The notes under the pieces are model-generated. The model was not told where the DNA came from, did no database searches, and saw only the letters and a list, made by a program, of their open reading frames with translations. From Eubacteriales bacterium (GTDB taxonomy: Bacteria > Bacillota > Clostridia > Oscillospirales > Oscillospiraceae): DNA of 33,816 bases. The stretch covers positions 1-33,816 of the forward strand of contig JAUNSH010000031.1 in the NCBI GenBank assembly GCA_030539285.1, given 5' to 3'. How positions within the stretch are numbered: the stretch's first letter is position 1; every line of letters starts with the position of its first letter. The translations under genes and the position numbers were made by a program. This document shows positions 1-33,816 of this stretch, piece by piece.

Positions 1-244
1 ATGAATACCCGTCTCATTATGATCTTCATATAGAAAACTTCAATTTGTTCCAAATAATAGTTTTCTATTGAATATCAGTATCAGTTGATTGAACCGAATT
101 TTAATATTTTCGATGGCTCGTGAGGCGTTTTTTAGCCGACTTTCTGCAAGGCTGTGATCTTTCGGCCGTCTTGGACGTCGTGATCAGATGCAACGCGTCG
201 GAAACAGCACGGTCCCTGTACCTGCACCGAAGCACCCTTTCGGT
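1..244. other. window edge, no gene recognised
   Basis: This stretch lies downstream of the minus-strand M20 gene. It is AT-rich at first and more GC-rich from about position 110. I see no credible coding frame, and no strong terminator with a T-run for the gene that ends at 245. A weak 8-bp inverted repeat (32-39 with 59-66) has a 19-nt loop and is probably incidental. Confidence 0.5.
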
Positions 245-1423
245 TCAGTTATGATCTTCAAGCCATCTGGTGGCACAGTGCGCAAGGTACGCGGGGCCTG
301 TCTTCAGCACTTCCTCGTTGAAGACCACCTTCGGATGGTGCTGGTTATACGATGGCCCATCCGGGAAACCGGCAGACAGGAACATATACGCCCCCGGGAT
401 CCGCTGGAGGATCTCCGCCCAGTCCTCTGACGAGGCAGTGTGCATATTGGGATACTCCGTCCGATTCGGGACCGGCAGCTCTCTCATGTAGCCCACAAAC
501 GCGTCCACTGCCTCGGGATCATTGACCAGGGGCGCCGTACCGGCAAGGATGATAACCTCCGCGCTGCCCCGATAGGTCTGGGCAACGCTCTGCGTAACTT
601 CATGAAGACGCTTCAGAATAAATTCCCGCTCTTCGGCGCAATCACAGCGAAGTGTACCATACAGTTCCGCTTTATCCGGGATAATATTTCCGGCATCCCC
701 GGCAACCAGCTTTCCGATGGTCAAAACGCTTGCCTGCGTGGACTTGATCTCACGGGCTACAATGGATTCCAACGCAAGGACAAGATGCGCGGCAATGTTG
801 ATGGGATCAATTCCGGTATCCGGATAGGCGCCATGGGAGCCTTTTCCCTGAATGACGATCTTAAAATTGTCGCTGGAGTTCATCATTGTGCCTTCCCGCC
901 GGTAAACAAACATCCCCAGCGGCATCTGTCCGGCGGTGACATGGTAGGCAAGGGCTGCATCCGGCTTTGGGCTTTCCAAAACCCCATCCTGGATCATAGA
1001 CTTGGCGCCAAGGAAGGTTTCCTCGCCCGGCTGGAACATGAGCTTTACCGTTCCCTGAAGCGCAGCCTCATTTTCCTTCAGCATCTGCGCCGCAATCAGC
1101 AGCATAGCAGCGTGGAAATCATGGCCGCAGGTGTGTGCGCAGTCACAGGTACTTGCGAAAGGCAGACCGCTCTCCTCCCTCATTGGCAGGGCATCCATAT
1201 CGCCGCGCAAAAGAACCGTTTTACCCCCAGGTTTTCCGACAGTCGCAACAACACCGCCGCCGCAGGGGTGCGGATCGTATCCCATTTCTTTCAGCTTTTC
1301 CATGACATAGGCCGTTGTCTTGGGAAGATCCAGGCTGATTTCGGGGATCTGGTGCAGGTCCCGGCGGATCGTAACGGCAGTGTCAAAAAGTTCTTCTGCT
1401 CTTCTGAGATAATCCACGCTCAT
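245..1423 (-). CDS. M20 family amidohydrolase (N-acyl amino acid / hippurate hydrolase-like)
   Basis: A 392-residue cytoplasmic metallo-amidohydrolase of peptidase family M20, in the branch that removes acyl groups from N-acyl amino acids. Visible family marks are RGDMDALP (about residues 73-80), the metal-binding TCGHDFHAAM segment (Cys99, His101) and QPGEE (Glu134/Glu135). A dimerisation domain sits in the middle and a His-Pro pair near the C-terminus. The length is normal. AAGAAGG sits just before the chosen ATG. It is the last gene of a minus-strand operon behind two membrane proteins, so it probably hydrolyses whatever they import. The substrate is inferred from family and context and could be an acyl-amino acid, a small peptide or indole-acetyl-amino acid type conjugates. 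Confidence 0.9.
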   Translation of the reverse strand: MSVDYLRRAEELFDTAVTIRRDLHQIPEISLDLPKTTAYVMEKLKEMGYDPHPCGGGVVATVGKPGGKTVLLRGDMDALPMREESGLPFASTCDCAHTCGHDFHAAMLLIAAQMLKENEAALQGTVKLMFQPGEETFLGAKSMIQDGVLESPKPDAALAYHVTAGQMPLGMFVYRREGTMMNSSDNFKIVIQGKGSHGAYPDTGIDPINIAAHLVLALESIVAREIKSTQASVLTIGKLVAGDAGNIIPDKAELYGTLRCDCAEEREFILKRLHEVTQSVAQTYRGSAEVIILAGTAPLVNDPEAVDAFVGYMRELPVPNRTEYPNMHTASSEDWAEILQRIPGAYMFLSAGFPDGPSYNQHHPKVVFNEEVLKTGPAYLAHCATRWLEDHN

Positions 1424-1552
1424 TATCCTTCTTTCTTATCATTTACTGCAAAGCTTCCATCCGGGCCGCCTCTCCGCTTTGGAAAAGGCAATGCTGCTGT
1501 TCACGTTCTTCCCGAAAAGGATGATCCATTGCTTTGGATTTCTGCCGGTTTT

Positions 1553-2326
1553 CTATTGGACGTTTGTTTCTTCCGGGGCGTGGGCATCCACCACCTGAAT
1601 GGCTCCCTTTTTCCACAGGATCCGGGATGTGATGATGGCCACAGGCAGCATTGCCAGAATGAGGAAGCCAATCATGCCCATCACTACAGAACCCAGACCC
1701 ACGAGCCGGGCGGCCAGTGTCACCAGCGAGACAATGACAATGACAGGAATGACGCCCTTGATGCCGCCCTTTACCACCTTCGTTCCGGCAGTGGTGCTGG
1801 CAAACAGGCCCAGCGTCATGGAGCCGAACAGAGCGGGCAGCAGGTAGCTGGACATGGTCTGTACAGCGGGCAGCTCAAAGATGGGACTGATAAAGGAGAT
1901 CAGCAGGGCAGCCAAAGTCAGGATCGCCACCGTCATGATGGAACTGGCAGCGACGCCGATGGAAGCCACCACGTCGCCCTCCGGGGTATTTGCTTCCTTG
2001 CCGCTGATCTTCAGGGCGTTGACGGCACAGGGCAGCTTCAGGTTCATGATGTTGCCGGTAATGAAGCCCAGATAGGAGGACGCGCCCATCAGCGGGGTAT
2101 AGCTGATGGCCTCAGACAGACCCACGGGAATGTAGATGGCCAGAATGCCAATGGTAGCGATGTTAAAGACCTGCCCCAGAGAGGGAATACAGTCATAGTA
2201 GTTCAGAACAACGAAGGGAACCAAAATCATGTAGACCAGAGCGATGACCGTGCCCAGCCGGCCCCAGCGGTGAGACCAGATCTGGAAGGGGTCCAGTGTG
2301 ATGGGGGCAGTTTTTTCCTTGCGCAT
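1553..2326 (-). CDS. multi-pass membrane protein, partner of the DUF5058-like protein
   Basis: A 257-residue hydrophobic protein with about six membrane segments, beginning roughly at residues 27-47, 55-75, 125-155, 160-180, 190-215 and 215-235. The N-terminus is short and charged, and the C-terminus is polar (DAHAPEE). I do not recognise a named family. It lies 12-18 bases downstream of the DUF5058-like gene and upstream of the M20 hydrolase, so the two membrane proteins plausibly form a two-subunit transporter. ATG 2326 is preferred over the in-frame ATG 2332 because GGGAGG (2335-2340) is then 8 bases upstream rather than 2. Function is inferred from context only. Confidence 0.8.
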   Translation of the reverse strand: MRKEKTAPITLDPFQIWSHRWGRLGTVIALVYMILVPFVVLNYYDCIPSLGQVFNIATIGILAIYIPVGLSEAISYTPLMGASSYLGFITGNIMNLKLPCAVNALKISGKEANTPEGDVVASIGVAASSIMTVAILTLAALLISFISPIFELPAVQTMSSYLLPALFGSMTLGLFASTTAGTKVVKGGIKGVIPVIVIVSLVTLAARLVGLGSVVMGMIGFLILAMLPVAIITSRILWKKGAIQVVDAHAPEETNVQ

Positions 2327-2344
2327 ATTCATATCCTCCCTTTG

Positions 2345-3061
2345 TCAGAAAATGGTGGTCCACAGCAGAGACGACACCATGCCCAGGATCATGGAGCCTG
2401 CCATGATGAAGTTGTTCACCCAGCCCCAGCCAGGTTTTTTTGCCACGATGCCCAGCACAATGGCGACGATCAGGCCAGTGATCATGACCAGGGCCTGAAT
2501 GGTATCGCTGATCAGCAGCACAGGGACATAGACCGCCAGCAGCGTCAGCATGAAGCAGCCGCTCAGGACGTTGCTCCAGCCATTTCCGCCCTTGGTCTTG
2601 TCAACGGAGGTCATCAGCTTCTTGCCGAAGGGGATCAGGATCAGAAAGCCCGACAGCATACCCACACTCATGAGGATCATGACCACACCGAACTGCTCGC
2701 CGGTGGCGCTGCTCATCAGCTCCGTGGTGTTGGCATAGCCCAGCACTGGGGCAAGGGAGCTGGCGATCTGGGTCTCGAAGGACAGGGAACCGATGACAGA
2801 CAGCCGCCACCAGGCCCAGACGGTGCCCAGAGAAGCGGCCAGCGCAACCAGGCCGATGACGATAGACAGGCTGGGAACAATGGAGAAGATCAGAGAGGAT
2901 TTGATGATGTCGCTGATCTCCTTGCTGGAGATGCCCATTTCCAGGGCGCGTTTTCTTGCCTTCAGCAGATACACCACAGAAAATACCGTGATGTACGCCA
3001 GACCGCCGATCACCAATGCGAGCAGCAAAGGACTTCCGGTGATGTCTTTGATGGTTGTCAT
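2345..3061 (-). CDS. DUF5058-like multi-pass membrane protein
   Basis: A 238-residue integral membrane protein with about six hydrophobic segments. From memory its sequence matches the DUF5058 family, a group of unknown function. A cytoplasmic charged loop (LKARKRALEMGISSKEI, about residues 33-49) follows the first membrane segment. It is the first gene of the operon with the 257-residue membrane protein and the M20 hydrolase. The proposed role is one half of an importer for the hydrolase substrate. An AAGGAAG ribosome binding site precedes the ATG. The nearest upstream promoter (3258-3285) is separated from it by a terminator-like hairpin. Confidence 0.8.
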   Translation of the reverse strand: MTTIKDITGSPLLLALVIGGLAYITVFSVVYLLKARKRALEMGISSKEISDIIKSSLIFSIVPSLSIVIGLVALAASLGTVWAWWRLSVIGSLSFETQIASSLAPVLGYANTTELMSSATGEQFGVVMILMSVGMLSGFLILIPFGKKLMTSVDKTKGGNGWSNVLSGCFMLTLLAVYVPVLLISDTIQALVMITGLIVAIVLGIVAKKPGWGWVNNFIMAGSMILGMVSSLLWTTIF

Positions 3062-3194
3062 AGATTTCTCGCTTCCTTTTCTTTGGGAGTCCTCCGAAAT
3101 ATCCGCCAGTCGGCGGCATCACAGATCACGCCCGAATTTTCAAATCTGATCCTGGTCTGCTTTGCCGCCGCGCGGCAGCGCGAAGGCAAAAAGC

Positions 3195-3232
3195 AAAAAG
3201 GGAGTCACATGGCGTTACCGCCTGTGACTCCC
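3195..3232 (-). terminator. terminator-like hairpin in the leader of the DUF5058 operon
   Basis: GGGAGTCACA (3200-3209) pairs exactly with TGTGACTCCC (3223-3232). An inner GGCG/CGCC stem adds four pairs. Read on the minus strand the hairpin is followed by TTTTTGCTTTTT, as in an intrinsic terminator. It lies about 20 bases downstream of the predicted transcription start and 130 bases before the first gene. Confidence 0.75.
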
Positions 3233-3257
3233 TTGCCAGCTCGTTTTGAATGACTGC

Positions 3258-3285
3258 ATTATAGCATATCTTACCACTATTGCAA
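3258..3285 (-). promoter_or_regulatory. promoter of the DUF5058/M20 operon
   Basis: On the minus strand there is a -35 TTGCAA (3280-3285), a 16-base spacer and a perfect -10 TATAAT (3258-3263). Transcription would start near 3251 and run into the hairpin at 3232-3200. The rest of the interval 3062-3417 holds no gene. Confidence 0.65.
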
Positions 3286-3417
3286 GATATTTATGGTTCA
3301 AATTGCATAATTCATTTCAATTGTCTACCAATCTATGAAAATATCCGGGAAAATTGTGCAAGCCAAACAACGTTTCTTGCAGATTTTGAGGAAAGGACTG
3401 TGGCTCGTCCCTTTTGT

Positions 3418-4533
3418 TTACCGCAGCAGGCGCATGACTTCTTCGGCATACTCCGCGCCGGTGGATGCACCCACATCCACAGTCAGAGGGCACCGCGCCA
3501 GTGCCTGTTCCAGCCGCTCAGCAGCGTCGGTGCGGCAGATGTGGCGCAGCAGCATGGCGGTGGCTTTCAGAATACTTGCAGGACTTGCATAATCGCCCAG
3601 CCCCTGTTCGATCAGCCGGGGGGCGGAGCCGTGGATCGCCTCAAACATGGCAAAGCGGTCACCGATATTCGCGCTGCCCGCCGTGCCCACACCGCCCTGG
3701 ATCTGGGCTGCTTCATCGGTGATGATATCGCCGTAAAGGTTGGGCAGAAGCACCACCTGGAACTGATCCCGGATGGCCTCGTTCACCAGGTTGGCTGTCA
3801 TGATGTCGATGTACCAGTCGTCTGCCGTGATCCCGGGATAATCTCTGGCGACCTCATGGGCAATGACGGTAAACTTGCCGTCGGTTTTCTTCATGATATT
3901 TGCTTTGGTGACAATGGAGACCCGGGTCTTTCCGTTGTTTTTCGCGTACTCAAAGGCCGCCCGGGCGATACGGCGGGTACCGGCATCGGTGGTGACCTTG
4001 AAATCCACCGCCATGCCCGGCAGCTCCACGCCCCGGCTTCCCAGAACGTATTCCCCTTCCGTGTTCTCCCGGAAGAACATCCAGTCTATGTTCTTTTCCG
4101 GAATAGACACCGGGCGGCAGTTGGCGTACAGGTCCAGTTCCCGGCGCAGCGTTACGTTGGCACTTTCCATTTTGCCGCCCATAGGTGTCGTGGTGGGGCC
4201 TTTCAGCAGTACGTCACAGGTTTTTATCTGGGCCAGCACATCGGAGGGAACGGACTGCCCCAGAGCCATGCGGTTTTCCAGAGTCAGGCCTTCGATCCGC
4301 TTGAGGATCACGCTTCCTTCGGCAATTTCTGCTTCCAGCAAAGTTTCCAGCACCTTCACGGCGTGAGCCATGATCAGCGGGCCGATGCCATCCCCGTCCA
4401 GAATACCGATGGTCACAACGTCTTTTTGGGTAAAGTCCACTTTTTCGGAATTCATATTCTGGATACGCGCCAGCTGCTCCTCCAGAAGCACCCGGAAGGC
4501 CTCGCAGGCCTGATCGATCTCATGCATTTTCAT
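3418..4533 (-). CDS. isocitrate/isopropylmalate dehydrogenase family enzyme (isocitrate-dehydrogenase-like)
   Basis: A 371-residue NAD(P)-dependent beta-decarboxylating dehydrogenase. Family marks in order are GDGIGP (about 46-51), the substrate loop SANVTLRRELDLYANCRPV, FFRENTEGEY, the metal-binding NLYGDIITDEAAQ and the coenzyme loop EAIHGSAP. The NVTLRRELDLYAN loop is of isocitrate dehydrogenase rather than isopropylmalate dehydrogenase type. The N-terminal ~40 residues are an extension. Its start overlaps the end of the gntR gene by 14 bases, which implies translational coupling. The divergent neighbour is a citrate-type transporter, so a role in citrate/isocitrate catabolism is likely. 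ATG 4527 is a possible alternative start. Tartrate or homoisocitrate use cannot be excluded. Confidence 0.88.
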   Translation of the reverse strand: MKMHEIDQACEAFRVLLEEQLARIQNMNSEKVDFTQKDVVTIGILDGDGIGPLIMAHAVKVLETLLEAEIAEGSVILKRIEGLTLENRMALGQSVPSDVLAQIKTCDVLLKGPTTTPMGGKMESANVTLRRELDLYANCRPVSIPEKNIDWMFFRENTEGEYVLGSRGVELPGMAVDFKVTTDAGTRRIARAAFEYAKNNGKTRVSIVTKANIMKKTDGKFTVIAHEVARDYPGITADDWYIDIMTANLVNEAIRDQFQVVLLPNLYGDIITDEAAQIQGGVGTAGSANIGDRFAMFEAIHGSAPRLIEQGLGDYASPASILKATAMLLRHICRTDAAERLEQALARCPLTVDVGASTGAEYAEEVMRLLR

Positions 4534-5173
4534 CTCTTCCTTTCATCATATGGGCTTTTGCATTTGCGATATGCTGACGCATCCGCTGTTCCGCCAATTC
4601 AGCGTCCGCGGAGGCGATTGCCTGGTAGATCTCAAAGTGTTCCTGCTTGGTCTGGGTCGTACGGTCCCAGTCCTCCAATGAGATTTTACGGTATCGGCGG
4701 GTCTTTCGCAGCAGGGGCATCAGCGTGTCGATCAGCACCGGCCTGCCGCACAGATGGCAGATGGCATCGTGAAACCGGTCATCCACCAGATGCAAATGCG
4801 CCGCATCCCGGCGGGAGAAGTAAAAATCCTGCAGATCCACGATATCCGCCACCTCTTTCAGCCCCTCCATGGTCATATTCTGCACTGCGTAATAGGTCGA
4901 CAGGCTCTCCACCCGTTCACGGATGGTCATGATGTCCACCAGGTCCTCCTGGGTAATACCCAGCACCCGGGAACCTTTTCCGACACTTTCGATGAGCCGT
5001 TCCTGCTCCAGCTGCCGCAGAGCCTCCCGGATGGGTGTGCGGCTGACCCCCAGTTCCTGCGCCAGCCGCAGCTCCGTCAGCATTTCGCCCCGGGGATAGC
5101 GCCCCTGAATAATGTCATCCTCCAACCGATCAAATACCTGATCTGCCAGAGACGTACTTCTGATGCTGCCCAT
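4520..5173 (-). CDS. GntR family regulator, FadR/FCD subgroup
   Basis: A 217-residue DNA-binding regulator. The N-terminal winged helix-turn-helix (about 8-75) contains LAQELGVSRTPIREALRQLEQERLI, the typical GntR recognition region. It is followed by an all-helical FCD ligand-binding domain (about 80-205) with the conserved DDRFHDAI segment and HIANAKAHM near the end. Such proteins bind small organic acids, often with a metal. AAGGAG precedes the ATG. It overlaps the dehydrogenase gene and is divergent from the citrate transporter. A TTGTATACAA palindrome touching its own -10 suggests autoregulation and control of the transporter. Confidence 0.92.
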   Translation of the reverse strand: MGSIRSTSLADQVFDRLEDDIIQGRYPRGEMLTELRLAQELGVSRTPIREALRQLEQERLIESVGKGSRVLGITQEDLVDIMTIRERVESLSTYYAVQNMTMEGLKEVADIVDLQDFYFSRRDAAHLHLVDDRFHDAICHLCGRPVLIDTLMPLLRKTRRYRKISLEDWDRTTQTKQEHFEIYQAIASADAELAEQRMRQHIANAKAHMMKGRDENA

Positions 5174-5219
5174 ATGTTATCTCCTTAATCTGACCTTTTT
5201 GATTATGTTTCAAATTTCT

Positions 5220-5256
5220 TTGTATACAATTATGCAAAAATACAGCTTGATGTCAA
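5220..5256 (-). promoter_or_regulatory. gntR promoter with abutting GntR-type operator
   Basis: On the minus strand TTGACA (5251-5256) is followed after 16 bases by CATAAT (5229-5234). The perfect palindrome TTGTATACAA (5220-5229) overlaps the downstream edge of the -10. It fits the GT-N2-AC operator form typical of FadR-subgroup regulators. Two further TTGTAT half-sites, 10 bases apart, lie at 5297-5302 and 5307-5312 in the same divergent region. Confidence 0.65.
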
Positions 5257-5364
5257 GAGCAAAAACGCCGATTTTCGTTTATTCCGCCTGAATACTTTGT
5301 ATGTTTTTGTATATTATCAACAAAATCCAGGGTTTGGCACGCCCGCCCCTGCCCAGCCGCCCTC

Positions 5365-5393
5365 TTGCAAGAAGGCCCGTACGATAGTATAAT
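5365..5393 (+). promoter_or_regulatory. promoter of the citrate transporter gene
   Basis: TTGCAA (5365-5370), a 17-base spacer and a perfect TATAAT (5388-5393). The start point would be near 5400, about 70 bases before the ATG at 5470. Confidence 0.7.
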
Positions 5394-5469
5394 ACTGCAC
5401 AGAGCACAAAACCGCCGGTGCGGCGGACATGCTCAGGGCTGTAAAAAAAGAAATGTGGAGGTATCAACA

Positions 5470-6770
5470 ATGATCGCTTTTGTAGGCTTCCTGATGATCG
5501 TAGCAATCGTAGCACTGCTTCTGAAAGGCAAAATGTCCCCCATTGTCGTGCTGTCCATCGTACCCGCAGCTGCCGCTCTTGTCCTTGGATACACCCCCGT
5601 AGAGGTGGCCGGATTTATTAAAAGCGGCATCGGTACCACCACAAGCAACGGCTCCTGTTCATCTTTTCTGTCATCTATTTCGGTGTTATGAGCGACACCG
5701 GTATGTTTGATGTCATTGTTCAGAAGCTGGTCAAGCTGGCTGGCAGCAATGTCATCGCCGTCACAGTGGCAACCGCGCTGATCGCAACCATTGCCCATCT
5801 GGACGGCACCACTGCCACCACGGTGCTGATCACCATTCCCGCGATGTACCCTGTGTACAAAAAAATGAATGTCGACCCGAAGATCCTCCTGTGCCTGACA
5901 GGAGCCTGCATGGGTGTCATGAATCTGCTTCCCTGGGGCGGCCCTGTGGCCCGCGCCGCAACAGTGCTGACCATGGACGCCAATGAGCTGTGGCACATCC
6001 TCCTCCCCATTCAGATTCTAGGCCTGGTGTGCAATATCGCTGTGGCTGTGCTGCTTGGAATGTGGGCTGTTAAAAAGGGCGCCGGTCAGGGTAAGGGCGA
6101 GATCCTGGCATTTGACGAGAAAGCCCGGCAGGAGGAGGACGTTCTGCGCCGTCCCAAGCTGCTGATCTTCAATCTGCTGCTGACCGCCGTACTGCTGGCT
6201 ATCCTGTCCTCCGGTATCATTACCAGCTATGTGGCGTTCCTTTTGGCACTGTCCATCGCGCTGGCTGTCAACTACCCCGACCTGAAGCTGCAGGATAAGC
6301 TGGTCAAGAAGCACGCCCCCGCTGCTCTGCTTATCTCCGCGACCCTGTTCAGCGCCGGCGCCATGGTCGGTATTTTTGACGGAACCGGTATGCTGACCGA
6401 AATGGCAAATGTCATCATTTCCATCATCCCCAGCTTCCTTGGCAGATTCCTGCACATTATCTTCGGCATTCTTGCGCTGCCTCTGGGTCTGTGCATGGGA
6501 ACAGATGCTTATTTCTATGGCATCATGCCTCTGGTCATCGAGGTGGGCAGCACATACGGCATCGCTCCCCTGAGTACAGCCATTGCCATGATCATAGGCA
6601 AGAATCTGGCCCTCATGGTCAGCCCACTGGTGCCTGCAACCTATCTGGCGATCGGTCTGACCAACACCGAGCTGAAAGATCACATGAAGTTCAGCATCCC
6701 CATCTACTGGGCTGTCAGTATCTGTATGCTGATCATTGCTGTCATCATTGGCGTGGTCCCCCTGATGTAA
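5470..6770 (+). pseudogene. CitMHS family citrate/H+ symporter, frameshifted
   Basis: A citrate-metal:proton symporter gene of the CitMHS family, about 433 codons when rejoined, which is the usual length. The ATG at 5470 follows GGAGG. The first frame reads MIAFVGFLMIVAIVALLLKG through TTTSN, then runs out of frame and stops at 5691. From about 5652 the correct protein continues one base earlier (LLFIFSVIYFGVMSDTG, then HLDGTTATT and GACMGVMNLLPWGGP). One base is therefore missing near 5649-5652. About eleven membrane segments would remain. No slippery heptamer is visible, so a true frameshift mutation or a sequencing error is likelier than programmed frameshifting. Restored, it would import citrate for the adjacent dehydrogenase. 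Confidence 0.85.
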
Positions 6771-6803
6771 GCAGCCGATCAGAACGATGATATGTTCCAA
6801 CTG

Positions 6804-6845
6804 ATACGCTCTGGGCAAAATGTCCGGAGCGTATTTTCTCTATTT
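6804..6845 (+). terminator. intrinsic terminator after the citrate transporter
   Basis: An 11-base stem, 6804-6814 with 6824-6834 (one G-T pair), has a 9-base loop. It is followed by TTTTCTCTATTTT. It lies 34 bases past the transporter stop codon. Confidence 0.8.
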
Positions 6846-6869
6846 TCCACCGCTTGATCAAAAAATATA

Positions 6870-6898
6870 TTGACAATTTCGTTTCATTGTGGTATACA
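6870..6898 (+). promoter_or_regulatory. promoter of the trp T-box leader
   Basis: TTGACA (6870-6875), a 17-base spacer and TATACA (6893-6898). The start point would be about 6905, just ahead of the T-box leader. Confidence 0.8.
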
Positions 6899-6919
6899 TA
6901 TTTATAATTTAATACGTTA

Positions 6920-7200
6920 AACCGTTGAAGCGGAGATAACGGCAATTATGCCTTCACAGAGAGTCTGCGATGCTGAGAGTCAGACAGGAAACAGGTTGTC
7001 AAATGGACCGCGGAGGGCGCAGTCAAAGAAGGAGCGATCCTTCGAGTATTCTGCGACGTTGCAGGCAGACGTCATTTGCCGGGGATATGTTGGTATCCCG
7101 CTAAGGGCACGGGTCATACCGTGAATTCAAGGTGGCACCGCGGATAGTGTTTTCATTGTTCGTCCTTGACAGATTTTTTGTTCTGTCAGGGGCGTTTTTT
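6920..7200 (+). promoter_or_regulatory. T-box leader, probably tRNA-Trp responsive
   Basis: A tRNA-sensing leader RNA ahead of trpE. The 3' part has the conserved T-box sequence AAGGTGGCACCGCGG (7129-7143), which pairs with the free acceptor end of uncharged tRNA. It is followed at once by a terminator. The 5' part has typical Stem I sequence (AGAGAGTCTGCGATGCTGAGAG, starting at 6957). TGG at 7004-7006, in the context AAATGGACC, is the likely specifier codon for Trp and matches the downstream gene. Uncharged tRNA-Trp would favour the antiterminator and switch on trpE-trpG. The specifier call is a reading of the linear sequence, not a computed fold. Confidence 0.9.
7164..7200 (+). terminator. 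T-box terminator hairpin
   Basis: CCTTGACAGA (7164-7173) pairs with TCTGTCAGGG (7182-7191), with one G-U pair. The loop is TTTTTTGT and a run of T begins at 7195. This is the terminator arm competing with the T-box antiterminator. A second 10-base hairpin (7206-7215 with 7221-7230) follows before the trpE ribosome binding site, also with a short T-run after it. Confidence 0.85.
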
Positions 7201-7255
7201 TGGGCTTCTTTGACGGAAAACGTCAAAGGAGTCCTTTTTGCAGGGAGGTAAAACA

Positions 7256-8722
7256 ATGAAACTATCACCGAATCTTGAAGAAGTCAGGAAAATCGCTGCC
7301 ACGGGCAAATACGACGTGCTGCCCGTCAGCTGTGAGATCTTATCGGATTTCACCACGCCCATTGAGACGCTGAAGATCCTGAAAAATGTGTCCACCCACT
7401 GTTATCTGCTGGAATCCGCTCAGGCAAACGACACATGGGGACGGTATACCTTCCTTGGATTCGATCCAAAACTGGAGATCACCTGCATGGACGGAGAATT
7501 GAAGGCAGGGAATATCCGAATCAAAACCGAGGATCCCTCCGGTTATCTTCGCCAGCTTTTGTCCGACTACAAAAGTCCCCGGTTTGATTCTCTCCCGCCC
7601 TTCACAGGGGGACTGGTGGGTTACTTCTCTTACGACTACCTCGGTTACCGGGAACCCACCGTGCGATGCGGGGCGGAAGACACGGAAGCATTTAAGGATG
7701 TGGATCTGATGCTGTTTGACAAGGTCATTGCCTTCGACCATGTCCGCCAGAAGCTGATCCTGATTGTCAATATGTCCCTGGCAGATGCCCAGGTGGGTTA
7801 TAACAAAGCGGTGATGGAGCTGAAGCAGCTGGCGGAGCTTCTGCGCACCGGAAAAAAGAAGGAGGAACCAGCGGGCAGGCTGCTGGGGGAAGTCACGCCG
7901 CTGTTCAGCAAGGAGCAGTTCTGCGGCATGGTAGAACAGGCCAAACACCATATCCGGGAAGGAGATATCTTCCAGATCGTGCTTTCCAACCGCCTGTCGG
8001 CCCCCTTTGAAGGAAGCCTGCTGAACACCTACCGTGTTCTTCGCACCATCAACCCGTCGCCCTATATGTTCTATTTTTCCGGCACCGATGTGGAGGTCGC
8101 CGGGGCATCTCCCGAAACCCTTGTAAAGCTGGAAAACGGCATCCTGCATACCTTTCCCCTTGCCGGAACCAGGCCCCGGGGACGGACTCCGGCAGAGGAC
8201 GCGGCTCTGGAAGCAGAGCTTCTTGCCGACGAAAAGGAGCTTGCCGAGCACAATATGCTGGTGGACTTAGGCAGAAACGACCTGGGTAAGATCAGCAAAT
8301 TCGGCACCGTACAGGTTGAAAAGCTCCACTGCATTGAACGATTCTCCCATGTGATGCACATTGGCTCCACGGTGCGCGGAGAGATCCGGGATGACCGGGA
8401 CGCCCTGGATGCCATTGAGGCGGTACTCCCAGCGGGGACTCTTTCCGGCGCGCCGAAGATTCGGGCCTGCCAGCTGATCGGAGCGCTGGAAAATAACAAG
8501 CGCGGCATCTACGGCGGTGCCATCGGCTATATTGACTTTACCGGCAATATGGATACCTGCATTGCCATCCGCATTGCCTACAAGAAAAACGGCAGGGTGT
8601 TCGTAAGAAGCGGCGCGGGAATCGTGGCGGATTCCGTGCCTGAGAAGGAATACGAAGAATGCCTGAATAAAGCAAGGGCTTCTCTCAAGGCATTGGAGCT
8701 GGCCCAGGAGGTGAACGGATGA
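7256..8722 (+). CDS. trpE: anthranilate synthase component I
   Basis: A 488-residue protein that makes anthranilate from chorismate with ammonia supplied by TrpG. The N-terminal domain carries CYLLES (about residues 44-49), the Trp feedback-binding motif that separates TrpE from PabB. The C-terminal chorismate-binding domain has SPYMFYF, SPETLVK, GTRPRG, AEHNMLVDLGRNDLG, ERFSHVMH, AGTLSGAPK and GGAIGY. It is intact and of normal length. ATG 7256 follows GGGAGG at 8-9 bases. It overlaps trpG by 4 bases (ATGA). It is controlled by the T-box leader. The remaining trp genes downstream are missing or broken, so its anthranilate has no evident local consumer. Confidence 0.96.
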   Translation: MKLSPNLEEVRKIAATGKYDVLPVSCEILSDFTTPIETLKILKNVSTHCYLLESAQANDTWGRYTFLGFDPKLEITCMDGELKAGNIRIKTEDPSGYLRQLLSDYKSPRFDSLPPFTGGLVGYFSYDYLGYREPTVRCGAEDTEAFKDVDLMLFDKVIAFDHVRQKLILIVNMSLADAQVGYNKAVMELKQLAELLRTGKKKEEPAGRLLGEVTPLFSKEQFCGMVEQAKHHIREGDIFQIVLSNRLSAPFEGSLLNTYRVLRTINPSPYMFYFSGTDVEVAGASPETLVKLENGILHTFPLAGTRPRGRTPAEDAALEAELLADEKELAEHNMLVDLGRNDLGKISKFGTVQVEKLHCIERFSHVMHIGSTVRGEIRDDRDALDAIEAVLPAGTLSGAPKIRACQLIGALENNKRGIYGGAIGYIDFTGNMDTCIAIRIAYKKNGRVFVRSGAGIVADSVPEKEYEECLNKARASLKALELAQEVNG

Positions 8723-9333
8723 TTCTTCTGATCGATAACTATGACAGCTTTTCCTACAACCTGTTTCAGCTGGTTGGGGAAATCGAGCCGGATATCCGGG
8801 TGATCCGCAACGATGACATGACCGTAGAGGAGATCCGAAAGCTGAATCCCCAGCGGATCATCCTCTCACCGGGCCCAGGCAGACCGGAGGACGCGGGGGT
8901 GATCATGGATGCAGCCAAATATCTCGGCAGGGAGATCCCTGTTTTGGGTGTCTGCCTGGGCCATCAGGCGATCTGCGCGGCTTTCGGCGCAACCGTCACC
9001 TACGCGAAGCGGCTGATGCATGGAAAGCAGTCAGAGGTTCGGTTTGACACCTCCTGTCCGCTGTTCCGTGGCTGTCCGGAAATTGCTCCTGTCGCCCGGT
9101 ATCACTCTCTGGCGGCAGACGCAGGCACCATTCCCGAGGAACTGATCATTACTGCCCGCACCACAGACGGAGAGGTGATGGCGGTGCAGCACCGGGACTA
9201 TCCCATCTTTGGTGTGCAGTTCCACCCGGAATCCATTATGACGCCACATGGAAAAATAATGCTGAAAAATTTCATAATGGAAACTCTGAACAAATTCATC
9301 GAAGTCAGCAACCGCCCGGAGGTGGGAGCATGA
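8719..9333 (+). CDS. trpG: anthranilate synthase component II (glutamine amidotransferase)
   Basis: A 204-residue class I glutamine amidotransferase that feeds ammonia to TrpE. The catalytic triad is visible: Cys79 in GVCLGHQAI, and His169 and Glu171 in QFHPESI. The oxyanion motif SPGPGRPEDAG (50-60) is also present. It starts with ATGA overlapping the trpE stop, and its own TGA overlaps the ATG of the trpC scar at 9330, as in an intact trp operon. It could also serve p-aminobenzoate synthesis if paired with PabB, a dual use common in Firmicutes. Confidence 0.95.
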   Translation: MILLIDNYDSFSYNLFQLVGEIEPDIRVIRNDDMTVEEIRKLNPQRIILSPGPGRPEDAGVIMDAAKYLGREIPVLGVCLGHQAICAAFGATVTYAKRLMHGKQSEVRFDTSCPLFRGCPEIAPVARYHSLAADAGTIPEELIITARTTDGEVMAVQHRDYPIFGVQFHPESIMTPHGKIMLKNFIMETLNKFIEVSNRPEVGA

Positions 9334-9535
9334 CCATTCTCCAACAGCTTGCTGACCACGCCCGGGAACGGGTGGAGCAGGCGGAGGGCATTCCCCCGAC
9401 AACGTAGCCGATGCCGTTTCGCGGCTTTCGCCCTATGCGGTGGATGTCAGCTCCGGCATCGAAACCGGGGGCGTGAAAGCCCAGAGAAAAATGGCAGCCT
9501 TCGCGGCCGCTGTCAGAAAGGAAGCAGAATTATGA
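9330..9535 (+). pseudogene. trpC-trpF deletion scar
   Basis: Two gene ends are fused. From the ATG at 9330 the sequence encodes MTILQQLADHARERVEQAEG, a typical start of indole-3-glycerol-phosphate synthase (TrpC). After about 9390 the reading frame matching phosphoribosylanthranilate isomerase (TrpF) takes over. It reads PDNVADAVSRLSPYAVDVSS, then GIETGGVK, and ends at TGA 9533-9535, as TrpF C-termini do. The two parts are in different frames, and the TrpC frame stops at TAG 9405. Most of trpC and all but about 45 codons of trpF are gone, and trpD is absent. This shows an internal deletion in the operon. The gene is non-functional. Confidence 0.85.
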
Positions 9536-9645
9536 CAAATCCCAAGGATGCCATAAGCATAGATACAAACGGATCCTGTTTCCCTCAGTCCATCCAAACA
9601 ATGCCGAAAACAGCGCCGGAGACTGTCTCTGGTGCTGTTACCTAG
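9532..9645 (+). pseudogene. possible trpB start, truncated
   Basis: An ATG overlapping the trpF stop (ATGA) opens a 37-codon frame beginning MTNPKDA, which is how some tryptophan synthase beta chains begin. The rest (ISIDTNGSCFPQS and on) has no TrpB character. The position is exactly where trpB would follow trpF. I read it as a stub of trpB cut after about seven codons, but this is a short match and could be chance. Confidence 0.35.
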
Positions 9646-9881
9646 ACTGTATTTCCCCGCATCCTGCACCTCAAAGTGCTGCCCCGTGGGCTTAAAGCTC
9701 TCCGCGAAGGTAAAGACATCCGAAGGCTTTAAATCCTTGAAGGGGAGCACCGTCCCTGTCTTTGCAAAATGCTTGATGTTCTTCTTTGAACAATCTTTGA
9801 AAAAGTGTTTTGTTCCCTTTCATCTTCTACAACCATCCATATTCCGTTTTGAACACTCTCAGAACTGTGACACACAAACCA

Positions 9882-9920
9882 AAATCAGCCCAGCTGGAGG
9901 GTATCCAGCTGGGCTGATTT
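9882..9920. repeat. perfect 17-bp inverted repeat (terminator-like)
   Basis: AAATCAGCCCAGCTGGA (9882-9898) pairs without mismatch to 9904-9920 across a 5-base loop. The stem ends in AAAT/ATTT, so it could terminate transcription in either direction. Confidence 0.75.
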
Positions 9921-9957
9921 CCTCTCCAGTTATCATATCGAAGCTCAAAAGGTAGTA

Positions 9958-9999
9958 ATACTAAAACCTGATTTAAAGTTTTTAATCAGGTTTTAGTAT
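9958..9999. repeat. perfect 16-bp inverted repeat
   Basis: ATACTAAAACCTGATT (9958-9973) pairs with 9984-9999 across a 10-base loop. On the minus strand the stem contains the stop codon of the doubtful 80-codon frame. It is either a terminator or the end of a decayed mobile element. Confidence 0.65.
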
Positions 10000-10093
10000 A
10001 AATTCGCAGTAAACAAAATTCCCGTTTTGAACAGAATATAGATCGCACCGTAATAAACGGAAAAATGCGGGTCCTCCTTCTCTGGAAAACAAA

Positions 10094-10121
10094 ACGTACC
10101 GCCTTACGAAAGGCGGTACGT
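10094..10121. repeat. perfect 12-bp inverted repeat
   Basis: ACGTACCGCCTT (10094-10105) pairs with 10110-10121 around the 4-base loop ACGA. The GC-rich palindrome has no T-run, which suggests a REP-like repeat rather than a terminator. Confidence 0.65.
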
Positions 10122-10408
10122 CATCGGATGTAAGCTCGTTCTGCTGGATACCGTTTATTAACGACGGTATATCTGCCTTCAACTGTTCCGGCAGTGCAAC
10201 ACACCCACTAGGTGGAAGCAGCATTAGAAGATGTTAAACATCTTTATCTTACAGATTCATGCTACAAATGACCGTGGATGTATTGGTTTATGAGGGGCTT
10301 CCTGTGGGGAAATTTATGGATTAGATAAGGCGCCATATTGGAATCCAGCGGACAGTTGTGGGCGTCGTGGGATCACTTCCCGGCTGTGAAAAAGGTGCGT
10401 GTGCCGGG

Positions 10409-11617
10409 TCAGTGTACAACGAAAAGCTCCGTTGGGGTTTTGCTGAGCAACTCATAGCCGTCCTCCGTGATGGCAAAATTCTGCTCCAGGCACATGGTTC
10501 CCGCTGTCGGCGTATCCAGCGCCGGTTCCATGGACATGACCATGCCCGCCTTCAGCGGTGTGTGTTCCGCTTCCTCCAGGCAGGGATACTCGTGGACGTT
10601 GAGACCGATGCTGTGGCCGATCCACCCCTTTGTATGGTTGCAGTAACTTACGCCCGCCTTCTCATAGAAGCTGTCCACTGCGGCAACCACATCACTGATT
10701 AGTACGCCCGGGCGGAGCATGCTCATGCCCACCGCATGGCCTTCCAGGGCGATCTTATACAGGCGCTCCTGCTCCGGGGTGGACTTGCCCACAACACCCA
10801 CGCGAATAATATCGGAAATGTAGCCTTTGTAGCTGGGACCGCCGTCGATCATGATCGAAGTCCCGGCTTCACTGCCGATGGGCTGGTCGCTGGGAGGGCA
10901 ATTGGGCAGGCCGTAGCGGCTCTTATGTCCCCGGACATCCATTTCCAGAATTCCGTCGCAGCCAAGGGAATAGGCCTCCGCCGCCATGGAATTATAAAGC
11001 TCCCGTTCCGTGGTAACACCGGGAATGATCCGGGCATAGGCATGCTCGAAGAGCTTGGCGTTGATGGCATTTGCCTTGCGTAGCAGCTCCAGTTCGTAAG
11101 GGCTTTTCGTTCCCCGAATCGCCCAAATGGTGTCACTGGCATCGGTGAAGACGGCATTGGGCATACCAGCGATAATCGCTTCATAATCCGCGTGGATCAT
11201 GCGGACCCGGCAGCCCCGGCCCCACTCCATACCGATTTTCGCGTTTTCCAGCCCCAACTCCCGGAAAGCCTGCAGAATCGCCTCCCGATAACTTCCCGGC
11301 TGACCGGGCTTGCGGGTACCGCCGTTGAAATACGCAATGTAGCAGTCTTCCTCTACGCAGGCAGTCATACGGGCTGTGGGATTGTTGCTCTGGGAGCCTG
11401 CAAGCCGCATCCTCCCGTCCGCGGACACGATCAGCGTCCCCGGCATGGAAACATTGGAATCCCATACAATGCTTCTGTGTCCGCAGAAATACCGCATATT
11501 ATCCGGAGCGGACAGCAAGATCCCATCCAGCCCCGCCAGCTTCATCTGTACGGTCAGGCGGCGTATCCGGGTCTCATACTCGGAAAGCGGCCCTTCCAGC
11601 AACGGACTGTTTCTCAT
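10409..11617 (-). CDS. M24 family metallopeptidase (Xaa-Pro aminopeptidase/creatinase-like)
   Basis: A 402-residue cytoplasmic protein with the two-domain layout of prolidases. A creatinase-type N-terminal domain (about 15-155) is followed by a pita-bread catalytic domain (about 175-395). The five metal ligands are visible: Asp258 (IMIDGG), Asp269 (ISDIIR), His335 (IGHSIGLNVHEYP), Glu364 (MSMEPAL) and Glu378 (LEQNF). ATG 11617 is chosen because GGAGGA lies 7 bases upstream. It is the last gene of the peptide-transport operon, so it probably trims imported X-Pro peptides. A creatinase-like or betaine-demethylating role is possible but less likely here. Confidence 0.9.
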   Translation of the reverse strand: MRNSPLLEGPLSEYETRIRRLTVQMKLAGLDGILLSAPDNMRYFCGHRSIVWDSNVSMPGTLIVSADGRMRLAGSQSNNPTARMTACVEEDCYIAYFNGGTRKPGQPGSYREAILQAFRELGLENAKIGMEWGRGCRVRMIHADYEAIIAGMPNAVFTDASDTIWAIRGTKSPYELELLRKANAINAKLFEHAYARIIPGVTTERELYNSMAAEAYSLGCDGILEMDVRGHKSRYGLPNCPPSDQPIGSEAGTSIMIDGGPSYKGYISDIIRVGVVGKSTPEQERLYKIALEGHAVGMSMLRPGVLISDVVAAVDSFYEKAGVSYCNHTKGWIGHSIGLNVHEYPCLEEAEHTPLKAGMVMSMEPALDTPTAGTMCLEQNFAITEDGYELLSKTPTELFVVH

Positions 11618-11669
11618 AAACTTTTCCTCCATGTATTCCCAGCGCGTCTGTGTTATATAGAGCGCCCTG

Positions 11670-12470
11670 TTATTTGGAACGGTTTGTCTTATCGACCTTC
11701 GCGGCAAGATACCCGAAGGCAAAATAGCAGTTTCCGCTGTCACCGACCTCCAGGATCCGGTCAATCAGCTGGTTGGACTTTTCCTGCTCCCCGTTGTACC
11801 AGTAGTAGTTGGACAGGCCGAAGCCCAGGGTGATCACATCCAGCGGTGCCATTCCGGAAATGTCCGCGGGCAGCACGTCAGCCGGGGCAACGAGGCCCTT
11901 ATACATCAGCAGGCGGCGGAAATAATCCCCATTGTCCCCAGGCTCGAAGTCCTCGCGGATGTTCTCCAGCACCGCCTCCGCGGCTTCCCGGTCTCCCAGT
12001 CGCAGCAGCGTCATATAGTACCAGTCGCAGACGGCGATCAGCTCGTCCTCACGGATGGACAGCTCCAGGCACCGCTGATAGGCCGCTGCCGCTTTCTTGT
12101 AGTCACCCAGCAGGAAATTGGACAGGCCCAAGTGATACCACACGTCCCAGTTCTCGGGAATCAGCCGGCTCGCGATGGTAAAATCGGCACGGGCATCCTC
12201 AAAGCGCCACTGGGACAGGAACCTGTGTGCCCGGTGACGGTACAGGATCCCATTGAAGGGAGCAATGGAAATGGCATGGGCATAGCATTCCTCCGCCTCG
12301 CGGTACAGGGAGCTTTTGGCAAGCACCAACCCCTTCTCCATCCACAGATCCGCGTTATCGGGGTCCGCTTCCAGCTTGGCGTTGACGGCCAACAGCTCCT
12401 CGTCGGGTTCGTAGCAGACACGTTCCCAGCTGCTGACCTCCAGCGGCTGTTCAAGTTTACAATTGATCAC
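11670..12470 (-). CDS. tetratricopeptide repeat protein
   Basis: A 266-residue soluble protein. Residues of about 35-140 form three consecutive TPR units (for example LWMEKGLVLAKSSLYREAEECY, VWYHLGLSNFLLGDYKKAAAAY), and helical repeats probably continue to the end. There is no signal peptide. GTG 12470 is preferred. It overlaps the oppF stop as GTGA and has AGGAG 8 bases upstream, while the GTG three codons earlier overlaps that site. It sits between oppF and the M24 peptidase. The function is unknown; a scaffold or regulator of peptide uptake is a guess from position. Confidence 0.85.
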   Translation of the reverse strand: MINCKLEQPLEVSSWERVCYEPDEELLAVNAKLEADPDNADLWMEKGLVLAKSSLYREAEECYAHAISIAPFNGILYRHRAHRFLSQWRFEDARADFTIASRLIPENWDVWYHLGLSNFLLGDYKKAAAAYQRCLELSIREDELIAVCDWYYMTLLRLGDREAAEAVLENIREDFEPGDNGDYFRRLLMYKGLVAPADVLPADISGMAPLDVITLGFGLSNYYWYNGEQEKSNQLIDRILEVGDSGNCYFAFGYLAAKVDKTNRSK

Positions 12471-13486
12471 AATGAACACTCCTCATTATTTGAATCACCG
12501 GCGGCCTGCCGGGTCTCTTCCCGGACCGGAAGATTATGGCAGGCGGCCATATGGCCCGGGGCAATTTCACGAAACACGGGAGCCTGCCTGCGGCATATCT
12601 CCCGCGCGTAGGGACACCGGGTGTGGAAGCAGCAGCCCGCCGGAGGATCCAGAGGACTGGGGACGTCCCCGGTCAACGCGCCAGACATGCTGGGCACATC
12701 CGGATCCGGAACGGGGATCGCCGCCAGCAATGCCTGGGTGTACGGATGGCTCGGGACATCAAACAGCTGCTTTTTGTCCGCCAGCTCCACGATGTGCCCC
12801 AGATACATAACGGCGATCCGGTCACAGAAATGCTTTACCACACTCAGGTTGTGGGAAATGAAAATGTAGGTCAGTCCCCGGTTCCTCTGGAGGTCCCGCA
12901 TCAGGTTCAGGATCTGGGCTTGGATGGATACGTCTAGGGCGGAGACTGGTTCATCACAGACGATCACGTCCGGATTCAGTGCGATGGCTCTGGCAACGCC
13001 TACTCTCTGGCGCTGTCCGCCGGAAAACTCATGGAGAAAGCGGTCTGCCTGGTCCTCCCGCAGGCCCACCTCCCGCAGCAGTTCCAGCACCCGATCCTTC
13101 CTTTCCGCGCGGGTCCCTACCCTGTGCACAGTCAGCGGCTCGCCTACGCACTGCCCCACCGTCATCCGGGGGTCTAGGGAGGAATAGGGATCCTGGAAAA
13201 TGATCTGCAGCTTCCGGGCCATTTCCATGCGGCCCATGTCCGCCGTATCCTTCCCCGCGAAGCGGATCCGCCCCTCTGTAGGCTTCAGCAGCCCCACCAC
13301 GGCCCGCCCAGTGGTGGACTTGCCGCAGCCGGATTCTCCGACGATGCCGAAGGATTCTCCTTTAAATACGTCAAAGCTGATGCCGTCCACAGCGCGAAGG
13401 CAGGAGGCGCTGCCGCCGAAGGAATTTTTCGACCTGACGGGATAATAGATCTTCAGGTCATCTACACGAATCAATGGTTCATCCAA
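12467..13486 (-). CDS. oligopeptide/dipeptide ABC transporter ATPase (OppF/DppF type)
   Basis: A 339-residue ABC ATPase. The Walker A is GESGCGKST, the signature FSGGQRQRVGVARAI, and the Walker B ends VIVCDEPVSALD. The C-terminal extension has Cys-rich FHTRCPYA, typical of oligopeptide transporter ATPases. TTG 13486 is favoured because AAGGAGG is about 9 bases upstream. The in-frame ATG at 13510 has no spaced ribosome binding site and would overlap oppD by 32 bases. With OppD it should power a permease, but the only permease gene here is truncated and no binding protein or OppB is present. Confidence 0.92.
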   Translation of the reverse strand: MDEPLIRVDDLKIYYPVRSKNSFGGSASCLRAVDGISFDVFKGESFGIVGESGCGKSTTGRAVVGLLKPTEGRIRFAGKDTADMGRMEMARKLQIIFQDPYSSLDPRMTVGQCVGEPLTVHRVGTRAERKDRVLELLREVGLREDQADRFLHEFSGGQRQRVGVARAIALNPDVIVCDEPVSALDVSIQAQILNLMRDLQRNRGLTYIFISHNLSVVKHFCDRIAVMYLGHIVELADKKQLFDVPSHPYTQALLAAIPVPDPDVPSMSGALTGDVPSPLDPPAGCCFHTRCPYAREICRRQAPVFREIAPGHMAACHNLPVREETRQAAGDSNNEECSL

Positions 13487-14474
13487 AGCGCTGTCCCTCC
13501 TTCTCGTCATACTTCCAGCACCGCACCCGGCGTCCGTCCTCCATCGTCACAAAGGGAGGCTCCGCTTCCGCACAGAGCGGACAGGCGCAGGGACACCTGG
13601 GGCTGAAACGGCACCCCTTGGGGTAGTCTTTGGGGCTTGGCACCATGCCCTGAATGCTGAACAGCGTGTCCACCTCCTGACCGAGCTGGGGAACGCTTTT
13701 CAGTAGGCACACGGTATACGGATGCAGTGGATCCTTGTAGATCGCCCGGGCAGGCGCGTATTCCACTACCTGTCCGGCATACATGACCATTGCGGTCTGG
13801 GCGATCTGGGCTACAACACCCAGGTCATGAGTAATGATAATAATGGATGTGCCGGTCTTGTTTTTCAGGTCCTTCAGAAGCTGCATGATCTGCGCCTGAA
13901 TGGTCACATCCAAGGCCGTGGTCGGTTCATCGGCAATCAGGATCCGTGGCTCGCAGGCCAGGGCCATGGCAATCATGATCCGCTGGCGCATACCGCCGGA
14001 AAGCTCATGGGGATATTTGTCCGCCATCTTCTCCGGGTCGGGGATCCCCACCATGCGGATCATCTCAACGGTTTTTTCCCAGGCAGCTTTTTTACTCAGC
14101 TTCCGATGGATCACATAGGCATCCGCGATTTGGCTGCCCACAGTAAAGACCGGATTCAGGCTGGTCATCGGCTCCTGGAATATCATAGAGATCTCGTTTC
14201 CCCGGATGTTCCGCATTTCCTTTTTGGACAGCTTCAGCAGGTCCGTGCCCCGGTAGAGGATCTGTCCGTCCACGATCTTGCCCGGAGGGGACTGGATCAG
14301 CCCCATGACCGACAGGCTCGTCACCGACTTGCCGCAGCCGGACTCGCCGACGATCGCCAGGGTCTCCCCGGCGTGCAGGTCAAAATCAACGTCGTCCACA
14401 GAGGGCATCACGCCGTCCTCCGTATAAAAATACGTCTTCAGCCCCCGCACCCGGAGCAATACTTCTTCTTGCAT
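13479..14474 (-). CDS. oligopeptide/dipeptide ABC transporter ATPase (OppD/DppD type)
   Basis: A 331-residue ABC ATPase with Walker A GESGCGKS (about 43-50), Q-loop [11 protein letters not shown], signature [15 protein letters not shown] and Walker [13 protein letters not shown]. The C-terminal OppD-type extension has [15 protein letters not shown], a Cys cluster that in relatives can hold a 4Fe-4S cluster. AAGGAGG precedes the ATG. It follows the truncated permease by 13 bases and overlaps oppF slightly. Both ATPases appear intact. Confidence 0.94.
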
Positions 14475-14487
14475 ACTGCCGTCCTCC

Positions 14488-15114
14488 TTACACGTTCTTC
14501 AGCCGGGGATCCAGTGCGTCCCGCAGGCCGTCTCCTACGAGACTGAAGCACATAACCACTGTGGTTATGGCAGCGCCGGGGATCAGTGCCTGCATGGGAT
14601 AGGAGCGCATGACCTCCCGGGCCTGGCTCAGCATGGAACCCCATTCCGGATCCGGTGGAATCACGCCCAGGCCCAGGAAGGACAGGGAGGAGGCGATCAG
14701 GATCGCAGTGCCAAGCTGCAGTGTCACATTCACGATGATCTGGGAAACCGCGTTGGGGATGATGTGGGTAAAAATGATCCGCGCCGGGCTGGCGCCCATG
14801 ACCCTGCAGGCCGCGATATACTCATTGCCCCGCAGGGAAAGAACCTCACCCCGGACCATCCGAGCCACCGTAGGAATAGAAAAGATCGAGATGGCGACCA
14901 CCGTATTGCGCATGCCGTTGCCCAGTACCGCCACCACCGCGATGGCCAGCAGCAGGCCCGGAAACGCCAGCAGAATATCCAGGAACCGGGAAATCAGCGT
15001 GTCCACCCAGCCCCCGAAATAGCCTGCAAAGACGCCCAGCATCACGCCGATGAAGGTCCCCAGAATGACCCCCTCAAAGCTGATGGACAGGGAGTTCCGG
15101 CCTCCGTACAACAT
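14488..15114 (-). pseudogene. oligopeptide ABC permease OppC/DppC type, 5' truncated
   Basis: The remaining 208 codons cover the membrane domain from LYGGRNSLSIS onward. They include the coupling motif EYIAACRVMGASPARIIFTHIIPN and the usual C-terminus GDGLRDALDPRLK. The expected first ~80 residues (cytoplasmic start, first membrane segment and the GTDELGRDV-like stretch) are missing. Upstream of about 15118 the sequence becomes unrelated, containing a hairpin (15194-15220), then the tRNA-Val terminator. An ATG at 15114 is in frame but has no clear ribosome binding site. oppB and the binding protein are also absent, so a deletion or rearrangement ended here. Confidence 0.8.
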
Positions 15115-15193
15115 TTCCAAGCAAACCGTAAATTCATTTACTTTGGTGCTGCCATTGTATCGGAGGGCAGGAGAAATGTCGAATATGCCGAAG

Positions 15194-15220
15194 CCCCGGT
15201 TCTGTGCTGCAGAACCGGGG
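15194..15220. repeat. 11-bp perfect hairpin between oppC remnant and tRNA-Val
   Basis: CCCCGGTTCTG (15194-15204) pairs with 15210-15220 around the 5-base loop TGCTG. No T-run follows in either direction. It lies at the rearrangement boundary. Confidence 0.6.
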
Positions 15221-15256
15221 ACTACACTCAATAGGTAACGTCTTTGATATAAAACA

Positions 15257-15298
15257 AAAATCCGAACCCGTTCCCGATAGGGAAGAAGTTCGGATTTT
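15257..15298 (-). terminator. terminator of tRNA-Val
   Basis: AAAATCCGAAC (15257-15267) pairs with GTTCGGATTTT (15288-15298), with a further internal TTCCC/GGGAA stem. On the minus strand TTTTTGTTTT follows. It ends the tRNA transcript 8 bases past the CCA. Confidence 0.85.
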
Positions 15299-15305
15299 CC
15301 ATGTA

Positions 15306-15382
15306 TGGTGGACGATATAGGACTCGAACCTATGACCTTCCGCACGTCAAGCGGATGCTCTAGCCAGCTGAGCTAATCGTCC
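15306..15382 (-). tRNA. tRNA-Val (GAC)
   Basis: A 77-base tRNA with a complete cloverleaf. The acceptor is GGACGAT/ATCGTCC, the D stem GCTC/GAGC, the anticodon stem TCCGC/GCGGA and the anticodon loop TTGACGT (anticodon GAC). The T stem is ATAGG/CCTAT with loop TTCGAGT. The discriminator is A and CCA is encoded. It reads GTC/GTT codons. It has its own promoter and terminator. Confidence 0.95.
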
Positions 15383-15398
15383 ATGAAGTTACCCAGTA

Positions 15399-15427
15399 AG
15401 TATACCCGAATAAGCGAAATTTGTCAA
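15399..15427 (-). promoter_or_regulatory. promoter of tRNA-Val
   Basis: On the minus strand TTGACA (15422-15427), a 17-base spacer and TATACT (15399-15404), about 17 bases before the tRNA. Confidence 0.8.
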
Positions 15428-15508
15428 GTGCCGATTTTCATTTTGGCGAAAAAAAGCAGGCATCGCTTTTGGGCAGAACGCCCCCTTTTCTTTTTGGGCA
15501 AAATAGGC

Positions 15509-15514
15509 TATAAT
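15509..15514 (+). promoter_or_regulatory. -10 box of the GH13 gene
   Basis: A perfect TATAAT 35 bases before the ATG at 15549. No good -35 is visible at normal spacing. Confidence 0.45.
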
Positions 15515-15548
15515 ATTCGCCGTAATGTGTCAAGCTAAGGAGACCGCC

Positions 15549-17396
15549 ATGAGAATTTTGTACGACAGCAAGCTTCCCCAGTATAAGACCCCCTTCGGCA
15601 CCCTGACCCCCGGCCAAAACTGCACCGTGCACATCCACATTCCCTGCACCGTCCAGGCCACGTCTGTGACCCTGCTCCTCAAGTATGAGGACGGCAGGAC
15701 GGGCGCGCAGGACATCTGCCTTGCCAAACAGGCCGTCAAAGGCGCCTACGAGGTTTGGGGCGGAGAATTTTCCATTCCCCATACCGGCCTGTTCTTTTAC
15801 TATTACTATATCGACACCCCCAGCGGCGGCTTCCGGCTGTTCAAGCAGGGGGATGACACCAATATGGAAGCGGGGGACCTGTGGCAGGTCAGCTGCGTCC
15901 CGGCGGATTTTCACACCCCGAACTGGGCCAAGGGCGCTACCATCTACCAGATCTTCCCCGACCGTTTCCATAAGTCCGGCGACTGCGACCTCACCGGCAA
16001 GCTGACCCCCTATACCCTCCACAAAAGCTGGAGCGAGGACGTGGACTGGAAGCCCACAGAGGACGGGAAGGTTCTGAACAACGATTTTTTCGGCGGAAAT
16101 TTCCGGGGAATTATCGAAAAGATGGACTATATCGCGGGGCTGGGCGTGAATCTCATCTACCTGAACCCCATTTCCAAGAGCTTTTCCAGCCACCGCTATG
16201 ACACCGGCGACTACAAGACCCCCGACCCGTTGCTCGGCACGGAGGCGGACTTTGCCGAACTGTGCCATCAGGCCCACAAGCGGGGCATCCGGGTGATTTT
16301 GGACGGCGTGTACTCCCACACCGGCTCCAACAGCCCCTACTTTAACCGGGAGGGCCAGTTTGACAGCGTGGGCGCCTACAATTCCCGGCAGTCCCCCTAT
16401 TCCAGCTGGTTCACCTTCTATCATTGGCCCGATTCCTACAATTCCTGGTGGAATTTTGACACCCTGCCCACGGTGAACAAGATGGACCCGGCTTTCATTG
16501 ACTATATCATCACCGGTCAGGACAGCGTGGTGGCCCACTGGATGAAGCTGGGGGCCGACGGCTTCCGGCTGGACGTGGTCGACGAGCTGCCCGACGAATT
16601 CATCCAGCTTCTGCGCCAGCGCATCAAGGGCATCAACCCCGACGCCCTGCTGCTGGGCGAGGTCTGGGAGGACGCTTCCACGAAGATCGCCTATGGCCGC
16701 CGCCGCAGCTACTTCACCGCCGGGGAGCTGGACAGCGTCATGAACTACCCCTTCCGCACCGCCATTATCGACTACGTCCGGGGCCACGACGGCGGTGGGG
16801 CGCTGAAAGAGACCGTTATGTCCATTGTGGAGAACTACCCGGCAGAGGTCGTTCAGTGCAACATGAACCTGCTGGGCACCCACGACACCCCCCGCATTCT
16901 CACCGCCCTGGTGGATGATTTCAGCGGCACCCGGGAGGAAATGTCCAAGCGGCGCCTGAGCCGCCACCAGTACGACACCGCCTATGACCGCCTGCTCATG
17001 GCCTCCTTCCTGCAATACACCCTGCCCGGCAGTCCCAGCCTGTACTACGGCGACGAGGTGGGCATGGAGGGTGGAAAAGACCCCTTTAACCGCCGTCCCT
17101 ACCCCTGGGGCCGGGAGAATACGGATTTCCTGAGCCACTTCCAGCGGCTGGGCTGGCTTCGCAGGAAGCACCCGGCCTTCCGCTACGGCGACATCCATTT
17201 CTTCCAGGCGTCAGACCGCCACGTGGGCTTCACCAGAAGCTACGAGGGCAAGACCTACCGGGTCTACTGCAACCGCAGCGCCGACCCCTGGGAGATCCCC
17301 GCGGGGAAGCTGGTGGCGGGCTATAATCTGCAAATCGTAGCCCTGGACTGGCTAACCCTGGCCCCCAGAGGCTATTGCATCACGGAGGGCGAGTAA
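15549..17396 (+). CDS. glycoside hydrolase family 13 (alpha-amylase/neopullulanase-like), cytoplasmic
   Basis: A 615-residue alpha-glucan hydrolase. An N-terminal beta-sandwich domain (about 1-125) precedes the (beta/alpha)8 catalytic domain (about 130-510) and a short C-terminal beta domain. The catalytic residues are visible: nucleophile Asp342 (GFRLDVVDE), acid Glu371 (LLGEVWED) and transition-state Asp446 (LLGTHDTPR). Region I is DGVYSHTG. There is no signal peptide, so it acts inside the cell on maltodextrins or glycogen branches. ATG 15549 follows AAGGAGA. A small Cys-rich gene abuts it downstream. With glgC at the window end it points to glycogen-type storage metabolism. The exact bond specificity is not decidable. 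Confidence 0.93.
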   Translation: MRILYDSKLPQYKTPFGTLTPGQNCTVHIHIPCTVQATSVTLLLKYEDGRTGAQDICLAKQAVKGAYEVWGGEFSIPHTGLFFYYYYIDTPSGGFRLFKQGDDTNMEAGDLWQVSCVPADFHTPNWAKGATIYQIFPDRFHKSGDCDLTGKLTPYTLHKSWSEDVDWKPTEDGKVLNNDFFGGNFRGIIEKMDYIAGLGVNLIYLNPISKSFSSHRYDTGDYKTPDPLLGTEADFAELCHQAHKRGIRVILDGVYSHTGSNSPYFNREGQFDSVGAYNSRQSPYSSWFTFYHWPDSYNSWWNFDTLPTVNKMDPAFIDYIITGQDSVVAHWMKLGADGFRLDVVDELPDEFIQLLRQRIKGINPDALLLGEVWEDASTKIAYGRRRSYFTAGELDSVMNYPFRTAIIDYVRGHDGGGALKETVMSIVENYPAEVVQCNMNLLGTHDTPRILTALVDDFSGTREEMSKRRLSRHQYDTAYDRLLMASFLQYTLPGSPSLYYGDEVGMEGGKDPFNRRPYPWGRENTDFLSHFQRLGWLRRKHPAFRYGDIHFFQASDRHVGFTRSYEGKTYRVYCNRSADPWEIPAGKLVAGYNLQIVALDWLTLAPRGYCITEGE

Positions 17397-17564
17397 ATGG
17401 AAGAAGAAAAATTCATTTCCGGCTACTGCCGCCAGCTGGACGCCTCCCGCATGGTGGAGGTGGTGGCGGAGGACGGCGAAATTTCCGAGGTGGACTGCTG
17501 CTACGGTAACTGCGTCTATCAGGGCAGCTGCCTGATCGCCAAGGAAATTGACGAGCTGAAATAA
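17397..17564 (+). CDS. small Cys-rich protein (55 residues)
   Basis: A 55-codon gene whose ATG directly follows the GH13 stop codon, with GGAGG 9 bases upstream inside that gene. The protein is acidic, starting MEEEKFISGYCRQ. It ends with a compact cluster DCCYGNCVYQGSC (about 33-45), giving five cysteines in all (11, 34, 35, 39, 45). The spacing suggests metal or Fe-S binding. From memory, similar short proteins exist in Oscillospiraceae, but none has a known function. The tight coupling to GH13 and a shared terminator support a real gene. Confidence 0.7.
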   Translation: MEEEKFISGYCRQLDASRMVEVVAEDGEISEVDCCYGNCVYQGSCLIAKEIDELK

Positions 17565-17603
17565 TTGGCTGCGCCCAAAGCTGCCCCCTTTAGAGAATTA
17601 ATC

Positions 17604-17632
17604 ACCGCCCCGGCGTTTGCCGGGGCGGTTTC
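17604..17632 (+). terminator. terminator after the GH13 operon
   Basis: ACCGCCCCGGC (17604-17614) pairs with GCCGGGGCGGT (17619-17629) around loop GTTT. A short T-run follows. It lies between the plus-strand operon and the convergent thiT gene and may serve both. Confidence 0.8.
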
Positions 17633-17682
17633 ATCCTATTCAGGGGCGGTGCTTGGCGGCGTAACGATTTTTACGCGCGCTG

Positions 17683-18234
17683 TCAGGCCAAGTCCTGACC
17701 TGTGATGTACTTCCTGGCGGGGGTCTTCAGGAGGATGATGCCCACTACCAGCAGGATCACCAGGTCCGGCAGCATGTACGCGCCGTTATACAGGGCGGAG
17801 TAGAACCAGGGGGTGGTCATGGTCATGTTGAAGAAGGTCTCGGGCATGTACTCGGCCCAGATGGTGGCGCCCACTACGTAGTGGATCAGGAACCGGGCAA
17901 CGCAGGCAACGACCGTTGCGGGGACGAACTTACCCTTGAACAGGCCGGCCAGGCCCAGCACGGTGTAGGCCAGGATAAAGTCGCCGATGATGCTCTGCCA
18001 GCCGATGGCGATGCCGCCCTCAAACAGGGTCTGGAACACGGCGTGGGCAAAGGCCACCACCATGCCGGGTGCGAAGCCCCAGCGGACGCAGAACAGGATG
18101 ATGGGCAGCATAGCCAAATCGACGGAGCCGCCCCAGGGCATTTTGTACAGGGGCAGGAAGCTGAGGATCTCCGCCAGGGCGATGCACAGCGCGCCCTCGG
18201 TCAGCATCCGTACCTTGCGATGGGAATTGTTCAT
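17683..18234 (-). CDS. thiT: energy-coupled thiamine transporter substrate-binding subunit
   Basis: A 183-residue S component of an ECF transporter, with about six membrane segments. It has the ThiT marks LPLYKMPWGGSVDLAMLPI (L1 loop, about residues 27-45) and a conserved tail-side region RFLIHYVVGATIWAEYMP that binds thiamine. It would work with a shared EcfAA'T module encoded elsewhere. ATG 18234 follows GGAGGT at 7-8 bases. The upstream TPP riboswitch confirms thiamine as the ligand. The start at 18249 is disfavoured because it overlaps the ribosome binding site. Confidence 0.95.
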   Translation of the reverse strand: MNNSHRKVRMLTEGALCIALAEILSFLPLYKMPWGGSVDLAMLPIILFCVRWGFAPGMVVAFAHAVFQTLFEGGIAIGWQSIIGDFILAYTVLGLAGLFKGKFVPATVVACVARFLIHYVVGATIWAEYMPETFFNMTMTTPWFYSALYNGAYMLPDLVILLVVGIILLKTPARKYITGQDLA

Positions 18235-18424
18235 AGAGAATACCTCCACATTGGAAGCCCTGATCCAATCGGCAAGCGCAGGCAGCCGAAGATTTTGGCT
18301 CAGGCGAAAGTTTGGAAAACAGAGGAATACTTGATGTATTTCCTGCTTTTCAAACTGTACGACTGGGGCAAAAGATCGGATGTCCAGCCGCAGACGATTG
18401 ATTCAGAGTTTCCATAATAAAATA

Positions 18425-18461
18425 ATCGCATTGCAAACCCGTCCTTCGGATGCAATGCGAT
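18425..18461 (-). terminator. riboswitch expression-platform terminator
   Basis: ATCGCATTGCA (18425-18435) pairs with TGCAATGCGAT (18451-18461). On the minus strand it is followed by TATTTTATTA. It sits just downstream of the TPP aptamer and upstream of thiT, fitting ligand-induced termination. The 190 bases from here to thiT hold no gene. Confidence 0.8.
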
Positions 18462-18480
18462 ACCTTTTTATGGGTATTCT

Positions 18481-18572
18481 GCCTTTCCCTCCGACGGTGC
18501 TAACCGTATCAGGTTCACGGGTCAGAGCCAGCAGGCTCACTCTCAGCCGGATCCTTCCGGCCCCCCGAAGAC
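18481..18572 (-). promoter_or_regulatory. TPP riboswitch (THI element)
   Basis: The conserved aptamer elements read in order on the minus strand: GGGGGGCC, CTGAGAG (18540-18546), GACCCGTGAACCTGATACGG and TTAGCACCGTCGGAGGGAA. The ends can pair as P1 (GTCTT with AAGGC). It lies between a consensus promoter and a terminator ahead of thiT. Thiamine pyrophosphate would shut off thiT. Confidence 0.95.
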
Positions 18573-18593
18573 GTATTTGCTCAGCGTTCCAAT

Positions 18594-18622
18594 ATTATAT
18601 AGAAATTTGGGGAAAATGTCAA
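18594..18622 (-). promoter_or_regulatory. consensus promoter of thiT
   Basis: On the minus strand TTGACA (18617-18622), a 17-base spacer and TATAAT (18594-18599), both perfect. Transcription starts about 15 bases before the aptamer. Confidence 0.9.
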
Positions 18623-18631
18623 GCACTGTTC

Positions 18632-18659
18632 TGTCATCCTGAGCGGGCGCAGGATGACA
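18632..18659. repeat. REP-like palindrome
   Basis: TGTCATCCT (18632-18640) pairs with AGGATGACA (18651-18659) around GAGCGGGCGC. The motif TGTCATCCTGAGCG is familiar to me as part of dispersed palindromic repeats in many bacteria. It lies just past the immA stop codon. Confidence 0.6.
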
Positions 18660-18666
18660 CGCCGTT

Positions 18667-19095
18667 CTAAAAATAGAGTTCCGTGGCCAGATTTCCATGG
18701 ACGTACAGGCACACGGCCTTGCGTACAAAATCCTCCGTGACCCCGAAGCGCTCTGCCAGCTCCCAGACCTCGGTGCAGCCCTCCGCCACCGCTTCATCCA
18801 GATCGTCCACCGGGATCAGGGTCTGAATCGCCCACTTGTTGGCCTGATTCTCATGGCGCTGGCGGCAGTCCACGGCAGCGTAGCGGTTGTAGAAGCTGCC
18901 GGTGAGACAGTGGCCCAGCTCGTGGCCTAAGTGCACCCGCTCCTGGGCCCCGCCGTCCCGCACCCCCTCGTCCATGCCGATACAGCACCGCCCCTGCTCG
19001 TCCATCAGGGACATGGAGCCGGTCTGGGGCAGAGGAAAGCGATACACAGGAATATTCTGTTTCTGCGCAAGGGCATACAGAATGGGAATTTCCAT
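18667..19095 (-). CDS. ImmA/IrrE family metallo-endopeptidase
   Basis: A 142-residue zinc protease. HELGH (His58, Glu59, His62) is the zinc-binding and catalytic motif. HENQAN provides the usual third ligand (Glu82), followed by the typical A..WA..LL-like helix (KWAIQTLIP). These proteases cut a partner XRE repressor, as ImmA does to ImmR in ICEBs1 and IrrE does to DdrO. The gene starts two bases after the stop codon of the XRE gene, so the pair is one operon. No phage or conjugation genes are nearby, so it is not an obvious mobile-element module. Target cleavage is inferred. Confidence 0.88.
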   Translation of the reverse strand: MEIPILYALAQKQNIPVYRFPLPQTGSMSLMDEQGRCCIGMDEGVRDGGAQERVHLGHELGHCLTGSFYNRYAAVDCRQRHENQANKWAIQTLIPVDDLDEAVAEGCTEVWELAERFGVTEDFVRKAVCLYVHGNLATELYF

Positions 19096-19097
19096 GG

Positions 19098-19430
19098 TTA
19101 CTCCTTCTTTTCCGCCTCCCGCTGACGGACAAAGGCGGCAAACTGCCTGACCTCCTCGTACATGGCGTCGGTGATCTCCCCGTCGCCGCCGAAGAGGGCG
19201 AATTTGATATCGTCGTCGGTGACTTTCGGCTTTGACTCTTCCTGCCCGGTGAGCAGGTAGTCCGTGGTGACACCGAGGTACTCCGCCAATTTGGCGGCGG
19301 TGTTGCCGTTGGGTTTGCCCCCGGCCTTCCATTTGGCCACCGCGCTGCGGTTCAGGCCGATATCCGTGCAGGCCCGGTAAACGCTGACGCCCTTTTTCTC
19401 ACACAATGCCTGAAATCGATCAAAAAACAC
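19098..19430 (-). CDS. XRE family repressor
   Basis: A 110-residue regulator. The N-terminal helix-turn-helix (about 3-62) carries RACTDIGLNRSAVAKWKAGGKPNGNT and LAEYLGVTTDYLLTG, the standard XRE layout. The acidic C-terminal tail (DDDIKFALFGGDGEITDAM, then a basic helix) is of the type found in small ImmR-like repressors. The start codon is GTG 19430 after AGGGGGAG. It is divergent from the Spo0A-domain gene and likely binds the ACTAAAGT repeats in between. The ImmA-type protease downstream would relieve repression. Confidence 0.9.
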   Translation of the reverse strand: MFFDRFQALCEKKGVSVYRACTDIGLNRSAVAKWKAGGKPNGNTAAKLAEYLGVTTDYLLTGQEESKPKVTDDDIKFALFGGDGEITDAMYEEVRQFAAFVRQREAEKKE

Positions 19431-19469
19431 AAAAGCTCCCCCTAATCTTTGTGCAATTTGCAGAAGATT

Positions 19470-19604
19470 ACTAAAGTAGTCATTTTATGGGTTGACAGTC
19501 TTCTTTAGTCGTGGTATGATTCTGTCGGAAAGTTACTTTAGTATTCATTTTCTGCTATTTCCGGTTTGATACGCATAAATCATAGCATATTTGCATACTA
19601 AAGT
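19470..19604. promoter_or_regulatory. four ACTAAAGT-type operator sites
   Basis: The 8-mer ACTAAAGT or its complement occurs at 19470-19477 (+), 19502-19509 (-, 7 of 8), 19535-19542 (-) and 19597-19604 (+). Start-to-start spacings are 32, 33 and 62 bases, close to three, three and six helical turns. The second site lies inside the spacer of the plus-strand promoter, and the first and third flank it. This is a good candidate for cooperative binding by the XRE protein. Binding is inferred. Confidence 0.65.
19492..19520 (+). promoter_or_regulatory. promoter of the Spo0A-domain gene
   Basis: TTGACA (19492-19497), a 17-base spacer and TATGAT (19515-19520). The start would be near 19527, giving a leader of about 185 bases. 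The operator at 19502-19509 sits between the two boxes. Confidence 0.8.
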
Positions 19605-19613
19605 CAACCGCTC

Positions 19614-19630
19614 TGTCGACTTTTGTCGGA
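19614..19630 (+). promoter_or_regulatory. tandem 0A-box-like sites
   Basis: TGTCGAC (19614-19620) and TGTCGGA (19624-19630) are direct repeats spaced exactly 10 bases. They resemble the Spo0A box TGTCGAA. A third, TGTCGGAA, lies at 19523-19530 on the predicted start point. Known Spo0A DNA-binding domains bind tandem boxes at 10-base spacing. Self-binding by the product of the downstream gene is inferred. Confidence 0.45.
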
Positions 19631-19712
19631 TGCTTCTGTTCGTTACAAAATGTTACCACCGGAACCGTCCAACAAATCGGGTACAATTTATTTTTTACAG
19701 GAGGAACTTTAT

Positions 19713-20192
19713 ATGCGTGATTTGGAATTGCAGGTAGACACCCTCATGCGGCTGTGCACCGCGGAGACCCTCACGGAACAAGCCAGGGCAAAGCGGGAGC
19801 TGAAACAGCTGATGGAGTACCCCCAGCTTAACCGGAAGGACCCGGAATATCTGGTCCGGCGGATCCTGCTGGAAATGGGCACCCCGGACCATCTGGTGGG
19901 CCACCCTTACGTGGTAGAGGCGGTGCTGATGGCGGTGGAGAACCGCTATTACATCAACAACATCACTTTCGGGCTGTACCCCCAGATCGCCGCGAAATTC
20001 GACACCACCGCCTCCCGGGTGGAGCGGGGCATCCGCCATCTCATTGAGCTGACCTGGACACGGGGGGACATGGACATTCTGTGTTCCTTTTTCGGCAACA
20101 CCGTCAACCCCGACCGGGGCAAGCCCACCAACGGGGAATTCATCGCAAGGCTTACCAATATCGTCCAGCAGCAGATGAAGGAGGCGGCCTGA
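19713..20192 (+). CDS. stand-alone Spo0A-type DNA-binding domain protein
   Basis: A 159-residue protein. Residues of about 46-155 match the Spo0A effector domain: LLEMGTPDHLVGHPYVVEA, LYPQIAAKFDTTASRVERGI with RHLIELTWTRGD, and KPTNGEFIARL. The DNA-recognition stretch TTASRVER is the same as in Spo0A. The phosphoacceptor receiver domain is absent; residues 1-45 form only a short helical segment. It therefore cannot be controlled by the phosphorelay in the usual way. AGGAGGA precedes ATG 19713. It is divergent from XRE-immA and shares their operator region. It could be a dominant competitor of, or substitute for, Spo0A at 0A boxes. Confidence 0.9.
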   Translation: MRDLELQVDTLMRLCTAETLTEQARAKRELKQLMEYPQLNRKDPEYLVRRILLEMGTPDHLVGHPYVVEAVLMAVENRYYINNITFGLYPQIAAKFDTTASRVERGIRHLIELTWTRGDMDILCSFFGNTVNPDRGKPTNGEFIARLTNIVQQQMKEAA

Positions 20193-20200
20193 CAATTCAA

Positions 20201-20227
20201 ACAGCCCGGACTTTTCGTCCGGGCTGT
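20201..20227. terminator. hairpin between convergent genes
   Basis: ACAGCCCGGAC (20201-20211) pairs perfectly with GTCCGGGCTGT (20217-20227) around TTTTC. It lies between the convergent Spo0A-domain gene and the decarboxylase gene. The T-runs are poor on both sides, so termination strength is uncertain. Confidence 0.7.
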
Positions 20228-20231
20228 AACA

Positions 20232-21548
20232 CTATTTCATAACGCTGCAATGGGTAATGCCGTAATACTGAAAGCAGGAAATTGCATGGGCATCGATGCG
20301 CTCCCCGCTGACCACGATGGGTACCGCCGGGGGACAGCCCACCGTGGCCGCCGCCAAAATCCGCTCCTCGCTTTCCTCCACAGGAATTTCCTCCATGGGC
20401 GACAGCATGGCTTCCCTTGGGGAGCACACCCGCTGGCCGGGTTGAAATGTAGGAGGTTTCTCCAAAATCGGGGGCTTCCGTGGAATGGACAGCAAAGCCT
20501 TTTCCAGCGCATTCAGCTCCGCCAAACTGTTTTCAGGGGTCAGCATCAGCACCAGGAAATCCGGGTCGGCAAATTCGCTGACGATATTGTGTTTCAGAAG
20601 AATTTGGGTCAGTTCCTGTCCCGTATAGCCATAGGGCTTGGCAGAAATCGTAATTTTCAGCGGCTCCTGTCCGGAAAGAACATATCCGTGCGCCGACAAG
20701 TTTTCCTTGACCGCGTCCACATGGGGAATAAATTCACTCAATCTGTCCGTCAGTGACGAAAGAATGGGATTCGCCATGTCCAATGACTGCAAGATCAAAT
20801 AGGACGGGCTGGTGGAGCCGAACAGAGCCAGGGCATTTTTCGCCCAGTCCCGGAATTCCGGCGTGCAGTGCAGGTACGCGCCGCCGGTGAGCACCGGCAG
20901 AGTTTTGTGAGCGGAGTCACAGCAAAGGTCCGCCCCTAGATCCATGGGGTGCCGGGAGGGCCGCAGAAATTTGAGATAGGCCCCGTGGGCGTTGTCTACC
21001 AGCAAAATCGCTCCGTGCTTATGGCAGACCTCCGCAATTCCCGCAATATCCGCCGCGTTGCCCAGATAGTCCGGGCTGGTCAGGTACACCGCCGTAGGCT
21101 GTTCCGATTGCAAAAACACTTCCACTTCCTCGGCAGTGAGATTGCAGGACAGGTAGGAGCCGTTATTTTTCGGATACAGCCAACGCACGTCCAAGTCAAG
21201 CAATGCCGCCCCGGTGAGGAAGGTCTTGTGGGCATTGCGTCCTGTGGCAATGACGGGGTTTTTCCCCTGAGTCCTGGCGTGGAGCACCGCAAGGTACAGC
21301 ATGGCCCGGATGCATTGGGAGGAGCCTTCCGTGGAATAGAAGGTGGGGCATCCAAAGAGGGCGCTGGCGTTTTCTTCGCTTTGCCGTATGATGCTGCTGG
21401 CTTCATACAGGCTGTCCGCCCCGTCGATCTCCGTAATGTCCAGGGCTTCCAAGCCCAGAAAGTTTTTCCCCTTGTGCCCCGGCATATGCAGGCGGATCTC
21501 GTCTTTGTCCGCGTAATCCCGGACAAAATCGCAGATGGGCGTATCCAT
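20232..21548 (-). CDS. Orn/Lys/Arg decarboxylase family PLP enzyme
   Basis: A 438-residue fold-type I PLP enzyme. It begins like group III decarboxylases without their N-terminal receiver-like wing (IRLHMPGHKG at about 17-26). It has STEGSSQC for the cofactor phosphate, LLVDNAHGAY with the cofactor Asp, and DSAHKTLPVLTGGAYLH with the Schiff-base Lys. A short C-terminal domain includes GCPPAVPIVVSGERI. It is the short form seen in Firmicutes, where it acts on arginine or lysine in polyamine synthesis. Its ATG immediately follows the scfB stop codon, so it is co-translated with the SCIFF maturase. That link is unexpected and may be only operon convenience. Confidence 0.9.
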   Translation of the reverse strand: MDTPICDFVRDYADKDEIRLHMPGHKGKNFLGLEALDITEIDGADSLYEASSIIRQSEENASALFGCPTFYSTEGSSQCIRAMLYLAVLHARTQGKNPVIATGRNAHKTFLTGAALLDLDVRWLYPKNNGSYLSCNLTAEEVEVFLQSEQPTAVYLTSPDYLGNAADIAGIAEVCHKHGAILLVDNAHGAYLKFLRPSRHPMDLGADLCCDSAHKTLPVLTGGAYLHCTPEFRDWAKNALALFGSTSPSYLILQSLDMANPILSSLTDRLSEFIPHVDAVKENLSAHGYVLSGQEPLKITISAKPYGYTGQELTQILLKHNIVSEFADPDFLVLMLTPENSLAELNALEKALLSIPRKPPILEKPPTFQPGQRVCSPREAMLSPMEEIPVEESEERILAAATVGCPPAVPIVVSGERIDAHAISCFQYYGITHCSVMK

Positions 21549-22919
21549 TTATTCTCCCAGCGCCCGGGACACCGCCACCATGATGGCGCACTCCATGCGC
21601 TTGCGGAACAGCTTGCAGCCCTGCTCATACACGCCCGTGACGGCGCCGGTGGCGTGGTAGGCGTTGGCGGCGCAGCCCCCGGAGCAGTACAGCCGCGCCC
21701 AGCAGTCCCGGCACTCGGGATGGGCGTAGACGTTGCAGGCGGCGAACTCGCTCTGGATTTCGGTGTTGGTCACCCCATCCCAGATGTTGCCCAGCCTGAA
21801 CCGCTCCTCGCCCACGAACTGGTGGCAGGGGTACAGGTCGCCCCAGGGGGTCACCGCCATGTACTCGGTGCCGCTGCCGCAGCCGGAAATGCGCTTGTAA
21901 ATGCAGGGACCGCCGGTAAGGTCGATCATATAATGGTAGAAGGTGAAGGGTTTTCCCTCTTTGTCCCGTTCCAGCATCAGCTGGGCCAGCTTTTCATACT
22001 GCTCCATAACGACGGGCAGATCTTCCTCGGTAAGGGCGGAGGGGTCCCCGGCGGCGCAGACCACCGGCTCCATGCTCAGCTCGGTAAAGCCCAGATCCAG
22101 CATCTGCTGAATGTCCTTGAGGAAATCGGGGTTGTGGTGGGTGAAGGTGCCCCGCATATAGTAATCCTTGCCGCCCCGGGCCTCCACGAATTTCTGGAAC
22201 TTGGGCACGATCTTCTCCCAGCTGCCATTTCCCGCATAGTCCACCCGGAAGCGGTCGTGGACCTCCTTCCGTCCGTCCAGGCTCAGCACCACGTTGCTGC
22301 ACTCTTTGTTCGCCCATTCGATCACGTCATCGTCCACCAGCACGCCGTTGGTGGTCAGGGTGAAGCGGAAATTCTTCCCCTTTTCCTTCTCAATGCTCCG
22401 AGCATAGGCCACCAGATCCTTCACCACCTGGAAGTTCATCAGCGGCTCCCCGCCGAAGAAGTCCACTTCCAGATTCCGCCGGGTGCCGGAGTGCTCGATG
22501 AGGAAATCCAGCGCCCGCTTGCCCACCTCGAAGGACATAATTGCCCGCTCGCCGTGGTACTTGCCCTGACTGGCGAAGCAGTAGGAGCAGTTTAAGTTGC
22601 AGGTGTGGGCGATGTGCAGGCACAGGGCCTTAACAACGCCCGCGGTCTTCTGCTTAAGCTTTCCCGCCATAGGCTCGAAGGTATCGGGAGCGAACAGCTT
22701 GCCCGCGTCCTTCAATTCTTCCACCTGAGAATAGCATTGGGCCAATTCCTCAGCGGACAGGTCGGGATATTTTTCCGCCATAGCGGCGAGAATTTCCTCC
22801 CGGCTGCGGCTTTCAAACAGGGAAATGATATCGTAGGCAGCTTCATCCACCACGTGCACCGCCCCGGAGCATACGTCCAGCACGATGTTGTAGCCGCCCA
22901 ATTTATATTGATGAATCAT
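21549..22919 (-). CDS. scfB: SCIFF radical SAM thioether maturase
   Basis: A 456-residue radical SAM/SPASM enzyme that forms Cys-to-carbon thioether links in the SCIFF peptide. An N-terminal peptide-recognition (RRE-like) domain (about 1-90) begins MIHQYKLGGYNIVLDVCSG, which is characteristic of the family. The radical SAM cluster motif CNLNCSYC has Cys107, Cys111 and Cys114. GGEPLMNF and the C-terminal SPASM Cys set (CGSGTEY, YPCHQF, CRDCWARLYCSGGC) hold auxiliary 4Fe-4S clusters. ATG 22919 follows AAGGAGA; the ATG at 22934 would overlap that site. The gene lies directly downstream of its precursor gene. Confidence 0.97.
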   Translation of the reverse strand: MIHQYKLGGYNIVLDVCSGAVHVVDEAAYDIISLFESRSREEILAAMAEKYPDLSAEELAQCYSQVEELKDAGKLFAPDTFEPMAGKLKQKTAGVVKALCLHIAHTCNLNCSYCFASQGKYHGERAIMSFEVGKRALDFLIEHSGTRRNLEVDFFGGEPLMNFQVVKDLVAYARSIEKEKGKNFRFTLTTNGVLVDDDVIEWANKECSNVVLSLDGRKEVHDRFRVDYAGNGSWEKIVPKFQKFVEARGGKDYYMRGTFTHHNPDFLKDIQQMLDLGFTELSMEPVVCAAGDPSALTEEDLPVVMEQYEKLAQLMLERDKEGKPFTFYHYMIDLTGGPCIYKRISGCGSGTEYMAVTPWGDLYPCHQFVGEERFRLGNIWDGVTNTEIQSEFAACNVYAHPECRDCWARLYCSGGCAANAYHATGAVTGVYEQGCKLFRKRMECAIMVAVSRALGE

Positions 22920-22939
22920 AGCGTTCTCCTTCATAAAAA

Positions 22940-22959
22940 ATGCCGCCTTCCGGCGGCAT
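22940..22959 (-). terminator. hairpin between scfA and scfB
   Basis: TGCCGCC (22941-22947) pairs with GGCGGCA (22952-22958), plus an A-T closing pair. On the minus strand it is followed by TTTTTT. Partial termination here would give more precursor than maturase mRNA. Confidence 0.75.
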
Positions 22960-22969
22960 CCTTGTGCAA

Positions 22970-23122
22970 TTACTTGCTTTCCTTAGCGCTCTCGCACTTC
23001 TGGTTGGCAATGCCGCAGCTGGTCTTGCAGGCGGACTGGCAGGAGGTCTGGCATTCGCCGCAGCCGCCGCTTCTGACGCTGTCGCACAGGTTACGGGTCT
23101 CGATGGTCTTGATGTGCTCCAT
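22970..23122 (-). CDS. scfA: SCIFF ribosomal peptide precursor
   Basis: A 50-residue precursor of the six-cysteines-in-forty-five class. The leader MEHIKTIETRNL is followed by the hallmark core GGCGECQTSCQSACKTSC and a further Cys at residue 43. The six family cysteines are 21, 24, 28, 32, 36 and 43. An additional Cys at 13 lies in the leader, where the family more often has other residues. AAGGTG precedes the ATG. ScfB would install thioether bridges. The final product and role of SCIFF peptides are still unknown. Confidence 0.97.
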   Translation of the reverse strand: MEHIKTIETRNLCDSVRSGGCGECQTSCQSACKTSCGIANQKCESAKESK

Positions 23123-23162
23123 GGTTTTCACCTTCCATATTCTTATAAAATTCTTCCCGCCC

Positions 23163-23191
23163 ACTTTACCATAAGCGGGGGAAGCTGTCAA
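23163..23191 (-). promoter_or_regulatory. promoter of scfA
   Basis: On the minus strand TTGACA (23186-23191), a 17-base spacer and TAAAGT (23163-23168), with the start about 35 bases before the scfA ATG. Confidence 0.7.
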
Positions 23192-23263
23192 TCACATTTT
23201 TCATATTTTTCACAGTGACGGGATTCTGCGAGTTTTGCAAGGTGCCTGCAATATAATAAAATG

Positions 23264-23320
23264 GCTCCCCTTTCAGGGGAGCTGGCACGCCGAAGGCATG
23301 ACTGAAGGGTGCCCAGTCGT
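23264..23320. repeat. dispersed palindromic repeat
   Basis: GCTCCCCT (23264-23271) pairs with AGGGGAGC (23275-23282). It is followed by CTGGCACGCCGAAGGCATGA and CTGAAGGGT. From memory this compound sequence is a high-copy intergenic repeat in Oscillospiraceae and related genomes. It lies between the scfA promoter and the OadB-like gene. Confidence 0.6.
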
Positions 23321-23344
23321 AAGCCCCACGAAGGAGTGAGCTAT

Positions 23345-24436
23345 TTGAATCTTATGAATCTCACAGCCGGGCATGCGGTGATGTGGGCCATGGGCGGTCT
23401 GCTCATCTACCTTGCCATCGTTAAAAACATGGAGCCGGCCCTGCTGCTCCCCATGGGCTTTGGGGCCATCCTCATGAACCTCCCCGGCTCCGGGGCGGCT
23501 GCGGTGCTTCAGCGGCTGTACCAGCTGGGTATCGCGGAATATGAATTATTTCCACTTCTTTTGTTTCTCGGAATTGGGGCCATGATCGACTTTCAGCCCC
23601 TTTTGTCAAACCCCAAGCTGATGTTCTTTGGGGCGGCGGCACAGTTCGGCATTTTCTTCACCCTGTGCCTGGCATCCCTGCTGGGGTTTCCCCTGAAGGA
23701 CGCGGCCTCCATCGCCGTCATCGGCGCAGCGGACGGCCCCACCTCCATTTATGTAGCCACGGTGCTGGAAAGCCGGTATCTGCCCGCCATTCTGGTGGCC
23801 GCCTACTCCTACATGGCGCTGGTGCCCATCATCCAGCCCCCGGTGATCAAACTGTGCACGACCAGGGCCGAGCGGATGATCCGCATGGATTACAAGGGAA
23901 AGTCCGTTCCCAGAACCACCCGCATTCTCTTTCCCATTCTGGTGACGCTGGTGGTGGGTCTGGCGGCCCCCGACGCGGCGGCGCTGATCGGCTTCCTCAT
24001 GTTCGGCAATCTGCTGCGGGAGTGCGGGGTGCTGAATACCCTGTCGGACACCGCCCGGAACGTGCTGGCAAACCTCGTCACGCTCCTGCTGGGGCTGTCC
24101 GTGTCGGCCCAGATGACGGCGGAGGCCTTTCTCCGGCCCGAAACCCTGATGATTTTGGGCCTTGGGCTGATCGCCTTCATCGCGGACACCGCCGGGGGCA
24201 TATATCTCGCAAAGCTCATGAACCTGTTCTGCCGGGAGAAGCTGAACCCCATGATCGGCGCGGCGGGGATCTCCGCCTTTCCCATGTCCGCCCGGGTGGT
24301 GCACAGGCTTGGCCAGCAGGAGGATAAGCAGAATTTTCTTCTCATGCAGGCGGTAGGCGTCAACGTCTCCGGGCAGATCGCGTCGGTGATCGCCGGCGGC
24401 CTGCTGCTGGCGCTGGTGCGGCGGACAGGAGGTTAA
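23345..24436 (+). CDS. Na+-translocating decarboxylase beta-subunit-like membrane protein
   Basis: A 363-residue integral membrane protein of the OadB/MmdB/GcdB family, which couples decarboxylation of a biotin-bound carboxyl group to sodium export. It has about ten membrane segments, EPALLLPMGFGAILMNLP near the start and the essential Asp in GAADGPTSIYVAT. The C-terminal half keeps NPMIGAAGISAFPMSARVVH and GVNVSGQIASVIAGG. TTG 23345 is preferred, since AAGGAG is 8 bases upstream; ATG 23354 is the alternative. No carboxyltransferase or biotin carrier gene is nearby, so it must work with subunits encoded elsewhere. Confidence 0.9.
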   Translation: MNLMNLTAGHAVMWAMGGLLIYLAIVKNMEPALLLPMGFGAILMNLPGSGAAAVLQRLYQLGIAEYELFPLLLFLGIGAMIDFQPLLSNPKLMFFGAAAQFGIFFTLCLASLLGFPLKDAASIAVIGAADGPTSIYVATVLESRYLPAILVAAYSYMALVPIIQPPVIKLCTTRAERMIRMDYKGKSVPRTTRILFPILVTLVVGLAAPDAAALIGFLMFGNLLRECGVLNTLSDTARNVLANLVTLLLGLSVSAQMTAEAFLRPETLMILGLGLIAFIADTAGGIYLAKLMNLFCREKLNPMIGAAGISAFPMSARVVHRLGQQEDKQNFLLMQAVGVNVSGQIASVIAGGLLLALVRRTGG

Positions 24437-24438
24437 CT

Positions 24439-24558
24439 ATGCGGCTGGATCTCTTATTGAACGCCCTGCCCATTGCCGGGGCAGGGCTGGCGGGGGTGTT
24501 CCTCGTCACCGGAGTGCTGGTTGGGGCGGTAATTCTGCTGAACAAGACAGCAAAATGA
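24439..24558 (+). CDS. small membrane protein, decarboxylase gamma-subunit-like
   Basis: A 39-residue protein with one membrane segment (about 11-34). Its ATG lies two bases after the beta-subunit stop codon, behind AGGAGG. Position and topology match OadG-type gamma subunits, which anchor the complex. It lacks the usual polar C-terminal tail and is shorter than typical. The assignment rests on context. Confidence 0.65.
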   Translation: MRLDLLLNALPIAGAGLAGVFLVTGVLVGAVILLNKTAK

Positions 24559-24608
24559 CCTTAAAAGATGTCATACGGATTCAATGCTCCAATATCAGGA
24601 TAAAACGC

Positions 24609-25460
24609 TCAGAAGTAGATCCGTTCACAGTCAGGATGCTCTCCGCCCCAGCCTGCCTGCGGCATGGATCGGACCCTCCACAGGTCTTCTTCGGACAGAG
24701 AAATATCATCCAGGATCCTGTTTTCCAGCATCCGTTCGTAATTTGAGGACTTCGGGAGGACAACGATTCCTTCCTGATGCAGATACACAAGGCAAAGATG
24801 GGGAACGCTGGTGTGATACTTTTCGGCCAGCGAATTTAAAATCGCGTTTTCTGCCAATCTGCCGCGCCCGATCGGGCTCCACGCTTCCAGTGTGATCCCG
24901 TGTTTTCTGCAAAAATCACAGGCGGCATACTGCATATATCCGGGATGAAGCTCCAGCTGGTCAACAGCCGGGATCACATTGGCACGCGCCATCAGATTCT
25001 GCAAATGGTGGGGAAGAAAGTTGGATACACCGATAGAACGGATCATTCCCTCGGCCTGCATTTCTTCCAGCGCCTTCCAGCTCTCAGCATCCAGGCGCTT
25101 CCAATCCTCAAAATCCGCTCTGCCATAATTCGGCCGCGGCCAGTGAAGCAGATAAAGATCGATGTAATCGGTATCCAGACGGCGCAACGTCTGTTCCAGC
25201 TCTGATTTCGCGGTATCATATCCAAGCCTGTCTCTGTCCAACTTGGAAGTGATAAAAAAGTCTTCTCTTGGAATACCGCTTTCCCTGACGGCCCTGGCCA
25301 CATCTTCTTCGTTTCCGTAGACTTTTGCCGTGTCCAGCAGGCGGTAACCGGCCCTGACGGCATCCAGCACGACCCGATATCCGGCCTCATTTGTGGATTT
25401 ATAGGTTCCAAAGCCCACCGCTGGGATCTGATTTCCGTCATTTAAGGTAACCATACGCAT
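24609..25460 (-). CDS. aldo/keto reductase
   Basis: A 283-residue NADPH-dependent oxidoreductase with the TIM-barrel AKR fold. The catalytic tetrad is visible: Asp43 and Tyr48 (LLDTAKVYGNE), Lys73 (ITSKLD) and His106 (YLLHWPRP). VGFGTYKS marks the first strand, and the coenzyme segment near the end is VVLPKSSNYERMLENR. Its length fits bacterial 2,5-diketogluconate reductase-like members. ATG 25460 follows a GGAGGGGGA site. It is divergent from a FadR-type regulator and the sugar-acid cluster, so a keto-sugar-acid substrate is plausible but not shown. Confidence 0.93.
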   Translation of the reverse strand: MRMVTLNDGNQIPAVGFGTYKSTNEAGYRVVLDAVRAGYRLLDTAKVYGNEEDVARAVRESGIPREDFFITSKLDRDRLGYDTAKSELEQTLRRLDTDYIDLYLLHWPRPNYGRADFEDWKRLDAESWKALEEMQAEGMIRSIGVSNFLPHHLQNLMARANVIPAVDQLELHPGYMQYAACDFCRKHGITLEAWSPIGRGRLAENAILNSLAEKYHTSVPHLCLVYLHQEGIVVLPKSSNYERMLENRILDDISLSEEDLWRVRSMPQAGWGGEHPDCERIYF

Positions 25461-25484
25461 TGTATCCCCCTCCAATTATTTTTC

Positions 25485-25513
25485 ATTATAACAGAAAAAT
25501 ACCAGACGCGCAA
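25485..25513 (-). promoter_or_regulatory. promoter of the aldo/keto reductase gene
   Basis: On the minus strand TTGCGC (25508-25513), a 17-base spacer and TATAAT (25485-25490). Confidence 0.7.
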
Positions 25514-25536
25514 CGGCGGAGAAAGCGGAAAATGGA

Positions 25537-25565
25537 TTGCGTCCGCGGAAAATATCCGATATAAT
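25537..25565 (+). promoter_or_regulatory. promoter of the FadR-type regulator
   Basis: TTGCGT (25537-25542), a 17-base spacer and TATAAT (25560-25565). The predicted start (about 25572) falls at the ribosome binding site itself, giving a very short leader and supporting ATG 25587 over 25581. It is back-to-back with the reductase promoter. Confidence 0.7.
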
Positions 25566-25586
25566 GACAAAAAGGAGGAGATGGCA

Positions 25587-26303
25587 ATGAGACAGTATTC
25601 CGGGGATCGCCGCCCTTCCGCGGTGGAGCAGACAAATGACGCGATCATTCGGTATTTGCAGGATGAGGGGCTGAAGGACGGGGACCGTCTGCCCAACGAA
25701 CGGGATCTCAGCGCCCAGCTCGGTGTGGGCCGCAGCACCCTCCGGGAGAGCATTCAGCAGCTGACGGCCCGGAACGTGCTGGAGGTGCGCAAGGGTGTGG
25801 GCACCTTCGTGTCCTATAAGCACGGCGTTGCGGACGACCCTCTGGGCTTCACCCTGATCCGGGACAAGGCAAGGCTTGCCAAAGACCTGCTGGAATTCCG
25901 TATTCTCATCGAACCCCGGATGGCGGCTATGGCGGCGCAGAACGCCACCGACGAGGACATCGCGGAGCTGGACTACCTTTGCTCCTGCGTGGACGATCTG
26001 ATCCGATCCGGCAAACCCCATTTAAAAATGGATCAGGAATTCCATACCTGCATCGCCCGGTGCAGCGGCAACATCATCATGCCCAAGCTGCTTCCCATCA
26101 TCCACGGGGCCATCGGCGTGTTCATCGAGAGCACCGGCGGCACCCTCCGGGAGGAGACCATGCGCACCCACCGGGCTGTTCTCAACGCCATCCGCAGGCA
26201 CGACCCCACGGCGGCTTCGGATGCCATGTACCTGCACCTGATCTACAACCGGGACTGCCTGGAACCGGACCCCATCCTCCGGGGCGGACAATACCGCAGG
26301 TAA
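25587..26303 (+). CDS. GntR family regulator, FadR/FCD subgroup
   Basis: A 238-residue regulator. The winged helix-turn-helix (about 10-75) contains GDRLPNERDLSAQLGVGRSTLRE and GVGTFV. The FCD domain (about 85-220) keeps FRILIEPRMAAMAA, DQEFHTCIA and the His of THRAVLNAI, which are metal/ligand-binding positions. It resembles UxuR/ExuR/GntR-like regulators of sugar acids. AGGAGG precedes it. It is followed by a terminator and then the sugar-acid cluster, which it probably controls. Confidence 0.92.
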   Translation: MRQYSGDRRPSAVEQTNDAIIRYLQDEGLKDGDRLPNERDLSAQLGVGRSTLRESIQQLTARNVLEVRKGVGTFVSYKHGVADDPLGFTLIRDKARLAKDLLEFRILIEPRMAAMAAQNATDEDIAELDYLCSCVDDLIRSGKPHLKMDQEFHTCIARCSGNIIMPKLLPIIHGAIGVFIESTGGTLREETMRTHRAVLNAIRRHDPTAASDAMYLHLIYNRDCLEPDPILRGGQYRR

Positions 26304-26315
26304 GAAAATACAGCA

Positions 26316-26346
26316 AACCAGAGCCTTTCACGGCTCTGGTTTTTTC
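26316..26346 (+). terminator. terminator after the FadR-type regulator
   Basis: AACCAGAGCC (26316-26325) pairs with GGCTCTGGTT (26332-26341) around TTTCAC. TTTTTT follows. Confidence 0.9.
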
Positions 26347-26456
26347 TGTTCAGACCAAATGAAAAAACCGGGCCGATGTGGTCTGACCACGCACCGCTTT
26401 TTGTACAAGTAAGCTGTTTCCAAATTATGAGTACATCCAAACTTGATTCCAGTTTA

Positions 26457-26485
26457 TTGACAAATAATTCAAGATAATATACTAT
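26457..26485 (+). promoter_or_regulatory. promoter of the sugar-acid operon
   Basis: TTGACA (26457-26462), a 17-base spacer and TACTAT (26480-26485), about 50 bases before the dehydratase ATG. The region is AT-rich. Confidence 0.8.
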
Positions 26486-26536
26486 ATCAACAAGAAAAGC
26501 AAATAAAACGAATCAAAAAGTAAAGGAGAATCTGGT

Positions 26537-28252
26537 ATGATAAGTCAGAAAATCCGGGCACTGGCGCCGGAGCAGGACCCCCTGCGCATGGGCATGGGCT
26601 GGAAGGTGGAGGACCTTTCCAAGCCCCAGATCATGGTAGAGAGCACCTTCGGCGACAGCCACCCCGGCAGCGCACACCTGCTGGAACTGGTGGAGGAAGC
26701 GGTCTCCGGCGTGGCAGAAGCCGGGGGCAAGGCGGCACGGTACTTTGCCACCGACATCTGCGACGGCATGGCCCAGGGTCACGACGGCATCAACTACTCC
26801 CTGGCCAGCCGGGATACCATCGCGAATATGATCGAGATCCACGCGGGAGCCACCCCTTTTGACGGCGGCGTGTTCGTTGCCAGCTGTGACAAGGCGGTGC
26901 CCGCCCACCTGATGGGCATTGGCCGGGTGAATATGCCCTCCATTCTGGTCACCGGCGGCGTCATGGACGCTGGCCCCGATCTACTGACTCTGGAACAGAT
27001 CGGCATTTACGCCGCCCAGTGCAGCCGGGGAGAGATCACCGAGGAAAAGCTGACCTGGTACAAGCAGCACGCCTGCCCCTCCTGCGGTGCCTGCTCCTTC
27101 ATGGGCACCGCCTCCACCATGCAGGTCATGGGCGAGGCCCTTGGATTGATGCTTCCCGGCTCCGCCCTGATGCCCGCTACCTGTGAGGACCTCCGCAGCG
27201 TTGCCCGGAAGGCAGGACAGCAGGTCATGGAGCTGGCAAAGCTGGGCCTGAAGCCCCGGGACATCGTCACCCGGGAATCCTTCGAGAACGCGGTCATGGT
27301 CCACGCCGCCATCTCCGGCTCCACCAACTCCCTGCTGCACATCCCTGCCATCGCCCATGAATTCGGCATTGAATTCGACGCGGAGATGTTCGACCGGCTC
27401 CACCGGGGTGCCCACTATCTGCTGGACATCCGCCCCGCCGGCAAGTGGCCCGCCCAGTTCTTCTACTACGCCGGCGGCGTTCCCCGGATCATGGAGGAGA
27501 TCCGCCCCATGCTCCATCTGGATGTGATGACCGTCACCGGCAAGACTCTGGGCGAGAATCTGGACGAGCTGAAGCGCACGGGCTTCTTCGACAAGTGCGA
27601 CGACTACTGCGCAAAGGTGGGCCTTACCTGGCAGGATATCATCCATCCTTTCGACAAGGCCATCGGCACCGACGGTGCCATCGCCATTCTGAAGGGCAAC
27701 CTGGCTCCCGAGGGCGCGGTCATCAAGCACACCGCCTGCCCCAAGGAGATGTTCAAGGCAACCCTGAACGCCCGCCCCTTCGACAGCGAGGAGGAGGCCA
27801 TCCACGCGGTGCTGACCCACAGCATCCACCCCGGTGACGCGGTGTTCATCCGCTACGAAGGCCCCAAAGGCTCCGGTATGCCGGAAATGTTCTACACCTC
27901 CGAGGCCATCTCCTCCGACAAGGAGCTGGGCCGCAGCATCGCCCTGATCACCGACGGACGGTTCTCCGGCGCATCCACCGGCCCCTCCATCGGCCATGTC
28001 TCTCCCGAAGCCGCGGACGGCGGCCCCATCGCGCTGGTGGAGGAAGGCGACCTGATCCACATCGACATTCCTGAGCGGAAGCTGGAGATCGTGGGCGTCA
28101 AGGGACAGGTCAAGACGGCCGAGGAAATGGAAGCCATTCTGGCAGACCGCCGCAGCCGCTGGCAGCCCAAGCAGCCCAAGTACCCCAGCGGTGTCCTGAA
28201 AATTTTCTCAGAACACGCCGTTTCCCCCATGCAGGGCGGTTACATGAAATAA
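26537..28252 (+). CDS. IlvD/Edd family sugar-acid dehydratase (YjhG-like)
   Basis: A 571-residue dehydratase that removes water from an aldonic acid to give a 2-keto-3-deoxy acid. Motifs include DICDGMAQGHDGINYS (Cys75), GVFVASCDK (Cys117), CPSCGACSFMGTASTMQ, ENAMVHAAISGSTNSLLHIP, GNLAPEGAVIK and ITDGRFSGASTGPSIGHVSPEA. These read closer to xylonate dehydratases YjhG/YagF than to IlvD. The first Fe-S Cys of IlvD (in PCNMHL-like segments) is replaced here by DSHPGSAHL. AAAGGAG precedes the ATG. The GntP and aldolase neighbours support a gluconate/galactonate/xylonate-type substrate rather than branched-chain amino-acid synthesis. Confidence 0.88.
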   Translation: MISQKIRALAPEQDPLRMGMGWKVEDLSKPQIMVESTFGDSHPGSAHLLELVEEAVSGVAEAGGKAARYFATDICDGMAQGHDGINYSLASRDTIANMIEIHAGATPFDGGVFVASCDKAVPAHLMGIGRVNMPSILVTGGVMDAGPDLLTLEQIGIYAAQCSRGEITEEKLTWYKQHACPSCGACSFMGTASTMQVMGEALGLMLPGSALMPATCEDLRSVARKAGQQVMELAKLGLKPRDIVTRESFENAVMVHAAISGSTNSLLHIPAIAHEFGIEFDAEMFDRLHRGAHYLLDIRPAGKWPAQFFYYAGGVPRIMEEIRPMLHLDVMTVTGKTLGENLDELKRTGFFDKCDDYCAKVGLTWQDIIHPFDKAIGTDGAIAILKGNLAPEGAVIKHTACPKEMFKATLNARPFDSEEEAIHAVLTHSIHPGDAVFIRYEGPKGSGMPEMFYTSEAISSDKELGRSIALITDGRFSGASTGPSIGHVSPEAADGGPIALVEEGDLIHIDIPERKLEIVGVKGQVKTAEEMEAILADRRSRWQPKQPKYPSGVLKIFSEHAVSPMQGGYMK

Positions 28253-28276
28253 TTAAAAAGAAGAGAGGATACTACT

Positions 28277-29635
28277 ATGGAATTTGCAGCAAATCCCGCG
28301 CGTCTGTGTGTGGCCGCACTGTGCGGCATCGTATTACTGCTGGTCCTGATCATCAAGGGAAAGCTCCAGCCCCTGATCGCGATCCTCATTTCCGCGCTGG
28401 GCATCGGCCTCATCGCCGGAATGCCCGTTGACATGATCGTAAGCACCGTCACCAAGGGCATGGGCGAGACCCTGAAGGGCATCGCCCTGCTGGTGGGACT
28501 TGGCTCCATGTTCGGCGCCATTCTGGAGATCTCCGGCGGCGCGGAGCGGGTGGCGCTGACCATGATGCGCCGCTTTGGAGAAAAGAACGCCCCCTGGGCA
28601 CTGGGCCTGACCGGCATGGTCACAGCGATCCCCGTCTTCTTTGACGCGGGCCTCATCATCCTCATTCCTCTGGCATTCTCCATTGCCCGCCGGGCGAAGA
28701 AATCCACCCTGTATTTCGTAATTCCTCTGCTGGCGGGTCTGGCGGTAGGTCACGCCTTTATCCCGCCCACGCCCGGCCCGGTGCTGGTGGCAAACATTCT
28801 GGGTGTGGATCTGGGACTGGTCATCGGTCTGGGCCTCATCTGCGGCTTCGCCGCCATGGTGGTGGCTGGCCCTCTGTTCGGCAAATTCTGCGGCGACCAC
28901 TACGACGTTCCTGTGCCGGAGCAGTATCTGAACGCCCCGGAGTATGACGAAAGCAAGCTGCCCTCCTTTGCCAGCGTGGTCGGCATCATCATGATCCCCC
29001 TGGTTCTGATCCTTGTGAACTCCGTTCTGGGCCAGATCCCGGAAGGAAGCTGGGTTGACTGCCTGCGGCCCGTGTTCACCTTCCTGGGCACACCCTTCGT
29101 GGCGCTGCTGCTGGCGACCCTTGCCGCCATGGTGATCCTGGGCGTCAAGAACGGCTATACCATGCAGGAGCTGGAAAAAGTGATGACCAAGTCTCTGGAG
29201 CCCACCGGCCTGATCCTGCTGGTGACCGCGGCAGGCGGCGTCCTGCGGTATATGCTCCAGGATTCCGGTCTGGGTGATATCATCGGTGGCTTTGTGGCCT
29301 CCGCCCCGGTGCCCATCGTGGTAGTCGCCTTCCTGATCGCTCTGGCAGTCCGCATCTCTGTCGGCTCCGCCACCGTTGCCATGACCATGGCCGCCGGTAT
29401 GATCGCAGCAATGCCCATCACTGGCACCCTGTCTCCTCTGCATCTGGCCTGCGTGGTCATGGCCATCGCCGGCGGCTCCACCGCTTTCTCCCACGTCAAC
29501 GATTCCGGCTTCTGGCTGGTCAAGTCTCTGTGCAATCTGGACGAAAAGACCACCTTCAAGACCTGGACCCTCATGGAGACTCTGGTGGGCACCACGGGCT
29601 TCCTGGTTGCGCTGATCGTATCCTTCTTCGCGTAA
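28277..29635 (+). CDS. GntP family gluconate-type permease
   Basis: A 452-residue integral membrane protein with about 12 hydrophobic segments. GntP marks include FFDAGLIILIPLAFS, GHAFIPPTPGPVLVANILG, GSATVAMTMAAGM and STAFSHVNDSGFWLVK. Such proteins import gluconate or related sugar acids with protons. AGAGAGG precedes the ATG, 24 bases after the dehydratase. It supplies substrate to the dehydratase. The exact sugar acid is unknown. Confidence 0.94.
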   Translation: MEFAANPARLCVAALCGIVLLLVLIIKGKLQPLIAILISALGIGLIAGMPVDMIVSTVTKGMGETLKGIALLVGLGSMFGAILEISGGAERVALTMMRRFGEKNAPWALGLTGMVTAIPVFFDAGLIILIPLAFSIARRAKKSTLYFVIPLLAGLAVGHAFIPPTPGPVLVANILGVDLGLVIGLGLICGFAAMVVAGPLFGKFCGDHYDVPVPEQYLNAPEYDESKLPSFASVVGIIMIPLVLILVNSVLGQIPEGSWVDCLRPVFTFLGTPFVALLLATLAAMVILGVKNGYTMQELEKVMTKSLEPTGLILLVTAAGGVLRYMLQDSGLGDIIGGFVASAPVPIVVVAFLIALAVRISVGSATVAMTMAAGMIAAMPITGTLSPLHLACVVMAIAGGSTAFSHVNDSGFWLVKSLCNLDEKTTFKTWTLMETLVGTTGFLVALIVSFFA

Positions 29636-29668
29636 CAATAACAAAAAACAGAATTGGAGGAATTCAAA

Positions 29669-30299
29669 ATGGGCGTATTGGAAAGACTGGCACAGTCCAT
29701 CGTTGTCCCCGTTGTGGTGCTGGATCGGGCAGAAGACGCGGTGCCCACCGCAAAGGCCATGCTTGCCGGGGGGCGTGGACACCATGGAGATCACCTTCCG
29801 CACCGCCTGCGCGGCCGAGTGCATCAAAGCCGTTGCGGAAAACTGCCCTGATATGCTTGTTGGCGCCGGGACTGTTTTGAATGTGGAGCAGGCCAGGCTG
29901 GCTGTGGAAATGGGCGCCAAGTTCATCGTCTCTCCCGGCTTTTCTGAGGAGGTCGTGGGCTGGTGCGTGGAGAATAACGTACCCGTCACCCCCGGCTGCG
30001 TGACCCCCACTGAGATCATGGCTGCCATGAAGCACGGCCTGAAAGCGGTGAAATTCTTCCCCGCCAACGTCTACGGCGGCTTAAACGCCATGCGGAATCT
30101 GGCGGCTCCCTTTGTGGGTGTGAAGTTCCTGCCCACCGGCGGCGTGAATACCGCCAATATCAAAGAGTACATCGACGCGCCTTTCGTCTTTGCCGTGGGC
30201 GGCAGCTGGGTCTGCCCCAAAGCGGAGATCAAGGCAGGCAACTTTGAAAAAATCACGCAGCTTTGCCGGGATGCCCGGAAAGCCGCGATGGAGGGGTAA
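29669..30299 (+). pseudogene. eda: KDPG/KHG aldolase, frameshifted
   Basis: A class I aldolase of the Eda family, which cleaves 2-keto-3-deoxy-6-phosphogluconate. From ATG 29669 (after GGAGG) the frame reads MGVLERLAQSIVVPVVVLD through KAMLAGG. It then shifts at a run of six G (29768-29773). Five G would restore the family sequence AGGVDTMEITFRT. The rest is intact, with GAGTVLN, SPGF, the Schiff-base Lys in KAVKFFPANVYGG and PTGGV, about 209 codons when rejoined. One extra G in the run is either a mutation, a slippage site or a base-calling error. Confidence 0.85.
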
Positions 30300-30301
30300 T
30301 T

Positions 30302-30352
30302 ATGGCGAGAGTCATTACCTTCGGTGACGGTTCCGGACGGATCCAGAGATAA
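30302..30352 (+). pseudogene. kdgK (2-keto-3-deoxygluconate kinase) stub
   Basis: A 16-codon frame starts two bases after the eda stop codon with MARVITFGD. PfkB-type KDG kinases commonly start MARVITFGEIM. After nine codons the sequence turns unrelated (GSGRIQR) and stops at TAA 30350-30352. The position, just after eda, is where kdgK is expected. I read it as the 5' end of kdgK left by a deletion. The match is short, hence moderate confidence. Confidence 0.55.
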
Positions 30353-30380
30353 GTTACGATTCCTCCCTTTCCTTTCTTAC

Positions 30381-30422
30381 GGCAGAGGGGCGCGGTATGA
30401 CAGACAGCCGCGTTCCTCTGCC
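30381..30422. repeat. 15-bp inverted repeat downstream of the kdgK stub
   Basis: GGCAGAGGGGCGCGG (30381-30395) pairs with 30408-30422, with two G-T pairs, around a 12-base loop. No T-run follows on either strand. It may be a dispersed repeat, or the end of whatever replaced kdgK. Confidence 0.55.
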
Positions 30423-30443
30423 AACATGAATATCAGCATAAGC

Positions 30444-30476
30444 AAAAAAGACAGCACCCTACCGGGATGCTGTCTT
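30444..30476 (-). terminator. terminator of tRNA-Gly
   Basis: AAGACAGCA (30448-30456) pairs with TGCTGTCTT (30468-30476), with an inner CCC/GGG. On the minus strand TTTTTT follows. Confidence 0.85.
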
Positions 30477-30481
30477 CTTTT

Positions 30482-30555
30482 TGGAGCAGGGTACGGGAAT
30501 CGAACCCGCCTCTGTGGCTTGGGAAGCGACCATTCTACCGATGAACTAACCCTGC
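30482..30555 (-). tRNA. tRNA-Gly (CCC)
   Basis: A 74-base tRNA. The acceptor is GCAGGGT/ACCCTGC, the D stem GTTC/GAAT, the anticodon loop TTCCCAA (anticodon CCC) and the T stem GCGGG/CCCGT with loop TTCGATT. The discriminator is T and CCA is encoded. The anticodon stem GTCGC/GCCAC has one C-C mismatch in the middle pair, where GTGGC would be perfect. It has its own promoter and terminator, so it is probably expressed. Confidence 0.92.
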
Positions 30556-30566
30556 GTTGTGGGGTC

Positions 30567-30595
30567 ATTATAGCAGACCCCCGCTGAAAATGCAA
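30567..30595 (-). promoter_or_regulatory. promoter of tRNA-Gly
   Basis: On the minus strand TTGCAT (30590-30595), a 17-base spacer and TATAAT (30567-30572). It lies between the mgtE stop and the tRNA. Confidence 0.8.
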
Positions 30596-30608
30596 CAGTT
30601 TTTTGTCG

Positions 30609-31988
30609 TTACAAACCAAGCAGCGTCTTGGCGAACATAAAGTACACCAGCAGGCTCAGGGCATCCACGATGGTGGTGATGAAGGGGCTGGCCATGACCG
30701 CCGGGTCGAAGCCCAGCCGCTTGGCAAGCAGGGGCAGGGAGCAGCCCACGAATTTGGCGATGACCACCGTCACGCCCAGCGTCAGGCACACCACACCGTC
30801 CACCAGCAGACTGATGCTGGTGTTGCCCATGAGCAGCCGGTCAATGAGCAGAATTTTCACAAAGCACACCACTGCCAGCGTGGCACCGCAGAGGATGGCG
30901 GTGCGGAATTCCTTCCACATGACCCGGAAAATATCGCTGAATCTCAATTCATCCAGGCTCAGGGAACGGATCACGGTGACGGAGGACTGGGAACCGCAGT
31001 TGCCGCCGGTGTCCATCAGCATGGGGATGAAAGCCGTCAGGGCGGGCAGCAGTGCCAGCGCCTCCTCAAATGAGGAGATGATCATGCCCGTAAAGGTGGC
31101 CGACACCATCAGCAGCATCAGCCAGGGGATGCGGTGCTTGTACAGGTCGAAGGGCGTGCTCTTGAGGTAGGTCTTCTCCGAGGGCGTCATAGCCGCCATG
31201 ATCTCCATATCCTCGGTGGCCTCTTCTTCCATGACGTCCATGGCGTCGTCGAAGGTCACGATGCCTACCATCCGGTGCTCGCCATCCACCACGGGCAGGG
31301 CCAGGAAGTTGTACTTGCTGAACATCCGGGCCACTTCCTCCTGGTCGGTCTGGGTGGTGACACAGATCAGGTTGGTGAGCATCAGGTCTTCAATTTTATC
31401 CTCGTCGTCCTCCGCCAGCAGCAGGTCCTTCACGGTGACAAGGCCGATGAGGGTCCGGTCCTTGGCAAGGACATAGCAGGTATAGATGGTCTCCTTGTCC
31501 ACGCCCTGCCGCCGAATACGCAGGATGGCCTCGCCAACGGTCATGCCGGGGCGCAGGGAGACGTATTCCGTGGTCATGATGGAACCGGCGGAGTTTTCGG
31601 GGTAACGCAGGATCTGGTTGATGGAGTGGCGCATTTCCGGATCCGCGTGCTTCAGGATCCGCTTGACCACGTTGGCGGGCATTTCCTCCACCAGGTCCGC
31701 CGCGTCATCCACGTACAGTTCGTCCAGAACTTCCTTCAGTTCGTTATCGGAAAAGCTGCGGATCAGCAGCTCCTGGGCCTCCGGCTCCATCTCCACGAAG
31801 GTCTCCGCCGCCAGCTCCTTGGGAAGCAGCCGGTACATCAGCGGGATCTGCTTTTCCTCCAGCCCGTCAAACAGGCCTGCCACGTCGCTGGGATTCATGG
31901 TAACGAGAATATCCCGCAAAGTGGCGTATTTTTTGTCCTCCAGCATTTTGAGGACAGCTTTTTCCACAATTTCAAAACGTTCAGCCAT
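30609..31988 (-). CDS. mgtE: magnesium transporter MgtE
   Basis: A 459-residue Mg2+ channel. A helical N domain (about 5-130) senses Mg2+. Two CBS domains follow (about 135-255; NSAGSIMTTEYVSLRP marks their start). After a plug helix come five membrane segments (about 280-455) with the pore signature MLMDTGGNCGSQSS. The length and all domains are normal. GGAGGG precedes the ATG. The transcript has a leader of about 150 bases containing a small frame with a good ribosome binding site. I see no M-box (ykoK) riboswitch. Confidence 0.96.
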   Translation of the reverse strand: MAERFEIVEKAVLKMLEDKKYATLRDILVTMNPSDVAGLFDGLEEKQIPLMYRLLPKELAAETFVEMEPEAQELLIRSFSDNELKEVLDELYVDDAADLVEEMPANVVKRILKHADPEMRHSINQILRYPENSAGSIMTTEYVSLRPGMTVGEAILRIRRQGVDKETIYTCYVLAKDRTLIGLVTVKDLLLAEDDEDKIEDLMLTNLICVTTQTDQEEVARMFSKYNFLALPVVDGEHRMVGIVTFDDAMDVMEEEATEDMEIMAAMTPSEKTYLKSTPFDLYKHRIPWLMLLMVSATFTGMIISSFEEALALLPALTAFIPMLMDTGGNCGSQSSVTVIRSLSLDELRFSDIFRVMWKEFRTAILCGATLAVVCFVKILLIDRLLMGNTSISLLVDGVVCLTLGVTVVIAKFVGCSLPLLAKRLGFDPAVMASPFITTIVDALSLLVYFMFAKTLLGL

Positions 31989-32038
31989 GATTTCCCTCCT
32001 ATTATATTATAGATCAATAGAAGGCAATCCTACACGGT

Positions 32039-32110
32039 TTACGCAGTCAGGCCCACCGTGGAGCCTATGCTACTTCGACCGGGTATATTGCCACTGCCGC
32101 CGGCATCCAT
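32039..32110 (-). CDS. possible leader peptide upstream of mgtE
   Basis: A 23-codon frame begins with ATG 32110, eight or nine bases after AAGGAGGG. It encodes a Gly/Ser-rich peptide starting MDAGGSGNIPGRSSIG. It lies between the mgtE promoter and mgtE, 50 bases before the mgtE ATG. An inverted repeat CACGGT/ACCGTG spans its end. The strong ribosome binding site argues that it is translated. A role in controlling mgtE is inferred; it may also be an independent micropeptide. Confidence 0.5.
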   Translation of the reverse strand: MDAGGSGNIPGRSSIGSTVGLTA

Positions 32111-32142
32111 GGTGGTCCCTCCTTTTCGTCATAGTTACGATT

Positions 32143-32171
32143 ATTCTACCCGCATTGCCGTCAAATGTCAA
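32143..32171 (-). promoter_or_regulatory. promoter of mgtE
   Basis: On the minus strand TTGACA (32166-32171), a 17-base spacer and TAGAAT (32143-32148). The predicted start is near 32136. Confidence 0.8.
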
Positions 32172-32213
32172 CCTTGACGGGAGGATTTTTCCGACGTAAA
32201 ATGTATGTAAACT

Positions 32214-32362
32214 GTAGGGCGGAGTCATGATTCCGCCGATTAGGTCACGACGTCATGCGGCTCAAACGGATGGAAACCGCAAGCGAATAGCAACCAATTC
32301 TCTTTGGACGAAAACCGCAGAAAAAACATTACGCGTTCGGCGGGGTCATGACCCCGCCCTAC
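32214..32362. mobile_element. MITE-like element with 26-bp terminal inverted repeats
   Basis: The 26 bases at 32214-32239 (GTAGGGCGGAGTCATGATTC and on) match the reverse complement of 32337-32362 at 23 of 26 positions. Each end is itself nearly palindromic around GTCATGAC. The 97-base centre has no coding frame. No clear target duplication is seen. It lies between mgtE and the acetyltransferase gene. It could be a non-autonomous transposon or a paired REP sequence. Confidence 0.65.
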
Positions 32363-32378
32363 GAAAAGAGGTCTTACA

Positions 32379-32960
32379 ATGCTCCGTATCGCAGTTGTCG
32401 AGGATGTGCCGGAAATGCTGGCAATTTACACCCCATATGTAGAAAACACCACCGTCAGCTTTGAATATGTGCCGCCCACATTGGAGGAATTCATCCACCG
32501 CTTTACAACCTACACCCAGCAGTTTCCCTGGCTAGTCTGGGAGGAGGACGGCAAACTTCTGGGCTACGCCTATGCCAGCGCTCCTTTCACCCGGGCAGCC
32601 TACGGCTGGTGTGCCGAGCCTACCGTGTACCTGCGCCCGGAAGCCCGGGGCAGAGGCGTCGCTGCCGGCCTCTACGCCGTCCTGGAGGAAATTCTGTGGC
32701 GGCAGGGCTATCAGGTGCTGTACGCCCTGGTCTGCGGGGAAAACGGCCCTTCCCGGCGGTTCCACGAGAAGCAGGGCTATGAAAAATGCGCCGAATTTCC
32801 CGGCATTGGTTTTAAAATGGGCCGCTGGCTCAGCCTGATTTGGTATGAAAAACGTCAAAAAATGGTAAAATCTCCCAGTAGTTTCCCCTGTTCTTGGTTA
32901 GAAGTTGTGCAGAATGCAGAAAGTTTTTGTGATATTTTATGTAAATTGTCCATTCCATAA
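32379..32960 (+). CDS. GNAT family N-acetyltransferase
   Basis: A 193-residue acetyl-CoA-dependent acetyltransferase close to the phosphinothricin/methionine-sulfone acetyltransferase group. It has IYTPYVENTTVSFEY near the start, an acetyl-CoA loop RPEARGRGVAAGLY (about 88-101) and GENGPSRRFHEKQGYE. The C-terminal ~30 residues after WYEKRQK lack family character and may be a read-on past a lost stop codon. AGAGGT precedes the ATG, 17 bases after the MITE-like element. The substrate is unknown. Confidence 0.88.
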   Translation: MLRIAVVEDVPEMLAIYTPYVENTTVSFEYVPPTLEEFIHRFTTYTQQFPWLVWEEDGKLLGYAYASAPFTRAAYGWCAEPTVYLRPEARGRGVAAGLYAVLEEILWRQGYQVLYALVCGENGPSRRFHEKQGYEKCAEFPGIGFKMGRWLSLIWYEKRQKMVKSPSSFPCSWLEVVQNAESFCDILCKLSIP

Positions 32961-33055
32961 ACAGCAAAAATATGGTATGTTATGAACGTGGAAAAATATG
33001 TCTGCCGTGAATCAGACCACGCGGCATCCATCAATTCATATAAGGAGCTGTGACC

Positions 33056-33816
33056 ATGTATTTTCAGAAAAAACGCGTAATCGCCATGCTGCTGGCCGGT
33101 GGCCAGGGCAGCCGTCTGAAGGTTCTGACGGAGAAGACCGCCAAGCCTGCCGTCCCCTTCGGCGGCAAGTACCGCATCATCGACTTCCCCCTGTCCAACT
33201 GCGTCAACTCCGGCATTGACACCGTAGGCATCCTGACCCAGTATCAGCCTCTGGAGCTGAACGAGTATATCGGCAACGGCCAGCCCTGGGGCCTGAACAA
33301 GACCCACTCCTGCGCCCAGGTCCTGCCCCCCTACGAGCGTCACGACAAGAAGTCCGGCTGGTACAAGGGTACCGCCAACGCCATCTACCAGAACATCGAC
33401 TTCGTCGACCGCTTCAACCCCGACTACGTTGTCGTCCTGTCCGGCGACCACATCTATAAGATGGACTACAGCGCCATGGTGGAGTACCACGAAAAGAATA
33501 ACGCCTCCTGCACCATCGCCGTGCGGAACGTCCCCCTGGAGGAGGCTTCCCGCTTCGGCATCCTGAACACCAACCCCGACAACACCATCTACGAGTTCGA
33601 GGAGAAGCCCGCCCATCCCAAGTCCACCAACGCCTCCATGGGTATCTACTGCTTCACCTGGAGCGTCCTGCGGGAGGCTCTGCTGTTTGACGAGGATGAC
33701 CCCAAGTCCTCCAACGACTTCGGCAAGAACATCATCCCCATGCTTCTGGCTGCCGGCCACAAGATGATGGCCTATCCCTTCGACGGCTACTGGAAGGACG
33801 TGGGAACCATCGACTC
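33056..33816 (+). CDS. glgC: glucose-1-phosphate adenylyltransferase, partial (3' end beyond window)
   Basis: The first 253 codons of ADP-glucose pyrophosphorylase, which makes ADP-glucose for glycogen. The nucleotide-binding start is [17 protein letters not shown]. It is followed by [51 protein letters not shown] and YWKDVGTID at the window end. AAGGAG precedes ATG 33056. The frame is open to the last base. About 60% of the usual ~400 residues are present. In relatives glgC is followed by glgD and glgA. Confidence 0.96.

Follow-up and report, generated by a model that had tools for sequence, protein, structure and literature searches.

The window, i.e., the whole stretch of 33,816 nucleotides analyzed (Eubacteriales bacterium, assembly GCA_030539285.1, contig JAUNSH010000031.1), harbours a compact locus of three genes (Table 1). 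Genes for an XRE repressor and an M78 metallopeptidase form one operon, immA starting 2 nt downstream of xre, and are oriented divergently from spo0AC, which codes for a Spo0A effector domain. The first-pass annotation had described a tight xre-immA operon opposite a Spo0A effector domain lacking its receiver, and this was borne out by coordinates, Pfam and NCBIfam. Neighbouring genes code for a ThiT transporter, for an enzyme resembling amylases and a protein resembling decarboxylases, and for a SCIFF peptide together with its maturase. No phage-structural gene was detected among the nine window proteins scanned in and around the locus (the rest of the contig was read as ORFs only), the integrase, structural and transfer genes of an intact prophage or ICE were not found around the window copy, and the family scan of neighbouring proteins revealed no defence gene beside it. 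The earlier statement that phage and ICE genes are missing from the surroundings holds for the flanks of the window copy, but not for the parts themselves, which belong to a prophage immunity and early-gene set. A TPP riboswitch (18469–18622, minus strand) with a perfect promoter-like site (12/12) is located ahead of thiT, and the SCIFF ranthipeptide and its radical SAM maturase (21549–23191, minus strand) form the usual pair.

Table 1 Features of the xre-immA/spo0AC locus (positions refer to the window; promoter, operator and binding-site assignments are predictions)
Feature	Position	Strand	Characteristics
immA, M78/ImmA-type metallopeptidase gene	18667–19095	−	142 aa; Peptidase_M78, E 2.7e-9
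xre, repressor gene	19098–19430	−	110 aa; GTG start; Pfam HTH_3, E 6.5e-8
Constant C-terminal tail of XRE, putative ImmA recognition/cleavage region	19101–19223	−	median identity 72 % vs 31 % for HTH part (31 XREs)
O1, operator-like palindrome upstream of PR	19468–19479		TTACTNNAGTAA, 1 mismatch; 15/15 type-A loci
PR, rightward promoter-like site towards spo0AC	19492–19520	+	TTGACA-17-TATGAT with TG, 11/12
O2, degenerate operator-like site in PR spacer	19500–19509		inverted-repeat arm; 7/10 reached in 8/15 type-A loci, the window not being one of them
O3, operator-like palindrome between PR and PL	19533–19544		1 mismatch; 15/15 type-A loci
PL, leftward promoter-like site towards xre-immA	19579–19607	−	TTGACT-17-TATGAT with TG, 10/12
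O4, operator-like palindrome over PL −35	19595–19606		2 mismatches; 14/15 type-A loci, absent from L061
Tandem 0A-box-like site adjoining PL −35	19614–19630	+	cores 10 bp apart; only TGTCGN5TGTCG in window, 0.06 expected
Third promoter-like element, leftward	19650–19682	−	dyad 19667–19682; −10-like TAACAT 19650–19655
spo0AC, Spo0A effector domain, N-terminal helical hairpin replacing receiver	19713–20192	+	159 aa; ATG at 19713, stop ending at 20192; Spo0A_C, E 1.3e-33

Six Spo0A_C matches were identified in the own genome, and the frame of one of them, at 270 aa, fits canonical Spo0A. Since a SpoIVA match is likewise present, the organism is a probable spore-former. In two genomes, a short Spo0A_C piece (G000:C66:29102–29314, i.e., L003, and G030:C47:87075–87305, in frames of 95 and 94 aa, respectively) resides about 8 kb from canonical spo0A on the same contig.

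The Spo0A_C domain spans residues 48–149 of Spo0AC (Pfam). Neither Pfam nor NCBIfam reported a receiver family for the protein, and its NCBIfam spore_0_A score (125) stays below the cut-off of 200. The best solved relative is 1LQ1, by sequence (E 6.2e-35) as well as by fold (E 2.7e-6, 42 % identity), and the AF2 model (mean pLDDT 83.9) displays a helical hairpin where the receiver would be. Ranks 1–7 in BFVD are held by phage Spo0A_C proteins (E 2e-8 to 0.34; two at E ≤ 0.001). The Spo0A fold and recognition region are kept. A tree of 34 rows groups the 14 canonical Spo0A proteins in one clade (100/99), with the 20 stand-alone proteins outside; owing to long branches its internal order is uncertain, and it does not separate modules from prophages. 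Because the module Spo0AC falls outside the canonical clade, it does not represent a fresh truncation of the resident spo0A. Some modules and prophages encode, directly ahead of Spo0AC, a small protein that by eye looks membrane-bound (intergenics of L058, L059, L123, L128 and L012; L043:9167–9511; L150:6500–6865).

The isolated DNA-binding domain of Spo0A is reported to bind Spo0A targets without phosphorylation, G2, C4 and G5 of TGTCGAA being contacted (PMC3485338). Downstream of the recognition helix, Spo0AC reads FGNTV vs FGYTV in canonical Spo0A. This exchange, together with the reported lowering of spore yield by phage sigma factors (PMC10294663), would suit a Spo0AC that acts in the same switch as a blocker, filling 0A boxes without activating and barring sporulation while on. 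In a phage, lytic growth would then be protected from entrapment; in a chromosome, dormancy would be delayed. Overall, however, the domain is well conserved, and we regard the blocker as a minor possibility.

Within the control region between xre and spo0AC, PR and PL stand face-to-face, each −10 being preceded by TG (3 sites in the scanned stretch vs 0.7 expected), and PR is recognizable by eye across the aligned intergenics. The palindrome count was matched by at most 2.5 % of shuffles in 13 of the 15 type-A loci (L051, 6.5 %; L061, 5.5 %). Counted over the entire window, matches to the loose operator pattern do not exceed expectation (4 found vs 3.7 expected), and the argument for operators therefore rests on comparison between loci. 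At L058 and L059, the XRE heads of which share 22 and 18 % identity with that of the window, respectively, type-A palindromes do not exceed chance, and CAAGAAACTTG palindromes occupy the corresponding places around PR. By eye, the same swap is evident at L123, which has a like head, and TTGGCG...CGCCAA palindromes accompany the third head of L012/L041. The palindromes thus change where the XRE head changes, as joint replacement of repressor and operator predicts. At least three such types of heads and operators exist, as would also be expected for the immunity types of a resident immunity or defence cassette, in which XRE would silence incoming phages whose operators are similar and Spo0AC would drive damaged or infected cells into dormancy. 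Considering that the window copy is without a recognized defence gene at its side, we judge this explanation to be quite unlikely.

With one mismatch allowed, the tandem 0A-like site is shared by 7 of the 25 modules, all of the window's clade, and 0A boxes as a property of all modules were ruled out on this count. Its place beside PL and the lead position of spo0AC among the rightward genes of most modules are compatible with Spo0AC as a Cro-like partner of the switch, regulating this locus only and not the Spo0A regulon. The absence of the site from the other 18 modules speaks against such a role, which is considered unlikely.

A search of genomes for the three-gene arrangement, proposed as a check along with the initial description, revealed the trio to be conserved. 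It is present in at least 6 of 60 relatives (own genome counted). A pattern-based scan of named species genomes detected xre-immA divergent from spo0AC in the same order in 16 of 18 loci, all from MAGs assigned to Clostridiales, Clostridia, Eubacteriales, Oscillospiraceae and one Candidatus Faecousia faecavium; xre-immA is missing at L062 (residues 30–159) and L063 (75 residues). Profile scans of 136 genus genomes, which overlap with the 18-locus set in some assemblies, located the trio at 26 places in 25 genomes. The ImmA profile yielded 40 strong places (E ≤ 1e-57) in 39 of these genomes, plus one truncated at a contig end (G143). No Spo0AC was found at 14 of the 40, the contig ending soon past xre in at least three cases (L139, L142, L145). 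Across the order, only the own genome matched among 394 at E ≤ 1e-46, a threshold that would miss distant versions.

Of 26 Spo0AC matches at E ≤ 1e-59 in the genus, 25 adjoin this ImmA; the sole exception (G114:C19) carries two stops. A further Spo0AC (G031:C132, E 1.2e-52) adjoins ImmA and has one stop in spo0AC. Conservation of the trio excludes a chance arrangement. The reading of the operon as a toxin-antitoxin-like Xre/COG2856 pair that has spo0AC beside it by chance is very improbable: such pairs do occur in toxin-antitoxin surveys, but the close association with Spo0AC and the palindromes overlapping the spo0AC promoter argue against it. The right flank of the window is common to six named loci (L047–L052), five of which also possess thiT, and the window's flank neighbours were not found at the remaining loci of the 18. 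By eye, spoIIP-like and glycerol-kinase-like genes surround L054, and a tyrosine-recombinase-like gene is located near L058 and L059. Median dN/dS values are 0.083 for xre, 0.089 for immA and 0.190 for spo0AC (7 window-clade sequences, 21 pairs), the latter being lower for residues 46–159 (0.11) than for residues 1–45 (0.24). Since these values are low in all three genes, the locus is not a decaying scar; the module is real, conserved and under purifying selection throughout.

The XRE repressors combine variable heads with a constant tail. Median identity amounts to 72 % for the last ~40 residues vs 31 % for the HTH part (465 pairs of 31 XREs out of 41 places, 17 from modules and 14 from other loci). 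A profile built from 16 tails matched 43 places in the 136 genomes, and all 41 at E ≤ 1e-15 adjoin this ImmA subtype; two weaker matches (G091:C112 and G141:C19) lie away from it. In the XREs of L142 and L144, two tandem HTH units precede the same constant tail, again with the same ImmA adjacent. The HELGH (HEXXH) motif is invariant in 13 of 13 aligned ImmA proteins. A comparison of ImmA with solved structures gave no match. ImmA of ICEBs1 is described to cut ImmR at F95–M96 in the linker between two C-terminal helices, and ImmR to have six binding sites across both promoters (PMC8960796). Constancy of the tail, its one-to-one association with ImmA and the C-terminal cut in ICEBs1 suggest that the tail is what ImmA reads and cleaves.

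A third promoter-like element precedes the first rightward gene in all 25 modules. Its dyad GTCCGnTTTRTYGGAC (read leftward; pattern widened by hand for L012, L119 and L130) is followed by TANNNT at exactly 11 nt in every one of them. Outside the modules, this distance recurs in 39 of 46 distinct sites (L072–L079 and L186–L252, same-gene sites in related genomes not being independent), whereas each other distance of 6–19 nt accounts for 6 sites at most. The same spacing to TANNNT is seen at coding murB sites, which were omitted from the later pattern. Across the genus, a related pattern was detected in 72 of the 136 genomes (162 matches, module sites counted, vs 4 for the reversed control), and genes in promoter direction include, by eye, truA and those for UvrD/PcrA-like helicase, HD/Cas3-like, Cas5-like, Vsr-like and NrdD-like proteins. 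By analogy with lambda pRE, which drives expression of the lambda repressor, the element inside the module would feed xre-immA. Its layout resembles that of a mycobacterial promoter, tTGTCRgtg-8nt-TannnT (PMC5656591). Two other assignments of the dyad were considered. A LexA box seems less likely: the own lexA promoter lacks the dyad, and none was found ahead of recA in 10 genomes, gene starts having been missed in several of these. A Spo0AC site, suggested by module carriers having more sites among 30 chosen genomes, was dismissed, since many of the 72 genomes are without the module.

The same ImmA/XRE family also occurs in prophages, and stand-alone Spo0A effector domains occur in prophage early operons. 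The L150 prophage encodes, in this order, an integrase, a metallo-protease, a repressor, a Cro/CII-like HTH protein, a 121-aa protein, membrane-bound by look, Spo0AC, an SbcC-like protein, a Sak4-like protein and a helicase. Stand-alone Spo0AC is likewise encoded in L042 (with integrase and exonuclease VIII) and L043 (with SSB and primase/helicase), and visual inspection of L154 suggests a tyrosine integrase as well as a repressor resembling LexA. Six proteins from six of the 14 Spo0AC-free ImmA loci were compared with PHROGs; five matched, namely as terminase large subunit (L140, L141), SbcC-like protein (L136), internal virion protein (L137) and replication initiation protein (L146), and that of L138 did not. 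Direct phage records gave 14 matches; the five inspected (H1, H3, H4, H6, H9) contain full-length Spo0A among chromosomal genes and were set aside as bacterial contigs by look. Phage-filed records with such content are L065–L069 (MT836727, MT835781, MT835737, MT835504, MT835718). Plasmid records gave four matches, the one inspected (H15) likewise containing a full-length Spo0A, and one viral_contigs scan with A1 detected no relative.

Taken as a whole, the locus is best read as a prophage-derived switch of the ImmR/ImmA type, retained without the phage and having a phosphorylation-independent Spo0A mimic as output, which we consider probable. XRE would bind the operators, repress PR and control its own PL. 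Upon a signal, by analogy DNA damage, ImmA would cleave XRE in the constant tail, PR would fire and Spo0AC would be made. Having no receiver, Spo0AC would not be held inactive; judging from its family, it would bind 0A boxes without phosphorylation and elicit a Spo0A-type output bypassing the kinases. The tandem site by PL may, within the window's clade, be bound by Spo0AC or the host Spo0A, with feedback on xre-immA. For early sporulation genes, we lean slightly towards activation over competition with phosphorylated Spo0A. The reading is supported by the conserved and selected trio, the occurrence of its parts among phage genes, the facing promoters with palindromes that follow the XRE head, the pairing of tail and ImmA, the kept Spo0A fold and the ICEBs1 precedent. 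Weighing against it are the lack of an excess of the loose operator pattern in the window, the shuffle values above 5 % in two type-A loci, the restriction of the tandem site to 7 modules, the 14 ImmA places without Spo0AC, the stop in the G031 copy and the lack of a structural match for ImmA.

The first-pass proposal of a proteolysis-gated switch is strengthened in that the conserved unit is built like a repressor switch gated by a protease, and the phosphorelay bypass proposed with it gains from the isolated Spo0A DNA-binding domain being expected to act without phosphorylation (PMC3485338). The proposal was to fall if the neighbourhood proved unconserved in relatives, and it withstood this check. 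The system stands as a conserved module. It is not the wholly new one initially supposed, because its parts are a prophage immunity and early-gene set and gut-phage spo0A homologues without receiver are already published (PMC10294663). The literature search covered Spo0A with ImmA/ImmR, stand-alone, phage-encoded, truncated or paralogous Spo0A, and gut phage sporulation genes, most subscription journals lying outside its scope; apart from PMC10294663, no title or beginning of an abstract among the matches listed described the module. Nor did these matches include a description of a phage-free conserved switch, a constant-tail repressor or a genus-wide promoter-like element.

Some gut bacteria appear to carry a virus-type on/off switch without the rest of the virus, apparently poised to release a pared-down version of the master regulator of sporulation, which could add a second way to steer dormancy. 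More tentatively, and with less than even confidence, a phage lysogeny switch may have been domesticated in the genus, giving the Spo0A regulon a second input that is independent of kinases, senses damage or another signal via ImmA, combines exchangeable DNA-binding heads with one constant tail readable by the protease, and either commits cells to the Spo0A programme or bars them from it. If so, entry into sporulation would have a phage-inherited input outside kinase/phosphatase control, linking damage or infection to dormancy. The constant tail would provide a clear model of one protease serving repressors of different DNA specificity.

Among known systems, the module is best placed with the ImmR/ImmA switches, its probable output being Spo0A-like. 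As in ICEBs1, an operon for an XRE repressor and an M78-type protease is divergent from the gene controlled, and several operator-like sites, here predicted from sequence, lie at two promoters. In contrast to ICEBs1, which controls excision and conjugation genes, the module would control a Spo0A effector domain, its window copy has no mobile element around it, and its repressors join varying HTH heads to an unchanging tail. An effector domain without receiver is shared with the gut-phage Spo0A of Schwartz et al. 2023 (PMC10294663); the module differs in being a chromosomal three-gene unit with its own immunity switch, and such a unit is not described in the portion of that paper considered. 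With Spo0A of B. subtilis and C. difficile, Spo0AC shares the DNA-binding domain, as reflected by 1LQ1, but it lacks the receiver, scores below the spore_0_A cut-off and lies outside the canonical clade. The lysis/lysogeny promoters of coliphages 186 and P2 stand face-to-face. The module resembles them in that its predicted early and repressor promoters converge and operator-like sites lie between and over these, and differs in that the proteins are unrelated and its repressor would be inactivated by a protease.
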